From assembly GCF_001548095.1 (NCBI RefSeq), contig NZ_AP014815.1, positions 62,001-126,000 on the forward strand: a DNA stretch of 64,000 nt. Reading direction: 5' to 3'. Position numbers and translations under genes: made by a program. Shown one piece after another: positions 1 to 64,000 of the stretch. The notes beneath the pieces were generated by a model. The model was not told the DNA's origin and did not search any database. It was given only the letters and a program-made list of their open reading frames with translations. This stretch comes from Geminocystis sp. NIES-3708 (GTDB lineage: Bacteria > Cyanobacteriota > Cyanobacteriia > Cyanobacteriales > Cyanobacteriaceae). The first letter of the stretch is position 1, and each line of letters starts with the position of its first letter.

Positions 1-198
1 ACACATAATTATTATGTGCAAGATAAGATAAACAATTATTGACGAGAAAATATACTACCATCATCGCTGCGGCACACAGGGCGACTAATCCTCCGGCTAA
101 CATTAAGGAAAATTCACGATGATCGAAGGCTTGTTGCATTAAGTGCAATGACCAAGCTACAAGTGCCACATCGAATATGAGAATCGGAATTAACATTT
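1..198 (-). CDS. Small hypothetical membrane protein (3' end outside window)
   Basis: An open frame starts at an ATG (complement of 196-198) and stays open through 66 codons to the window edge, so the C-terminus is missing. The translation begins MLIPILIFDVALVAWSLHLM and has two hydrophobic stretches (about residues 2-20 and 30-52) separated by a short charged segment (FDHREFS), suggesting a small two-helix membrane protein. I do not recognise the family. It lies about 110 bp downstream of hisF on the same strand, so it could be co-transcribed. The start is reasonable because no upstream in-frame ATG is seen, but no strong ribosome binding site is visible. Confidence 0.5.
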
Positions 199-306
199 CT
201 TAACAATTTAAAGTTTAATCTATTTTAATACATATCTTTGAGAAATATTAATTTTGATTAAGTATTTTTCTTGAAATTTTCTTAATGATTTGTGTTGATG
301 GTAAAA

Positions 307-1074
307 CTATTGTCTCACGTTTACCTTATGTTGATGTAGGTAATCTTTGATTTGGGCAACTGTTAATTGTCCAAAATGTAATAATGAGGCTAATAGTGCC
401 GCTTGAGCTTTTCCTTCTGTTAACGCCTGATAAATATGATGAGTATTTCCTGCACCGCCAGAAGCAATAACGGGAATTTCTACAGTTTCAGCGATGGTGC
501 GAGTTAATTCTAAATCATATCCTGCTTGAGTTCCATCGGCATCCATACTGGTGATCAATAATTCTCCTGCACCTCTTTTGGCAACTTCCTCCGCCCATTT
601 TAAAGCATCTAAACCTGTATTTTCTCTACCCCCTCTAACATAGACATCCCAACCTTGATTATTTGGATTATTTCTTCTTCTGGCATCAATAGCTACTACT
701 ATACACTGAGAACCAAAACGATCACTAGATTGATTGATAAAATCAGGATTTTTCACCGCCGTAGAGTTAATACTAATTTTATCAGCTCCTGCTCTTAACA
801 AATTCTTAACATGATCTAAGGTTTGAATCCCACCACCTACGGTTAAGGGTATAAAAACTTGTTCAGCTGTGCGATAAACTACGTCAATAATAGTGTCTCT
901 AGCTTCATGGGTAGCAGTAATATCTAAAAATACTAATTCATCAGCACCTGCATCATTATAAACTTTTGCCAATTCAACAGGATCACCAGCATCTTTTAAA
1001 TCCACAAAATTGATCCCTTTCACGACTCTTCCTGCATTAACATCTAAACAGGGTAAAATTCTTTTGGCTAACAT
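307..1074 (-). CDS. hisF: Imidazole glycerol phosphate synthase subunit HisF
   Basis: Cyclase subunit of IGP synthase; with HisH it converts PRFAR plus glutamine-derived ammonia to imidazole glycerol phosphate and AICAR in histidine biosynthesis (cytoplasm). The 255-residue length is that of the family. The N-terminus [20 protein letters not shown] carries the catalytic Asp11, and the second catalytic Asp lies in the VVAIDARR segment near residue 130. Gly-rich phosphate-binding loops of the TIM barrel are present (TVGGG, ASGGAG). It is transcribed leftward, divergent from cbiD across 71 bp; no hisH is visible in the window. Identification is secure. Confidence 0.97.
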
Positions 1075-1145
1075 TTTTTTTGGTTATTTGGTCTTAATAA
1101 TTTTATCATAAAAATATAAAATTCTAATATTATTTAAGTAAATTT

Positions 1146-2246
1146 ATGCTCAATTCAGGTTATACATTACCGGTATTTGCTACTGCTTCAGCCATCGCTG
1201 CTTTACAATACTTACAAAAAACTTATCAAAATAATCAAGTGGAAATTAACTTGATTAAACCAGCAGAAATTGCGACTATTAAGATTGAACAAGTAGCAAA
1301 AATAAGTGAAAATCAAGCCTTAGCTATAACTAGGTCAGATCCGGGTGATAATTTAGATTTAACCCGTGATACTCCTATTTGGGCGATGGTAACTTTAACA
1401 CCAAATAATAAAACTAATTTAATTATTGAAGGAGGTGAGGGAGTCGGAAAAATTGTTAATTTAGATGGAAAATCAGCTATTTATTCTTATGCTCAAAAAC
1501 TATTAGAAAAAAATTTATTAGACAATTTAAAAATCACCGCAAATGTTGAAATTAAAATTATTTTACCTGAAGGGAAAAAACTTGCTCAAAGAACTTCTAA
1601 CTCTGCTTTTGGGGTCATAGAAGGTTTATCATTATTAGGTACAACGGGAATTTCTCAACCATTAACCAGTAAAGAACAATTAGAATTATATCAACAAGAA
1701 TTATTTAATAAAGCAAAAATTTTTGATGATTTAGTATTTTGTATTGGTGAAAATGGATTGGATTTAGCAACTAAATTAGGTTTTAATTCTCAACAATTAA
1801 TTAAAACTGCTAATTGGTTAGGCTCAATGTTGGTTACAGCTTCTTTAGCTAAAGTAAATTCTATTATATTACTTGGATACCATGGTAAATTAATTAAATT
1901 AGCAGGAAATATTTTTCATACTCATCATTATTTAGCCGATGCAAGATTAGAAATCTTAACAGCAATTTCTGCTAATTTAAATTTACCTTTTAATATTATT
2001 AAAGAAATATTTATTGCAGAAACAACTGAATCTGCTCTAGAAATTTTAAGGAATTTTGATCAAAAAAATAATAGTAACTTTACTAATGAAATTTATGAAT
2101 TTATAGTAAATAGAATAGAAAATAATGCTCAAGAATATATTAAAAAACATTCTGATCATTTCGTTAAAATTGGTGCTATTTTATTTGAGAGAAATCGCAG
2201 TATAATTGCTATAGGTAATAATGGTAAATTAATGATTAAGAGTTAA
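1146..2246 (+). CDS. cbiD: Cobalt-precorrin-5B (C1)-methyltransferase CbiD
   Basis: SAM-dependent C1 methylation in the anaerobic (early cobalt insertion) route to cobalamin. The N-terminus SGYTLPVFATASAIAAL and the segment AITRSDPGDNLDLTRDTPIWAMV followed by a GGEGVGK loop are typical of CbiD, and 366 residues is the family length. The substrate-binding middle contains NSAFGVIEGLSLLGTTG. No cobalamin riboswitch is seen in the 71 bp that separate it from divergent hisF. No other cob/cbi gene is adjacent; in cyanobacteria these genes are commonly scattered. The gene is clearly more AT-rich toward its 3' end, where the protein is less conserved. Confidence 0.95.
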   Translation: MLNSGYTLPVFATASAIAALQYLQKTYQNNQVEINLIKPAEIATIKIEQVAKISENQALAITRSDPGDNLDLTRDTPIWAMVTLTPNNKTNLIIEGGEGVGKIVNLDGKSAIYSYAQKLLEKNLLDNLKITANVEIKIILPEGKKLAQRTSNSAFGVIEGLSLLGTTGISQPLTSKEQLELYQQELFNKAKIFDDLVFCIGENGLDLATKLGFNSQQLIKTANWLGSMLVTASLAKVNSIILLGYHGKLIKLAGNIFHTHHYLADARLEILTAISANLNLPFNIIKEIFIAETTESALEILRNFDQKNNSNFTNEIYEFIVNRIENNAQEYIKKHSDHFVKIGAILFERNRSIIAIGNNGKLMIKS

Positions 2247-2316
2247 TAATTTGCTATCTATATAGGAATCCTAAATAAATTGTAGTAAACATAATTTCAT
2301 CGCAACACAAAATATC

Positions 2317-2344
2317 AGAAATAGTTCCCTATTTTCTATTTTTT
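2317..2344 (+). terminator. Probable intrinsic terminator of cbiD
   Basis: AGAAATAG (2317-2324) pairs with CTATTTTCT (2329-2337) with one bulged T around a TTCC loop, followed by a T run. It lies 70 bp after the cbiD stop in the convergent gap before the leftward glycosyltransferase. The stem is AT-rich, so strength is uncertain. Confidence 0.4.
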
Positions 2345-2512
2345 AAAATATATTTTTTTGTTGACTTTTTGTTTTTTTATTCTGCAACTCACAATTTGTT
2401 TAATCTTATTAATTTTGAAAAATACAATCTTGTTTGAAGGATGGAAGTGATTGTACTTTTGTTTTGATGGGTTACAATAAATTTATTCTTCAACAGAATT
2501 ATTGAGGTAATT

Positions 2513-3451
2513 TTATTTAAAAATATCTCTTATTCGATAAATAGGGCGTTTTTGAGATTCATGATAAGTGCGCATTAACAATTCCGCTAGTAAGCCAAAG
2601 GAAAATAATTGCACTCCTGTTAAAATTAATAAAACACATAATATCAGTAAAGGTCGATCACCGATACTTCTATTTAAACCAAGTTTTATAAAAGTAAGAT
2701 AAACTCCGATAAAAACTCCCAAAATAAGAGAGATTAAGCCAAAAAAGCCAAAAACGTGCATGGGGCGAGTCAGAAACTTTTTCATAAAAAATACTGTTAA
2801 TAAGTCCATTATTACTCGAAAAGTTCGTCCTAAACCGTATTTACTTTTACCAAAACGCCTTGGATGATGATTAACAGGAATCTCCGTAATTTTTGCTCCT
2901 TCAATATAAGCTAAAGCTGGTAAAAAACGATGTAATTCACCATATAAATTAAGATCCGCAATTAATTCCGAGCGATATGCTTTAAGTGAGCATCCATAAT
3001 CATTTAATTTTACTCCTGTGATTTTACCGATAATGATATTGGCAATTTTGGATGGTAAAAGACGAGTTAAAGTATCATCTTGACGATTTTTTCGCCAACC
3101 ACTAACTAAATCATAACCTTCTTCTAACTTGTTCAATAATAAGGGTATATCGGCAGGATCATTTTGTAAATCTCCGTCAAGAGTAATAATAACTTTTCCC
3201 ATCGCATTTTCAAAACCCGCTGCCATTGCTGGAGTTTGCCCATAATTTCGCCGTAAAATTACTGCTTTAACATAGAGATTTTTTTGTACAATTTCTTTTA
3301 ATACATCAGTAGATTTATCTTGAGAGCCATCATCAACACAAATAATTTCATAATTTAATTCAGTGTTTTTTAAACTATTAGTAATAGCATCAATTAAAAG
3401 AGGTATATTTTCGGCTTCATTATAAATAGGAATAACGAGAGATAAATCCAT
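2513..3451 (-). CDS. Polyprenyl-phosphate glycosyltransferase, GT2 family (DPM1/GtrB/ArnC-like)
   Basis: Transfers a sugar from a nucleotide donor to a membrane polyprenyl phosphate for use by envelope glycan pathways; donor and product cannot be told from sequence. The GT-A domain occupies about residues 1-220: the start MDLSLVIPIYNEAENIPLLI, the nucleotide site CVDDGSQDKS, and a metal-binding DGDLQNDP motif. Two long hydrophobic helices close the protein (about residues 230-305), as in GtrB/ArnC. A GT further upstream (3466) is in frame, but the ATG at 3451 puts the conserved beta-strand at the N-terminus as usual. It follows lspA by 48 bp on the same strand and is probably co-transcribed with it. 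Confidence 0.85.
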   Translation of the reverse strand: MDLSLVIPIYNEAENIPLLIDAITNSLKNTELNYEIICVDDGSQDKSTDVLKEIVQKNLYVKAVILRRNYGQTPAMAAGFENAMGKVIITLDGDLQNDPADIPLLLNKLEEGYDLVSGWRKNRQDDTLTRLLPSKIANIIIGKITGVKLNDYGCSLKAYRSELIADLNLYGELHRFLPALAYIEGAKITEIPVNHHPRRFGKSKYGLGRTFRVIMDLLTVFFMKKFLTRPMHVFGFFGLISLILGVFIGVYLTFIKLGLNRSIGDRPLLILCVLLILTGVQLFSFGLLAELLMRTYHESQKRPIYRIRDIFK

Positions 3452-3499
3452 AATAAGAATTAACAATTGATGATTGATATTGTAATAAAAATAATAAGA

Positions 3500-3964
3500 C
3501 TAATTACTTGCTTTTATAGTGGCATAAATTAAAAAAATTATTCCTATATTAATACACATATCAGCAATATTAAAAACAGGAAAATTGATTAAACGAAAGT
3601 CGAGAAAGTCAACGACATAACCGAACAAAAATCTATCAATTCCATTACCTAAAGCACCAGCTAAAATAAAACCATAGGCTAATTGTTCGACTTTTGATAA
3701 CTTTTCTCGCCACGCAAAAATTATTAATCCAATGCTTACCAATAAAGATAACCATCTTAACCAACTTGCACCGCCTTGAAAGAAACTAAATGCCGCACCA
3801 GTATTTTGCACATAGGTTAAGTGAAAAATGCCTTGCCATAAAGGAAAAGTATCACCAATATTTTTAAAATTGATAACGACTAAATATTTAGTAATTTGAT
3901 CTAAAATTAGAGCAATTATTGCTACTATCCAAAAGTAATAATTTTTCCCATAAGTTTTTATCAT
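3500..3964 (-). CDS. lspA: Lipoprotein signal peptidase (signal peptidase II)
   Basis: Inner-membrane aspartyl protease that removes signal peptides from diacylglyceryl-prolipoproteins. At 154 residues it has the family length and four predicted membrane helices. The two catalytic aspartates are seen in the GNGIDRF and FNIADM motifs; the NTGAAFSF motif is also characteristic. It sits 198 bp after bioY and just before the GT2 glycosyltransferase, all leftward. Secure call. Confidence 0.96.
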   Translation of the reverse strand: MIKTYGKNYYFWIVAIIALILDQITKYLVVINFKNIGDTFPLWQGIFHLTYVQNTGAAFSFFQGGASWLRWLSLLVSIGLIIFAWREKLSKVEQLAYGFILAGALGNGIDRFLFGYVVDFLDFRLINFPVFNIADMCINIGIIFLIYATIKASN

Positions 3965-4162
3965 TTTTAAAATATCGTCAAAAATAAATTTTATAATTTA
4001 ATAAATTTTATATAACAGTTCATAACAAATAGATTATTAATTAAATGTTAAGCAGATGATTATAAATGTAAAGTTTTTAAGTTTTTTTAAGCATTTCAGC
4101 TAAGATAGAATACTGATTTGTTGACAGGTAATTACTAACGGTTGATAGCTATTTTTCATTAG

Positions 4163-4837
4163 TTAATAAAAGAGTATAATTCTAAGAATAAAAGCCACTA
4201 CCGACACGGCACAAATTAGTGCTAACTGTGCTGGAAAAGGAGTAATAGAATACCAATTAATAGCATCCCATAAATAAGTATCACTTAAAACATTACCAAA
4301 GAAAGGCGTGATAAAAGTATAAAGAAGAAGATAAATAATACCGCAAATATGAATTACTAATAAACCTAAAAAAGCACTCATGGCAAATAATTCTAAGCGC
4401 CGTTTCCCCGGCAACACTAAAAATCCGCATAACCATGCACCGGGGATAAAGCCTAAAATATAACCAAAGCTAGGATACTGAAAATACTCAACACTACCTC
4501 CTTGATAGAAAATAGGCAACTTAAATAAACCTAAAATAACATAAGCAATTTGTGCGTAGGCGGCAGCATTTTTTCCCCCTACTAATCCTGTAAAAAATAC
4601 CCCAGCTAATTGATAGGTGATACCAAGAGAAGAAGGCTTTAAATTTTCTAAATCATTAGCTGTGATTGGTAAAACCATAAAAACTTCAACGAAAGTGCCA
4701 AAAATGGTGAGCATTAAGCCAATTAATGCCCAAAAAAATTCATTGATAGGTGATATTTTCTGTGGTAGTAAGCTTTTGTTTTTCACAGTCTGGATTAGTT
4801 TTAAGAAAAAATTAATTATTAATAGGTGTTTCTCCAC
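4163..4837 (-). CDS. bioY: Biotin transporter BioY (ECF S component)
   Basis: Membrane substrate-binding subunit for biotin uptake, working alone or with a shared ECF AAT module. The 224-residue protein has about six hydrophobic helices and the BioY-type segments YAQIAYVILGLFKLPIF, FGYILGFIPGAWLCGF and the GLVGGKNAAAY loop. Its first 26 bp overlap the end of bioB, which argues for coupled expression; the N-terminal 30 residues look non-conserved, so translation might begin further in. The bioB-bioY pairing supports biotin rather than another vitamin. Confidence 0.88.
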   Translation of the reverse strand: MEKHLLIINFFLKLIQTVKNKSLLPQKISPINEFFWALIGLMLTIFGTFVEVFMVLPITANDLENLKPSSLGITYQLAGVFFTGLVGGKNAAAYAQIAYVILGLFKLPIFYQGGSVEYFQYPSFGYILGFIPGAWLCGFLVLPGKRRLELFAMSAFLGLLVIHICGIIYLLLYTFITPFFGNVLSDTYLWDAINWYSITPFPAQLALICAVSVVAFILRIILFY

Positions 4838-5873
4838 CTTCTAAGCCTAATTCAGCTAACATAGCGTGATCATCTTCAGGAGATTGCCCTAAAGTAGTAA
4901 GATAATTCCCAATTAACATAGCATTTATGCCGGATTTTAAACCTTGACGTTGCCACTCTCCTAATACTGCTTCTCTGCCTCCTGCATAACGTAATATTTG
5001 TGTTGGTAAAACGAAACGGAAAATAGCGATGACTTTTACTGCTTCTAAAGGGGTTAATTTTCTTTCTTCACCCAGAGGAGTGCCTTCTCTAGGATTAAGT
5101 AAATTAATCGGCACAGACTCCACTTCTAATTCTCTTAGAGATAGTGCTAAATCGATTCTATCAGCCCATGTTTCTCCCATGCCCATGATACCACCTGTAC
5201 AGGCTTGAATACCAGCTTTTTTTAGGTTTTTAACAGTATTTACTCTATCATTCCACGTATGAGTCGTCACGATTTTATCATAAAAATTACTAGAAGATTC
5301 CAAGTTATGATTATAACGGGTAACACCAGCTTCTTTTAAGGCTTGAGCTTGTTCGAGAGTAACTTCACCTAAAGCACAACAAGGTTTAACATTAGTTTCG
5401 GCGATAATTTGCTTAACTGTCTCTAAAACTTCTTCAAATTCATTACTTTTAGGACTATTATATTTTATCCCTCGTCCTTGAGATACTAAACAAAATCTTT
5501 TTGCCCCAGCCGCATCTGCCGCTTTGGCATATTCTAAAATTTCTTCTCTGGATTTCAAACCATAAACAGGGGAGTCTTTGCCTTGATGATGTACTGATTG
5601 GGAACAAAAACTACAATTTTCTGAACAATTACCTGATTTGATGTTAACAATACTACATAAATCTACAATATTTCCACAACGAGCCTGACGAATACTATCA
5701 GCGTATTCGCATAATAACAATATATTTTCTTCCCCTTCTATTTGCGTTAAATTTAAAGCTTCTTCTCGACTGATTTTATAACCATTAATGATTTGATTGC
5801 TTAACTGCTTCAACCATTGATTTAATGTTATCTCTTGGATTATTTCTTGTTGATTAATCGTATTTACCACCAA
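4812..5873 (-). CDS. bioB: Biotin synthase (radical SAM)
   Basis: Inserts sulfur into dethiobiotin to make biotin using a SAM-cleaving 4Fe-4S cluster and a sacrificial 2Fe-2S cluster. The radical SAM triad is in GNCSENCSFCSQS (CxxxCxxC) near residue 80, followed by SVHH. The 353-residue length fits. The reading frame opens with TTG at 5873, or GTG three bases in; an AGAGG element about 8 nt upstream favours the TTG. It is first in the leftward bioB-bioY-lspA-GT2 run and divergent from pilM. Confidence 0.96.
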   Translation of the reverse strand: MVVNTINQQEIIQEITLNQWLKQLSNQIINGYKISREEALNLTQIEGEENILLLCEYADSIRQARCGNIVDLCSIVNIKSGNCSENCSFCSQSVHHQGKDSPVYGLKSREEILEYAKAADAAGAKRFCLVSQGRGIKYNSPKSNEFEEVLETVKQIIAETNVKPCCALGEVTLEQAQALKEAGVTRYNHNLESSSNFYDKIVTTHTWNDRVNTVKNLKKAGIQACTGGIMGMGETWADRIDLALSLRELEVESVPINLLNPREGTPLGEERKLTPLEAVKVIAIFRFVLPTQILRYAGGREAVLGEWQRQGLKSGINAMLIGNYLTTLGQSPEDDHAMLAELGLEGGETPINN

Positions 5874-6176
5874 TATTTTTCCTCTTTCTCATGCTATAGA
5901 TTATGCCACCGCTAATTATATAGTAATCCTATGACCAGAAGTTAGTTTTATTGCTATTAAAGTTATGAAATCCCATGAAACCTTTAATGATTACCGAAAT
6001 GGTATTAAATATTTTTCCATAACTTCTTAACAATGATTTAAACTAAATGATATTAGATTATAGTGTTTTTATCCTTTCAAAACCGAAATCATCATCGGTC
6101 AAATTGGGTAGGATATGATTAGTTTACAAAATCTTTATCTTGTATCCGTAAATATACGGAAAAGGAGTTAAGAACA
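5874..6176. other. Divergent bioB/pilM intergenic region (303 bp)
   Basis: No gene is seen. It holds a dyad ACCGA-8 nt-TCGGT (6082-6099) that could be an operator, and a small hairpin TCCGTA-AATA-TACGGA (6145-6160) directly before the pilM Shine-Dalgarno GGAG (6164-6167), which could affect pilM translation. No consensus sigma70 promoter stands out; on the bioB side a TATAAT lies about 50 bp before the start without a good -35. Confidence 0.5.
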
Positions 6177-7289
6177 ATGCTAAGTTTTTTAGAAAATTTG
6201 ATAGGAGGAAAAAGTAGTGGCGTTGGGATTGAAATAAATCCTGATAAAATTACTTTAGCTCAATTGACGAAAAAAGGGCAACAATATAAACTTTTAAAAT
6301 ATCATTCTATTGATGTTCCTGAAGATATATTCGAGGAAGGACAAATTGTTGATTCTCCCGGATTAGCGGAATTAATTGATCAATTATTAAAAGAAGCAAA
6401 AATTAAACCTAAACAAGTAGCTACCGCAGTGCCAATGAAAGAATCCATTATTCGGATTATTCCTATTCCTGCGGAGTTAAATGATCAAGAATTACGAGAT
6501 ATGGTGTTAAATCACGAAGCTAGTCTTTATCTTCCCTATCCTAGAGAAGAAGTAGATCTCGATTTTCAAAAATTAGGTTATTTTGTAGATGATGACGGTA
6601 TTGAAAAAGTACAGGTTTTATTAGTCGCCACCCGTAGAGAAGTAACTGATTTATACTTAGAAACTTTTCAACAGGCAGGATTAAAAGTTAATGTACTGGA
6701 AATTAACAGTTTCGCTTTAATGAGAACAATCAAAGAACAATTAAAGCAGTTTTCTCCCAGTGAAGCGGTAGTATTAGTTGATATTGAATTTGATACTACG
6801 GAAATTGCTATTATCGTTGAAGGTGTCCCTCAATTTTCTCGTACTATTCCCATTGGTACTTATCAGATGCAAACGGCTTTAGCCCAATCTATGAATTTAC
6901 CAAATTCTAAGAATACGGAATTATTACAAGAAATTACTATTCCTAACAATCCTGAACAAACTACCACAAACACTACCAGTAGTCAGACATGGATTAATCC
7001 GGGTATGGATTCACTTTTAAGAGTTTTAGGGGAATTAGTCGATGAATTACGCAGATCGATCAATTTCTATTTAAACCAAAGTGGTGATGTTGAAGTAGTA
7101 CAGTTGCTTTTAGCTGGACCTGGTTCAGGTTTAACACAAATTGATGAATTTTTTACCAAAAAATTGAGTCTTCCAGCCATGCAAGTTGATCCTGTAGCCG
7201 CTTTATCTCTAACATTAAAAGATGAATTATCCGTCATGCAACGGGCAGGATTAGGTACAGTAATTGGTTTAGGCATGAGGATGAGTTAG
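6177..7289 (+). CDS. pilM: Type IV pilus assembly ATPase-like protein PilM
   Basis: Actin-like cytoplasmic protein that, with PilN and PilO, forms the inner-membrane platform linking the pilus motors to the secretin. The 370-residue protein starts in the SHS2/FtsA-like fold (VGIEINPDKITLAQL) and carries the phosphate-binding segment VVLVDIEFDTTEIAIIVEG in the middle and the LLLAGPGSGL motif near the C-terminus. The start has a clear AAGGAG ribosome site. An inserted Thr/Ser-rich stretch (about residues 255-275) is not conserved. First gene of pilM-N-O-Q; pilN begins 2 bp after its stop. Confidence 0.95.
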   Translation: MLSFLENLIGGKSSGVGIEINPDKITLAQLTKKGQQYKLLKYHSIDVPEDIFEEGQIVDSPGLAELIDQLLKEAKIKPKQVATAVPMKESIIRIIPIPAELNDQELRDMVLNHEASLYLPYPREEVDLDFQKLGYFVDDDGIEKVQVLLVATRREVTDLYLETFQQAGLKVNVLEINSFALMRTIKEQLKQFSPSEAVVLVDIEFDTTEIAIIVEGVPQFSRTIPIGTYQMQTALAQSMNLPNSKNTELLQEITIPNNPEQTTTNTTSSQTWINPGMDSLLRVLGELVDELRRSINFYLNQSGDVEVVQLLLAGPGSGLTQIDEFFTKKLSLPAMQVDPVAALSLTLKDELSVMQRAGLGTVIGLGMRMS

Positions 7290-7291
7290 CT

Positions 7292-8122
7292 ATGTACAAC
7301 ATTGATATTAATTTTTTAAAAGATCGTAAGTTAGATACCTCTAGTGCTACTACGACATTTAAGAAAAAAACCGCTAAACCCATGGGTGAGAAACTACCTA
7401 CTCTCATCGGAGCGGGGGTTGCTGTCGCTTTTATTGCAGCGGTAGGAGGCTCTTTATTATTCTTAAATAATCAGAAAACTAGCACTAATAGTACGATCGC
7501 CCAGCTAGATCAAGAAATTCAGCGTTTACAAGGGCAAAATTCTCAAATAAAGCAAATAGAAACGGAAATCGAAGCTATTAATCGAGAAATCGGGATTCTT
7601 GTTAGTGTGTTTAACCAAATTAAACCGTGGTCATCTATGCTAACAGAAATTGGTACTGTTACTCCACCAAATGTTCAAATACAAGGAATTACTCAGGCAG
7701 AGAATCAAACTTTAACTATTAATGGTTTTGCTAAATCCTATGATGACGTTAATGATTTTTTATTAACTCTCAAGAATTCAGCGTTTCTAAATGGTGAAGC
7801 TACTAATTTAACGACTACTAGTATTGGACCTAATCCCGGGAGTGTTGCTACCAGTCGAGCACAAATACTAGGGCAGGAAACTACTGGTGGAGCAACAAAT
7901 GATGGAGTCGAAATAACTCTACCTCCTGTAGTTTTATATACAATCACCACCGAGATTACTGATAAACCTGCCGAAGAGTTATTAAATCAACTAAGCCGTA
8001 GAGGTGCAATTGGTTTAGTATCAAGAATAACTAATCTTCAAAGAAAAGGAGCTTTAAAATTACAAGAAGTAGCGGCTACCGCACAACCAGAAAAACCAGC
8101 AGAAGGAGAAGCTAAACAATGA
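7292..8122 (+). CDS. pilN: Type IV pilus assembly protein PilN
   Basis: Bitopic inner-membrane protein of the pilus alignment complex, binding PilM through its N-terminus. The start YNIDINFLKDRK resembles the conserved PilN INLL motif; a single membrane helix spans about residues 35-58, followed by a short coiled coil (QLDQEIQRLQGQNSQIKQIETEIEAINREI region) and a periplasmic ferredoxin-like domain. 276 residues. The stop codon overlaps the pilO start as ATGA, pointing to translational coupling. Confidence 0.92.
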   Translation: MYNIDINFLKDRKLDTSSATTTFKKKTAKPMGEKLPTLIGAGVAVAFIAAVGGSLLFLNNQKTSTNSTIAQLDQEIQRLQGQNSQIKQIETEIEAINREIGILVSVFNQIKPWSSMLTEIGTVTPPNVQIQGITQAENQTLTINGFAKSYDDVNDFLLTLKNSAFLNGEATNLTTTSIGPNPGSVATSRAQILGQETTGGATNDGVEITLPPVVLYTITTEITDKPAEELLNQLSRRGAIGLVSRITNLQRKGALKLQEVAATAQPEKPAEGEAKQ

Positions 8123-8898
8123 CAACATCTTTCAATACTTCCGATGAATTTGATCCCCAAGATGAAGACTTTGGTGAGGGGGGAGATTTTCCCGTTGCCT
8201 TTGGCATAACATTTACACCACAAGTAACAGGCATTGCCATCGGTGTTGGTGGTTTTTTAATTGCCGGTTATTTATTTTGGAGTCAAGTTCTCCCAGTATG
8301 GAATGAATTATCGGAACTTAACAAACAAAAACAAGAAAAACAATCTCAGTTAGAACAGCTTAATTCTAGCAAACTAGATTTAGTAATCGCTAAAAAACAA
8401 AACGAATTAACAGAAGCAAAAGATCTGAAGGAAGATGTATTAAAACTTTTTGCTACAGATCAGACCCTAGATACTCTATTGTTAGATGTAAATAGCTTTA
8501 CTAACTTTAGCAATATCAAAATGAACACTTTTGTGCCTACTCTTGAGCGACAAACCGTTGCTGATGAGTCTTTTGGTAGTTTAGCTACTAATAATTTACA
8601 AGTTAAATCCTATAGTATTGATTTAGAAGGTAGTTTTAATCAGTTACAACTTTTTCTACAAGATTTGGAAAGATTACAACCTCTATTGGTCGTAAAAAAT
8701 CTTAACACTTCCACTATTAACCCACCGCAATATTTATTAGAAAATAATCAATTAATAACTATTGAACAACCAAAATTAAAAACAACTATTACTTTACAAG
8801 CTGTATTTCCTCAAATACAACCACCAGCACCAGCACCAGAGGGTGAAAAACCTCCCGAAGGGCAAAAACCTCCCGAAGGGGAAGCACCAGCTAAGTAA
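8119..8898 (+). CDS. pilO: Type IV pilus assembly protein PilO
   Basis: Partner of PilN in the periplasmic alignment complex. At 259 residues it has an acidic cytoplasmic N-terminus, one membrane helix (about residues 35-55, GVGGFLIAGYLFW), a coiled coil (about 65-110) and a periplasmic domain. The C-terminus is a Pro/Glu-rich tail with repeated PPEG units, encoded by an 18-bp tandem duplication (8845-8862 and 8863-8880). The ATG overlaps the pilN stop by 4 bp. No PilP gene follows, as in other cyanobacteria. Confidence 0.9.
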   Translation: MTTSFNTSDEFDPQDEDFGEGGDFPVAFGITFTPQVTGIAIGVGGFLIAGYLFWSQVLPVWNELSELNKQKQEKQSQLEQLNSSKLDLVIAKKQNELTEAKDLKEDVLKLFATDQTLDTLLLDVNSFTNFSNIKMNTFVPTLERQTVADESFGSLATNNLQVKSYSIDLEGSFNQLQLFLQDLERLQPLLVVKNLNTSTINPPQYLLENNQLITIEQPKLKTTITLQAVFPQIQPPAPAPEGEKPPEGQKPPEGEAPAK

Positions 8899-9061
8899 GG
8901 CTAGAAAACCAAAAGACTGAGAAATTTGTTGATTTATCGTTAATCAAGATAATATTCAGCTAAGATTGATCCTCTCTTAATAATTAGTTTTTTACCTTTA
9001 AAATAATTTCGTAATTCTATTTTTATCCTTTAAAATTTAATCGTGTGTAGGAGTTAAATTT

Positions 9062-11263
9062 ATGAACAAGTTTTCTGTTAATCAAATCAGATTTTTAAGC
9101 AGTACTGCCGTTATTCTTCTCGGTTGGCAGTCTTTAGCCTTAGCTAATCCTAGTTTAAATAAAAAACTGAAAATCAAAAATATTCCCAATTCCATCGCCC
9201 AATCTTTTCCCCAAAATCAAGATGTATTAATACCGAATCCTTCCATTAAAATTGATGGAAAACCTGTTGATATGTCTCAACCAACACCACCTCCATTCTT
9301 ACCAAGAGCAGTTGCCCCTCCAGTAGGGGATATGTCAGTGTCGAATGTGAATACCAGTTCACCTACGATTAATTTGGGTACAAATATTACAGTGCCTCGT
9401 TTAGTTTTAAGAGATGCACCTACTACTGAAGTACTAGCATTACTTAGTCGTGCGGCTGGATTTAATATTATTTTTACAGATAAGAGTAATGAAGGAAATA
9501 CTAACACCGTCTCCTTAGATTTAGAAAATGAGCCTGTACAAGATGTTTTTAATAGTGTATTGATGATTTCTGGTTTAAAGGCTAGTCTTCAAGGTAAAAC
9601 TATTTTTGTAGGCAGTAAATTACCGCCAACGGTAAAAAATGCGATTACTCGCAGTATTCGTTTAAATCAATATAGTGCCATCGGTGCTGCTAGTTTCCTC
9701 AACAGTCAAGGTGCTCAAGGGAATATTGTTGAAATCAAAGAAGAAACAAAAGATAATAAAACTACCCGAACTTTTGAAGTTAAAAAATTAGAAAGTGCAG
9801 AAAAAGATAACGAGTATTTAGTATTAAAAGGTTTAACAGTCCATGCAGATCCGATAAATGATACTGTTACCTTAGTTGGTGAACCGAATTTAGTACAGAC
9901 AGCGACTTCTTTTCTAACTCAATTAGATGTTCGTCGTCGTCAAGTAGCTGTAAACGTAAAAGTTGTTGACGTAACATTAGATCAACAAGATAGTTTTGGT
10001 TCTAGTTTCTCCTTTGGCATTGATAATACTGGAGTCGTCCAAGATGGTGGTGTTGGGGTTATTAACTTTGGCACGAATAATCAAAATGTTGATCCTCAAC
10101 AATGGCGAACTAGCGGCATTGAGGGTCCACTAACAAGTGAAGGTTATGTGGATAATGAATTAGTAGATCCTTATAATCAACAAATAACTATCACTGAAGG
10201 ATTTACTAATAATTTAGCAAATAACCTCGCTAATAGTTTAGCCAATACTTTAAATCAATCAAGTAATAGTAACTTGACCGATAATTTGAATCGTAACTTT
10301 ACCGATACTATTAACCGAACTTTGAGTCAATTTGGCAATACGTCAAATTTTAGTAGAAATCAAGTGGAAACTTTAAGTAGAGCCTTAACAGAAAATTTAA
10401 CTAATTCTGTGGCAAATACTTTAAACCAATCAGAAACCAGTGGTTTAACTCGAAATATTACAGATAGCGTTGCTCGTACCGTATCAAGAACATTACAAGG
10501 ATTACCATTAGCTTCTCCCAATTCAGGACAAATTAGCCCCTTCGGTACAAACGCAGATCCGAATAATCCCGGAACTGCTGCTAATATTCGCCCAGGCCGT
10601 AATTTTAACGTCCCTCAAGCCTTTTTAGCCCAAATCAGAGCTAATGTTACTTCTGGAAATGCAAAAATCCTCACAGATCCGACTCTTGTAGTACAAGAAG
10701 GTCAGGTTGGTACGGTAGAATTAGTAGAAAATGTTGTAACAAGTGTTAATACATCTATCGATCAATTAAGCGGTGTCAGAACGACAACTCCTGTAATTGA
10801 ACCTGCTGGATTGACTCTAAATGTAGCTATTCAAAAAATTGATGATAATGGTTTTATTAATTTACAAGTAAATCCTGCTATTAGTGCACCTGGTACGCCT
10901 CAAATTTTCCGTAGTGGCGTTGGTGCTGATAACGTTATTACCCCTTTAGTTGAAAGAAAAGTATCTTCTGGCTTAATTCGTTTACGGGATGGACAAACTT
11001 TGATTTTATCGGGAATTATCTCTGATGGTGAAAGAACACAAATTTCTAAAGTGCCCATTTTAGGTGATTTACCCATTATTGGTAGTTTATTCAGATCAAC
11101 ATTTAAAGATAAAGCTCGTTCTGAAGTAATTGTTATGCTTACACCGCAAGTGATTGATGATTCTGAAGGCTCTAGCGGTTTTGGTTATAATTATACTCCT
11201 TCCCGTGAAACTGGTAAATATCTCCGAGATCGTGGCTTAAATGTACCTACTGCACCTTATTAA
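9062..11263 (+). CDS. pilQ: Type IV pilus secretin PilQ
   Basis: Outer-membrane multimeric channel for the pilus. Signal peptide at residues 1-28 (cleavage near ALANP), then a STN/N0-like domain (VPRLVLRDAPTTEVLALLSRAAG), N1 modules, and the secretin core ending with the signature region VPILGDLPIIGSLFRSTFKDKARSEVIVMLTPQVI. An unusual Asn-rich segment of about 100 residues (379-480), with repeated NLANSLANTLNQ-like helices, is inserted in the secretin core. 733 residues; preceded by a TAGGAG ribosome site, 163 bp after pilO. Confidence 0.95.
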   Translation: MNKFSVNQIRFLSSTAVILLGWQSLALANPSLNKKLKIKNIPNSIAQSFPQNQDVLIPNPSIKIDGKPVDMSQPTPPPFLPRAVAPPVGDMSVSNVNTSSPTINLGTNITVPRLVLRDAPTTEVLALLSRAAGFNIIFTDKSNEGNTNTVSLDLENEPVQDVFNSVLMISGLKASLQGKTIFVGSKLPPTVKNAITRSIRLNQYSAIGAASFLNSQGAQGNIVEIKEETKDNKTTRTFEVKKLESAEKDNEYLVLKGLTVHADPINDTVTLVGEPNLVQTATSFLTQLDVRRRQVAVNVKVVDVTLDQQDSFGSSFSFGIDNTGVVQDGGVGVINFGTNNQNVDPQQWRTSGIEGPLTSEGYVDNELVDPYNQQITITEGFTNNLANNLANSLANTLNQSSNSNLTDNLNRNFTDTINRTLSQFGNTSNFSRNQVETLSRALTENLTNSVANTLNQSETSGLTRNITDSVARTVSRTLQGLPLASPNSGQISPFGTNADPNNPGTAANIRPGRNFNVPQAFLAQIRANVTSGNAKILTDPTLVVQEGQVGTVELVENVVTSVNTSIDQLSGVRTTTPVIEPAGLTLNVAIQKIDDNGFINLQVNPAISAPGTPQIFRSGVGADNVITPLVERKVSSGLIRLRDGQTLILSGIISDGERTQISKVPILGDLPIIGSLFRSTFKDKARSEVIVMLTPQVIDDSEGSSGFGYNYTPSRETGKYLRDRGLNVPTAPY

Positions 11264-11400
11264 TAGATCGATAAATCTAAAATTATCATGATTAATTACT
11301 TTGATTGATTAAGTTCTAAGATAATCAATAGGGTATGAATATTCAAAATTATTCTTAATATCCCACGAGTAACCAGATATTTTGTTTCAAGGAGTCAAAA

Positions 11401-12111
11401 ATGGATTTATCAAATAAAAACACTGTAAAAAATTTGGAAGCCGCTTTTGGTGGTGAATCAATGGCAAATCGTAAGTATTTATTTTTTGCTGAAGTAGCGA
11501 AAGAACTTGGATTTAAAGATTTGTCTAAATTATTTAAAGAAACAGCGAATCAAGAAACAGAACACGCTTTTGCTCATTTTCGTCTGATTCATCCTGAATT
11601 AGTAGTAACCGATGCTAGTAAATTAAGTGACGAGGAAAAAAAACAAATTGTTTCTCGTTGTTTAGAATTAGCTATTGAGGGAGAAACTTATGAATATACA
11701 ACTATGTATCCTGAATTTACTGCTCAAGCCCAAGCAGATAGGGATGACAAAGCAGAAGCTGAATTTCAAGAACAAGAAACAGAATCGAAACAACACGCTG
11801 CTATTTTTCGTAAGGCGGCTCAAAACTTTGGCTTTCTTACCAGTATTGAAAATCATCATGCCAATGAATATAATGAAGCTCTGAAGGCTTTAGATGGTAA
11901 AGACGGCACTCCTAAAGCTGTTAGTGATGATCCAAATACCCGTAAATGGATTTGTCGTCAATGCTCGATGATTTATGATCCTGTAATCGGAGATCCAGAT
12001 TCTGGAATTGTTGCTGGTACTATCTTTGAAGATATACCTGAGGATTGGCATTGTCCTATTTGTGGTGCTCACAAAAAACTTTTTGTTCCTTATCAAGAAG
12101 CAATCGTATAA
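11401..12111 (+). CDS. rbr: Rubrerythrin
   Basis: Non-haem diiron peroxidase of the oxidative stress response, reducing hydrogen peroxide with electrons from a rubredoxin-type centre. The N-terminal ferritin-like four-helix domain (residues 1-165) carries the paired glutamate/histidine ligands (GESMANRKY, ETANQETEHAFAHF, EGETYEY, HAAIFRKAA). The C-terminal rubredoxin domain has its Fe(Cys)4 ligands in CRQC and CPIC. 236 residues; ribosome site AAGGAG 10 bp upstream. It stands alone between pilQ and proA. Confidence 0.94.
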   Translation: MDLSNKNTVKNLEAAFGGESMANRKYLFFAEVAKELGFKDLSKLFKETANQETEHAFAHFRLIHPELVVTDASKLSDEEKKQIVSRCLELAIEGETYEYTTMYPEFTAQAQADRDDKAEAEFQEQETESKQHAAIFRKAAQNFGFLTSIENHHANEYNEALKALDGKDGTPKAVSDDPNTRKWICRQCSMIYDPVIGDPDSGIVAGTIFEDIPEDWHCPICGAHKKLFVPYQEAIV

Positions 12112-12358
12112 GCTCAGATGCATCTAAGTTTACAGGTGATGGTATGTAATCGGCATTCTTGTAATAAATGGGAAAGAATTATTAAAATTTTTTACTAATT
12201 TTAAAAGATGTCAGTTAAATGCGTTTTAGTTGAGTACTATTTGACTTATCAATACTTTGCTAATGGTTAATATATATCAAACTTAAATAAATCTTGACCA
12301 TAGTTACAGATTTATGGAGATAATTGTTGATTATTGATTATTAATTATTGATTACTCT

Positions 12359-13639
12359 ATGTCTGATTTATTAACCATTGCTAAACAAACTCAAGTGGCT
12401 GCCCGTGAGTTAGCAATATTGCCAGAGACATCTCGAAATGAAGCTCTAACAGCCATCGCTTCTGCCCTTGAAAAACATCAAAATAAGATTATTGAAGCCA
12501 ATCAAGCTGATTGTAATGCCTCTGAAGGGGTAATTTCTAGTGCTTTATATGCTCGTTTAAAGTTAAGTGCATCAAAGCTAAAAGATGCGATCGCAGGAGT
12601 CAAGGATGTTGGAAATTTACCGGATCCCATTGGCATGGTATCTTTAAAAAGAGAGTTAGATGAGGAATTAATATTACATCGAATCAGTTGTCCTTTAGGA
12701 GTTTTAGGCGTAATCTTTGAAGCACGTCCTGATGCTCTAATTCAAATCACCAGTTTAGCGATTAAATCGGGTAATGGTGTTATTTTAAAAGCAGGTAAAG
12801 AAGCCTTACAAACTTGTACAACTTTAGTTAAAATTATTCAAGAAACCCTCAAGGAAACTCAAGTTAATCCCAACGCCATTCAACTGTTAACTACCAGAGA
12901 AGAAATTAAAGAATTATTGGCGTTAGATGAGTATGTGGATTTAATTATACCCCGTGGCTCAAACGAATTTGTTCGTTATGTTCAAGAAAATACCAAAATT
13001 CCTGTTTTAGGGCATGCAGATGGGATTTGTCATTTATTTATTGATTCTGAAGCTGATTTATCCCAAGCTATTAATATCACTGTTGATGCAAAAACCCATT
13101 ATCCTGCGGCTTGTAATGCTATTGAGACTTTATTAATTCATCGTGAAATTGCATCTCAATTTTTGCCTCCTATTGCAGAAGCTTTAATCGAAAAAGGAGT
13201 TGAATTAAGGGGAGATAAAGACAGCCAAAAAATCATTAACTGTCAAAATGCCACGGAAGAAGATTGGCAAACTGAATATAGTGATTTAATTTTAGCAATC
13301 AAAATTGTGGATGATTTATCTAGTGCGATCGCACATATTAATCGCTATGGTTCAAAACATACTGATGCCATCGTCACCAAGAATAAAAATAATGCTGAAA
13401 TTTTTATGAATCAAGTAGATTCTGCGGGGGTGTATCATAATTGTTCTACCCGTTTTGCTGATGGTTTTCGTTATGGTTTTGGTGCAGAAGTAGGTATTAG
13501 TACTCAAAAAATGCCCCCCAGGGGACCTGTTGGTTTAGAAGGACTTGTAACTTACAAATATAAATTAATAGGAAATGGACAAATTGCAGCTAGTTATACA
13601 GGGGAGAATCCTAAAGATTTTATTCATCGAGATTTGTAG
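12359..13639 (+). CDS. proA: Gamma-glutamyl phosphate reductase
   Basis: NADPH-dependent reduction of glutamyl-5-phosphate to glutamate-5-semialdehyde, second step of proline synthesis. Aldehyde dehydrogenase fold; catalytic Cys in [13 protein letters not shown], the nucleotide segment [11 protein letters not shown] and the [11 protein letters not shown] motif are all present. 426 residues, as in the family. There is no visible Shine-Dalgarno: the start is abutted by an AT-rich TTGATTA repeat. proB is not in the window. Two HIP1 octamers lie inside the gene. Confidence 0.96.
12587..12594. repeat. HIP1 octamer
   Basis: GCGATCGC inside proA; the highly iterated palindrome typical of cyanobacterial genomes. 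Confidence 0.9.
13325..13332. repeat. HIP1 octamer
   Basis: GCGATCGC inside the 3' part of proA. Confidence 0.9.
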
Positions 13640-13674
13640 ATAAGTAATAAGTGATAAGTAATAATAGTTAAAAA

Positions 13675-14328
13675 TTAATCATAAATTTTCGGGCAAGGTT
13701 GGAGAGAATTAACCGCAGTAGGGCAATAAGTTTGTAAGCAAGGATGCCTACTAGCTTCTTCCGTTTCTAAAGGGGGTGGATTTTGCCCGAAAACCATCTC
13801 ACAACTTAAATCTTCAAAATTAGGTGTCATAGTTAAGGGAATACCAAAAGATTCTGTAAAAAATTTTTGAGTTGGCATTTTACACATATTAATACACATT
13901 CCCACACAACCACTTTCTTCAAGATAACGGCATTTTTTGATTTTGACACCACTTTTTTGCCTAATAATTTGCTTATTTATGTTTATAATTTCTACTTCTT
14001 GAATTTCTGATTTGCCGACTAACCATTCAAATAAAACTGTAGCAAACCAAGCATTAGATTCACATATCCATTTTGTGGGGGAAAATAAAGTGCGAATCAA
14101 ATATAAAGCAGGAGAAGGCACTAAAGATTTTAACACTACCTCAACTAATTCTTGTTGTTGTTGAGCTGTGCGCCCTTTCATAATCTGTTGAGATAAATCA
14201 ACAAAACCATCATAACCTTTATATTTGGGTCTTTTTTTGACGGCTTGAGCCATTTTTCGAGAAAATAAACTAATAAATATTTGATCGATTAAATTATCTT
14301 TATATTGAGTTTTTTCGGTAATATTCAT
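13675..14328 (-). CDS. DWARF27-like carotenoid isomerase homologue (DUF4033)
   Basis: Homologue of plant D27, the iron-dependent all-trans/9-cis beta-carotene isomerase that opens the strigolactone route; in cyanobacteria the substrate is presumably a carotenoid but is not known from the sequence. The C-terminal half has the DUF4033 pattern: CRYLEESGCVGMCINMCKMP, then PTQKFFTESFGIPLTMTPNF, LSCEMVFGQNPPP and PCLQTYCP. These conserved Cys residues may hold iron. 217 residues, no chloroplast-type leader. It converges on proA with only 35 bp between the stops. Confidence 0.85.
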   Translation of the reverse strand: MNITEKTQYKDNLIDQIFISLFSRKMAQAVKKRPKYKGYDGFVDLSQQIMKGRTAQQQQELVEVVLKSLVPSPALYLIRTLFSPTKWICESNAWFATVLFEWLVGKSEIQEVEIININKQIIRQKSGVKIKKCRYLEESGCVGMCINMCKMPTQKFFTESFGIPLTMTPNFEDLSCEMVFGQNPPPLETEEASRHPCLQTYCPTAVNSLQPCPKIYD

Positions 14329-14445
14329 AGGTTAATAGTTAATAATGGGAATAATTAGTCATTGTTGCTAATTGTTCAATGCTATAATGTTATGCTGATT
14401 TAATATAAAAATTAGCATCATTATTCTAATCTATAAATATATCTA

Positions 14446-15267
14446 ATGATTTGGCCTTTTAAACCTTCAACGACGAAACAAATTGCTCGAATTGAAATTA
14501 ATGGTGCGATCGCATCACAAACTCGTGAACATGTATTAGAGGCTTTAGAAGTAGTCGAAGAAAAAAAATTCCCTGCTTTATTATTACGGATTGACTCTCC
14601 CGGAGGTACAGTTGCTGATTCCCAAGAAATTTATTCGGCTTTGAGAAAGTTAGGAGAAAAAATCAAAATAGTGGCTAGTTTTGGAAATATATCTGCTTCT
14701 GGGGGAGTTTATATTGGAGTTGGGGCAAACCATATTGTTTCTAATCCCGGTACTATCACAGGTAGCGTTGGGGTTATTATTAGAGGAAATAACTTACAAA
14801 AATTGTTAGATAAAGTGGGAGTTTCTTTTAAAGTAATTAAATCAGGACCTTATAAAGATATTTTATCATTTGATCGAGATTTAACGAATGAAGAAGAAAG
14901 TATTTTACAGCAATTGATTGATAGTACTTATCAACAATTTGTGGAAACTGTAGCTGAAGGAAGGAAACTAAGTATTGAAACGGTTAAAAGTTTTGCAGAT
15001 GGACGTATTTTTAGTGGTCAACAAGCCTTAAAATTAGGATTAGTTGATCGTTTAGGTAGTGAAAAAGATGCGTTTCGTTGGGCTTGTGAATTAGTTAAAC
15101 TTGATCCTGATAAAACAGAATGTCAAACTATAGAGCAACCAAAATCTTTTGTAAATCGTTTTCTAAATAACCGTAGTCAGGTAAAATCAGGGTTAGGATC
15201 TAGCATTAATTGGTTAGAATTTGAATTGGCTACCAGTGGTCAACCTTTATGGTTATATCGTCCTTAA
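14446..15267 (+). CDS. sppA: Signal peptide peptidase SppA (short form)
   Basis: Serine/lysine protease that degrades cleaved signal peptides at the membrane. The ClpP-like fold carries the catalytic Ser85 in ISASGGVYI and the Lys137 general base in SGPYKDI, 52 residues apart as in Bacillus SppA. RIDSPGG and PGTITGSVGVI are also family motifs. 273 residues, single domain, without an obvious N-terminal membrane helix. A HIP1 octamer lies near the start. aroH begins 3 bp after the stop, so the two are probably co-transcribed. Confidence 0.93.
   Translation: MIWPFKPSTTKQIARIEINGAIASQTREHVLEALEVVEEKKFPALLLRIDSPGGTVADSQEIYSALRKLGEKIKIVASFGNISASGGVYIGVGANHIVSNPGTITGSVGVIIRGNNLQKLLDKVGVSFKVIKSGPYKDILSFDRDLTNEEESILQQLIDSTYQQFVETVAEGRKLSIETVKSFADGRIFSGQQALKLGLVDRLGSEKDAFRWACELVKLDPDKTECQTIEQPKSFVNRFLNNRSQVKSGLGSSINWLEFELATSGQPLWLYRP
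14506..14513. repeat. HIP1 octamer
   Basis: GCGATCGC near the 5' end of sppA. Confidence 0.9.
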
Positions 15268-15270
15268 TTT

Positions 15271-15699
15271 ATGATGGAAAATTTGCAATTTACTGGGGAG
15301 ATGAGTAAAAATTTGACAACAAAAGTACGGGCAATTCGAGGTGCAATTACCGCCGCAGAGAATACTAAAGAAGCGATGAGAGATGCGGTTACTGAGTTGT
15401 TGACTGATATAGAAACTCGTAACCAATTAGATTATGAAGAAGTTGTTAGCGTCATTTTTACCGTTACCTCTGATTTAGATGCAGTTTTTCCAGCTGCCAT
15501 CGCCAGAGAAAATCCCCAGTGGACAAGTGTACCATTGTTAGACATACAACAAATGCAGGTAAAAGGCAGTTTAGAAAAATGTATTCGAGTTTTAATTTAC
15601 GTCAATAGCCATAAACCGCAAACAGAAATGTATCATTCTTATTTAAGAAAAGCGGAAAAACTTCGCCCAGACTTAAGTTTAACTTCTGGATTGCGGTAA
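15271..15699 (+). CDS. aroH: Chorismate mutase, AroH type
   Basis: Converts chorismate to prephenate for Phe/Tyr synthesis. Monofunctional trimeric AroH fold: KVRAIRGAITAAENT at the N-terminus, then the LDYEEVVSVIFTVTSDLDAVFPA region and RVLIYVN near the end. 142 residues from the first ATG (15271); the family usually starts close to the VRAIRGA strand, so the ATG at 15301 (132 residues) is possible, although GGGGAG abuts that ATG with almost no spacing. Directly behind sppA. Confidence 0.93.
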   Translation: MMENLQFTGEMSKNLTTKVRAIRGAITAAENTKEAMRDAVTELLTDIETRNQLDYEEVVSVIFTVTSDLDAVFPAAIARENPQWTSVPLLDIQQMQVKGSLEKCIRVLIYVNSHKPQTEMYHSYLRKAEKLRPDLSLTSGLR

Positions 15700-15931
15700 A
15701 TAAAGAACTAATAACTGACAAGAAATAGAATATAGGTAATAATAAAATATTTTCTTTTAGAAGTTTCCTAATTCCTGAGAAGAAGTCTAAAATCCTTACT
15801 TATTCATCATTACTTATTTTAATACCTGACATCAAATTATCATCAATTCCTTAAAAGATTGCAACATCAAGGAAAATATATCTTATCCTAAAAGAGAGAA
15901 GTTTAATTATCTATCGATAGGATTAGTAACA

Positions 15932-16882
15932 GTGAATATTCCGGGTAATATTATCACACTGATAGCAGGTATTTTACTAACCCTGATCAGTTTGTGGTAT
16001 GGACAAAATCATGGTTTAATGCCAGTGGAAGCCTCTCAAGGTGCGGCGGAAGTCGATGAGTTATTTAACTTGATGATGACGATCGCCACTGGATTATTCT
16101 TAATTGTAGAAGGAGTTTTAGTCTATTGTTTGATTAAATTTAGACGGAAAAAAGGTGATAAAACAGATGGTCCTGGCATCGAAGGTAATGTACCTTTAGA
16201 GATAGTTTGGACTGCTATTCCCACAGTTATTGTTTTTATTTTGGCACTTTATAGCTTTGAAGTTTATAACAATATGGGCGGTTTAGATCCTGAAACTTCC
16301 AGAGATTTTCCTCAAGGGGAAATGCAAATGGCTGAAAATCAAGGAAAAATGGTTGCTTTTAATCCTCATCAAGGACATTTATCTTTGGGTATCGGTAATG
16401 CTAAAGCCGATTTAGAAGTTGATGTTAATGGTATTCAATACGCATGGATTTTTACCTATCCTGATTCAGGAGTTGTCTCTGGTGAACTTCATGTACCTGT
16501 AAATAAACAAGTAAAGCTCAACATGAAGGCAGGAGATGTCATTCATGCTTTTTGGGTACCTCAGCTTAGGTTAAAACAAGATGTATTACCGGGTAGGGAT
16601 TCTAATTTAGCTTTTAATTCCAATCGTATTGGAGATTATCCTATCGTCTGTGCCGAACTATGTGGAGCTTATCATGGTGGTATGAAAACCGTTCTTCATG
16701 TAGAAAGTGAAGAAGATTATCAAAAATGGATACAAGAAAACACCTTTGCCAATGCCCAAGAAAAAGCAGATACGATGGCATTGATGACTCAACCCATAAC
16801 CCAAGAATCTCGCTTAGAAATGCACTCCCATCACTTAGGAGTCCATCCTGAAATCTTAGCACAATTACATGATCATGATTAA
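15932..16882 (+). CDS. ctaC: Cytochrome c oxidase subunit II
   Basis: CuA-bearing subunit of the aa3-type terminal oxidase, accepting electrons from cytochrome c6 or plastocyanin. Two membrane helices (about residues 5-25 and 45-70) precede a cupredoxin domain with the CuA ligand motif CAELCGAYHGGM near residue 240. No C-terminal haem c motif. GTG start (15932) with AGGA about 10 nt upstream. 316 residues. A long His-rich C-terminal tail (HSHHLGVHPEIL, HDHD) is unusual. First of ctaC-D-E. Confidence 0.95.
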   Translation: MNIPGNIITLIAGILLTLISLWYGQNHGLMPVEASQGAAEVDELFNLMMTIATGLFLIVEGVLVYCLIKFRRKKGDKTDGPGIEGNVPLEIVWTAIPTVIVFILALYSFEVYNNMGGLDPETSRDFPQGEMQMAENQGKMVAFNPHQGHLSLGIGNAKADLEVDVNGIQYAWIFTYPDSGVVSGELHVPVNKQVKLNMKAGDVIHAFWVPQLRLKQDVLPGRDSNLAFNSNRIGDYPIVCAELCGAYHGGMKTVLHVESEEDYQKWIQENTFANAQEKADTMALMTQPITQESRLEMHSHHLGVHPEILAQLHDHD

Positions 16883-17036
16883 GATATAAAGAGAAAAATA
16901 GATGATTTTTGTTAAATTGATAGAGAATCATCTATTATTCTTGAGATCTTTCCACATTTAGGCGAGACAAACTTTCACACCTAAAATCAACATTAGAAAA
17001 TTATTTCTCACAGCAATATATTCTTTTCAATTACCT

Positions 17037-18689
17037 ATGAGTACAACCACTGTTTCGGAAAAACCTCAACATAAAGAGAGGAAACTAATTGATTACTTTA
17101 CCTTTAACACAGATCATAAAGTGATTGGTATTCAGTATTTAGTCACATCATTTCTCTTTTATTTTATCGGTGGTGCATTTGCGGAAATAGTTCGCACAGA
17201 ATTAGCAACCCCTGATCCTGATATTGTCTCCCCTGAGTTGTATAATCAACTTTTTACCCTTCATGGTACAATCATGATCTTTTTATGGATTGTACCAGCG
17301 GGGGCTGCATTTGCTAATTATCTTATACCTTTAATGATTGGGGCTGAAGATATGGCTTTTCCTCGTTTAAATGCGATTGCTTTTTGGTTAGTACCTCCTG
17401 GAGGAGTGCTATTATTAAGTAGTTTTCTCGTGGGAGCTCCTCAATCAGGTTGGACATCTTACCCTCCTCTGAGTTTAATGAGTGGTAAATGGGGTGAAGA
17501 AATTTGGATTGTTAGCGTATTATTATTGGGGACATCTTCTATTTTAGGAGGTATCAACTTTGCAACTACCATCCTTAAAATGCGTATTAAAGATATGGAT
17601 TTGCATAGTATGCCTTTATTTTGTTGGGCGATGTTAGCAACTTCTGCGTTAATTCTCCTTTCAACTCCTGTTTTAGCAGGGGCGTTAATTTTGCTTTCCT
17701 TCGACTTAATTGCTGGTACAAGTTTCTTTAATCCTACGGGTGGTGGTGATCCTGTCGTTTATCAACATCTATTTTGGTTTTATTCCCATCCTGCCGTATA
17801 TATTATGATTCTGCCGTTTTTTGGGGTAGTTTCTGAAGTAATTCCTGTACATTCTCGTAAGCCTATATTTGGTTATCGTGCCATCGCTTATTCGAGTTTA
17901 GCCATTAGCTTTTTAGGATTGATTGTCTGGGCACATCATATGTTTACCAGTGGTACTCCCGGATGGTTACGGATGTTCTTCATGGCAACTACGATGTTAA
18001 TTGCTGTACCAACAGGTATTAAAATTTTTAGTTGGTGTGCGACAATGTGGGGTGGCAAAATTGAGCTAAATAGCCCTATGTTATTTGCAATGGGTTTTGT
18101 GTCATCTTTCCTCATTGGTGGCTTAACAGGAGTCATGGTGGCTTCTGTGCCGTTTGATATTCATGTTCATGATACTTATTTTATTGTAGGACATTTTCAC
18201 TATGTACTATTTGGGGGATCAGCACTAGCTCTGTTTTCGGGCTTTTATCACTGGTTTCCAAAAATGACAGGGAAAAACTATAACGAAGGTTTAGGGCAGT
18301 TACATTTTATCTTAACCTTTATCGGTTTAAATATAACCTTTATGCCTATGCACCAATTAGGCTTAATGGGCATGAATCGCCGTATTGCTTTGTATGATGT
18401 GGAATTTCAACCATTGAATTTACTTAGTACTGCGGGAGCTTACATTATGGCTGTTTCAACTATTCCTTTCATTATCAATGTAATTTGGAGTTTAGCTAAA
18501 GGCACACAAGCGGAGCGTAATCCTTGGAGAGCGTTAACCATTGAATGGCAAACTGCTTCACCACCTATTATCGAAAACTTTGAAGAAGAACCAATTTTAT
18601 GGAGTGGTCCTTATGACTATGGTATTGACGATGAAGAGGAAGAAGAAGAGAGTGTCTCTGATATGTTAGCGGATGTCAGTGCTAAGTAG
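17037..18689 (+). CDS. ctaD: Cytochrome c oxidase subunit I
   Basis: Catalytic subunit with haem a, haem a3 and CuB; reduces oxygen and pumps protons. Twelve hydrophobic helices in 550 residues. Ligand motifs are present: LHGTIM (haem a His), WFYSHPAVYI (CuB His and the cross-linked Tyr), VWAHHMFTSG (CuB His pair), and HDTYFIVGHFHYVLFGG (haem a3 and haem a His). The C-terminus is acidic (DDEEEEEES). 154 bp after ctaC, 157 bp before ctaE. Confidence 0.97.
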   Translation: MSTTTVSEKPQHKERKLIDYFTFNTDHKVIGIQYLVTSFLFYFIGGAFAEIVRTELATPDPDIVSPELYNQLFTLHGTIMIFLWIVPAGAAFANYLIPLMIGAEDMAFPRLNAIAFWLVPPGGVLLLSSFLVGAPQSGWTSYPPLSLMSGKWGEEIWIVSVLLLGTSSILGGINFATTILKMRIKDMDLHSMPLFCWAMLATSALILLSTPVLAGALILLSFDLIAGTSFFNPTGGGDPVVYQHLFWFYSHPAVYIMILPFFGVVSEVIPVHSRKPIFGYRAIAYSSLAISFLGLIVWAHHMFTSGTPGWLRMFFMATTMLIAVPTGIKIFSWCATMWGGKIELNSPMLFAMGFVSSFLIGGLTGVMVASVPFDIHVHDTYFIVGHFHYVLFGGSALALFSGFYHWFPKMTGKNYNEGLGQLHFILTFIGLNITFMPMHQLGLMGMNRRIALYDVEFQPLNLLSTAGAYIMAVSTIPFIINVIWSLAKGTQAERNPWRALTIEWQTASPPIIENFEEEPILWSGPYDYGIDDEEEEEESVSDMLADVSAK

Positions 18690-18715
18690 TTTATAGTTTA
18701 GTAAACTAAATTAAT

Positions 18716-18776
18716 TATAGATTGTATTTTTCTCTAATCTATAGTAACAAAGTATGATAATGGGCTTAAGCCCATT
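18716..18776. repeat. Two dyads in the ctaD-ctaE gap
   Basis: A hairpin TATAGATT (18716-18723) / AATCTATA (18736-18743) is followed by an 18-bp perfect palindrome AATGGGCTTAAGCCCATT (18759-18776). The palindrome resembles dispersed cyanobacterial palindromes. Neither has a T run, so they look more like mRNA-processing or repeat elements than terminators. Confidence 0.6.
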
Positions 18777-18846
18777 TCCTGACTTACCTTACATATCCTA
18801 TCTACAATTTGTCTCGATACCTATTAACTCCTATTAACTATTAATT

Positions 18847-19467
18847 ATGCAAAGTTCAACTATTGACTCTCAAGTTACAGTAGGCTACGAAAAAGATGCC
18901 GAATCTCATCATCATGGACATCCCGATCATAGAATGTTTGGGTTAGTATTATTTCTTATCGCTGAAAGTATGATCTTTTTTGGTCTTTTCAGTGCTTATA
19001 TGATCTATTATGCGACTATGCCAGAATGGCCTATGGGTGATATTGAGTTAGAATTGCTTTTACCCGGTATAAACAGCATTATTCTTATTTCTAGTAGTTT
19101 TGTCATGCACAAAGGGCAAAGTTGTATTAGAAATAACGATGCAAAGGGTTTGCAATTATGGTTTACCATCACTGCTATTATGGGTGTTATCTTCTTGGGT
19201 GGACAACTTTATGAATATGCTCATACAGGTTTTGGTTTGACAGATAATCTTTTTACCAGTTGTTTTTATGTATTAACTGGTTTTCATGGTTTACACGTTA
19301 CGGCAGGTTTATTATTCATCTTAGCGGTATTGTGGCGATCAAGAAAAGAAGGTCATTATTCAGCCAGTAAACATTTCGGCGTAGAAGCATCAGAATTATA
19401 TTGGCACTTTGTGGATGTAATTTGGATTATTTTGTTTATTTTGGTTTATTTATTGCCATTACAGTAA
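18847..19467 (+). CDS. ctaE: Cytochrome c oxidase subunit III
   Basis: Structural membrane subunit of the terminal oxidase. 206 residues with five helices; family motifs include LIAESMIFFGLFSAY, FYVLTGFHGLHVTAGL and the C-terminal ASELYWHFVDVIWIILF. The His-rich N-terminus (SHHHGHPDHR) faces the cytoplasm. Third of ctaC-D-E. Confidence 0.96.
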   Translation: MQSSTIDSQVTVGYEKDAESHHHGHPDHRMFGLVLFLIAESMIFFGLFSAYMIYYATMPEWPMGDIELELLLPGINSIILISSSFVMHKGQSCIRNNDAKGLQLWFTITAIMGVIFLGGQLYEYAHTGFGLTDNLFTSCFYVLTGFHGLHVTAGLLFILAVLWRSRKEGHYSASKHFGVEASELYWHFVDVIWIILFILVYLLPLQ

Positions 19468-19475
19468 TTATTTGG

Positions 19476-19496
19476 GTAGGGTAAATATTGCCCTAC
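19476..19496 (+). terminator. Hairpin after ctaE
   Basis: GTAGGGTAA (19476-19484) pairs with TTGCCCTAC (19488-19496) through a 3-nt loop with one G-T pair, 8 bp after the ctaE stop. There is no clean T run afterwards, so it may be a dispersed repeat or a 3' stabilising hairpin rather than a strict terminator. Confidence 0.45.
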
Positions 19497-19673
19497 TTAA
19501 TACACATCAATTATTAGAATAGTTTAGGAGATCTCAACAATAAATCATCTTGATTGTTTCAAAGTTGTTTTAATATATTTCCTGAGAATACTTTTAATAC
19601 AACTATAATAAAATCATAAGTTCTCCTTAACTGTGGGATGATATAATTGAGAAATAAATTTAAGTTACATGGC

Positions 19674-20465
19674 ATGGCAAAAAAAAAGACTCCTAGTGAA
19701 ACTAATATCCTGAGTTTACTAACAGAAAATTCCTATTTATTTAAAGGATTAAATCAGGAAGAATTAAGTTCTTATTTACCGACAGATAGTCTCATTAAAG
19801 AAAAACTTTTTTCTAATCGTCCTGTATTTACGGCTTTTTTACCTGATGAAAGTTTAGATAGTTTATATATAATCTTAGAAGGTGGACCTGTTATTGTTCG
19901 TAGTAATCCTTTAGATAGAATTATTTCTATTACCTATGCCCGAGGGTGCTTTGGTATGCGTAGTTTACCCTTTAGTCATGGTTTTGCTACAAAAAGTTTT
20001 CCTAGTTTAGTGGAGGCTTATAAAACAACTTATATTACTAAAATTCCTTTAGTATCCTTACAGAAAATTTATGATCATTTTGAGTTAGTGCGTGAACGTT
20101 ATAATACTCTATTTGAATTAAGAGAAAAATTTACTTATCATTTACTCAATTGTAGTAGCTATCCACCTCAAGCTGTCGCATCTTTATTGAGAGCATTAAT
20201 TTATCAAGAAAGAGAATTAGAGAGTCAACCTGATAACAAAGGAGTTTATGTGCTAGATTTATCGGTAGAAGTTATAGCTAAAGCTTGTCAGTTGAATCAG
20301 CGCACGGTAGAACAAGTTTTAAAAGGTATGCAAAAACAAGGATTAATTAGCTTAGATAAAGATAACGATACTTCTGAGGATGTCATTAATATTCTCAATG
20401 CAGAAGAATTAAAAGAAGTTTATAGTGCTACTAGAGATAAGGTTTCATGGTGGCCTTTACGTTAA
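19674..20465 (+). CDS. Crp/Fnr-family transcriptional regulator
   Basis: Two-domain regulator: a cyclic-nucleotide-binding-like beta barrel (about residues 25-140), a long dimerisation helix and a C-terminal winged HTH (VIAKACQLNQRTVEQVLKGMQKQG). In the phosphate-binding cassette the usual FGE and Arg are not seen; the segment reads CFGMRSLPF, so cAMP binding is unlikely, and there is no N-terminal Fe-S Cys cluster. Start taken at the ATG MAKKKTPSE; a TTG nine codons upstream (19647) is open but less likely. It lies 206 bp after ctaE; control of the oxidase operon is only a guess. Confidence 0.8.
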   Translation: MAKKKTPSETNILSLLTENSYLFKGLNQEELSSYLPTDSLIKEKLFSNRPVFTAFLPDESLDSLYIILEGGPVIVRSNPLDRIISITYARGCFGMRSLPFSHGFATKSFPSLVEAYKTTYITKIPLVSLQKIYDHFELVRERYNTLFELREKFTYHLLNCSSYPPQAVASLLRALIYQERELESQPDNKGVYVLDLSVEVIAKACQLNQRTVEQVLKGMQKQGLISLDKDNDTSEDVINILNAEELKEVYSATRDKVSWWPLR

Positions 20466-20800
20466 ATGCTTTTACTAGGGTGATGCTCATTAATTATCGT
20501 TTACAAAAATTGTAGAAATACAAAATTAGCATATTTTTTACAATTTTTGAAGAACATTCAACCCCTCATCAAAACCTGAATTCGATATAAATTTGTTAGA
20601 AAAAATAAGACTTGGAGACGAGAGAATTAAAGAACTAGGTTAAAACTGATTTAAACATTATTAACATTGATTTTCGACAATTGTTGATCAAATTTAATTT
20701 TTTAAGTAGCTGAAATTTGATGTGTCATCAATCTTAAATCCCCCATAGTTCAAAATTTTAAGTCAAAATGAGGTATCAAAAGTCTTTTTCAGAAACTTTA
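20466..20800. other. Convergent intergenic region (335 bp)
   Basis: No gene is seen. It contains a perfect 11-bp inverted repeat CAAAAATTGTA (20504-20514) / TACAATTTTTG (20539-20549) about 40 bp after the regulator, perhaps an AT-rich terminator, and a second 9-bp dyad ATCAAATTT (20687-20695) / AAATTTGAT (20713-20721). Confidence 0.5.
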
Positions 20801-21319
20801 TTATTCTTTACATCCCAAACTGTCTCTAGTTTTTATCCCCGTAACAGGATTAATACCAGTGGCTTTTTCACACATTAAACTAACTTGATAACGATCAATC
20901 ACAGCTCCAGAAAAATCTGCTCCTTCTATGTTAGTATCGTAAAATCGGGTACGAGTAGCAATGGCATCTACAAAAATAGCATTTCTTAAGTCAGATAAAT
21001 CAAAAGTGACACGATCAATTAAAGCACCTGTAAAGTTAACACCCCGTAAATCTGCACCTAATAATATTCCTTCTGTCATGATGGCATTAGTAAGATTAGA
21101 ATTTTGAAAAGAAGCATTTCTAAGATTAGTTGCCGCAAAAACTGAGCCTGTTAAGTCTCGATTAGAAAAATCTTGTCCTTCTAATTCAGCATAGGTGAAA
21201 TTTAGAATTTCAGCATTAACTGGTTGAGGTGTTAACAGAATTAATCCAATACTTAAAAGTAAAAGTAAAAATATACAAAATACACGCCATAGAATAGTTA
21301 AAAATCGAGTCGAAATCAT
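20801..21319 (-). CDS. Exported pentapeptide-repeat protein (probably thylakoid-lumenal)
   Basis: After a hydrophobic signal segment (ILWRVFCIFLLLLLSIGLIL, cleavage probable after VNA) the protein is built of A(D/N)LXX pentapeptides (FSNRDLTGSVFAATNLRNAS and onward), which fold as a right-handed quadrilateral beta helix. It ends with a Cys pair region LMCEKATGINPVTG...SLGC like lumenal TL15/TL17-type proteins. The frame is open to a start at 21397, but the ATG MISTRFLTI (21319) gives a normal leader. Role unknown. Confidence 0.75.
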   Translation of the reverse strand: MISTRFLTILWRVFCIFLLLLLSIGLILLTPQPVNAEILNFTYAELEGQDFSNRDLTGSVFAATNLRNASFQNSNLTNAIMTEGILLGADLRGVNFTGALIDRVTFDLSDLRNAIFVDAIATRTRFYDTNIEGADFSGAVIDRYQVSLMCEKATGINPVTGIKTRDSLGCKE

Positions 21320-21429
21320 AATTTTTTTCTTACAGAAGGGATTAATAAGCAAAAGAAGAGAATTGACACTGAAAGGGTAGAATATTGAATTGACCATAGT
21401 AATTTATTCAATTAGAGTCTTTTATATAA

Positions 21430-22944
21430 ATGTTAATTGTAGCGAGGATCACTAATTTAGAGACTGAAAGAAAAAAAATTTCATCGGAGTTGAAAATTGG
21501 TTTTGTTCCCACTATGGGAGCGTTACATTTAGGGCATGAAAGTTTAATAAAACAAGCAGTAACTGAAAATGATTATGTGGTAGTTAGTATATTTGTTAAT
21601 CCTTTACAATTTAGCATTGATGAAGATTTAGATAAATATCCTAGACAATTAGAGAAAGACATCGAATTATGCGAAAAATTAGGAGTTAATCTCTTGTTTA
21701 CCCCTTCAGAAGAAGAAATGAACACTTTAAAAGGAGAAATCACTTTTGTGACACCTCCTCTCTCAATGATGTCAGTTTTATGTGGAAAATATCGACAAGG
21801 ACATTTTCAAGGAGTTGCTACCATTGTGACAAAATTGTTTAACTTAATTCAACCAAATATCGCTTATTTTGGGCAAAAAGATGCACAACAGGTGGCAATT
21901 ATCAAAAAAATGGTCAATGATCTCCATATTCCTGTTAAAATCAAAGCTTGTACTATTATTCGGGGAAATTCAGGATTAGCACTAAGCTCAAGAAATCAAT
22001 ATTTAAGCTCTCAAGAAAAAGAAGAAGCAACATTGCTATTTAAGAGTTTAACTTTGGCAAAAGAGGCTTTTTTAAAAGGCGAAAAAAATACTCATAAATT
22101 AATCATAATTATTCAAAATGAGTTTAAAAATCATCCTTTTTTAAGTTTACAATACATAGAAATAGTTGACCCCGAAACTTTAAAACCGCTAACAATAATT
22201 GCTGATTCTGCTTTGATGGCTATTGCCGCTTATTGTGGTGATACTCGTTTGATAGATAATCTGATTTTAACTGTGAGAAAACCCATTATAGCCATAGATG
22301 GACCGGCGGGAGCAGGAAAATCCACCGTTAGCCGTCGTTTAGCCCATGAATTAGGCTTTTTATATCTTGATACTGGTGCTATGTATCGAGCTATTACTTG
22401 GTTAGTCATGGAAAATAAGATTGATGTTACTGATGAAAAAGCGATCGCAACATTGGTGAATACAGCAGAAATTGATTTATTCCCAAGCCCAGATTTAAAC
22501 ATACCCGTCACTGTCAAAGTTAATCAAAAAGACGTTACTCAGGTAATTCGCACTCCTTTAGTTACGGCTAATGTATCGAAAGTATCTGCACAAAAATCTG
22601 TGAGAGAAAAATTAGTAAAACTTCAACAAGAATATGGCATACAAGGGGGGATTGTCGCTGAAGGAAGAGATATTGGTACAAATGTTTTTCCTACTGCACA
22701 ATTAAAAATATTTTTGACGGCATCGCCAACAGCAAGGGCAAAAAGACGATTAATAGATTTAAAAAATCAGGGAGAAAATAATATTAATTTAGAGGGATTA
22801 ATTAACGATATTCAACAAAGAGATTATCTTGATAGTACCAGAGAAATTTCTCCTCTTAGAAAAGCAGAAAATGCCATAGAAATTATTACTGATGATTTTA
22901 CTATTGAAGAGGTAATTAATAATATTAAAAGTTATTTAATTTAA
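21430..22944 (+). CDS. panC/cmk: Bifunctional pantothenate synthetase / cytidylate kinase
   Basis: Cyanobacterial-type fusion. Residues 1-280 are PanC, joining pantoate and beta-alanine with ATP: PTMGALHLGHESLI (HIGH-type site) and LALSSRNQYL. Residues from about 285 are CMP kinase: IAIDGPAGAGKSTVSRRLA (P-loop), DTGAMYRAITWL and the EGRDIGTNVFP motif. 504 residues. The fusion joins coenzyme A and nucleotide metabolism for no clear reason but is common in cyanobacteria. Divergent from the pentapeptide gene; contains one HIP1 octamer. Confidence 0.95.
   Translation: MLIVARITNLETERKKISSELKIGFVPTMGALHLGHESLIKQAVTENDYVVVSIFVNPLQFSIDEDLDKYPRQLEKDIELCEKLGVNLLFTPSEEEMNTLKGEITFVTPPLSMMSVLCGKYRQGHFQGVATIVTKLFNLIQPNIAYFGQKDAQQVAIIKKMVNDLHIPVKIKACTIIRGNSGLALSSRNQYLSSQEKEEATLLFKSLTLAKEAFLKGEKNTHKLIIIIQNEFKNHPFLSLQYIEIVDPETLKPLTIIADSALMAIAAYCGDTRLIDNLILTVRKPIIAIDGPAGAGKSTVSRRLAHELGFLYLDTGAMYRAITWLVMENKIDVTDEKAIATLVNTAEIDLFPSPDLNIPVTVKVNQKDVTQVIRTPLVTANVSKVSAQKSVREKLVKLQQEYGIQGGIVAEGRDIGTNVFPTAQLKIFLTASPTARAKRRLIDLKNQGENNINLEGLINDIQQRDYLDSTREISPLRKAENAIEIITDDFTIEEVINNIKSYLI
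22441..22448. repeat. HIP1 octamer
   Basis: GCGATCGC in the kinase part of panC/cmk. Confidence 0.9.
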
Positions 22945-22996
22945 TTTGTTTCGTCCTGAAGTGATTATATTTTACTCAAAATGTTAGCATTTCGCT

Positions 22997-23025
22997 AAAG
23001 CTAATTAGCGATAGCTAATCGCTTT
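22997..23025. repeat. Nested TTAGC/GCTAA dyad after panC/cmk
   Basis: AAAGC (22997-23001) and GCTTT (23021-23025) flank AGCGAT-AGCTA-ATCGCT (23007-23023), with a further TTAGC/GCTAA pair just upstream. Likely a dispersed palindromic element or a terminator, with an A-rich rather than T-rich exit on the plus strand. Confidence 0.5.
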
Positions 23026-23077
23026 AAAAATTTCAAAACTTCTATAGTAAGATTGCTATATATCCATAGATTATGTC

Positions 23078-23731
23078 ATGGAAAATGTAACTAACCTCAA
23101 TTTAAAATTAATATTTTTTCTCCCAATTGTCTTAATAAATCTAATGATTTCTGTCGCACTGGTATCTTATAATACCGAGAATATTCTTCCCGATAACTTT
23201 TACACTGGTTTGATGGCAGGTTTAGCACATCCTATCATTGCCTTAAACCATTTAACGTTTATTATCGGTGTCGGATTATTAGGTAGTTTATGCTCTTGGG
23301 GTATAATTATTGCTGTAGTTTTTGTCTTGACTTCGATATTAGGTACATTTGTTAATTTAATGAGTATAAACTTACCAGTTCCTGAGTTGATTATTTCTTT
23401 ATCGGTTTCAACAATTGGTTTAATGTTAGCCAAAAGCAAATTACCTAAAAATTTTACAGCGATAACTCTAACATTAATAGCTGGAATTTTTCATGGCTAT
23501 AGTTATGGAGAAAGTATCATCGGGGCAAAAAATACTCCTTTATTTGCTTATATAACAGGTTTTGTCTCAATTCAAGTTATTGTTATTTTTTGCTATTATA
23601 AATTTTCTAAATTATGGCAGAATAAATCTTCCGATAATTCTTCTCCTTCTTCTTCTTTAATTGTAAGATTAATAGGCTGTGGTATTTTTGGTATGGGTAT
23701 AACTTTTATGTCTAATTTTTTAGGGGCATAA
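23078..23731 (+). CDS. HupE/UreJ-like membrane protein (putative Ni/Co permease)
   Basis: 217 residues with about six hydrophobic helices. It keeps the layout of HupE/UreJ secondary metal transporters: an N-terminal helix, the GLAHPIIALNHLTFIIGVGLLG segment matching the HPxxGxDH metal motif, and FHGYSYGESIIG in the fifth helix. The Gly and Asp of the motif are replaced by Ala and Asn, so metal specificity or function may differ. No cobalamin or nickel riboswitch is seen upstream. Probably part of the following membrane/glycan gene run only by position. Confidence 0.7.
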   Translation: MENVTNLNLKLIFFLPIVLINLMISVALVSYNTENILPDNFYTGLMAGLAHPIIALNHLTFIIGVGLLGSLCSWGIIIAVVFVLTSILGTFVNLMSINLPVPELIISLSVSTIGLMLAKSKLPKNFTAITLTLIAGIFHGYSYGESIIGAKNTPLFAYITGFVSIQVIVIFCYYKFSKLWQNKSSDNSSPSSSLIVRLIGCGIFGMGITFMSNFLGA

Positions 23732-23792
23732 ATTATTAATAATGAAAACAATTAACTATTACAATTAACCATCAATTATTAATTAAATTATT

Positions 23793-25601
23793 ATGCTTAT
23801 TCCTTTAATTAGTACTTTTATTGCGATTATTATTAGTGCAATTAGTTTTTTTATTTATCAAGGCAAATTTATTCTTATTCCTGATAATGTATCTACTATT
23901 TTTAAACAAAATAAGCTAATAGTTATAGGTCTCAATTTTATCGCTTTTGGTCTATTATTAGGATTAGTTGGCTATGTTTTAAGTCTAGGAGGAAACTTTC
24001 GTTATTTAAGAGTTATTATTTTAGTTATTGGTTGTCTTTGTTTAAAAATATCTGTAGCTAAAGAAATAGATAAGTTACCTGAATTACCTGATTTTTTCAA
24101 AGCTATTCTTAATATCAATAATACTCAAGTTTTACAAATATTTGCAACTATTATTGTTAGTTTTTTGCTAATAAAAAGTTTAGTAGCAGTAGATTGGATT
24201 AACGGTGATACTTGGATGTATCAATTACCTTTTGCCGCTCGTTTTTGGGGTTTAGTTTCTCCAGAACAATATATGTTTGAAGCAGAAAGAGAACCTTTTT
24301 TTAATACTTCTACAATGTTACCTAACATTCTACAAGGTTTTTTTTGGTATTTATTTGGAATAAAACGTCCTCAAGGTGCTAATTTAGTTAGTTTTTTAAG
24401 TTTAATTGGTTATTTTATTTTTATTAAACATTATCTAAAAATTCCCTATTATTTATCAGTTATTGCTATTTTAGCAGTTCCTTTAATTCACATTGCCGCT
24501 ACCAGTTGTTATGTCGATTTATTAACTAATGTTGGTTTTGCCATCACTTTAATTATAACCTATTTATTATATTTAAAAGAAGATTTTATTAACTATAAAA
24601 ACGTCTCTATATTTATTTTAGGGGGCTTTATTGCAGCTAACAGTAAATATTTATTAGTGCCTCCTTTAGTATTAGTTATATTTTTTGTTTTTATCAGAAT
24701 TTTGTGGTTAATTTTTTATCGTTTCAATCCTGCTAGTAAAATTAAAAATATTTTAACTTTAATTTTTACTATGGCTGGAGCAAATATTATAATTTTTCTA
24801 ACATCATTTAAAAATTTAGTTATTTATCAAAACCCTTTTTATCCTTTAAAAATAACTATTTTTGGCTATGAATTCAATCATACTGTTGTCCCTAGTGAAG
24901 ATTATATGTCAGATAAAATTGAGGCAATGTTTCCGATACAAAGATGGCTTTTTTCTTTATTAGAAATAGGTGCTTTTGACGAAAGAAGACCTTGGAAATG
25001 GACAATTGCAATGGATTATGTGCCTTTAGATGCTGATACTTTTGGCATGGGAGGATATTTTGCAATTTATGTTATTTTTAATATCATCTTATTTGCTTTT
25101 TTATGTAGAAAAAATAATCCAGAAACAAGAGTCGCTTTAGGAATGGTAATTATCATGACATTAGTTACTCCTTTTCTGCCTTTTTCCTATCAATTAAGAT
25201 ACTATATGTATTGGATAATAATTTTAATAACTTTTAATTTATATTTGCTTTTGCAACATTATCAATTAACTAAAAGTTTATGGTTAAAACCTCAAAACTA
25301 CGGTTATGTTGGCATAATAATTATGATGATTTTTGTTATTTCTACTCGCTGGGATTACACTTATCCAAATCCTATGTCTTTAGATAAATTTATGAATAAT
25401 GATAATCGTGTAAATCCAGAAGTTATCGCCATACTAGAAGAAAAAAAACAGGCTTGTTTAGTAGGTTTTACTCCTCTAACTTTTTTATATAATTCTCAAT
25501 TTCATGAAGGCAAAAATTATTCAGTTAAAGCCGAATTTAGTTATGGTGAAGAAGAAGTACGAAAAAAATGCGGTGATCGACCTATAATATATAAGAAATA
25601 G
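23793..25601 (+). CDS. Polytopic membrane protein, GT-C glycosyltransferase-like
   Basis: 602 residues with roughly twelve to fourteen hydrophobic helices and a short soluble C-terminus. An acidic extracytoplasmic loop after helix 4 (AVDWINGDTWMYQLPFAARF) and a second charged loop (EREPFFNTSTML) recall GT39/PMT-like GT-C enzymes, but no diagnostic motif is certain. The immediate downstream gene is a GT2 glycosyltransferase of the type that charges polyprenyl phosphate, which fits a sugar-transfer pair. The product remains unassigned. Confidence 0.55.
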   Translation: MLIPLISTFIAIIISAISFFIYQGKFILIPDNVSTIFKQNKLIVIGLNFIAFGLLLGLVGYVLSLGGNFRYLRVIILVIGCLCLKISVAKEIDKLPELPDFFKAILNINNTQVLQIFATIIVSFLLIKSLVAVDWINGDTWMYQLPFAARFWGLVSPEQYMFEAEREPFFNTSTMLPNILQGFFWYLFGIKRPQGANLVSFLSLIGYFIFIKHYLKIPYYLSVIAILAVPLIHIAATSCYVDLLTNVGFAITLIITYLLYLKEDFINYKNVSIFILGGFIAANSKYLLVPPLVLVIFFVFIRILWLIFYRFNPASKIKNILTLIFTMAGANIIIFLTSFKNLVIYQNPFYPLKITIFGYEFNHTVVPSEDYMSDKIEAMFPIQRWLFSLLEIGAFDERRPWKWTIAMDYVPLDADTFGMGGYFAIYVIFNIILFAFLCRKNNPETRVALGMVIIMTLVTPFLPFSYQLRYYMYWIIILITFNLYLLLQHYQLTKSLWLKPQNYGYVGIIIMMIFVISTRWDYTYPNPMSLDKFMNNDNRVNPEVIAILEEKKQACLVGFTPLTFLYNSQFHEGKNYSVKAEFSYGEEEVRKKCGDRPIIYKK

Positions 25602-25735
25602 TGGTGTTAAGACTAAAAGAATCGGAAAACATTAAACTTCTTGCAAAATAAAAACTAAAATCTATTTAAAGTGATAAATTATCAATTTTAATAACTATTG
25701 CCCATTGTAAGAGTGTCCATTGCCGAACAATTCTT

Positions 25736-25777
25736 AATTATTCATTATCAATTATTCATTATCAATTACTCATTACC
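25736..25777. repeat. Three tandem 14-bp units before a start codon
   Basis: AATTATTCATTATC occurs twice exactly and a third time with three changes, ending 3 bp before the glycosyltransferase ATG. The same 14-mer recurs before the SbcC-like gene at 31016. Confidence 0.8.
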
Positions 25778-25780
25778 TAA

Positions 25781-26908
25781 ATGGATTCTCTCGAATTGTC
25801 AATTATTATGCCTTGTCTTAATGAAGCGGAGACTCTTGCTACTTGCATTGAGAAAGCACAATGGTATTTACAGGAATATCAGCTGAAAGGAGAAGTACTT
25901 ATTGCAGATAATGGTAGTGATGATGGTTCACAAGAAATCGCTATGAAAATGGGTGCAACCCTAGTTAACGTAAGAGAAAAAGGCTATGGTAGTGCCATTA
26001 TGGGGGGAATCTTAGGGGCAAAAGGAGAGTTTATAATTATGGCAGATGCTGATGATAGTTATGACTTTACAAATCTAAATCCTTTTGTGGAAAAATTGCG
26101 TAGTGGTTATGATTTAGTTATGGGAAATCGGTTTAAAGGTGGAATAAAACCTGATGCGATGCCTTTTCTTCACAAATATTTGGGTAATCCTGTACTAACA
26201 TGGTTAGGTAAGTTATTTTTTCGTAGTCCGTGTAATGATTTTCACTGTGGCTTGAGAGGGTTTCGTAAACAAGCAATTTTAGGTTTAAATTTACGTACTA
26301 CTGGTATGGAGTTTGCCTCTGAAATGGTAGTAAAATCAACATTAAACGGTTTAAAAATAACGGAAGTTCCCACTACTTTATCACCTGATGGGCGTTCTCG
26401 TAAACCTCATTTACGCACATGGCGTGATGGTTGGCGACATTTACGGTTTTTATTATTATATAGTCCTCGTTGGTTATTTCTGTATCCCGGATTTTTTCTT
26501 ATGGTTATGGGTTTGATTAGTACCATAATTTTATTATCTAGTCCGAGAGTTCACAGTTTATTATATTCCGCTACGGCAATTATTATTGGATTTCAATTAG
26601 TTAATTTTGCTATTTTTACTAAAGTTTATGGGATTCAAGAAGGATTATTACCACAAGATAAAAAGTTCTTAAAATTTCTTGATTTTTTTACTTTAGAACA
26701 AGGATTAATTTTTGGAACAATATTGTTTATTCTTGGTGGGATTACTTCTATTTTTGCTTTATTTCAGTGGGAATCTGTAGGTTTTGGCTCTTTAAACCCT
26801 ATATTAACTATGCGTTTAGTTATTCCTTCTGTTACAGCGATCGCCTTAGGTTTACAAGTAATTTTTGCTAGTTTTTTCCTCAGTATTTTTCAACTAAAAA
26901 CTAAATAA
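25781..26908 (+). CDS. GT2 family glycosyltransferase with C-terminal membrane helices
   Basis: GT-A domain at residues 1-225 with LSIIMPCLNEAETLATCI, ADNGSDDGS and the metal motif MADADDSYDF; four hydrophobic helices follow (about residues 228-370). Closest in architecture to dolichyl/polyprenyl-phosphate mannose or glucose synthases. The start has no Shine-Dalgarno and is abutted by a tandem 14-bp repeat. Probably works with the upstream 602-residue membrane protein in envelope glycan synthesis; one HIP1 octamer lies near the 3' end. Confidence 0.83.
   Translation: MDSLELSIIMPCLNEAETLATCIEKAQWYLQEYQLKGEVLIADNGSDDGSQEIAMKMGATLVNVREKGYGSAIMGGILGAKGEFIIMADADDSYDFTNLNPFVEKLRSGYDLVMGNRFKGGIKPDAMPFLHKYLGNPVLTWLGKLFFRSPCNDFHCGLRGFRKQAILGLNLRTTGMEFASEMVVKSTLNGLKITEVPTTLSPDGRSRKPHLRTWRDGWRHLRFLLLYSPRWLFLYPGFFLMVMGLISTIILLSSPRVHSLLYSATAIIIGFQLVNFAIFTKVYGIQEGLLPQDKKFLKFLDFFTLEQGLIFGTILFILGGITSIFALFQWESVGFGSLNPILTMRLVIPSVTAIALGLQVIFASFFLSIFQLKTK
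26837..26844. repeat. HIP1 octamer
   Basis: GCGATCGC near the 3' end of the GT2 gene. Confidence 0.9.
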
Positions 26909-27023
26909 TATTGATGATAATTAAGGTTTAAGACCCAAAATTAACTAAAGTTTTTTTGAATTATTTAAACAAATTTAAGTTTTTTGTACCTATTTGTTTC
27001 ATTGTGGTGTCAGCATTTTTTTT

Positions 27024-28709
27024 ATGACAAACTCAATTTTTATCGGACTCAAACATTTATCATCTTATCAGTCTTCTTGGTTACGAGGTGATTTGTTAGC
27101 AGGAGTAACCGTAGCCGCTTATTTGATTCCTCAATGTATGGCATACGCCGAATTAGCTGGGGCTGAACCTGTGGTAGGATTATGGGCGATTTTACCACCA
27201 ATGATTATTTACACCATATTTGGATCATCTTCTCAACTTTCTGTCGGTCCAGAGTCAACTACGGCAGTAATGACTGCTGTGACAATATCTCCTATCCTAG
27301 CACAAGCAAATACAAATATAAACTATGCAAATTTAAGTGGCTTATTAGCGGTTTTAGTGGGAATTACTTGTATCATGGGTTATTTTGCGAAACTAGGATT
27401 TTTAGCTGAATTACTATCTAAGCCCATTTTAGTCGGTTATATGGCTGGTGTCGCCATTATCATGATAGTGGGACAATTGAGTAAGATTAGTGGTATCAAA
27501 ATTGATTCGGATGAAGTTTTTGAGCAAATTATTCAATTCTTAACGAATATTGACCAAATTCACTTTCCCACCTTCATTTTAGCCATTTTTATCCTAGCAT
27601 TTTTAATTATTATTCAAAATAGATTCCCAAAACTACCTGGTTCTCTACTAGCAATATTATTAACTACAGTAATAGTTAATATTTTCCATCTTGATAAACA
27701 GGGGGTTGCTATTATTGGAGAAATTCCTGCCAAGTTACCTAATTTTACTTTTCCTTATGTTTCCTTTAACCATTTAACATATTTAACAACGGCAGCCATT
27801 GGAATTGCTATTGTGGGTTACTCTGATAATGTTTTAACGGCAAGGGCTTTTGCTATTCGTAACGGCTATAAAATTAATGCTAATCAAGAATTACTAGCTT
27901 TAGGAATGTCTAATTTAGTTACGGGATTAATACAAGGATTTCCTATCAGCAGTAGTGGTAGTAGAACAGCTATTGGCGATTCTTCAGGTAGTAAGACACA
28001 ATTATTTTCTATAGTTGCCTTAGTTGTAGTAATTTTAGTCTTGATTTTTTTTCGTCCTTTATTGATGCTTTTTCCGAAAACGGGTTTAGGTGCAATTGTC
28101 ATTTATGCGGCAATTCGCTTAATTGATATACCCGAATTTATTCGGTTACAAAATTTTAAACTCAGTGAATTTCGATTAGCAATAATTACTTTTTTTGGGG
28201 TGTTAGCTACAAATATTTTAGTGGGCATAGGAATAGCAGTGGCATTATCTGTAATTGATTTATTCACGAAAGTAGCACGTCCCCATGATGCCGTATTAGG
28301 AACAATTCCTAATTTACCCGGACTTCATGATATTGATGACTGGGAGGGAGCAACTACTATTTCTGGATTAGTTATCTATCGCTATGATGCACCTCTTTGT
28401 TTTGCTAATGTGGAAAATTTCAAGGAAAGAGCAATAAAGGCAATTAAAGCAGAAATAGAACCCGTAGAATGGTTTATCTTAAATACTGAAGCTATTGTAG
28501 AAATTGATATTACAGCTGCCGATATGCTGGAAGAATTACGTCAAGAATTAGCGTCTCGAAATATTACTTTTGGTTTAGCACGGGTAAAACAAGATCTTTA
28601 TCACCAATTGCAAAAATCAGGATTAATTGATGCTATTGGTAGTGAGCGAATTTATTTAACTTTACATACTGCTATTGATAGTTTCCAAAATAGAAATAAA
28701 AAACTTTGA
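27024..28709 (+). CDS. SulP-family anion transporter with STAS domain
   Basis: Membrane domain of about 420 residues containing the SulP signatures DLLAGVTVAAYLIPQCMAYAELAG and FGSSSQLSVGPESTTAVM, plus QGFPISSSGSRTAIGDSSG, followed by a cytoplasmic STAS domain (about residues 440-555). Substrate may be sulfate or bicarbonate (BicA is a cyanobacterial SulP member); sequence alone does not decide. The ATG MTNSIFIGLK (27024) is preferred to an in-frame TTG ten codons upstream. It converges on the hybrid kinase with 16 bp between stops. Confidence 0.88.
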   Translation: MTNSIFIGLKHLSSYQSSWLRGDLLAGVTVAAYLIPQCMAYAELAGAEPVVGLWAILPPMIIYTIFGSSSQLSVGPESTTAVMTAVTISPILAQANTNINYANLSGLLAVLVGITCIMGYFAKLGFLAELLSKPILVGYMAGVAIIMIVGQLSKISGIKIDSDEVFEQIIQFLTNIDQIHFPTFILAIFILAFLIIIQNRFPKLPGSLLAILLTTVIVNIFHLDKQGVAIIGEIPAKLPNFTFPYVSFNHLTYLTTAAIGIAIVGYSDNVLTARAFAIRNGYKINANQELLALGMSNLVTGLIQGFPISSSGSRTAIGDSSGSKTQLFSIVALVVVILVLIFFRPLLMLFPKTGLGAIVIYAAIRLIDIPEFIRLQNFKLSEFRLAIITFFGVLATNILVGIGIAVALSVIDLFTKVARPHDAVLGTIPNLPGLHDIDDWEGATTISGLVIYRYDAPLCFANVENFKERAIKAIKAEIEPVEWFILNTEAIVEIDITAADMLEELRQELASRNITFGLARVKQDLYHQLQKSGLIDAIGSERIYLTLHTAIDSFQNRNKKL

Positions 28710-28725
28710 ATACGGTAATGATCAA

Positions 28726-30783
28726 CTAATTATCGAGTAAAATTTGCTCTATGTTTAAAATTTTTTCTTGGAGTAAAGCTAAAGAAATAGGTTTGCAAAG
28801 ATAATCATTCATCCCCGCATCTATGCACATTTCTCGATCATTTTTAAGAGCATTAGCTGTAACAGCAATAATATAAGGTTGTTTATCTTCAGGGAAATTA
28901 TTACGAATCAAAATAGAAGTCTCTAAACCGTCCATTTCGGGCATTTGTATATCCATTAAAATTAAATCATAATCTTTTGTTTTTAATGCTTCAATTACTT
29001 TTAAACCATTAATGGCAACATCCGCCTGATAACCTAATTTTTTGAGAGTTAATAAAGCTACTTTTTGATTAACCAAATTATCTTCTGCTAGTAAAATTTT
29101 CAAAGAAGAAATTAATGGCACAGTAACAGGAAAAGATGTGTTTTCAACATCACGAGGAGAATCATTTTCTGGAAGGGGAAGAATAATTGTAAAATAAAAA
29201 ATAGAACCAATATTAATTTTACTTTCTAACCATATTTTACCATCCATTTTTTCTATTAAATTTTTGCTAATAACTAATCCTAAACCAGTACCACCATATT
29301 TACGATTAGTCGAAGCATCTAATTGAGAAAAAGGTTTAAATAATTGAGGTTGTTTTTGAGGAGAAATACCAATACCAGTATCTTTAATAGTGAAAAGAAT
29401 TTGAAATTTTGAAGGTGAATTTTCCCCTACAATTTTTTCCCCTGTCACGGTAATAATAATTTCTCCTTTATCAGTAAATTTAAGAGCATTACTAATTAAG
29501 TTTAGTAAAATTTGTTGTAAACGGAGTCTATCTCCTAGTAAAAATTGAGGAATTACTTCATCTATATTGTAGGTGAATTTTAAGCCTTTTTCTTGAGCCT
29601 GAAAACTAAATAAGTCAATAACATTTTTTATACATTCTTTTAAGGAAAAAGATTCATTTTTTAGTTCTAAATTATCTGATTCTATTTTAGAAAAATCAAG
29701 AATATCATTAAGAATATTTAAAAGATTATCACTGCTATGATAAATAACTTGAACAAAATCTTGTTGCTGATTATTTAAAGGGGTATCTTTTAATAAGTTA
29801 ATCATTCCCAGAATACCATTCATCGGAGTGCGAATTTCATGACTCATCATTGCTAAAAATTGACTTTTGGCAATACTGGCAGATTCTGCTTGTTTTTTGG
29901 CTTCTAGCAATAATAGATTACGATTTTGAAATTCAAATAATAAGTAAATAACCCATGCTAATAACCATGATAATATTAACGAAATAACGAGAATAATATG
30001 GGGTAAAAATGATTGATGAATCTTGAGAAAATAGTTGGAAGGAATAATTTTGATTTCCCAATTAATTCCCCTTGAATCTAAATTAATAGATTGTTGCCAT
30101 TCCAGATTATCTTTAGCATCAGAATAAATAGTACTATAAATTAATTCTGAATCTTGATAAATAAATATCTGATAACCTTCAATAACCTCGTGACGTAATA
30201 TAGAATATAATAAGCTATGAAGATTAAAAACTCCTAAAATAAATCCATCAAATTGGTTATTTTTTTTTTCTAAAAAAATAGGAGTATAGATAATAAAACC
30301 TCTAATTCCTTGAACTAAATTAAGGGTTCTACTAAAATAAGTTTTTTGTTGATTCTTTGCAATTTTTAAAGCTTTTTTTCTATTTTCTTCAAAGCCCAAA
30401 TAAAGATTTTTAGCTTTTTCATTATTTTTTTCTGGCATTATCCAACGCACAATATAGTCTTTATCAACCCTCTCTATTGCCTGATAACCATTATAATCTT
30501 CAACATATTTCTGAGCATCAGATTTCCATTTTAGTTCTGGAGTACCATTCTCAAAACTCCATCGTTTACTCATTCTCTCTAATGCTAAGATACGAGTGTC
30601 CAATTCTGTGTCTATTTTATTACGAAGGGAAACTAATTGAGCTTGTACTAAATTTTCAATTTGTTTATTTTCATTAATAAGTAATAATTTGAAAACCCAT
30701 ATATTTATTACTGTCATCACTATACCTGTAAATAGTGATATTAATATTTGATATTGCTTTAAGATTTGAACACGAAACTTCAT
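28726..30783 (-). CDS. CHASE-domain hybrid histidine kinase
   Basis: Membrane sensor kinase: helix 1 (about residues 10-35), an extracytoplasmic CHASE-like sensor domain (about 45-255, with VRWIMPEKN and a [15 protein letters not shown] segment), helix 2 (about 262-285), HisKA with phosphoacceptor His315 in [11 protein letters not shown], HATPase with N box SNALKF, DTGIGI and GGTGLGL, and a receiver domain with Asp611 in [11 protein letters not shown]. All catalytic residues are present. [13 protein letters not shown] chosen over a start ten codons upstream. No response-regulator partner lies adjacent; ligand unknown. Confidence 0.9.
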
Positions 30784-31015
30784 GAAATATATTAAAATGC
30801 AAGTAGTTAACAATAAATAATGAGCTATTAGAAAAAATCTCTATGGCACAATTTTAGCTTATCCATTCGTAATCTGATCATATTCATTGTCTCATTATTT
30901 AGCTTAATTACTATTTAGTTACGATATTACTACTTACTTTTATTTATTAAGCTAAAATTTATTTAACTTGCTTGTTTTAAGTTACTAAAAATAAAAAAAA
31001 CTATTATCAATCATT

Positions 31016-31040
31016 AATTATTCATTATCAATTATTTACT
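31016..31040. repeat. AATTATTCATTATC repeat before SbcC-like gene
   Basis: One full 14-bp unit (31016-31029) plus a partial second one ends exactly at the ATG; no Shine-Dalgarno is seen. Same unit as at 25736. Confidence 0.75.
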
Positions 31041-34000
31041 ATGATTCCTCGTCAATTAACATTACAAAATTTTTTGAGTTATCGTCAGGCAAAATTAGAT
31101 TTTTCTGGCTTACATACAGCTTGTATTTGTGGTGCAAATGGAGCAGGAAAATCATCCCTTTTAGAAGCAATTACTTGGGCAATTTGGGGCAAAACTCGTA
31201 CCGCTAGTGAGGATGATATTATTCATTTAGGAGAAAAAAATACAAGGGTAGATTTTGAATTTATTTATGATGAGGAATATTATAGAGTTATTCGCACTCG
31301 TCAAAAAAAAGGTGGTGGCACTTTAGATTTTCAAATTATTAATAGTAATGGTTATAAATCCTTATCGGGAAAAAATCTTAGTGATACTCAAAAAGAAATT
31401 ATCAAATGTTTAAAAATTGACTATGATACTTTTACTAATTCTGCCTATTTAAGACAAGGTAGAGCTGATGAATTTATGTTAAGAAAACCAGCAGAAAGAA
31501 AAAAAATTCTTGCAGATTTATTAAAGTTAGATCAATATGAAAAATTAGCAGAAGAATCCAAAGATTTAGCTAAACAATATAAAATTCGTAGTGAAGATAT
31601 AACCCAACAATTAGAAGATGTTAATAATAAGTTGGAAGAAAAAGAAGCGATAAAATTAGAGTTAGATAATACGAATAAAGATTTAGAATACTGTAAATCT
31701 TTAGAGCAACAAAAAATTATAAAATTGGAAGATATTAAAAGTTTACATAATCAAAGAAAAACATGGGAAGAAAGATTAAATTGGCAAACAAATCAATTAG
31801 ATAAAATTTTTGATAAAATACAGCAATTAGAAACAGAAAAATCGATTTTAGAAAAAGATATTGATAATTTGAGTGCTATTTTAGAACAAGAAGAAAAAAC
31901 TTTATCAAATTATTATGAATTAAATAAGTTGATTGAAAAAGATAAAGAATTAACTCAAAAATTTGCAATGTATCAACAGTTATTAGAAACAAAGCAAAAA
32001 TTAGAGCAACAACTAAGAGAAGAAACTAATAGTTTAATTTTAAGTATTCAAAGAGAAAAAACTAACTTAGAAAATTTACTAAAACAGGAGAAAGATTTAG
32101 AAAAAATTATTAGTAAAAATGATGATTTAACTGCTGATTTAGAAAAACTTAATTCCCTGCGTGAAAGATTAAATGAATTAGATAATATTCAATTAAAAAT
32201 TACTCCTTATTTACAACAACAACAAACTATTAAAACTGAATTAGAGAAAGAGAAAGCAAGGTTACAAGCTAAATTAGAACAGTTACAAGAAAAAGAAGTA
32301 AATTTACAAGTTACCTTAGCACAAGTACCTCTTAAAAGACAGGAATTTTTTAGTTTACAAAAACAGTTAAAAAAATTGGAAGATGCTAAAAATTATCAGA
32401 AGAGAATTCAAGAAAAAGCAGAAGAAAAAAAAAGTTTAATTCAACAATCTATTCTACAACAAGAAAGTTTAGCTAGAGAAATTATTAAGTTAAATAACAA
32501 GCTAGAAATGTTGAATAAAGATCATGCTATTTGTCCATTATGTGAATCAACATTAGATGAAAATCACCTCCATCATGTTATTACGAAAACTCAAGAAGAA
32601 CAAAAACAAATAGAATCAGATTCTTGGCATTATGAAACAGAAAAAGTTAATTGTGAAAGAGAGTTAGAAAAGTTAAGGGTTGAGTATAGAAAATTAAATG
32701 ATGAATTAGCCCATGAAAATAGCTTAAAACAAGATTATGCTAAACTTGAAAATCAATTAGATTTAACAGAAGATATTTATAATCAATCGGTAGAAATTGA
32801 ACAAAAAATAGCTGAATTAATATTTTTATTAGACAATGAAAATTATGCTCAATCTTTGCAATTAGAATTAACTAATCTCGAACAAAAAATTCTCAATCTA
32901 AATTATAATGAAAAAACCCATGCTTTATTAAGACAAGAAGAAGCTAATTTAAGAAAGGTTGAATATCATCAGTTAAAAATTAAAGATGCAGAAAAAGAAT
33001 TGAATAAGTTATTAAAGAAAAAACCTCTGTTAGAATCTCAAATTCAGCAATTAGAAATAGATTTACAAAAATTAAGTACAAATTCTTCCCTTCAGTTAGA
33101 GATAAATGAGATTAAAAATCAGATTAAAACTATTGATTATGATCACAAATATCATAATAATGTCAGAGAAAATATTCAACAGTTACAAAGTTATCAAAAT
33201 CAATATGTAGAATTACAACAAGCACAAAAACAGTATCCTCAATATCAAGAAAAGTTATCTCAATTAATAAATAATATCAATAATTATCAACAAGAAAAAA
33301 TCACAGCTGAAGTAGAATTAAATACTATTAATTATCAATTATCTCAACTGATAGATTATACTGTGGAATTAAATAATTTAACCCATCAATGTTTTCAATA
33401 TCGTGAAAATATTAATGATTTATTGAGAAAAAAAGGAGGATTAGAACAATCTTTAGCTCATCTTAAAGATCGAGAAAATGAAAAAATAAAATTAGAAAAT
33501 ACATTACAAGAATGTCAGAAAAACTATCGTATTTATCAAGAATTAACTATTGCTTTTGGTAAAAATGGTATTCAGTCTTTAATGATTGAAAACGTTTTAC
33601 CAGAAATTCAAACCGAAGCCAATAATATTTTATCTCGCTTAACCAACAGTCAATTAAGTGTTGAATTTTTAACTCAAAAACCAAAATCTAGTCGCAGTAA
33701 ATCTTCTTCTGTGTTTAAGGACACTTTAGAGATTATCATTTCCGATGCTCAAGGCACAAGATCTTATGAAACCTATTCTGGTGGTGAAGCATTCCGCATT
33801 AATTTTTCTATCCGTTTAGCTTTATCTCGAATTTTAGCTCAAAGGTCAGGAACAGCGCTACAATTATTAATCATCGATGAAGGTTTCGGAACTCAAGATT
33901 CTGAAGGTTGCGATCGCCTAATTGCCGCTTTAAATGCGATTGCTGAAGACTTTTCTTGTATTCTAACCGTTACTCATATGCCACAATTCAAAGAAGCATT

Positions 34001-34061
34001 TCAAACAAGAATCGAAGTATATAAAACGGAAACTGGCTCAAAAATACAGCTTTCCATTTAA
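31041..34061 (+). CDS. sbcC: SbcC/Rad50-like SMC ATPase
   Basis: DNA repair ATPase that with SbcD nuclease processes hairpins and double-strand ends. Walker A GANGAGKSS (about residue 36) and the N-terminal half of the ATPase head, a long coiled coil, a zinc hook CPLCESTL at about residue 498 (the midpoint, as expected), a second coiled coil and the C-terminal head with YSGGEAFRINFSIRLALSRI signature and LLIIDEGFGTQDSEG Walker B. 1006 residues. sbcD is not in the window. Confidence 0.92.
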   Translation: MIPRQLTLQNFLSYRQAKLDFSGLHTACICGANGAGKSSLLEAITWAIWGKTRTASEDDIIHLGEKNTRVDFEFIYDEEYYRVIRTRQKKGGGTLDFQIINSNGYKSLSGKNLSDTQKEIIKCLKIDYDTFTNSAYLRQGRADEFMLRKPAERKKILADLLKLDQYEKLAEESKDLAKQYKIRSEDITQQLEDVNNKLEEKEAIKLELDNTNKDLEYCKSLEQQKIIKLEDIKSLHNQRKTWEERLNWQTNQLDKIFDKIQQLETEKSILEKDIDNLSAILEQEEKTLSNYYELNKLIEKDKELTQKFAMYQQLLETKQKLEQQLREETNSLILSIQREKTNLENLLKQEKDLEKIISKNDDLTADLEKLNSLRERLNELDNIQLKITPYLQQQQTIKTELEKEKARLQAKLEQLQEKEVNLQVTLAQVPLKRQEFFSLQKQLKKLEDAKNYQKRIQEKAEEKKSLIQQSILQQESLAREIIKLNNKLEMLNKDHAICPLCESTLDENHLHHVITKTQEEQKQIESDSWHYETEKVNCERELEKLRVEYRKLNDELAHENSLKQDYAKLENQLDLTEDIYNQSVEIEQKIAELIFLLDNENYAQSLQLELTNLEQKILNLNYNEKTHALLRQEEANLRKVEYHQLKIKDAEKELNKLLKKKPLLESQIQQLEIDLQKLSTNSSLQLEINEIKNQIKTIDYDHKYHNNVRENIQQLQSYQNQYVELQQAQKQYPQYQEKLSQLINNINNYQQEKITAEVELNTINYQLSQLIDYTVELNNLTHQCFQYRENINDLLRKKGGLEQSLAHLKDRENEKIKLENTLQECQKNYRIYQELTIAFGKNGIQSLMIENVLPEIQTEANNILSRLTNSQLSVEFLTQKPKSSRSKSSSVFKDTLEIIISDAQGTRSYETYSGGEAFRINFSIRLALSRILAQRSGTALQLLIIDEGFGTQDSEGCDRLIAALNAIAEDFSCILTVTHMPQFKEAFQTRIEVYKTETGSKIQLSI
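33910..33917. repeat. HIP1 octamer
   Basis: GCGATCGC near the 3' end of sbcC. Confidence 0.9.
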
Positions 34062-34074
34062 TAATGATTTATCC

Positions 34075-34103
34075 TTGTCAAATTTTTTAAAAACCGTTAT
34101 AAT
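34075..34103 (+). promoter_or_regulatory. Sigma70-type promoter of tRNA-Ser
   Basis: TTGTCA (34075-34080), 17-bp spacer, TATAAT (34098-34103); the -10 ends 19 bp before the mature tRNA 5' end. Confidence 0.75.
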
Positions 34104-34122
34104 CATTAATTGTGTCATCTTT

Positions 34123-34209
34123 GGAGAGGTGGCCGAGCGGTTGAAGGCGCAGCACTGGAAATGCTGTTTGGGGGTAACTTCAACGAGGGTTCGAATCCCT
34201 CCCTCTCCG
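34123..34209 (+). tRNA. tRNA-Ser (anticodon GGA)
   Basis: Cloverleaf of 87 nt: acceptor GGAGAGG/CCTCTCC with G discriminator, D arm GCCGAGCGGTTGAAGGC, anticodon arm CAGCA-CTGGAAA-TGCTG with GGA at 34157-34159, a long class II variable arm, and T arm GAGGG-TTCGAAT-CCCTC. CCA is not encoded. Reads UCU and UCC codons. Confidence 0.97.
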
Positions 34210-34217
34210 TATAAATT

Positions 34218-34253
34218 AAAAGAGTCTTTTAGTGTTTACTAGAAGACTTTTTT
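34218..34253 (+). terminator. Terminator between tRNA-Ser and pilL (probably bidirectional)
   Basis: AAAAGAGTCTTTTAGT (34218-34233) pairs with ACTAGAAGACTTTTTT (34238-34253) around GTTT, with G-T pairs, and ends in a T run. On the other strand the hairpin is also followed by a T-rich stretch, so it may end the leftward pilG-L operon too. Confidence 0.8.
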
Positions 34254-34328
34254 GTTGGTATAGTATCTTTTTATCCCTTGATTTTCATTATTTCTCTTAT
34301 CTTCACTAAAAATTTTTTTTATCATATC

Positions 34329-37031
34329 CTAATTAATAGTCAATAATTCGTTGATTTTCTCTAAAATACTAATAGGATTAAAAGGCTTGGTTACATAAGC
34401 GTTTGCACCTAAATCAAAGGCTTTTTTTCTATGTAAATTATTATCACGAGAAGTAAGAATAATAATCGGTAGATTTCGCCATTTTTCTGACACTCTAATT
34501 AATTGAAGCATTTTATAACCGTCAAAACCGGGCATTTCTAAATCACAAATAGCCAAGTCAAAATCTATAGAATTATTTTGCAAAGTATTCCATGCCTCCT
34601 TACCATCTCGACACTGAGTAACGTTATAGCCAACTTGACTTAAGACTCGATTTAAACTACGTCTCACGGTAACAGAGTCATCAATAATTATTATCGATAA
34701 TTTATCTTTAGCTATTAAGAAATTGTCATTATTATCTTGTTTTTGTGTTTTAAGTTGATGATTTGTTAATAAAGGTTTGAGATAATCTGGCACTAAAATT
34801 GGTACTATAGTACCTGTTCCTAGTATTGTACAACCACCGAGATAAGGAGGAATAATAACGGTATCATCAAAACTTTTTGTAACTAGAGGTTTTTCATCGA
34901 TAATTGCATCTACTGCAATAATAACTTTTTCTTCATTTACATTTAATAATAAGCCAACATTAGCATTAGAAAATTGTGTAGAAATACTTTCATTATAAGG
35001 TAATATTTGATATAAATTATAAATAGAAATTTTTTGGTTTTCCCATATTAGTTGATTCTGATTAATTTTGTATTCTGATAAACGAATTATTCTGAGAATA
35101 TTTTCAGAAGGAATGGCTATTAGTTGTGTTGACATTTTGACTAATAATAAAGAAATTATATTTAAAGCCATAGGAATTTTAAGTTGAAATTCTGTACCTT
35201 TTCCTATTTCTGTATTAACTTGGATAGTGCCTCTTAATTTTTCAATTTCATCTTTGACAATATCCATACCCATACCTCTTCCAGATAAATTTGTCACTTG
35301 AGAAACTGTAGAAAATCCGGGAGAAAAAATAGTTCCTAAAATTTGTTCATTTGTGAATTCATTAAATTTGCTATTGGTAGGAAATAAGCTTAATTCTCTT
35401 GCTTTTTTATAAACTTTTTTAATATCAATTCCTCTACCATCATCAGCAATTTTTAAAATTATATTATTACCTTGAATTTTTGCTGTTAGAGTTATTTTTG
35501 CAGGTAAAATTTTACCTAATTTTTGTCTAATTTCTGGGGTTTCGATTCCATGATCAAAAGCATTTCTAATGATATGATTAAAAGGAGTTCTTAAACTTTC
35601 TATTATATTTTGATCTATAAAAATTTGTTTCCCTTCAATTACTAATTCAACTGATTTTTGATAAGTATTATTGAGATTTTCTAGTGGTTTGATGAAACTA
35701 CCTGCTAAATTGATAAAAGGTACTAAACGCACTTGTCTTAATTCTTGATCTAATATATCAAGAGATTTTCTGATTTCGATTAATGTTTCTTGAAATTCTC
35801 TATTAATTAAGTCAAAATCTTCTCTGACTTCTTGTACTTGAGTAATTAATTCTGTTAAACTTTGTAAGGCACTGTGAACTTGAGTATATTCATCAAATTC
35901 TAAAGTATCAAAATCTGATAAATTTTCTATACTATCATTATTTTTAACAGGTAATTTATTATTTTCAACAATAGTTAATTGATCATAAATAGATTCTATT
36001 TCTTCTTTGAGTGGTGATAATAATTTAGTTTTTTTATTTAATTTATTACTACCTCTTTTTAGTTGGTTTTCATAAAGACTTAAACGCTCATAAAAAATTA
36101 ATAATTGTCCGACAATATCTCCCATTTTATTTATTTTTTGAATCGGCACTCGTAAATTTCTATTATGAGTTATTTTTTGCGGTAAGTTTTCTTCAAAAGT
36201 AGTCTTTTCTTCCTTTTTTTCTATCAGTAATAAATTTTTAAATCTATCTGAAAATTTTATCTGTTTATCATCATTTTTTTCTAAATATTGTTGTCGATGA
36301 TATTCAATTTCCGAGATCGATAATAAGGTAAAATTTTTAATAGAATCATGATTTTTTAATTTTAAATTTTTGATTTCTTCAATAAGATTAACTAGCCATT
36401 GACAATTTAAAGCCTGACCTAATAATTGACATTCTTCAATTAAAATATTTAAGTTATTGGTAATATTTTCTTCCGTTGCTAATGTCGGATTATTAATAAT
36501 TTCTGTGACTCTTTCAATACAGGCAGATAAATCTTCTGTCAAAGCTATTTTAATAAAGTTATTATCAGCAAAACCAATATCAATTAATTCTTCTTGAGGA
36601 TTAAAAGTTGTCAAAAATTGATTTAAAATTTCAAGTAACTCAATATTATTTGTATCATTAATAATTCCTTTTTTTTCTGAATCAACCAAATCTTCTAATT
36701 GATTAATTCCTAAATTTAATAACTCAAATGTTGTTTTTAAATCAGTAACTCTTTCTTGTTGTAAAGCATAAAAAATATCTTCAATTTTATGAGCTAATTG
36801 ACTAACTATAAGCATTTCTGCCATCCCTGCACCACCTTTAATTGAATGGGCTGCTCGTGCTAATTCTTTATATAGATTAGCTAATTTTTGGGGATTTTTT
36901 TGATGATTAAATAATTCTTTTAACTCAATAATTCCAACTTTTAAAATATTTAAATATTCTGGGGCATCTTCTTCTAAAAAACAGTTACGTGCTTCTTGGG
37001 CAATAGCGGCTAAACTAATAGAATCTAACAT
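34329..37031 (-). CDS. pilL: CheA-type hybrid histidine kinase of the pilus chemosensory system
   Basis: Core kinase for pilus-based motility signalling. Hpt domain with His62 (AAHSIKGGAGM), a long Asn/Lys-rich linker, a dimerisation region, HATPase (FNHIIRNAFDHGIETPE, DDGRGID, SGRGMGMDIV), a CheW-like domain (about residues 640-765), and a C-terminal receiver (IIIIDDSVTVRRSL, DLAICDLEMPGFDG, Lys in AYVTKPF). 900 residues. Only one clear Hpt domain is seen. Last gene of leftward pilG-H-I-J-L; orthologous in layout to Synechocystis tax3 and Nostoc hmp loci (family knowledge). Confidence 0.9.
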   Translation of the reverse strand: MLDSISLAAIAQEARNCFLEEDAPEYLNILKVGIIELKELFNHQKNPQKLANLYKELARAAHSIKGGAGMAEMLIVSQLAHKIEDIFYALQQERVTDLKTTFELLNLGINQLEDLVDSEKKGIINDTNNIELLEILNQFLTTFNPQEELIDIGFADNNFIKIALTEDLSACIERVTEIINNPTLATEENITNNLNILIEECQLLGQALNCQWLVNLIEEIKNLKLKNHDSIKNFTLLSISEIEYHRQQYLEKNDDKQIKFSDRFKNLLLIEKKEEKTTFEENLPQKITHNRNLRVPIQKINKMGDIVGQLLIFYERLSLYENQLKRGSNKLNKKTKLLSPLKEEIESIYDQLTIVENNKLPVKNNDSIENLSDFDTLEFDEYTQVHSALQSLTELITQVQEVREDFDLINREFQETLIEIRKSLDILDQELRQVRLVPFINLAGSFIKPLENLNNTYQKSVELVIEGKQIFIDQNIIESLRTPFNHIIRNAFDHGIETPEIRQKLGKILPAKITLTAKIQGNNIILKIADDGRGIDIKKVYKKARELSLFPTNSKFNEFTNEQILGTIFSPGFSTVSQVTNLSGRGMGMDIVKDEIEKLRGTIQVNTEIGKGTEFQLKIPMALNIISLLLVKMSTQLIAIPSENILRIIRLSEYKINQNQLIWENQKISIYNLYQILPYNESISTQFSNANVGLLLNVNEEKVIIAVDAIIDEKPLVTKSFDDTVIIPPYLGGCTILGTGTIVPILVPDYLKPLLTNHQLKTQKQDNNDNFLIAKDKLSIIIIDDSVTVRRSLNRVLSQVGYNVTQCRDGKEAWNTLQNNSIDFDLAICDLEMPGFDGYKMLQLIRVSEKWRNLPIIILTSRDNNLHRKKAFDLGANAYVTKPFNPISILEKINELLTIN

Positions 37032-37071
37032 AATAATTAATACTTGATAAGTGATAATTTCTAATTAACTT

Positions 37072-37090
37072 GGGTAAATGCCATTCACCC
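37072..37090. repeat. Degenerate dispersed hairpin between pilJ and pilL
   Basis: GGGTAAATGCCATTCACCC forms an imperfect hairpin and is followed by TTACAAAT. It resembles the common cyanobacterial repeat of the GGGCGAATGGCCATTCGCCC type (recalled, not searched). A related CATTCATCCCTACAAAT tract lies at about 37161. Confidence 0.45.
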
Positions 37091-37186
37091 TTACAAATCA
37101 CCTGAGTTTGACAACTGACGAGGAAGAAGATTAAGGGAGATGGAAGAGAGGAAAAAATCTCATTCATCCCTACAAATTTTTCATGA

Positions 37187-39748
37187 TTAATTGACTTGAA
37201 AACGAGAAGCAGATTGCTGCATTTCTGTAGCTACTTTCACTAATTCCTGTAATGACTGAGATACGTAATTAGATTCTTCTGCGGTTTCTTTTGTTACCAC
37301 TGCAACTTCCTGCATTTTATCATTGACTTTTTGAGAAATTAATTTTTGATTAACTGTACTTTGTGAGATAGACTCTAATAATGAATCAATCTCATTGCTT
37401 ATTTGAGCTAGTTTTTGAAGAGTTTCCTTAGTATTTTTAACTAATTTTGTTCCTGTTACCACTTGAGTTGTACTTTCCTCCATCATTCTCATCATTTCGC
37501 TAGTTTCCTCTTGAATACTAACAACTAATTGCTCAATTTCTTGGGTAGAAAACGTAACTTGCTCTGCCAGTCGTCGCACTTCATCGGCTACCACTCGGAA
37601 ACCTTGTCCATTTTCTCCTGCACGTGCCGCTTCAATAGAGGCATTAAAAGCTAAAAGATTCGTTTTTTCGGAAATACTGGAAATAATACTGACAATTTTG
37701 GAAATTTCTTGAGAGGAATCAGCTAATCGCTTTGCTTTTTTTGAAGTATCAGCAACGGTATTTCTAATTTGATAAATACTGTTAACGGTTTCATCAATCA
37801 CATTCTCCCCTTCTTCAGCAGTTAACCGTGATTTTCGAGCAATTTGTGCGGCATTTTGGGCAGATTCACTTACTTTTTCGATAGATTGTGTAATTTCTTC
37901 AATAGATATTCCTACCGTTTGAATATATTGTTCTTGTTTGCTAGAATTTTGTGCAAGATGATTAACAGATTGCCCATTTGCCAACGCTGTTTCATTCACT
38001 TGATTCGCTGAAATAACAACCTGTTTGACTAATGCTTGTAAACTTCTAATGGTAGCGTTAAAGGCATCTGCAATCGAACCAACTTCACCTGATACTACTT
38101 CAGCTTGTACACTTAAATTACCCTTACTAGCTTCTTCAATATCTAATAAAAGATTAATCACATTTTTCTGCAAATTTTCCCGTTGTTGTTTCTGAAATTG
38201 TGCTTCTTTTTCCCTTTGTTGTGCAATATCTTCAATTGCTTCTGTATAACTTTCAATTCTTTCAGCCATTTCATTAAAAGTTAATGCTAATTGCCCAACT
38301 TCATCTTTTGAAGTAATTTTTGCCCTAACATTTTTATCTCCTGCACCAATTTTTTTAGCTGTTTGTTGTAATTTTTGAATTGGTTTTGTTAGCACTCTAC
38401 CAAATATAATTGCTAAAATAATAGCGATAATTAATGTGAGAATACCTACTAAAATTTGATAAGTTAAACTTTCATTTAAAAGTTGTTGTAAATCAATTTC
38501 AGAAGTACCACGCACTACAAAAGCGATTTCTTCTCCTTTAAAATTAGGTAAAGCTTTTACTGCCACTGTATGCCATTTATTCTCTAAACGCATTCTACCA
38601 ACCAAATCACCACCAATACCGACTTCTGCTTGTTTAAGTAAATCTAACTCAGGTAAAAGAATATTTGTTTTTGTTTGCTCACTACCTGGTTCTTGTAAGA
38701 TGGAAGACACAGGCTGAAACTGTCCGTTATTAAACATATAAATGGCACTATAACCACCGCCAACAGCCTCGATAGTTTTTCTTAAAAATAACGTTTTATT
38801 ATTAATAATTTCTCCCGCCATTAAAATTCCGATTACTTCTTGAGAATCAGGATTAATTACAGGCGTAAAGCTGATATTCATCAAGACATCTTGATTATCA
38901 ATTCCAAGGGGTAAAGGGGGTTTTTCTGTCGTAATTTCATTCCAAGAAATAATCGCATTAGTTTGCAAACGACGAGGAAATTTTATTATTTCTGTGACTA
39001 AATTATCCAAGAAAAATTTTTGACCAGCTCTATCTTTATTAGCATTTACAATTATCTTACTATCTAAACCAATTAAAGTAGCATATTCAATTTGTCTAGC
39101 ATTAGTTTCATTTTGTAAAATTCGTCTTATAGTATTTTTTAAATCAGGAGAAATATTACCCGTATCTTGATAACTTTTAGCCCCTTCAATGATGGCGACA
39201 TTATCACTTTGTCCTCTAAATCCTGACTCCATTTCATTAATACGAGAATTATAATTAATTACTGATACGGCTAACTCTGCTACTGCTTGATTTTCTAATT
39301 GAGATCTTCCTAAAATAATAGTGATAATTCTTCCTGCTATAACTACTCCTAAAATTGAAATTAAACTTGATATTAATAAAGCAATAAACTGTTTATAAGC
39401 AATAGGTAAATCAATTATTTTTTGTATTAATGCAATAGATTGATTTTTAATTTTATCTGTTTTTACTTCTTTAACATTATCTTGTTTTTCTACTTCCTTT
39501 ACTAAGTTTTTAATTTTAATTTCTCCCATCGCTTTTTGCGCAGTGTCAGCAAAAACTCCATCCTTATCTTCTTGAATAATCTCTTGATAAATTTTTACAG
39601 CTTCTTGATAATATTTTTCCTGCTGTAAAGCAGTAGCTAAATTTAATTTTGTAATTAAATCTGTTGGGTTTTCTGCTAAGGTAGTTTGTAAATTTTTGAT
39701 AGTTTCAGAAAACTCATTATTATTAGTTTTTATGTCTAATTGATTCAT
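37187..39748 (-). CDS. pilJ: Methyl-accepting chemotaxis-like protein PilJ
   Basis: Membrane chemoreceptor. Unusual N-terminal cytoplasmic TPR-like segment (about residues 10-75: [21 protein letters not shown]), membrane helix 1 (about 115-145), a cache-like extracytoplasmic domain, helix 2 (about 425-450), HAMP, and a signalling domain with the hairpin tip [20 protein letters not shown]. No GAF/phytochrome domain is seen, so it is not a PixJ-type photoreceptor. 853 residues. No CheR or CheB occurs in the operon. Confidence 0.9.
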
Positions 39749-39866
39749 GGAAATTACTTCTCAATATAAATAAGTAGGTTAATTTTTATATGTAAACTTT
39801 TTTATGGCTAAATTTGATTTTTTTATTAATTATTTATGCTGAATTATTTCATAAATTTATAAATTT

Positions 39867-40292
39867 TTATTTTAAATAGTTTTCAATTTGGATTAAATCA
39901 ATAATAGCTATAGAATTTTTAGTATTTACACAAAAATTATTATGACTATTAATAGCATTTTGTTGGGACACATCAAAAGAATTATCTAGAACTAAATCTT
40001 TAATTTCTCCTAATTTTTTGACAACTAATCCAATATAATTTTCTTCTAATTTAGTTACTAAAATCGTTGAAGAAGAATAGCTATTATTTAACAAACGAAA
40101 ATTATATAATAGTCGTGATAAATCTAATAACCATAATAAATTACCTCTTTGACTGACAATCCCTAATAAAGACTCTTTTACCCCCGGAATTGGACAAATA
40201 TCATTGTAACTAATACTCATTACCTCTTGAACTTTATCAAGAGGAATTGCTATTTTTTGATCATTATTTAATTCCACAATAAAATAATCCAT
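39867..40292 (-). CDS. pilI: CheW-like adaptor PilI
   Basis: 141-residue single CheW domain that couples receptor PilJ to kinase PilL. Segments DYFIVELNNDQKIAIPLDKVQEVM, ICPIPGVKESLLGIVSQRGNLLWLLDLSRLL and YIGLVVKKLGEIKDL match the family. Third in the leftward operon, between pilH and pilJ. Confidence 0.88.
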   Translation of the reverse strand: MDYFIVELNNDQKIAIPLDKVQEVMSISYNDICPIPGVKESLLGIVSQRGNLLWLLDLSRLLYNFRLLNNSYSSSTILVTKLEENYIGLVVKKLGEIKDLVLDNSFDVSQQNAINSHNNFCVNTKNSIAIIDLIQIENYLK

Positions 40293-40538
40293 GTCAATAA
40301 TTGATAGTTATTTTTTGATTAATCATTACTTAAATAAATCTGAGTTTGATATAAAATTATCAATGAAAAGAGAAGATGGTAATAAAAGTTGATTAAAATA
40401 TTAATTAGTTTTTTTAATATTTATTAAACTTAATACTTTATTTTACTTTGATTTCTATAATTACTTATTAATTAAGAATTCTTACATCAAACTGAAGTAA
40501 ATAAATACTCTTTTCTTCTACAAATTATTCGCTATTCT

Positions 40539-40901
40539 TTAAAGATAATTTTTCACGGTATCAATTAACTCTGTTGGACTATAAGGTTTTGTCATATAAG
40601 CAGTTCCACCTTGTCTTAATGCCCAAAATTTATCGAAATCTTCATCTTTAGTAGTTAGAAAAATAATTGGCACAGTTTTATAATTCATTTCCTTGCGAAT
40701 ATAACGACAAACATCTAAACCACTCATGTCAGGCATGACAATATCCATTAAAATTAGATCAGGTTGTTCATGATTATTTAACCATTCCAATGCCGATTCT
40801 CCATTATCAACCAAATTTACCTCTACTCCGATAGTTTGTAATAACCCATTAACAAGACGTTGTTGAGATTTAGAATCATCGACTACTAATACTTTTTTCA
40901 T
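40539..40901 (-). CDS. pilH: CheY-like response regulator PilH
   Basis: Single 120-residue receiver: acidic pair in VLVVDDSKSQ, phospho-Asp in LILMDIVMPDMSG, Thr in IFLTTKDED and Lys in AYMTKPYSP. Ribosome site AAGAGG about 10 nt upstream. No output domain. It begins 15 bp after pilG and ends 246 bp before pilI; that gap holds nothing recognisable. Confidence 0.92.
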   Translation of the reverse strand: MKKVLVVDDSKSQQRLVNGLLQTIGVEVNLVDNGESALEWLNNHEQPDLILMDIVMPDMSGLDVCRYIRKEMNYKTVPIIFLTTKDEDFDKFWALRQGGTAYMTKPYSPTELIDTVKNYL

Positions 40902-40916
40902 CGTAAAAATTACCTC

Positions 40917-42053
40917 TTAATTATTTTTTTGTAAGTTATTATGAACAGATTGAACTAATTCTTGGGGGTTAAAAGGTTTACAAATATAACCCACTGCACC
41001 AATCATTTTCGCCTTAACTCGATCCATTACTCCATCTCTACCCGTTAACATTAGAATAGGAATATCTTTTAACAACACTGATTGACGCATCATATAAGCC
41101 AGTTTATAACCGTCAATTTCTGGCATATTAATATCCATTAAAATTAAGTCTGGTTTTTGCCTTACAAATGTACTCATTGCCTTGGCAGGTTCGGTAATAC
41201 TAATGACTTCAAATCCTCCTGTTAGTAAAGTCATTTTGACTATACGTTGAATAGTTTGGCTATCGTCAATACAAGCGATTATAGGTTTATCAACATCAAC
41301 AATATTTTCTTTTTGGTAAGGTTTAACAGTTAAAAAATTAAAACTAATTAGAGGTTGAAAAAATAGTCCTAATTCCAAGATAGATTTACTAGAATAACTA
41401 CCAATTTCGTATAAATTACAATTATCATCAAGATAAGGTTTTAATGATTGAATTTGATCAACTTTATCTAAATCATCAGAAAAATAAGCCTTAATCGATT
41501 CCCAGTCTTTAATTTCTAACCTTGATAAAGGAGAATTTATTTCACTTCTCATTCGTACCCAAGAACGAATATTATTTTTAATGGGATTGACTAAAGATTT
41601 TAAACCAAGATTTAAGATTAAAGGATTTAAACCAACTATATTTTCAAAAGTGACTTTGGCACGAGATAAAGTTAAACAATGAATAATGGCTTCTTGAGTA
41701 GTATAAGAAAGAATTTCTCTAACTTTTTGAGAATCTAAACGATTATTTTGCCATTGATTGTAAATGAATTGATAATCATCTTCTAAATCTTGAGGAATAT
41801 AAAAATCATGATGAGAAAAACACTGAGACAAAATATACATTAATCTTTCTCTTTTTCCCGATATACTGGTGGCAAAATGAATTTTTCCTATTCCTAAATA
41901 AATAATCCAACTTACTGATGAATCTTTAGAATCTTGAATGATTAATTTTCCCGATATTTTCTTTGCTAATAAATTTTGTAAAATCTTATAAGGAATGGCA
42001 ACTATTTCTTTATCAGATTTAATTAGCTTATTTTTAACCATAGTAGTAGTCAT
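40917..42053 (-). CDS. pilG: PatA-type response regulator PilG
   Basis: N-terminal PatA/DUF4388 domain (about residues 15-120: LQNLLAKKISGKLIIQD...WIIYLGIGKIHFAT) and a C-terminal receiver (IIACIDDSQTIQRIV, LILMDINMPEIDG, LMLTGRDGV, YICKPFNP). 378 residues. This arrangement marks the cyanobacterial pilus/phototaxis operons. First gene of leftward pilG-H-I-J-L; ATG at 42053, with a second ATG four codons in. Confidence 0.9.
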   Translation of the reverse strand: MTTTMVKNKLIKSDKEIVAIPYKILQNLLAKKISGKLIIQDSKDSSVSWIIYLGIGKIHFATSISGKRERLMYILSQCFSHHDFYIPQDLEDDYQFIYNQWQNNRLDSQKVREILSYTTQEAIIHCLTLSRAKVTFENIVGLNPLILNLGLKSLVNPIKNNIRSWVRMRSEINSPLSRLEIKDWESIKAYFSDDLDKVDQIQSLKPYLDDNCNLYEIGSYSSKSILELGLFFQPLISFNFLTVKPYQKENIVDVDKPIIACIDDSQTIQRIVKMTLLTGGFEVISITEPAKAMSTFVRQKPDLILMDINMPEIDGYKLAYMMRQSVLLKDIPILMLTGRDGVMDRVKAKMIGAVGYICKPFNPQELVQSVHNNLQKNN

Positions 42054-42711
42054 AATTTACTTGTTAATTTTTTGAAAATTTATCAATATCACTACAACAT
42101 TAATCTTGAGAAAAATTTACCACTAATATGATTTTATTGTAACTTTTAACCTTTTCTTAATCAATATCACAATTAAGATAAATAATCCTCATATTTAAAC
42201 ATAACAGAATATTCAATTTTAAAATCAATAACGTGTTGTAGAATACATAAATAAATTTTTAACTATCAAGTAACAATAACAAGAAAAAAATTATTTTATA
42301 AATCATTTTACTTAAGTAAAAATACATAAAATATCTAAAGATTGCTCAAAAAGTGCTTTTGTGAGAGCAGAATATAGAAGTTAGGGAAAATTATTATAGA
42401 TAAAGATTTTCATCTTTAGTATTTTAATTAAATGCAAAAATAATTTGTTTACAAAATCGAATTAAAAATATGGAGTTATTGAATAAAAGTAAAAATAGCC
42501 AAAATCTAGCACTTTTTTAAAAAGATAGTATCTTTACACTGTTTATTTAAAAATACTTTTTTATAGATAGAAAAATAAAAAGACAAGTAGAAAAAAGATT
42601 TCTCTATCTTGTCTTAAGAAAATTTAAAGGTAAAATAACTAACGTTGATGATTATTTATACAGCTCAAAACATAACTATCTTAAGCTATAAAATAAATCA
42701 TTTAAAAGTAT
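42054..42711. other. Intergenic region between rbp and pilG (658 bp)
   Basis: No gene is seen; very AT-rich. It should hold the pilG promoter (not resolvable). It contains a hairpin TGCTC-A-AAAAG-TG-CTTTT-GTGA-GAGCA (42343-42369) and the rbp terminator at 42571-42615. Confidence 0.5.
42571..42615 (-). terminator. Intrinsic terminator of rbp
   Basis: AAGACAAG (complement of 42608-42615) pairs with CTTGTCTT (complement of 42580-42587), with further pairing inside and a T-rich exit reading leftward; about 100 bp after the rbp stop. Confidence 0.75.
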
Positions 42712-42999
42712 TTAGTTACGAAAATTTCTTCTCGGATTATCTCCGCCATTACCTTCTTCACGGGGTTTAGCTTTATTGACTTTCATCTGTCTTCCCATCC
42801 ATTGGGCACCGTCTAAAGTTTCAATAGCTTTATCTTCTTCACTATCATTAGACATTTCTACAAAACCAAAACCACGCATTCTTTTTGTTTCACGATCAAC
42901 AGGTAGATATACACGCTTCACTTGACCGTAATCAGCAAAAACTGCTTGTAAATCTTCTTCTGTGACATCGTAAGATAAATTCCCTACATATATGGACAT
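42712..42999 (-). CDS. rbp: RRM RNA-binding protein (Rbp family)
   Basis: 95 residues: one RNA recognition motif with RNP2 IYVGNL (residues 3-8) and RNP1 RGFGFVEM (about 42-49), followed by a short Gly/Arg/Asn-rich tail (GNGGDNPRRNFRN). Cyanobacterial Rbp proteins bind mRNAs, are often cold-induced and some target thylakoid mRNAs (family knowledge). Monocistronic, with its own terminator 100 bp downstream. Confidence 0.94.
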   Translation of the reverse strand: MSIYVGNLSYDVTEEDLQAVFADYGQVKRVYLPVDRETKRMRGFGFVEMSNDSEEDKAIETLDGAQWMGRQMKVNKAKPREEGNGGDNPRRNFRN

Positions 43000-43164
43000 A
43001 AATTTGCTCCAAAATCTTAATTTACACTGAGATAATTGAGACGACGGACATGAATCTTTCCATACTGCACTAGGAATAACCTTTTTAGACTGGAATCAAA
43101 CACTGTTACCGAACTAAACCTCAAATTAACACTATTTTAAATTTATCATATTAACTGAGAATGA

Positions 43165-44937
43165 TTAATATTTTCGCTCTTTTGGTTCAAACATAGTGAT
43201 CACAACAGGCATATAATTAACTTCAATGTTATCTGCACCATAGGAAGCAAGAGTATGTTGTAGAAAGTTATGATCATCTCTGGATGGATAATCTTCTCGT
43301 GAATGAGCACCTCTACTTTCTTGACGTTGTAAGGCAGAAGTTAAAATTATTTCTCCTACCATCATAATATTCTGTAATTCTAAGGCTTCGATTAATTCAG
43401 TATTCCAATCTTTATCTTTATCATCAAGGAAAATTTGACTATACTTAGCCTTTAGTTGTTGAATTTGTGCGATGCCTTCAATCATCACTTCCTCTGTACG
43501 AAATACTCCACAATGCTCTGTCATAGTATCTTGAAATTTTTGTCTTAAGCTATTAATTCTCAAATTCCCTTCTTGTGAAATTAAATTATTTATCCGTTTT
43601 TCTGCTTGTTGTAAGTATTTTTGTTCATCAACATTAGGCATTTTACGATCTACAACATAATTGGCGATCGCCCGTCCAACTCTTCTACCATAAACCACGC
43701 ATTCTAAGAGAGAATTACTACCAAGACGATTTCCCCCATGCACAGAAACACAAGCACATTCACCCGCCGCAAAAAAACCGTCCGTTAATTGAGTGGCATT
43801 TTGACGCACTCTACCATCAGTATTAACAGGAATACCCCCCATACAATAATGAGCAGTAGGGCGTACAGGCATAGGTTGATAAACCGCATCAACTCCTACT
43901 AAACGATAGGCTTCTTCCCAACAAAAAGGCACACGACTCATAATTTTTTCCTTCCCCATGTGAGTCAAATCTAAATGTACATACGCACCACCAGCACTAC
44001 CATCGGCATGAATGCCTCTTCCAGCTCGAATTTCTAACACAATGGCACGGGAAGTAATATCACGGGGTGCTAATTCCATTTGATTCGGGGCGTAACGTTG
44101 CATAAAACGCTCACCATCACTATTACGTAAATAAGCACCTTCTCCTCTAACAGCTTCGGAAATTAAGACACCCACAGGAAATAAGCCTGTCGGATGAAAC
44201 TGTACAAATTCCATATCTTCTAAGGGTAAACCAGCCGCCGCACACATCCCTAAACCATCACCAGTAGAAGCATAATCGTTAGAAGTGGTATTGAAAACCC
44301 GACCATAACCCCCCGTAGCAAACATCACAGCCTTAGCTTTAACCACCTCTAAACGCCCGTCACTGATATTAAACATAACCACCCCTTTCGCTTCTTTTAT
44401 CACATTTTCTCCTAAATTTAAGGGAGATTCAGGGAGATCATTTTCTTCAAGAATTAACTGCAAAACGTACCATTCTTCATAAATTTTCACTCGGTTTCGC
44501 CGTAAATTGTTGAATAACTCATGTAGCATAGCATGACCAGTTTTATCTGCCGCATAACAAGTACGTTTATGGGAATGCCCACCAAATGCCCGTTGAGCGA
44601 TTCTACCATCTTCCAAACGAGAAAATAATACTCCTAAATGCTCTAATTCGATGATAACTTCGGGAGCTTCTTTGGTTAAATATTCTACCGCATCTTGATC
44701 AGCTAAATAGTCTGAACCCTTTACAGTATCAAAGGCGTGAGCTTTCCAATCATCTTCAGGATCAACATTCTGTAAACTAGCCGCAATACCACCTTGTGCC
44801 GCTACCGAATGTGAGCGAATGGGATGAGTTTTTGCCACTAATCCGACATCTAAAGTACTATTTTGTTTTTTTATTTCAAGGGCTGCACGGCATCCAGCTA
44901 AACCACCACCGATGATGATCACATCATGTTCTAACAT
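43165..44937 (-). CDS. sdhA: Succinate dehydrogenase / fumarate reductase flavoprotein subunit
   Basis: Oxidises succinate and passes electrons to SdhB and quinone. FAD-binding DVIIIGGGLAGCRAAL at the N-terminus; the His for covalent FAD in RSHSVAAQGGIAAS; substrate residues in HPTGLFPVGVLISEAVRGEGA, the RPTAHYCMGGI segment and HGGNRLGSNSLLEC. 590 residues from the ATG at 44937; a TTG two codons upstream is less likely. sdhB is not adjacent, as often in cyanobacteria. Contains one HIP1 octamer. Confidence 0.94.
   Translation of the reverse strand: MLEHDVIIIGGGLAGCRAALEIKKQNSTLDVGLVAKTHPIRSHSVAAQGGIAASLQNVDPEDDWKAHAFDTVKGSDYLADQDAVEYLTKEAPEVIIELEHLGVLFSRLEDGRIAQRAFGGHSHKRTCYAADKTGHAMLHELFNNLRRNRVKIYEEWYVLQLILEENDLPESPLNLGENVIKEAKGVVMFNISDGRLEVVKAKAVMFATGGYGRVFNTTSNDYASTGDGLGMCAAAGLPLEDMEFVQFHPTGLFPVGVLISEAVRGEGAYLRNSDGERFMQRYAPNQMELAPRDITSRAIVLEIRAGRGIHADGSAGGAYVHLDLTHMGKEKIMSRVPFCWEEAYRLVGVDAVYQPMPVRPTAHYCMGGIPVNTDGRVRQNATQLTDGFFAAGECACVSVHGGNRLGSNSLLECVVYGRRVGRAIANYVVDRKMPNVDEQKYLQQAEKRINNLISQEGNLRINSLRQKFQDTMTEHCGVFRTEEVMIEGIAQIQQLKAKYSQIFLDDKDKDWNTELIEALELQNIMMVGEIILTSALQRQESRGAHSREDYPSRDDHNFLQHTLASYGADNIEVNYMPVVITMFEPKERKY
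43664..43671. repeat. HIP1 octamer
   Basis: GCGATCGC inside sdhA; the last one before a gap of about 20 kb. Confidence 0.9.
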
Positions 44938-45067
44938 TGGCAATCCTAGGTAAATATTAATCTAATTTTCTATCTCTATCCTGTTACAATTAGCAAAGAA
45001 TAAGTACACTTTCCTCACAATTCTTAAAATAGAATTTTTATTTCGAGTCCATTATTTATTATTTATT

Positions 45068-45562
45068 ATGAATACTGCTAATTTATCTCCTCAAGAATTA
45101 AAAAAAAATACTCAGAAAATTAAATTATTAGTTTTTCCTATTGCTAATCTTAACGTTGCTTTACACATTGATAATGTCCAAAAAATTGTTAATTACTCGA
45201 CTATTTTTAGTAGTGGTTTAAATCATTTTGGTTTAGTCAATTTAGGAGACGAAGAAATAATTGTTATTGATTTACATAAAAAACTATTTAATAAATCTGA
45301 AATTTTGCAAGAAGAGGATAAAAAATATTTATTATTGGCTTTAAACAGTGCGGGTGAAACATTCGGAATCTTAATAAAAAATGCGCCAGAATTATATGAT
45401 ATTCCTTTGAACACAGTCCGCATTTTACCACCTTCTTATCGCCGTGCTGATACTTTAAAAATTGCTTCCCATGTCACAGTGATTGAGACAGAAAATACGG
45501 AAAATGAGGAACAAAAAACCATTTTCATTTTAGATCCTGATGAGTTAATTGCCCCTGTTTAA
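45068..45562 (+). CDS. Solo CheW-domain protein
   Basis: 164 residues with a CheW fold: KLLVFPIANLNVALHIDNVQKIV, LVNLGDEEIIVIDLHKKL and FGILIKNAPELYDIPL. Not adjacent to a kinase or receptor, but 3 kb from the pilG-L operon. It could be an extra adaptor for PilL/PilJ (inference). The start is abutted by ATTATTT repeats rather than a Shine-Dalgarno. It converges on the frameshifted lipase remnant, 3 bp apart. Confidence 0.8.
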   Translation: MNTANLSPQELKKNTQKIKLLVFPIANLNVALHIDNVQKIVNYSTIFSSGLNHFGLVNLGDEEIIVIDLHKKLFNKSEILQEEDKKYLLLALNSAGETFGILIKNAPELYDIPLNTVRILPPSYRRADTLKIASHVTVIETENTENEEQKTIFILDPDELIAPV

Positions 45563-45565
45563 AAA

Positions 45566-46708
45566 TTAAACTATTGCTTCAAATGCAACTCCTTCTAATT
45601 GGAATTGAGGAGAATTTGCAAGAATATTATTTTTTTCCTCTTCTCCTACAAATATATAAGTTCCCGGTTGTTGAGTATTTTGCAGACGATAAATATCAAT
45701 ACCTCGATTAGCATTACCATCTAAAGCATAAAAAGCAATTCCTTCTTCTTTGAAGTTAGGATAATTTTCACGGATGTTTTGACTTTCTGCTTCTCCGACA
45801 TAAAGATAAGCACCTAACTCATTTTGAAAACGATTAAACTGAATTAAATTATCATTAGGCTCTATTGCTACTTTAAAAGCAACTCCTTCTTCTTTAAAAT
45901 TAGGATAGTTTTGGTTAATAGTTTGTCTTTCTTTGTCACCAGCCCAAATATAAATACCATGAAAATCGCTATTTTGAAAACGATAGAAAGGACTATTTAA
46001 TAAAGCATCAACATTATCTGAAGCATTGACAATCTTAAGAGTATAATTAGTTGTAACATCTGGTTGATTATCTATGGTAGGATCATAAACATTTAATGTT
46101 ACTTCATATTCATCTTGAATTTCAGAGTTAGGATTTGCACCAATCAAGAATAAAGCATTATCCCGAACTTCAAAACGCTCTTTATCTTTCCCTGTTAAAG
46201 ATATTTCATTTACACCTAAATCATCATCCTCGATAACAATCTCAGCTAACTGTATGCCATCCCTTACCAGTATATTATTATTAAGTTCAGTAATTGCATT
46301 AGCTAAAAAAACCGCAGTAGGAGAAGTGTTAAAAGCGATAATAGTGTCATTTAACAGTTGTTTGACGATCAATGAACCATTACTATAATCACCTTCGAGG
46401 ATAATATTTGCATCCGTTTCGCCGTCATTATTGACATCAATTTGTAAAGTATTTTCGTTGAAGGTTAGCTGTTGAGACGTAAACTGGGTATTTTTGACTA
46501 AGATAACATCATCAGAATGAAACTGACTTAAAGAATCTCCGTTTAACTGGGTTAAATTACCTTGAATAATATTAGCACTATCCGAAGTTAGTTCATATAC
46601 ATCAGGAACACTGCTACCCTGAAAAGTATTATCGTCTTCATTATCTTTAAATAAAGTGCCAATATCAGCTCCCGCAGGTAACACCAGATTTTCTTCTGGA
46701 ATTACCAC
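45566..46708 (-). pseudogene. 3' fragment of the frameshifted lipase/Calx-beta gene
   Basis: Open frame of 380 codons from a GTG, but coding similarity clearly continues upstream of it in the same frame (FSGTPKAINLDNITIKVTA...) to the 5-bp duplication, so this is the tail of the 46813-48834 gene rather than a separate gene. It contains a cadherin-like segment (about residues 150-225) and three copies of a 45-residue C-terminal repeat (RFQN..G.YI..GE.E...I..NYPNFKEEG.AF) of DUF5648-like type. No signal peptide of its own. Confidence 0.75.
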
Positions 46709-46812
46709 ATTTAAAGGAATTTCAAGACTAGCAGATTCCCCTGCTTCATCGGTGGCAGTAACTTTAATCGTTATATTATCAAGATTAATCGCTTTAGGAG
46801 TGCCACTAAAAC

Positions 46813-48834
46813 TCAGAGTAAAAGGAAAGGATCAAATACCAACCAAGAAGGGAGATTTGTACCATCAGGTAAAGTGGTAGTATAGGTTAAATCATCTCCT
46901 TCACTAATATTTTCATCGATAAATGTACCATCTGGGATTTCTAAAACAAATAAGTCATTAACCTCTACTTCTTGAGCCGAAATAGAATTAAAAACTAAAG
47001 GTGAATTATTAGGATTAACAGTTACGGTAATTTCATCATCCAAAAGTAGAAGTATATTTTCTGGATTACCCAGTTGAATATCAAAGGTTTTTCCATCTTG
47101 CCATGTATCAAAATTAAGTAATTCCACGGGAATTTGTTTTTCTGTTTCACCGGGTAAAAAAGTGAGAATTCCACTAGAAGCAACATAATCTTTTCCTTCT
47201 ATCGCCGTATTATCTGCGGTGTTATATTCTAAAGAAATTACTTGATCACTAGGTTGAGAGATACGAATACTAACTTCTACCTTGGAATTATCATTAAAAG
47301 TTGTGTTTGCTTCTCCATTTCCCAATAGCTCATCAGAAAAAGTTTGAAGGGAGAAAAAAGGAATTATTTTCTTAAATATGGTTATTGTTTGATCGGTAAT
47401 AAAATTAATAGAATTAATAGTAGTGTTGCCAATATCTGTCACTATATCCGTTACCTTATTCCACGCATCTGTCGTAAAATTTTTAGTGGAATCCCAAGCG
47501 TCTGTTGTCCAATTACTAACTTTCTTCCAAGTGTCCCCAGTCCATAAAGATACACTTTTCCACCCATCAATACTCCAATCGCTAATAGCGTTAAAAGCAG
47601 AACTACCACCATTAATTAGGGCATTGAAAATGTTATCATTAATAAAAGACAGTGCCTTGATAACGGCATTAATTCCTATACCAGCACCAGTACGCAGAGA
47701 TTCCGCACCAGCACGACTACCCAAACTCTTAGCAATAGTCGGACCTACTGCTGGAATATACGCCATAGCTATGCGCACGAGGATATGATCTATATTAGAA
47801 TTATAATTAAAATTCGGAGAATTTAAGGAAGAAAAAGATTGTTGCCGTAAAACTCCATCAGAAGGTTTTTGTTTACTACCAATTGATGATGCTAAGAGAG
47901 GATTAGTATGAGGGCCTATAATAAAACCCGGTCTGACTGTATATTGAAATAGTTGAAAATCACCATTAATATAGTTTAATCCCGCTAAACTGACAACATC
48001 TGTAGCTGTGACGTAGTGAGTAACACCATTTTTGACATTCTCAGGTTTAAAGGAATTAGAGCCATAATTTTTTCCATCAATATTAACAGATGGAGAGATA
48101 CCCGGAGCATTAAAAGTAACAACTTCAGCCAAAGGAAATCTGTTAATACTGGTAGAATAAGATGCAATCCACTGAGATAATGCACCTCCTAAACTATGAC
48201 CTGTAATATAAGGGGTAGTGGTAATAACTTGACTTTTAGCGTTGAGCCAATCGGCAACAGAATCTTTATTAGAGTTAAATTGGTTAAATCCTACTCCTCT
48301 GGGATTAGTATCATCTAAGAAATCTAATGAGTTTGCTGATCCTTTTATGGCTAAAATAGATGGCTCATTTGGTGCAGTTAATCCGACGGCGAAAAATCCA
48401 GTATTTTTATCATCCCAAATTTTATCAACTTTATAGGGAATTTTGTTGACATTATAAACAGAATTTTGTAATTCTAATTCATTCTTTGATGTGTCTGACC
48501 AATTTCTATAAGCGTAATCTTTTGCTAAAACCTCTAAAAAAGCATGATTTAATCTCACTGATGACGCTCCTAATTGAACAATTACTAAAGGATTTTCCTG
48601 AATATCGTTAACATTTGTAAAAGATTCTGAAGCCATAGCATCAAATTCTGAAATAAAATCTTCAGTATCGGAAATATTTGCAATATCCCAAGATAAAGAA
48701 TTAGCATCAGAAAATTGTTCAGAATTAAATGGTTGCTCTATGATATTTGTTGGTGAATCTAAATCAAAAACCTTTAAAACTGTCATCTCAACATTTTTGT
48801 GATCGTAAAGAAAAGTGCTGTTTATAATCTCCAT
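46813..48834 (-). CDS. Secreted class 3 lipase with Calx-beta domain (truncated by frameshift)
   Basis: Alpha/beta hydrolase of the lipase class 3 type: nucleophile elbow ITGHSLGGALSQW (about residue 210), upstream FAVGLTAPNEPSILAIKGS and downstream FNAPGIS. Middle: a run of WSxDxWK-like short repeats (about 425-480). Then a Calx-beta domain (VSIRISQPSDQVISLEYNTADNTA) and the beginning of a cadherin/He_PIG-like domain that stops abruptly at WLVFDPFLLL. No classical N-terminal signal; such proteins often use type I secretion. ATG 48834 is one of several possible starts. It follows the FHA-CHAT gene by about 95 bp on the same strand. Confidence 0.75.
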   Translation of the reverse strand: MEIINSTFLYDHKNVEMTVLKVFDLDSPTNIIEQPFNSEQFSDANSLSWDIANISDTEDFISEFDAMASESFTNVNDIQENPLVIVQLGASSVRLNHAFLEVLAKDYAYRNWSDTSKNELELQNSVYNVNKIPYKVDKIWDDKNTGFFAVGLTAPNEPSILAIKGSANSLDFLDDTNPRGVGFNQFNSNKDSVADWLNAKSQVITTTPYITGHSLGGALSQWIASYSTSINRFPLAEVVTFNAPGISPSVNIDGKNYGSNSFKPENVKNGVTHYVTATDVVSLAGLNYINGDFQLFQYTVRPGFIIGPHTNPLLASSIGSKQKPSDGVLRQQSFSSLNSPNFNYNSNIDHILVRIAMAYIPAVGPTIAKSLGSRAGAESLRTGAGIGINAVIKALSFINDNIFNALINGGSSAFNAISDWSIDGWKSVSLWTGDTWKKVSNWTTDAWDSTKNFTTDAWNKVTDIVTDIGNTTINSINFITDQTITIFKKIIPFFSLQTFSDELLGNGEANTTFNDNSKVEVSIRISQPSDQVISLEYNTADNTAIEGKDYVASSGILTFLPGETEKQIPVELLNFDTWQDGKTFDIQLGNPENILLLLDDEITVTVNPNNSPLVFNSISAQEVEVNDLFVLEIPDGTFIDENISEGDDLTYTTTLPDGTNLPSWLVFDPFLLL
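46821..46830. other. 5-bp tandem duplication causing a frameshift
   Basis: AAAGGAAAGG on the plus strand (CCTTT twice in the gene's sense). With one copy removed the frames at 46815 and 46708 become continuous and read WLVFDPFTLSFSGTP, the expected He_PIG-type motif, giving 1087 codons in total. Confidence 0.85.
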
Positions 48835-48928
48835 CAAAATCAGCACTACAATTGATCATAAATTAAAAACGTAAGATTCCATATAAATTTATTAATAAAA
48901 ATTCACTAAATAAAAATAGAGACAAATT

Positions 48929-51900
48929 TTACCAAGGATTACCAATCATCGTAAATGGTGCCCAATAAAAAGGATGAGAAAAATCTTCTTTTTGTCGAGA
49001 GTTTTCGGGCAACCCATCTAATGATACTTCTAGTTCAGGAGTAATAATCTCATTACCATCTTCAGTTTTATAAATTTTACCTTTAAGCATATTTAACTGT
49101 GCTTGTCGTAAAGATTCTGCTTTAGTTGATTGAGTTTTTAGTTGTCCATAAAAATCAGTCATTAATGCTAAAGTACCAGTATCACTGACTTGCCAAACAC
49201 TACCCATGGCTGTTTTTACTCCTGCTTTCACTGCTAAACCAGCAAATCCTAATTCTGCAATATTATTTCCAAAAGCGGTTTCACAGGCACTTAAAACCAT
49301 TAATTCCACTAAAGGGCTATTTAAACCTAAACTATTAATGTCATTTAATGGTAAACGAGAATTATATAGTTGAATAAAACTATTAGTAGTTTCATTGGCA
49401 TTAAATTCACCATGAGTGCCAAAATGCACGATCCCAAAAGGTTTACTAGCCAAATTTTGTTTAATTTCTTCTAAAGTAAAGTTATTATTCAAATATCTTT
49501 GATAATCTTCCGTTGCCTGTTCATTCCAAACTTTTTTAATAGTAGGCACTTCCACACTAACACCGGGCAAAGGATTAATTTGATTATCAGCAAATTGTGA
49601 TGCTCCCATAGCTAAAAGACTTAAATCCTTGATTGGACGATAACGATTATCATTCAGATTTAAACTTGGTGCTAAACCACTACTATATTTTTCCACTAAA
49701 AACTCTTGACTATTACCATCATATAAGGCGGCAACGGGAATAAAACGAATTTCCGAGGGCAAAATAAATAATAAATTACTGATTTTTTCTTCTTTTAATC
49801 TATCTTCAATAGGTGCAATTAACCAACTATATAACTCAGTAGCATAAGGTTTATAATCACCGTTTAAAGCAAAATTATCTGATGCTGTTGACCATAAATT
49901 AGTAGCAGACTCAACTATTTGTTGACGAGTAATTGGTACAACAATTCTGAGAGGCTGTCCTTTTTTTGTGACAATCAACAAATCTAGTTGATCTTCTTGA
50001 GATGGTTTAAGCTCAATACTAGGTTTAAGATTAGGTTTATTAATATTAATTTTTCTGTACTCCTGAGTATTTCCTATTTCTCGACGGGCAAATTCTTCTT
50101 CTAAATCAGAAGGTTGATACCCTTTAGGAGTAAAGTTAACATAAATAAATGCTGGTTTTTCCCCTGTTTCTTTTTCAATAGTAGTTAAAATTTCTTGTGC
50201 CTGATCTATGCGATAAATAGGTGTTGTTTCATTAGAATTATTTATACGAGAAGAAGAAATATCATCAGCTCGGATCACTGCATTATCGGGATTACTTACT
50301 AATAAACGTTTCTGAGAATCTGAATCAGATTGATTATTTGTTTCTTCTGGATTATTAGGCTCTACCGGTGGTTCTACCGGAGGCTCTACCGGTGGTTCTA
50401 CCGGAGGCTCTACCGGTGGTTCTACCGGTGGCTCTACCGGTGGTTCTACCGGAGGCTCTACCGGTGGTTCTACCGGAGGCTCTACCGGAGGCTCTACCGG
50501 TGGTTCTACCGGAGGCTCTACCGGAGGCTCTACCGGTGGTTCTACCGGAGGCTCTACCGGTGGTTCTACCGGTGGTTCTACCGGTGGTTCTACCGGTGGC
50601 TCTACCGGTGGTTCTACCGGTGGCTCTACAGGTGGTTCTACCGGTGGCTCTACCGGTGGTTCTACCGGTGGTTCTACCGGTGGCTCTACAGGTGGTTCTA
50701 CCGGTGGCTCTACAGGTGGTTCTACCGGTGGCTCTACAGGTGGTTCTACCGGAGGCTCTACCGGTGGTTCTACCGGTGGCTCTACCGGTGGTTCTACAGG
50801 TGGTTCTAGTAATTCAACACTAATATTTCCGACTTGAAATGCGTCAAAATATTGTCCTACTTGAATAGTGAATTCTCCATTAGTAATAAGTCCTTCAGTT
50901 CCACTGTTACTAGAATCTCCCACAATAAAAGGTAGGCGAGGATCTAGTTTGTTTGTATTGTCTACTCCTTCAGGAAACAAATTAATGTTAATAGAACCAC
51001 CACTAATACCACCGCTACTATCAATACTAAAATCACCATTTTCGATAGTATCAGTTATTTTTAGTGTACCTGCTGTTGTTATCTTAACACTGCCACCTGT
51101 TTGGTTACTGCTTCGAGTGTCAATGCTAGTGATTTCAATATCATTAGGAGTATTAACTAATACTGCACCACCATTACCATCAATTCCTGTTCCAGAAATT
51201 ATTCCCGTTTTAATCGTACTTGTTTCCGAAGTAAGGGTAATATTACCTCCACGATTACCAGAAGTTACGATATTTTCTGTTTGAATGTTATTGATAGCAC
51301 TAATCGTTATATCAAATCCATTACTTGTAATATTTTGACTGGAGAAATTATCAGAATCAAACATAGTTGGATTTTGAAGTACTAAATTGGTATTAAAAAT
51401 TTGACTACCAATAGTCTTAATTAATCCTCCATTAAAATTAGTGAGATTGGCGGTGATCGATAAATTATTGAGTGGTTCAATAAAACCAATAGCATTATTA
51501 AGAAAAATATTGCTATTACCAGCATCTAAAGTTAAATTCTTACTACCATTGATTGTCCCAGTAATAGTAATATCAGCACCCTGATTACTTAAATTTGTAG
51601 TAGAAAGGGTAACGTCATTGCCTAACAAAACACCATCATTAATCGTTATTTTATTGCCTTGAGTAAGAATGTCAGCGTTAAGGATTGTTGTTGCCCCAGC
51701 ACCAAAGATAGTTAGAGAAGCATCATCGTTGGCACTAATGCTATGATTAACAATAATATTTTTAGCCTGAAGAATTAAAGGATCATTAATTGTTGTGGGT
51801 TGATTAATTGAAATTACTCCCGATGTAGAATTTTGTCCCACAGTAATGCTTTTAAAGCCAGTAAAAATACTGAAAGCATTATTAATTCCAAAATTGTTAC

Positions 51901-54900
51901 TAGGTTTTTGCAAAAATAAATTACCACCGCTAGAAGTAACTAAGCTATTGGGAGAAAAGATAATATTTGTTAAGTAAAGGAGCGTTAAATCATTAAATCC
52001 TGTATTGAGATTACCTTGAAATATTATACTTCCTTGATTACTCGTTAAATTTGTATTTTTGAAAATTTCTAAATTATTATAAGTTTGATCTTTTGTGGTA
52101 GTAACGTTACCATTTAAGATGGTACTACCTAAACTGTTCATTATTAGACTATTAGCGTTAACCGTTTTAAGTGTTGTTACACCTTGACTATTAGCGGTAA
52201 TATCTCCTAAGGGTTGACTATTGCCAATAGCATCACCAAAGATAATATCGCCAATGCCACTATCGAGGCTGAAATTATATGTACCATTAACTGTACCTGT
52301 AATCTCTATATTTGCTCCTGAACTTCCTAAATCATTAGTGGCAAGACGGGCATTATTTCCTAAGATTACACTATCTCTGATGATAATTGGGCTATTTTGA
52401 GTGGTAATATCTGCGTTTAAGGTTGTGGTTGCACCTGAACCGATTATAGTTACAGGGGCATTACCTGTAGATAGAATATTTTTATCGATAAGAAGACTAC
52501 TAGCTTGAAGGGTTAAAGGATTTTTGATCGAAAGTGGTTCACTAACAGTAATTTTACCAACTTGAAAACTTTCTCCCACAATCATCGAGCTAAATTCATC
52601 CATCGAGCTTAAATTGAGGATAGTTAAATTATTTCCATTACCGATAGTTATTTCATCGTTACTATTGGCATTTTTAAGAGAAAGTACTTTACCACCATAA
52701 AAGCCATTTTCGTCAAAAACAATACTGTCAGTGGCGGTAATATTGATGTTGTTATCTATTTCTCCTAAAGAACTTAAAAAATCACCGATAGTAATAGACC
52801 CATTATTGGTACTAAGATTAATTGTTCCTGCTAAATTAGTAATTGAACCTGCATCAATTTTTGTAACTGTTATATCTCCTGCCCCAGTTGAAATAAAGAC
52901 ATTACCACCTTTACCTTTGGTTGGATCTTCCACTTGTAAGTTAATAGACTCAGCGAAGATAGTATCAAGAATGGAAATAGAACCTTGTTGACTCTTAATC
53001 GTAATATTTCCAGCATCCCCCACGATTCCATTTTCAGGTGCATAGGAAGAAGTATCGATCCCGTTGATGGTAATATCATTTAGAGCATTAACTTCAACAT
53101 CTCCAGCGTCACTTTTACCACTACTTGGATCAATGGTTTCTGTGGTAATAGAACCATCAGTGCTACTAACTATAATATTTCCACTTCCTAAACTACTATT
53201 GCCCTCTGAGGCAAGATTTCCCGTAACTATATTTCCTTTTGACTCAAGATTAATTGATCCTGCCGTGCCAACATTAGAATAGGATTCAATATTACCTGTT
53301 GAGATGACACCCTGTTGAGATGTTAATGTAACTGCACCTCCTGAAGATGAACCAAAAGTATTCAAATTCTTGGTCAAAATATCTCCTACGCTATCAATAG
53401 TAATAGTTTTACCTTCTCCATTACTTTCTGCTCGAATATTACTATCAATTTTGGTAATAGCTCCTGATTTTAATAGCAAATTACCACCAATGTTAATATC
53501 AATGGGATTAATATCTGAATCGAGATTTAAGAGACTCAAATTATTAATATCTGTGATACTGACATTCTTTGCACCTCCGATAGAGATAATATTTTGAAAA
53601 TCATTATTTTTGGTTAAAGTAATATCACCTTCAGGTGTAGCATCTAAAAATGTTGTACCTGTAACTGTAATAAGATCAGATTGGATAATACCGGGGAGTT
53701 GAGCCGCTTGAAAACTAATACTAGGTGCTGGAGTTGTGATACTTAAATTTCCTTGAAAAGAACCATTTAAAGTAATAGCATCTCCTCCTGTAAATGCTGG
53801 TGCATCAAACCCTAAACCTCCTCCTCCTGTTTCACTGATAACTGTTAAGTTGCCATCTATATCTAGATTATATTTAGCGTTTGTCAAAACCTCAGATACA
53901 TCAACAATTCCAATTTGAGTAATGATTAAATTCCCTAAACCATCATCGATGATACTGCCAGAATTAGTTTCAGCATTAATAATATTATCTGCATTTGTGA
54001 GTTTTTCGGCTGAAGGAGCTATGACTGTTTCTCCTGCAACTTGTACCTTCCCATTACCTGTTTGAATAACATTTCCTGTAGAATTTAAGGTGAATTTACC
54101 ACCAATTAAAACTTCATCTAAAACAGTGCCAGTTAAATTGTTATTAGTAAAATTAACATTGGTTCTACTACCTTCGGTTATAGTTAAATTGGTATTTCCA
54201 GCTACCTTTAAAAAAGATAAATTATCTTGACGAATGGGTGCATTGGCGGTAATGGTCAAATCATTGCCAGATTCAATATTTGTTCCCTCTCCAGAAATTG
54301 TAACTGCCGGATATTGATCTGGATTATTAGTATTGGTTGTACCACTAAAAATTAAATTACCATTAATTGTATCAGCATTAAAGATTGAGACAGATCCGCC
54401 GTAATCTGGATCCACAGTACTAGAGATATTAACGGCATCAAATTGTTCTGATTTACCGATAAAAGTAATTGAGCCTGTACCTTCAATGGTAACACCTTCA
54501 CCACTACGAGAGTTAGAGATATAAATACTTCCGCCATTACCGTTAATAGTAATGCCTTTACCAGAGTCACTTTGTCCTTCTAAAGTAATAGATTTTAATG
54601 TAGCAATTTCGGTATGACCTGAATCGAAGAATCCGTCACCAACATCAATAGGTTGAGATCGTATCGTAATACCATTACCATTTGTAGCTGTACCTTTTAA
54701 ACGAATTTCGCCATCATAGCCAAAAATACTACTATTAATAATCTTAAGACCATCAGACATTCCATCATTAACATTACTATTACTGATTCCATTCATTGTA
54801 ATAGTCCCAGTAGTATAAGTATTGATTAAGCTTCCGTTAATATTAATACCTGTTTTTCCTGTACCTGTTAGGGAAATTGCACCATCAGAAATTAATGAAC

Positions 54901-57508
54901 TGGAGAAAATACCAACAGCATTACTAAAAGAGGTTGGTATATCAAGAGTTTTTACTTCAAGATTAAGATTTCCTACATTGGACTCAATAGTGGAAGAATT
55001 AATAAATATACCTGTTGCACTACTACCAAAATCGATGTTCCCATCCAATACTATATCTATATTTCCATCACCTGAAAGAATTGATGAATCAGAAACACCT
55101 ATGCCAAAACGCAAATCTGTTGCGGATATGTTTATATTTCCATCACCTGAATCAATATTTGTGCTATTATTTATTCCAATAGAGTTGCTATTCACGGAGC
55201 CTACAGGTATATTAATATTTATCGCTCCGCCACCAGAAGCAATTTGGGAATTGTTAATTTCCATCCCTGTAGAATTTCCTTCACCGATTAGATTAATATC
55301 ACCGCCTCCTGACTGAATAACGGTACTTTGTGGGTTATTGAGAATCCGAATAGAATGGGGTGAGAATGGAGCGTCATTTTTACCTTTTAAAGTAATTGAA
55401 CCACCATTAGTAATTATGGAACTAGCTGTTGATATGGAATTACCAATCACTATACCATTATTGTTATTTCCTCCAGTTCCTCCTATCCCTTCGAAAAAAA
55501 TATTTCCCGTGTCAGATTGTATATTACCAGAATCAATTACAATGCCAACATTCTCTCCCATTTCACTGATAGGATTAGTGTTGCTTCCGCCAGTACCTTT
55601 TAGAGTAATAGTACCATTGCCACTGGTAGTGAGACTTCCTCTTGATAAAACAATACCACTATAACCACTAGCATTTCCCCCTCCTAAATATCCTTGTCCA
55701 ATGATATTAATATTTCCTCCACCAGCATCAATTTCACCACCAATAAAAACACCATTAGGATTAAAAATATTCGTGCCTACTGCGGCATCAAGAAGAGGAT
55801 TTGAACCACCGCCGAGAATTACATTTCCACCATTAGTAATAATAGATGAGCCGAATTCAATAATAATTCCTCCCGCTTGATTGTTATCTGCATCAGCGTG
55901 AAAGACGACATTGAGAGACTCTCCTGACAAAGGAGTTGAGGGTTGTATTTTGCCATTGAAATATATATCGTTAGCCGCTTTTAAGGTTAAAGTTTTTCCT
56001 GTAGCTCTATAAAATAAATTTGCGTCTGCATTCCATGTTATATTACCCTCTTCACTCCCAGAATCTCCTGTGTATATCTTGACGTCTCCATCGACTAAAG
56101 CATCTCTAATTATACCCACTGATAAACTAGCACCCGTATCATTAGGTGTAAAGACATTATTTATGTCTTCATTTATCTCATTAATCACTTCTCCCAATGA
56201 ATTATCGAGAATATTAATATTGTAAGGATCAATTAACCATTCTCCACCTGTGCCATTAGTTGCACCCACATCAGGCACTGTGTTGATCGAAAATGATTTT
56301 AAACCACTGGTTTCAATAAATCCACCATCCCCTGAAATCAAGCCACCTTTTGCCGTTAATTGACCATCAACTCCTAGATAATCACTGGCAAAGGCGATAA
56401 CCTCTCCCCCATTACCCCTTAAGTTGGCATCAGCATTCACAGTAGAATTTTTATCAATAACGGTAATTTGAGCATTGGGAATTGTGCCTTTTCCTTGACG
56501 CTCACCACCTAATAAAACTTTACCGCCCCCTAAATCACCACTCGCAGAGATTTCACCATCAATCACCCCAACTTTATCCCCTAATACCGTTACTTCTCCC
56601 CCTTTATTTGCCGATGAAGTACTAATTTTTCCTGATGCAATGACAATTCCCGTTTCATTAGGGATATTACTTTTAGCCACTTGTACTTGATTATTTTCAA
56701 CCATGACATTCCCCGTTGTCACACCACTATTATTTGCCCCTGTTAATAGAGTTGGTAAATCTTGAGGGGTGAAGCCTAATAAATTTCCTTGCTCATCTTT
56801 CGGGATATCAAGCTCTAAGCTCAATAAACTACCTTCAGGAGTTATTTTTACCCTTGATGTACCTTTAACCGCCTGTATGTTGATTTTCCCTTGGGCAGTT
56901 TCGATTGTACCTGTATTGATGATATTAGCCGCAAAAAGATTGATGTTATTTCCTTGTGCTACTTTTAAATCCCCCGCGTTGATAATACTTCCTGATTGTT
57001 GAGTGTTGAAAATAAAGTTAGTAGGATTACCCGTTAAATTTTGATAGTCATTATTGCCAATGGCGTTTAAAATTCCGTTACTAAAGCCAATACCTGTAGC
57101 GGTAGTAGCGGTAAAATCTGCTGGTACATTTAAACTAGCTCCTTGACCAAAAACAACTCCTGCAGGATTCATCAAAAAAAGGTTAGAGTTTCCACCGACA
57201 ACTTCGATTAAGCCGTTAATATAAGATGGATTTCCCCCTGTAACTCTGGTTAAAATATTTTGAATATTGGGATTTGTTAAAAAAGTTGCTATTTGTTGAT
57301 TCGTTAAACCAAATTCTTTGAAGCTGTGAAAGAGGTTTTTCCCGTCTCTGGATAATGTGTTGCCGTCAATTACGATGCGTTCTCCATTTTTGGTGACAAT
57401 GGTAGCTGTATTGCCATCGATACTAATTTCTTGACTGTTAGCGAATGAAGAATCTAAGAGTGTAAAAATTGATACAATTGCAACAATTAAACTAACTTTT
57501 TTAACCAT
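48929..57508 (-). CDS. Giant haemagglutinin-type secreted protein with C-terminal CHAT protease domain
   Basis: 2859 residues. Signal peptide (about 1-25), then a two-partner-secretion haemagglutination domain (about 30-150, with NLFLMNPAGVVFGQGASL), some 2000 residues of beta-helix-forming repeats rich in G, N, T, S and I, a stalk of about 37 Val-Glu-Pro-Pro units (about 2234-2384), and a caspase-like CHAT domain (about 2500-2859) with the catalytic dyad His2699 in FGTHGEF and Cys2742 in VLSACETAFG. This suggests an exported adhesin or display fibre carrying a protease. No TpsB transporter gene is in the window. Only 95 bp separate it from the downstream lipase gene. Confidence 0.88.
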   Translation of the reverse strand: MVKKVSLIVAIVSIFTLLDSSFANSQEISIDGNTATIVTKNGERIVIDGNTLSRDGKNLFHSFKEFGLTNQQIATFLTNPNIQNILTRVTGGNPSYINGLIEVVGGNSNLFLMNPAGVVFGQGASLNVPADFTATTATGIGFSNGILNAIGNNDYQNLTGNPTNFIFNTQQSGSIINAGDLKVAQGNNINLFAANIINTGTIETAQGKINIQAVKGTSRVKITPEGSLLSLELDIPKDEQGNLLGFTPQDLPTLLTGANNSGVTTGNVMVENNQVQVAKSNIPNETGIVIASGKISTSSANKGGEVTVLGDKVGVIDGEISASGDLGGGKVLLGGERQGKGTIPNAQITVIDKNSTVNADANLRGNGGEVIAFASDYLGVDGQLTAKGGLISGDGGFIETSGLKSFSINTVPDVGATNGTGGEWLIDPYNINILDNSLGEVINEINEDINNVFTPNDTGASLSVGIIRDALVDGDVKIYTGDSGSEEGNITWNADANLFYRATGKTLTLKAANDIYFNGKIQPSTPLSGESLNVVFHADADNNQAGGIIIEFGSSIITNGGNVILGGGSNPLLDAAVGTNIFNPNGVFIGGEIDAGGGNINIIGQGYLGGGNASGYSGIVLSRGSLTTSGNGTITLKGTGGSNTNPISEMGENVGIVIDSGNIQSDTGNIFFEGIGGTGGNNNNGIVIGNSISTASSIITNGGSITLKGKNDAPFSPHSIRILNNPQSTVIQSGGGDINLIGEGNSTGMEINNSQIASGGGAININIPVGSVNSNSIGINNSTNIDSGDGNINISATDLRFGIGVSDSSILSGDGNIDIVLDGNIDFGSSATGIFINSSTIESNVGNLNLEVKTLDIPTSFSNAVGIFSSSLISDGAISLTGTGKTGININGSLINTYTTGTITMNGISNSNVNDGMSDGLKIINSSIFGYDGEIRLKGTATNGNGITIRSQPIDVGDGFFDSGHTEIATLKSITLEGQSDSGKGITINGNGGSIYISNSRSGEGVTIEGTGSITFIGKSEQFDAVNISSTVDPDYGGSVSIFNADTINGNLIFSGTTNTNNPDQYPAVTISGEGTNIESGNDLTITANAPIRQDNLSFLKVAGNTNLTITEGSRTNVNFTNNNLTGTVLDEVLIGGKFTLNSTGNVIQTGNGKVQVAGETVIAPSAEKLTNADNIINAETNSGSIIDDGLGNLIITQIGIVDVSEVLTNAKYNLDIDGNLTVISETGGGGLGFDAPAFTGGDAITLNGSFQGNLSITTPAPSISFQAAQLPGIIQSDLITVTGTTFLDATPEGDITLTKNNDFQNIISIGGAKNVSITDINNLSLLNLDSDINPIDINIGGNLLLKSGAITKIDSNIRAESNGEGKTITIDSVGDILTKNLNTFGSSSGGAVTLTSQQGVISTGNIESYSNVGTAGSINLESKGNIVTGNLASEGNSSLGSGNIIVSSTDGSITTETIDPSSGKSDAGDVEVNALNDITINGIDTSSYAPENGIVGDAGNITIKSQQGSISILDTIFAESINLQVEDPTKGKGGNVFISTGAGDITVTKIDAGSITNLAGTINLSTNNGSITIGDFLSSLGEIDNNINITATDSIVFDENGFYGGKVLSLKNANSNDEITIGNGNNLTILNLSSMDEFSSMIVGESFQVGKITVSEPLSIKNPLTLQASSLLIDKNILSTGNAPVTIIGSGATTTLNADITTQNSPIIIRDSVILGNNARLATNDLGSSGANIEITGTVNGTYNFSLDSGIGDIIFGDAIGNSQPLGDITANSQGVTTLKTVNANSLIMNSLGSTILNGNVTTTKDQTYNNLEIFKNTNLTSNQGSIIFQGNLNTGFNDLTLLYLTNIIFSPNSLVTSSGGNLFLQKPSNNFGINNAFSIFTGFKSITVGQNSTSGVISINQPTTINDPLILQAKNIIVNHSISANDDASLTIFGAGATTILNADILTQGNKITINDGVLLGNDVTLSTTNLSNQGADITITGTINGSKNLTLDAGNSNIFLNNAIGFIEPLNNLSITANLTNFNGGLIKTIGSQIFNTNLVLQNPTMFDSDNFSSQNITSNGFDITISAINNIQTENIVTSGNRGGNITLTSETSTIKTGIISGTGIDGNGGAVLVNTPNDIEITSIDTRSSNQTGGSVKITTAGTLKITDTIENGDFSIDSSGGISGGSININLFPEGVDNTNKLDPRLPFIVGDSSNSGTEGLITNGEFTIQVGQYFDAFQVGNISVELLEPPVEPPVEPPVEPPVEPPVEPPVEPPVEPPVEPPVEPPVEPPVEPPVEPPVEPPVEPPVEPPVEPPVEPPVEPPVEPPVEPPVEPPVEPPVEPPVEPPVEPPVEPPVEPPVEPPVEPPVEPPVEPPVEPPVEPPVEPPVEPPVEPPVEPNNPEETNNQSDSDSQKRLLVSNPDNAVIRADDISSSRINNSNETTPIYRIDQAQEILTTIEKETGEKPAFIYVNFTPKGYQPSDLEEEFARREIGNTQEYRKININKPNLKPSIELKPSQEDQLDLLIVTKKGQPLRIVVPITRQQIVESATNLWSTASDNFALNGDYKPYATELYSWLIAPIEDRLKEEKISNLLFILPSEIRFIPVAALYDGNSQEFLVEKYSSGLAPSLNLNDNRYRPIKDLSLLAMGASQFADNQINPLPGVSVEVPTIKKVWNEQATEDYQRYLNNNFTLEEIKQNLASKPFGIVHFGTHGEFNANETTNSFIQLYNSRLPLNDINSLGLNSPLVELMVLSACETAFGNNIAELGFAGLAVKAGVKTAMGSVWQVSDTGTLALMTDFYGQLKTQSTKAESLRQAQLNMLKGKIYKTEDGNEIITPELEVSLDGLPENSRQKEDFSHPFYWAPFTMIGNPW
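50359..50808 (-). repeat. 12-bp minisatellite encoding (Val-Glu-Pro-Pro)n
   Basis: About 37.5 copies of a 12-bp unit, on the plus strand GGTGGTTCTACC with variants GGTGGC, GGAGGC and TCTACA. Variation is almost entirely at synonymous positions, so the peptide repeat is perfect. Plus-strand open frames across it are by-products of the 12-bp period. Confidence 0.95.
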
Positions 57509-58011
57509 AACTTTTTCAACAGTTTTACAGGAATAACTAATATATTGACTATGTAATCAGGATTAAATATTTTATCAGTGGAAAAGTTTTTTTTTACTTT
57601 TCTTATTTTACTTTTCTTAATGGTTGATTCTCTTAAAGCTTTTATTTTGATTGTTTTAGAATTATAGCAGAAGAATGAAATTAAAATACAGAGATTAGAA
57701 ACCAAAATTATTATCAAAAAAAATTGATTGATCAGTAGAAAAGACTATAGATCAATAATAAGTGAAGGGACAGAATAAAAAACAATAAAATACTTCTTCA
57801 AGTTTTGAATATGTTATTTTAATTTTTATTAATTATTATTTGGTTTAATATTTTAATAATAATGAAGTAATTTTATATCCTTCTTCATTTAATAAAATTA
57901 TCAGTAACAACAAAGAATATAAAAGAAAGAATTATGAAAAACAAAATAATGAAGTAATAAACAATTTATATTTATTGTTTGATAAGTTTTGAGCAAAATA
58001 ATCAAAAAAGA

Positions 58012-58040
58012 TTGAAAATAAAACTAAGTTAAGTTATAAT
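58012..58040 (+). promoter_or_regulatory. Sigma70-type promoter of rplJL
   Basis: TTGAAA (58012-58017), 17-bp spacer, TATAAT (58035-58040). Predicted transcription start near 58047, just before the L10 leader. Confidence 0.75.
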
Positions 58041-58073
58041 GTTAAGCTTAAAGTCAAAATATATATTAAATTT

Positions 58074-58253
58074 GGCTGAAGCCGAAGACAGCAGGAGCGA
58101 ATAAATTAGCTTAATATACCTGCCTAGGTTGATGCAGATAATCAGTAAATGTGATTTTAGGAAATATTCTATTTTCTTTGATTACGGTTTATTATAAAAA
58201 ACTATCTCAACACATCAACCAAAAACCCGGCTAAGTATGGCTTGGGTTTTTTT
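58074..58253 (+). promoter_or_regulatory. Ribosomal protein L10 leader RNA
   Basis: GGCT-GA-AGCC (58074-58083) followed by GAAGACAGCAGG, with GCAGG (58091-58095) pairing CCTGC (58119-58123) and then CTAGG, matches the L10(L8)-leader pattern bound by L10-L12 to repress rplJL. It precedes rplJ and ends in an intrinsic terminator hairpin. Confidence 0.8.
58221..58253 (+). terminator. Attenuator hairpin in the rplJ leader
   Basis: AAAAACCC (58221-58228) pairs with GGGTTTTT (58244-58251) and ends in seven T residues, 80-90 nt before rplJ. Placed to cut transcription when the leader is bound by L10. Confidence 0.75.
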
Positions 58254-58324
58254 GTGTCCGTTGGTCGATAAATATTTTGGGTTTGACTAAAAATCAAATT
58301 TAAAAAACAACAAAATTCAACACC

Positions 58325-58335
58325 TAAGGAGGTGA
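58325..58335 (+). promoter_or_regulatory. Extended Shine-Dalgarno of rplJ
   Basis: TAAGGAGGTGA is an 11-base match to the 16S rRNA 3' end. The last G of AGGAGG is 8 nt from ATA at 58341, the ideal spacing; the GTG at 58332 lies inside the element itself. Confidence 0.85.
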
Positions 58336-58874
58336 GAACAATATCTAAATCCCTAGAGAGCAAAAAACAAGAAGTAGCTGAAATTAAACAACTACTTGAA
58401 CAATCTCAATTAGCATTCGTAGTTGATTATCAGGGGCTTAGTGTTGCTGACATTACCGATTTACGTAACCGTTTAAGAGAAAGTGGTAACGTCTGTAAGG
58501 TGACAAAAAACACCTTAATGAGTAAAGCGGTAGAAGGTAACGAAAAATGGGAAGCCATTAACCCTTATTTAAAAGGTACTTCGGCTTTTATCTTAGCTGA
58601 TGAAGAAAATATTGGTAATGCAGTTCGTGCTTATCAAGCATTTCAGAAAGAGCGTAAGAAAAGTGAATTACGAGGCGGTGTCATGGAAGGACAAGGTCTC
58701 AGTGAAACACAGGTGAAAGCCTTAGCCGACTTACCTACCAAAGATCAACTCATTGGTCAAATTGCTGGTTCAATCAATGCTATTACCGCAAAAGTTGCTC
58801 GTGGTATCAACGAAGTACCTACTTCTTTGGCTCGTGCTATCGATGCTGTCAAATCTCAAAAAGAAGCCGCTTAA
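58332..58874 (+). CDS. rplJ: Ribosomal protein L10
   Basis: Stalk-base protein of the 50S subunit; anchors L7/L12 dimers. SLESKKQEVAEIKQLLEQSQLAFVVDYQGLSV and the RNA-binding half are typical. 180 residues if read from the in-frame GTG (58332), but that codon is inside the Shine-Dalgarno. The ATA at 58341 (177 residues) sits 8 nt after AGGAGG and aligns with the start Met of the usual MGRTLE-like N-terminus; no ATG or TTG is available back to the in-frame stop at 58284. ATA initiation is therefore likely but unproven. Followed by rplL. Confidence 0.92.
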   Translation: MRTISKSLESKKQEVAEIKQLLEQSQLAFVVDYQGLSVADITDLRNRLRESGNVCKVTKNTLMSKAVEGNEKWEAINPYLKGTSAFILADEENIGNAVRAYQAFQKERKKSELRGGVMEGQGLSETQVKALADLPTKDQLIGQIAGSINAITAKVARGINEVPTSLARAIDAVKSQKEAA

Positions 58875-58931
58875 TCATAATCGGTTTCGCTGTTTATTTA
58901 ATTAATTGTACAAAGGAGATCAATTTTAATT

Positions 58932-59312
58932 ATGTCTGATAAAGTAGCAAATATTGTTGAAGAGTTAAAAACTTTAAGTTTATTAGAAGCGTCCGAGTTA
59001 GTTAAACAAATTGAAGAAGTATTTGGTGTAAGTGCTGCTGCTCCTGTTGGTGGTGTTGTTGTAGCTGCGGCTGCTGCTCCTGCTGAAGAAGTTGAAGAAC
59101 AAACTGAATTTAACGTTATCTTAGAAAGTTTCGGCGAGAAGAAAATGGATGTTCTTAAAGTCGTTCGTACCATCACTGGTTTAGGCTTAAAAGAAACCAA
59201 AGAATTAGTCGAAGCTGCGCCTAAAGCTATTAAAGAAGGTGTCGGTAAAGAGGAAGCTGAAACCATTAAGAAACAGTTAGAAGAAGCTGGTGCTAAAGCT
59301 ACTGTTAAATAG
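58932..59312 (+). CDS. rplL: Ribosomal protein L7/L12
   Basis: Flexible stalk protein recruiting translation GTPases. N-terminal dimerisation helices, an Ala/Glu/Pro-rich hinge (about residues 35-56), and the C-terminal domain with [20 protein letters not shown]. 126 residues; ribosome site AAGGAG. 57 bp after rplJ; terminator follows at 59369. Confidence 0.97.
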
Positions 59313-59368
59313 TTTATTGGTATAAATACTGTGGGTATTATCCACTTTACAAAAAAATAATCAACAAG

Positions 59369-59401
59369 GACAGGTTTTATTTTTATTACCTGTCTTTTTT
59401 T
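59369..59401 (+). terminator. Intrinsic terminator of rplJL
   Basis: GACAGGT (59369-59375) pairs with ACCTGTC (59388-59394), followed by seven T residues; the tail overlaps the stop region of the convergent restriction-methyltransferase gene. Confidence 0.85.
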
Positions 59402-62400
59402 ATTCAAAATTTGTGTTGTTCTTAGTTTTTTTGTATTTATTCGTCTGGTTAATAATTTTCATGGTCTCAATACTGACTGTAGTCACTCTCATTAATAACT
59501 CTATTACTTGCTCTTTATAATCAGCAAAGCGATAGTTATTGAACTTTTCAGCTATGGTTTTATCTTTAGGTTTTTTCTCTTTATATTGGTCTAAAATCCA
59601 TTCTAATGCACTACGATTACCTAGTTTATATTCCCATGCTTCTGAAGGTATTTTTTCTAAAGTTGTGACTTCATCAAGGATAATTTTATGGTTAGTTTTA
59701 TCGGCTTTTAGTTTAGGTTTAGGAGTAGCTTCTGGATTATTTAAGGGGATGTCTATTCTAGTTAATTTATAAGGTTTAATAGTTTCATAATTGAGGTGTA
59801 ATTCCATTAATTGTTTACCCCATTTACTCCATTGCCAAAAATCATCATAAAAGGGTATTCTCGGAAATTCTCTCTTTAAGTTTAGCTCATATTTTTGACG
59901 ATATTCTGGGTTATGTAAAACTCCATAAACATAGTTAAATATATCTTCTTTTTCTATCTTTTTATCTCCATAATTATCTCTAAATTGCTCTAATCCCCAA
60001 TCTGTTATATTATCAATTCTCTCTCCTTTTTCATATCGATATAATGGCAAACATTGGGTATCACCAACTAAATGAAAATCAGCTAAATTTATACAAGACA
60101 AAATTGAAAATTTTTTAGATAAGTTTGGATTAGAAATAATAATTAATAAATTATTTTTATTTAAGTCAATACCAAACATTTCATAGTGATTTGAAGTTAG
60201 TCTATCTGATAATAATTGCTCTGAATAATAATAATTTTTTATAAATGGACGATAATTATATTCAACTACTTTTTCATCATTAAAGTTGATTATACAGTTT
60301 CTTAATAAACTTTTCTTTAAATCAGCACTCCATTTTATTGGAGCATCCAAAATATCATCTATTTTTTTATTATCAAATTGATTAACTACTAAATTATATT
60401 TATCAATAAAATATTTAATTTTTTCCGATAAATTATTCACATTATAATCAAATACCCATTCATCTCTAGCTGTATTTACACCATTAGAAAATAACTTAAA
60501 TACAGCTTTTTCATCATCTTTATTTTTAGATAATTTAGTCTCTTTATTTACTAAAGGTAATAAAGTATTAAAATCATTATCATCTGCTAAATTTATCCAG
60601 TTATTATTTTTATCAGGATTAATAGTTTCAAAATTAATTGACTCTAAATTATTAGCACTTAAAAACTTTAATTTATCCTCTGCTTTTTTATAATCATCAA
60701 CAGCGTTATAATAAACTTTACAACCTTTTAATTTGCTATTTCTTACTAAAAAATAAACCGCAATTCCAACCTTTATTTGATCATCAAAAATATTTCCTCC
60801 CTCTTGTCGTCTTCTCTCTCCACTATTACGAGCATTTCCTTTTAAATCAATAATATAAATTTCGTTAAAATCTTCAACAATTAACTTACGAAATCCATCA
60901 TAAGTTTTAGCATCAATAAAAGATGAATTAGAAACAAAAGCGATAATACCATCATTATCTAATCTATCTGTACCCCACCGTAAAAAACGAGAATACATAT
61001 CATAAAGTTTAGTTTTTTGGGCTGTACTTTCTTTAACATAAGTCTCTTTTATTCGTTTATCAATTGCGTCATAACTGCGATTTTTATTATTATCATTTTC
61101 ATTTTGCTGATTAGCATTATAAGGTGGATTACCAATAATAACTGATATTTTGCTCTCATTTTGACGTTTAATTCTCTCAGTATTTTCCTGACTCATAGAG
61201 AATAAATCAAACTGTTTACCACCAAAATTAGTATGGTCTAAAGTATCAACTAAACAGATATTATTAAACTCTAAATATTCCCCTATTTTTTGTTGATAAG
61301 AATATTCAATATTCAGATTTGCTATATAATAAGGTAAGATAGAAATTTCGTTACAGTGAATCTCATTTTTATACTTATACTCCACATCTCTTGTTAATAA
61401 ATAATCTAATATTTCCGTAATAAAAGTACCTGTACCAGTACAAGGATCTAATATTTCTACTCCTTTATTTCCTAATGTTTTATTAAAGTGTTTTTCTAGT
61501 AAATAATCGGTACTTTGTACCATAAATTTTACTATCTCATTAGGGGTATAAACTATACCTAATCTGTCCGCTTCTTTCGGGTTATAGGCTTTATAAAAGT
61601 TTTCATAAACTACCTTTAAAAACTTCTGCTTTTCTTGATGATTAACTATATTAGAAGCCGTGCGAATAATAACATTATAATAACTTTGAATCGTCTTAAA
61701 AGTATTCCTTTTAACATTACCAGTAAAGAAAGTTTTGATGACTTCATTTAATTGTTTAGCAATATTATTTTCTTGGTGAAATTGAGCATCACTAAAAATA
61801 TTAGTGAAAATATCTTCTGTTAAAATATGCTGAATTATCATCTCCCTAATATCAGCTATTTTGATGTCTGGATTAATGGATTCTTGACATACTTTTAAGA
61901 ATTTATCCCTTGCCTCAATAAACGCCTTATTCCCTTCTCCTTGTGGGAGAGGAGTTAGGGGTGAGGGGGATTGACTATCAATTAAATTTCTGAGAGTATC
62001 TAAAATAGTGGGTAAATCTTGACTAAAAGTATTAATAGCTTGACGAAAATCTTTTATTTCTGTCCTTTCATAGTCTAAAAATTGATTAATTAACTTGTCT
62101 AAATCATCATCATTTTCCATATTAATCCGTAATGATTCATCCCCATTTTGGATTAATACGGCTGTTTTGGTATCCTCAAATAAAATATTATCCGTGGGGT
62201 ATCCTTTCTTAAATTTAGCCTCAATTTCAGCATCTAAACTATCCTTTTCGTCTTTGGCTTCCCAATATCCCCAGTCTAACCTCAAAGCATCTTTAACAAT
62301 ACCGTCAAGCCTAATATTATTTTTAAGAGGGCTGATAATGGTTAACTCCTCAACTAAAACAAAATTTCTCGGTTTACAATAACCATTTAATAAACTACCC

Positions 62401-62495
62401 ATTGCCCTTCTTACCGCCCCTTCATTACGACTACCACCGTAGCGAATAATTCTCTCTAATTCTTGACGATATTGCTTAATGAGGATACGAGACAT
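59400..62495 (-). CDS. Type IIG-like restriction-modification protein (N6-adenine methyltransferase)
   Basis: 1031 residues. N-terminus has a possible PD-(D/E)XK nuclease core (Asp64 in RLDGIVKD, then GYWEAKD with Glu79-x-Lys81). Methyltransferase domain: motif I LDPCTGTGTF at about residue 350 and motif IV NPPY at 456-459, typical of Eco57I-type gamma enzymes. The C-terminal third probably recognises the target. No separate specificity or helicase gene is seen. A dispersed repeat is inserted in frame in the linker (61930-61972). Codon use is strongly A/T-rich. Nuclease activity is inferred from motif only. Confidence 0.8.
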   Translation of the reverse strand: MSRILIKQYRQELERIIRYGGSRNEGAVRRAMGSLLNGYCKPRNFVLVEELTIISPLKNNIRLDGIVKDALRLDWGYWEAKDEKDSLDAEIEAKFKKGYPTDNILFEDTKTAVLIQNGDESLRINMENDDDLDKLINQFLDYERTEIKDFRQAINTFSQDLPTILDTLRNLIDSQSPSPLTPLPQGEGNKAFIEARDKFLKVCQESINPDIKIADIREMIIQHILTEDIFTNIFSDAQFHQENNIAKQLNEVIKTFFTGNVKRNTFKTIQSYYNVIIRTASNIVNHQEKQKFLKVVYENFYKAYNPKEADRLGIVYTPNEIVKFMVQSTDYLLEKHFNKTLGNKGVEILDPCTGTGTFITEILDYLLTRDVEYKYKNEIHCNEISILPYYIANLNIEYSYQQKIGEYLEFNNICLVDTLDHTNFGGKQFDLFSMSQENTERIKRQNESKISVIIGNPPYNANQQNENDNNKNRSYDAIDKRIKETYVKESTAQKTKLYDMYSRFLRWGTDRLDNDGIIAFVSNSSFIDAKTYDGFRKLIVEDFNEIYIIDLKGNARNSGERRRQEGGNIFDDQIKVGIAVYFLVRNSKLKGCKVYYNAVDDYKKAEDKLKFLSANNLESINFETINPDKNNNWINLADDNDFNTLLPLVNKETKLSKNKDDEKAVFKLFSNGVNTARDEWVFDYNVNNLSEKIKYFIDKYNLVVNQFDNKKIDDILDAPIKWSADLKKSLLRNCIINFNDEKVVEYNYRPFIKNYYYSEQLLSDRLTSNHYEMFGIDLNKNNLLIIISNPNLSKKFSILSCINLADFHLVGDTQCLPLYRYEKGERIDNITDWGLEQFRDNYGDKKIEKEDIFNYVYGVLHNPEYRQKYELNLKREFPRIPFYDDFWQWSKWGKQLMELHLNYETIKPYKLTRIDIPLNNPEATPKPKLKADKTNHKIILDEVTTLEKIPSEAWEYKLGNRSALEWILDQYKEKKPKDKTIAEKFNNYRFADYKEQVIELLMRVTTVSIETMKIINQTNKYKKTKNNTNFE
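61930..61972 (-). repeat. Dispersed repeat inserted in frame in the methyltransferase gene
   Basis: In the gene's sense it reads CCCCCTCACCCCTAACTCCT followed by CTCCCACAAGGAGAAGGG, encoding SPSPLTPLPQGEG. This is the well-known cyanobacterial CCCCTAACCCCTCTCCC-type repeat (recalled, not searched) and is far more GC-rich than its surroundings. Confidence 0.7.
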
Positions 62496-62610
62496 AATTT
62501 ACTTTTAACTTTTAAAATTTTCATCTTTATTTACTATATACTCATTACTTCTTCTTTTTGGAAATGAATATTAAACTTATTCAAGAATAAAAAATTAAAT
62601 CCATTATTGT

Positions 62611-63036
62611 TTATAAATTATCACAATCAGGATTATTTTTACAGCTTAAACCATAGATTGAATAATAGGTTTTTTCACGACTACCAAACCATTGATAACG
62701 ATTATCTCTGATTTGTAAATAACTTTTATCTCCCAACCATTTTAAGCTCGGAATTGCACGATAAGCGGTGATAAATAATTGACCATTTGGCAATAATTCT
62801 ATTATTTTTTCAGCGGCTAAACTGCCTTGCCAACGTTCGTTAAGATGATTACGATTAACTAATATCATTCCTAATTCGCAATCATCAGAAGTAACTTTTA
62901 ACTGTGCTAAAACTTCTGTATCTTGCATAGGAATATAATTAAATAAATTCCCCTTATCAAAGTTTTCTAATAATTGGGTAAAAGTAACGCATAAATTACA
63001 ATTACCATCATAAATTACATGATATTTTTGATTCAT
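62611..63036 (-). CDS. DCC family thiol-disulfide oxidoreductase-like protein (DUF393)
   Basis: 141 residues with the DUF393 signature DGNCNLCVTF (DxxCxxC) near residue 10 and the conserved segments GSLAAEKIIELLP, AYRAIPSLKWL and YQWFGSRE. Redox function is presumed from the CxxC motif; a physiological role is not established. Ends with an extra Cys pair (SCKNNPDCDNL). Stands alone between gatA and the methyltransferase gene. Confidence 0.85.
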   Translation of the reverse strand: MNQKYHVIYDGNCNLCVTFTQLLENFDKGNLFNYIPMQDTEVLAQLKVTSDDCELGMILVNRNHLNERWQGSLAAEKIIELLPNGQLFITAYRAIPSLKWLGDKSYLQIRDNRYQWFGSREKTYYSIYGLSCKNNPDCDNL

Positions 63037-63218
63037 ATTTATGGTTAATATTGAAAGATATTTTTAAATTATATTATTTCTTTCTAATAATCAAATAATG
63101 ATAATTATCCAAATTCGATATTCCCTTTTTTTCCCCGATTAATAGTAAAGATTTTCTTGGACTAATCTAATACTTATTACTTATTTTTACTTCCCTCACC
63201 CAAATCTCAATCTTAAAA

Positions 63219-64000
63219 TCAGTTTAAATTGGGGCGTTTTGTATGCCAATCTGTGGCTTGTTGATAAGCATAACCAACTTTAAATAAAACATCCTCCCGT
63301 AACACATTACTGATTAATTGCATTCCGATAGGTAAGTTTTGACTGTCAAAACCGCAAGGAATACTCATGCCGGGTAAACCTGCTAAATTTACGGGAATAG
63401 TCATCAAATCTGATAAATACATACTAAGAGGATCATCGGTTTTTTCTCCAGCCTTAAAAGCGGTGGTTGGTGCAGTAGGAGAAATTAACACATCCACATC
63501 GGCAAAAGCGTTATCAAAGTCTTCTTTTATCAAGGTACGGACTTTTTGAGCTTTGAGGTAATAAGCATCATAATAACCTGCGGAAAGAGCATAAGTACCG
63601 AGCATTATTCTGCGTTTCACTTCTGCACCAAATCCTTTTGATCTAGTACTGGTGTACATTTCTAAGAGGTTATCAGCTTCGTTTCTAATGCCATATTTTA
63701 CTGCATCATAACGGGCTAAATTCGCTGAGGCTTCGGAAGGAGCGATAATATAATAAATGGGTAAACCGTAACGAAAACGAGGGCAGGAAATTTCTTTTAC
63801 CTGTGCACCTAATTTTTCTAATTCTTTGATGGCAACATTGACACTTTCGGCGACAACGTTATCTAATCCTTCCCCGAAGGTTTCTCTAATAATACCTACT
63901 TTGACACCTTTTAAGTCATTACTGAAAGATTTTGTATAGTCTGGAATCTCGACTTTTAAGCTGGTGGAATCTTTACTGTCATATCCTGCGATCGCCTGTA
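63219..64000 (-). CDS. gatA: Glutamyl-tRNA(Gln) amidotransferase subunit A, C-terminal part
   Basis: Amidase subunit of GatCAB, which converts Glu-tRNA(Gln) to Gln-tRNA(Gln); essential where GlnRS is absent, as in cyanobacteria. The 5' part lies beyond the window. Visible are [14 protein letters not shown], the [13 protein letters not shown] segment, [20 protein letters not shown] and [14 protein letters not shown], all GatA. The frame is open from 64000 to the stop at 63219 (about 260 codons). A HIP1 octamer lies near the window edge. Confidence 0.94.
63988..63995. repeat. HIP1 octamer
   Basis: GCGATCGC inside gatA at the right edge of the window. Confidence 0.9.

What the first reader, a model, noticed from the sequence alone, without database searches (positions are those of the whole stretch)
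58325..58345. rplJ probably starts at an AUA codon behind a perfect Shine-Dalgarno
TAAGGAGGTGA matches 11 bases of the 16S 3' end. The only orthodox start in frame, GTG 58332, is inside that element, while ATA 58341 sits 8 nt after AGGAGG and aligns with the Met of the common cyanobacterial MGRTLE-like N-terminus. AUA initiation is very rare and would be a further brake on an autoregulated operon; a mutated ATG compensated by a maximal Shine-Dalgarno is one reading.
Basis: partly seen in the sequence, partly recalled or inferred. Interest (0 to 1): 0.72.

Follow-up and report, generated by a model that had tools for sequence, protein, structure and literature searches.

The report
Ribosomal protein L10 starting at AUA
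In one family of cyanobacteria the gene for the essential ribosomal protein L10 seems to begin with the very rare start codon AUA (or AUU) instead of AUG, behind a near-perfect ribosome-binding site, and the related genomes examined share this, so it is no sequencing error and may be a built-in brake.

Summary
rplJ (L10) has ATA at 58341, where other cyanobacteria have their start codon, 8 nt behind AGGAGG within TAAGGAGGTGA. The only orthodox in-frame start nearby, GTG 58332, lies inside that Shine-Dalgarno (SD) element. It is not a sequencing error: 14 of the 15 family genomes held have an rplJ hit, and all 14 (4 genera) have ATA (12) or ATT (2) there, with GGAGGTGAG and the 8-nt spacing invariant. 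In 52 genomes of other families of the order and 20 named records, all 72 have ATG, GTG or TTG. The rival, initiation at GTG 58332 with ATA as internal Ile, is disfavoured: ATA is 4 of 171 other Ile codons in these genes; SD pairing is about -16 kcal/mol for the ATA site and near 0 for the GTG; codon 2 stays Ser/Pro, as after a start. The extended SD is common in other families too, so it probably permitted rather than compensated the loss of ATG. Most likely: near-cognate AUA/AUU initiation by the ordinary CAU initiator tRNA, a translational brake on an operon that also carries an L10 leader. AUA starts behind extended SDs are published for S. aureus, so this is a new member of a known kind. 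No protein evidence exists here.

The parts
58012..58040 (+). promoter-like site TTGAAA-17-TATAAT upstream of the leader
   Evidence: consensus scan, 11 of 12 matches; but 6 sites found in the region against 6.2 in shuffles: weak evidence
58064..58184 (+). L10 leader (RF00557), upstream of rplJL
   Evidence: Rfam 46.9 bits, gathering 44; matched in 14 of 14 family loci, 12 over the gathering score, 2 (L013, L014) just below
58221..58251 (+). terminator-like hairpin whose 3' arm runs into U's, between leader and rplJ (putative attenuator)
   Evidence: fold of 58205-58262 -15.6 kcal/mol, z -2.67, 2 of 200 shuffles as good; not reported by the pattern scan
58325..58335 (+). extended Shine-Dalgarno TAAGGAGGTGA
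   Evidence: complement of the genome's 16S 3' end; GGAGGTGAG invariant in 14 of 14
58332..58334 (+). GTG inside the SD: the only orthodox in-frame start near by, judged not to be the start
58341..58343 (+). ATA, inferred start codon of rplJ
   Evidence: ATA 12 / ATT 2 of 14 family genomes; ATG/GTG/TTG in 72 of 72 outgroup rows
58341..58874 (+). rplJ, ribosomal protein L10 (177 aa from ATA, stop included in the coordinates)
   Evidence: NF000955 E 9.5e-49
58932..59312 (+). rplL, ribosomal protein L7/L12, ATG start with an AAAGGAG-type SD upstream
   Evidence: TIGR00855 E 3.4e-46; an ATG start candidate in 14 of 14 family loci; SD read

Best explanation
rplJ of this Geminocystis-like cyanobacterium, and of its family, starts at a near-cognate AUA (AUU in one genus) recognised by the ordinary fMet initiator tRNA (anticodon CAU). 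An invariant extended SD (GGAGGUGA, 8 nt upstream), older than the codon change, holds the 30S subunit over the codon and makes the poor codon usable. The weak codon lowers initiation on L10 while rplL downstream keeps its own SD and ATG, so it acts as a fixed, possibly IF3-sensitive brake on L10 in addition to L10-leader control. Shown here: the conservation, the SD, no UAU initiator tRNA found, the leader match. Inferred: that ribosomes initiate at the AUA, that the yield is reduced, and that selection keeps the codon weak.
For: (1) 14 of 14 family genomes with an rplJ hit have ATA (12) or ATT (2), none ATG/GTG/TTG; 52 other-family genomes have ATG 41, GTG 6, TTG 5 and 20 named records ATG 19, TTG 1. 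(2) GGAGG 8 nt before the ATA/ATT in 14 of 14; 43 of 52 outgroup loci have GGAGG 9-11 nt before their start. (3) Duplex energy with the 16S tail of the stretch -22 to -4 before the ATA/ATT is -15.4 to -17.2 kcal/mol, of the same stretch before the GTG -1.8 to +1.3, in 14 of 14. (4) At other Ile codons of these 14 genes ATA is used 4 of 171 times; at the start position 12 of 14. (5) Codon 2 is Ser (12) or Pro (2); outgroup codon 2 is Gly/Ala/Pro in 72 of 72: small residues that allow Met removal (rule recalled). (6) In genus g4 an in-frame TAG lies two codons before the GTG, so only GTG or ATA can start a full-length L10. (7) Precedent: S. aureus infC, ccpN and citZ AUA starts; ccpN, citZ and cvfC1 (AUU) gave about 10% of the AUG reporter yield in poor medium, ccpN up to 30% in rich medium (PMC13009471, passages).
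Against: No peptide or ribosome-profiling data. GTG -9 is in frame in 14 of 14, although this follows from the fixed 8-nt spacing. ATA and ATT both encode Ile, so an internal Ile is not excluded by the codon change alone. Within a genus about half of the amino-acid-invariant codons are also nucleotide-invariant (63 of 127 in g1, 65 of 123 in g3), so within-genus constancy of ATA is weak by itself; the independent units are four genera. In the window's long ORFs ATA is 290 of 1577 Ile codons, much commoner than inside rplJ. Only 15 genomes of the family are held. infC in this family appears to start with GTG, so an AUN-start loop on IF3 is not seen.
Confidence: 0.86

Rival explanations
1. L10 starts at GTG 58332, giving MRTISKS..., three residues longer; ATA is an ordinary internal Ile. 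A small deletion between SD and ATG put the SD's GTG in frame, it took over, and the old ATG was free to change.
For: GTG in frame in 14 of 14; ATA and ATT are synonymous Ile codons; outgroup spacing is mostly 9-11 nt (43 of 52) against 8 here, which fits a small deletion.
Against: No SD at a usable distance from the GTG in 14 of 14: -1.8 to +1.3 kcal/mol for the stretch -22 to -4 (the GGAG directly touching the GTG was left out of that stretch, since it has no spacer). That GGAG is invariant, which this reading does not explain. ATA is 4 of 171 elsewhere in the genes. The would-be codon before Ile varies Thr/Ala/Val/Lys while Ile does not vary.
Confidence: 0.11
2. Sequencing or assembly error turned ATG into ATA.
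For: None beyond the rarity of AUA starts.
Against: ATA or ATT in 14 of 14 family genomes, from single-contig assemblies (G004, G013) to MAGs.
Confidence: 0.01
3. A dedicated initiator tRNA (anticodon UAU) or A-to-I editing of the codon makes AUA an ordinary start.
For: Either would make AUA efficient; in vitro an initiator tRNA with UAU on AUA works well (PMC10158994, passages).
Against: 43 tRNA matches in the genome: three with CAU, of which one is initiator-like, none with UAU (150 of 355 first-look candidates were scored). Editing of A to I cannot explain the ATT genus.
Confidence: 0.02

Closest known systems
S. aureus infC, ccpN, citZ (AUA) and cvfC1 (AUU) starts (PMC13009471; passages read)
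   Same: AUA/AUU start; an extended SD is stated for infC, cvfC1 and ccpN; ccpN's is conserved to B. subtilis and cvfC1's among staphylococci
   Different: There seen by start mapping, with reporters for ccpN, citZ and cvfC1 (none seen for infC); citZ's is stated only for strains of one lineage. Here an essential ribosomal protein gene, cyanobacteria, no experiment
E. coli infC and pcnB AUU starts (recalled; pcnB seen as a reference title)
   Same: Near-cognate AUN start keeps expression low
   Different: E. coli infC closes a loop on IF3 (recalled); in this family infC appears to start with GTG in 14 of 14 genomes with a match
rplJ of other families of the order
   Same: Extended SD (GGAGGTGA in 42 of 52) and homologous L10 N-terminus; rplL follows in 31 of the 32 loci long enough to look at
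   Different: Start is ATG 41, GTG 6, TTG 5 of 52
L10 leader RF00557 of rplJL
   Same: Leader match upstream
   Different: The start codon is a separate element, not part of the Rfam model match

Membership tests
AUN near-cognate start with extended SD (ccpN-type) | AUA/AUU/AUC at the homologous start position, no orthodox start at a usable place | tested here: met
   14 of 14. The only in-frame orthodox start present in all 14 is the GTG inside the SD; L003, L004, L008 and L009 also have unshared TTG/ATG codons 14-25 codons upstream
AUN near-cognate start with extended SD (ccpN-type) | extended SD at proper spacing | tested here: met
   GGAGGTGAG, 8 nt, 14 of 14; -15.4 to -17.2 kcal/mol
AUN near-cognate start with extended SD (ccpN-type) | non-canonical codon conserved among relatives | tested here: met
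   ATA 12, ATT 2 in four genera; tree clade 98/98
AUN near-cognate start with extended SD (ccpN-type) | ribosome initiates at the codon; reduced yield against AUG | not testable with these tools
   needs start mapping, N-terminal peptide or reporter
L10-leader-controlled rplJL operon | RF00557 element upstream of rplJ-rplL | tested here: met
   46.9 bits in the window; 14 of 14 family loci, 12 over gathering
L10-leader-controlled rplJL operon | L10(L12) binding represses expression | not testable with these tools
   inferred from the family
IF3 autoregulation by an AUN start on infC | non-canonical AUN start on infC | tested here: not met
   the in-frame GTG is the likely infC start in 14 of 14 genomes with an infC match

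The most novel reading that the evidence does not exclude
A whole cyanobacterial family has replaced the L10 start codon by AUA/AUU as a selected, IF3-sensitive governor that sets the L10:L12 ratio or ties stalk synthesis to initiation-factor supply: an AUN start fixed on an essential ribosomal-protein operon, for which my paper searches listed no earlier case.
Probability: 0.3. Interest if true: 0.75.

Novelty: new member of a known kind. Interest (0 to 1): 0.6.

Why it matters
Start codons outside ATG/GTG/TTG are mostly invisible to gene finders; here one sits on an essential, highly conserved gene and is shared by every family genome in which the gene was found, so a tool that allows only ATG/GTG/TTG would be expected to call a GTG start three residues too long (public annotations were not checked). 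It also gives a natural series (ATG, GTG, TTG, ATA, ATT behind much the same SD) in which the effect of start codon strength on ribosomal protein supply can be measured.

Tried and rejected
Sequencing error: rejected by 14 genomes. Special initiator tRNA: none with UAU among 43 tRNA matches (150 of 355 first-look candidates scored). Changed anti-SD: the tail pattern was found in 9 of 15 family genomes (21 places), and the 15 given as loci read ordinary GGATCACCTCCTT; the other 6 genomes gave no match, reason not checked. Second AUA gene in the genome: of 15 AAGGAGGT-N5-8-ATA sites rplJ alone heads a long frame without a near orthodox start; one other long frame (L171/L172, 161 aa) lies inside a longer ORF. 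ATT/ATC starts elsewhere in the genome were not sought. Same start context at rplJ outside the family: a class-wide pattern search of 388 genomes gave 44 matches in 40 genomes, against 24 for the reversed control by my count of the table; of the 30 given as loci, 7 (all family) lie at rplJ and 23 do not; 14 were not tested. The pattern would also miss other SDs. SD-sequestering hairpin CACC/GGUG and a 3-bp stem around the start (AGA/UCU to AGG/CCU in genus g4): 1 of 7 consensus pairs has a double change, covariation term -0.23, one pair broken in 2 of 14, and the window's own fold is not clearly better than shuffles (z -1.3); left as a hint. A paper on L12 stalk stoichiometry (10.1038/ncomms2373) and PMC5397182 are not held. 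Paper searches for an AUA start on L10/rplJ or in bacteria listed no L10 case in the library searched; one search listed 30 of 72 papers. Most listed papers were seen as listings only; passages were read in PMC13009471, PMC10158994, PMC11497404, PMC9094748 and PMC1242208.

Rows dropped or mended: named family records L031 and L032 are copies of L002 and L004 and are not counted; L053-L056 (four non-cyanobacterial records by title) were not read. One search read minus-strand loci in the wrong orientation, redone. One search dropped 7 of 14 infC loci by a stop filter, redone. The offset of L146 was set by hand to the ATG GGA seen before the count.

Full report
The sequence. The window is part of G000, contig C1; the best named matches are a Geminocystis sp. 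MAG and an unclassified cyanobacterial MAG, identical to loci of the same genus g1, so g1 is taken as Geminocystis or near it. rplJ and rplL lie at 58341-58874 and 58932-59312. TAAGGAGGTGA stands at 58325-58335 and ATA at 58341. The only ATG/GTG/TTG between the upstream in-frame stop and the ATA is GTG 58332, inside the SD; the next one downstream is codon 54. The two 16S copies of this genome that were read end ...GGATCACCTCCTTA..., the complement of all 11 letters.

Conservation inside the family. Of 15 family genomes held, 14 have an rplJ hit (the 15th, G005, is 67% complete). All 14 read ATA (12: genera g1, g3, g4) or ATT (2: genus g5) at this codon. GGAGGTGAG and the 8-nt spacing are invariant in 14 of 14. 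A tree of 46 L10 proteins, rooted at the midpoint, puts the 14 in one group (98/98), with the ATT pair beside the ATA rest (83/43, so the order of ATA and ATT is open).

Outside the family. In 52 genomes of 31 other families of the order the start is ATG 41, GTG 6, TTG 5; in 20 named records ATG 19, TTG 1. These are not all: the order search found a hit in 138 of 139 genomes, and what was read is the best-scoring loci plus one or more from each remaining family with a match. GGAGGTGA precedes the start in 42 of the 52 and 17 of the 20, so the extended SD is probably older than the loss of ATG. GTG/TTG starts are not rare on rplJ (11 of 52), while rplL has an ATG candidate in 34 of 34 outgroup loci where its motif was found (of 52 loci looked at: 32 of the order and 20 named) and in 14 of 14 family loci; in L007, L013 and L020 a TTG or GTG also lies just upstream.

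AUA or GTG. Four points favour AUA. The SD stretch pairs at -15.4 to -17.2 kcal/mol for the ATA/ATT site; for the GTG it is -1.8 to +1.3. ATA is 4 of 171 Ile codons elsewhere in these genes, though 290 of 1577 in the window's long ORFs. The codon just before varies Thr/Ala/Val/Lys, while this codon never leaves ATA/ATT. Codon 2 stays a small residue, Ser or Pro, as Gly/Ala/Pro does after the start in 72 of 72 outgroup rows. Against it: GTG is in frame in 14 of 14, ATT is synonymous with ATA, within-genus constancy is weak evidence, and no protein data exist.

Machinery. The 43 tRNA matches include three with anticodon CAU and none with UAU; one of the three is called the initiator by its GGG/CCC anticodon stem (recalled rule). 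infC has a match in 14 of 15 family genomes and appears to start with GTG in all 14. So AUA would be read as a near-cognate. IF3 disfavours weak third-position pairs (PMC10158994, abstract and passages; the value for AUA with CAU was not seen).

Regulation. An L10 leader lies at 58064-58184 and is matched in 14 of 14 family loci, 12 over the gathering score. A terminator-like hairpin at 58221-58251 follows. The AUA would add a translational brake. In S. aureus ccpN, citZ and cvfC1 reporters AUA/AUU gave about 10% of the AUG yield in poor medium, up to 30% for ccpN in rich medium (PMC13009471, passages). That the brake helps keep L10 below L12, which is needed in several copies per L10 (recalled), is inference.

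Verdict. Real, conserved, most likely an AUA/AUU start. It is a new member of a known kind, with an unusual host gene. Interest 0.6.

Noticed in passing
L057-L070 (infC loci): infC in this family appears to start with GTG in 14 of 14, in a conserved CCTGTGAC context; in the loci counted by eye the nearest GGAG is about 16 nt upstream, unusually far.
   Followed up: partly
window 58321-58334 and family loci: CACC a few bases before the SD can pair with its GGTG half (CACCT-AAGG-AGGTG in the window; all four pairs possible in 12 of 14): a possible SD-masking hairpin; statistical support is weak.
   Followed up: partly
alignment A1, genus g4 (L013, L014): AGA/TCT flanking the start codon change together to AGG/CCT, a single double change in a 3-bp stem with the AUA in its loop.
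   Followed up: partly
window 48929-57508, - strand: 2859-aa ORF with a long PVEPPVEP repeat; by eye it resembles a filamentous-haemagglutinin/CHAT-type protein (not searched).
   Followed up: no
window 59400-62495, - strand: 1031-aa ORF that by eye resembles a restriction enzyme with a DNA methylase motif (not searched).
   Followed up: no
L018, L022, L033, L121, L132-L136, L139, L148, L151: GTG or TTG starts recur on rplJ across the order, while rplL keeps an ATG candidate wherever it was found.
   Followed up: partly
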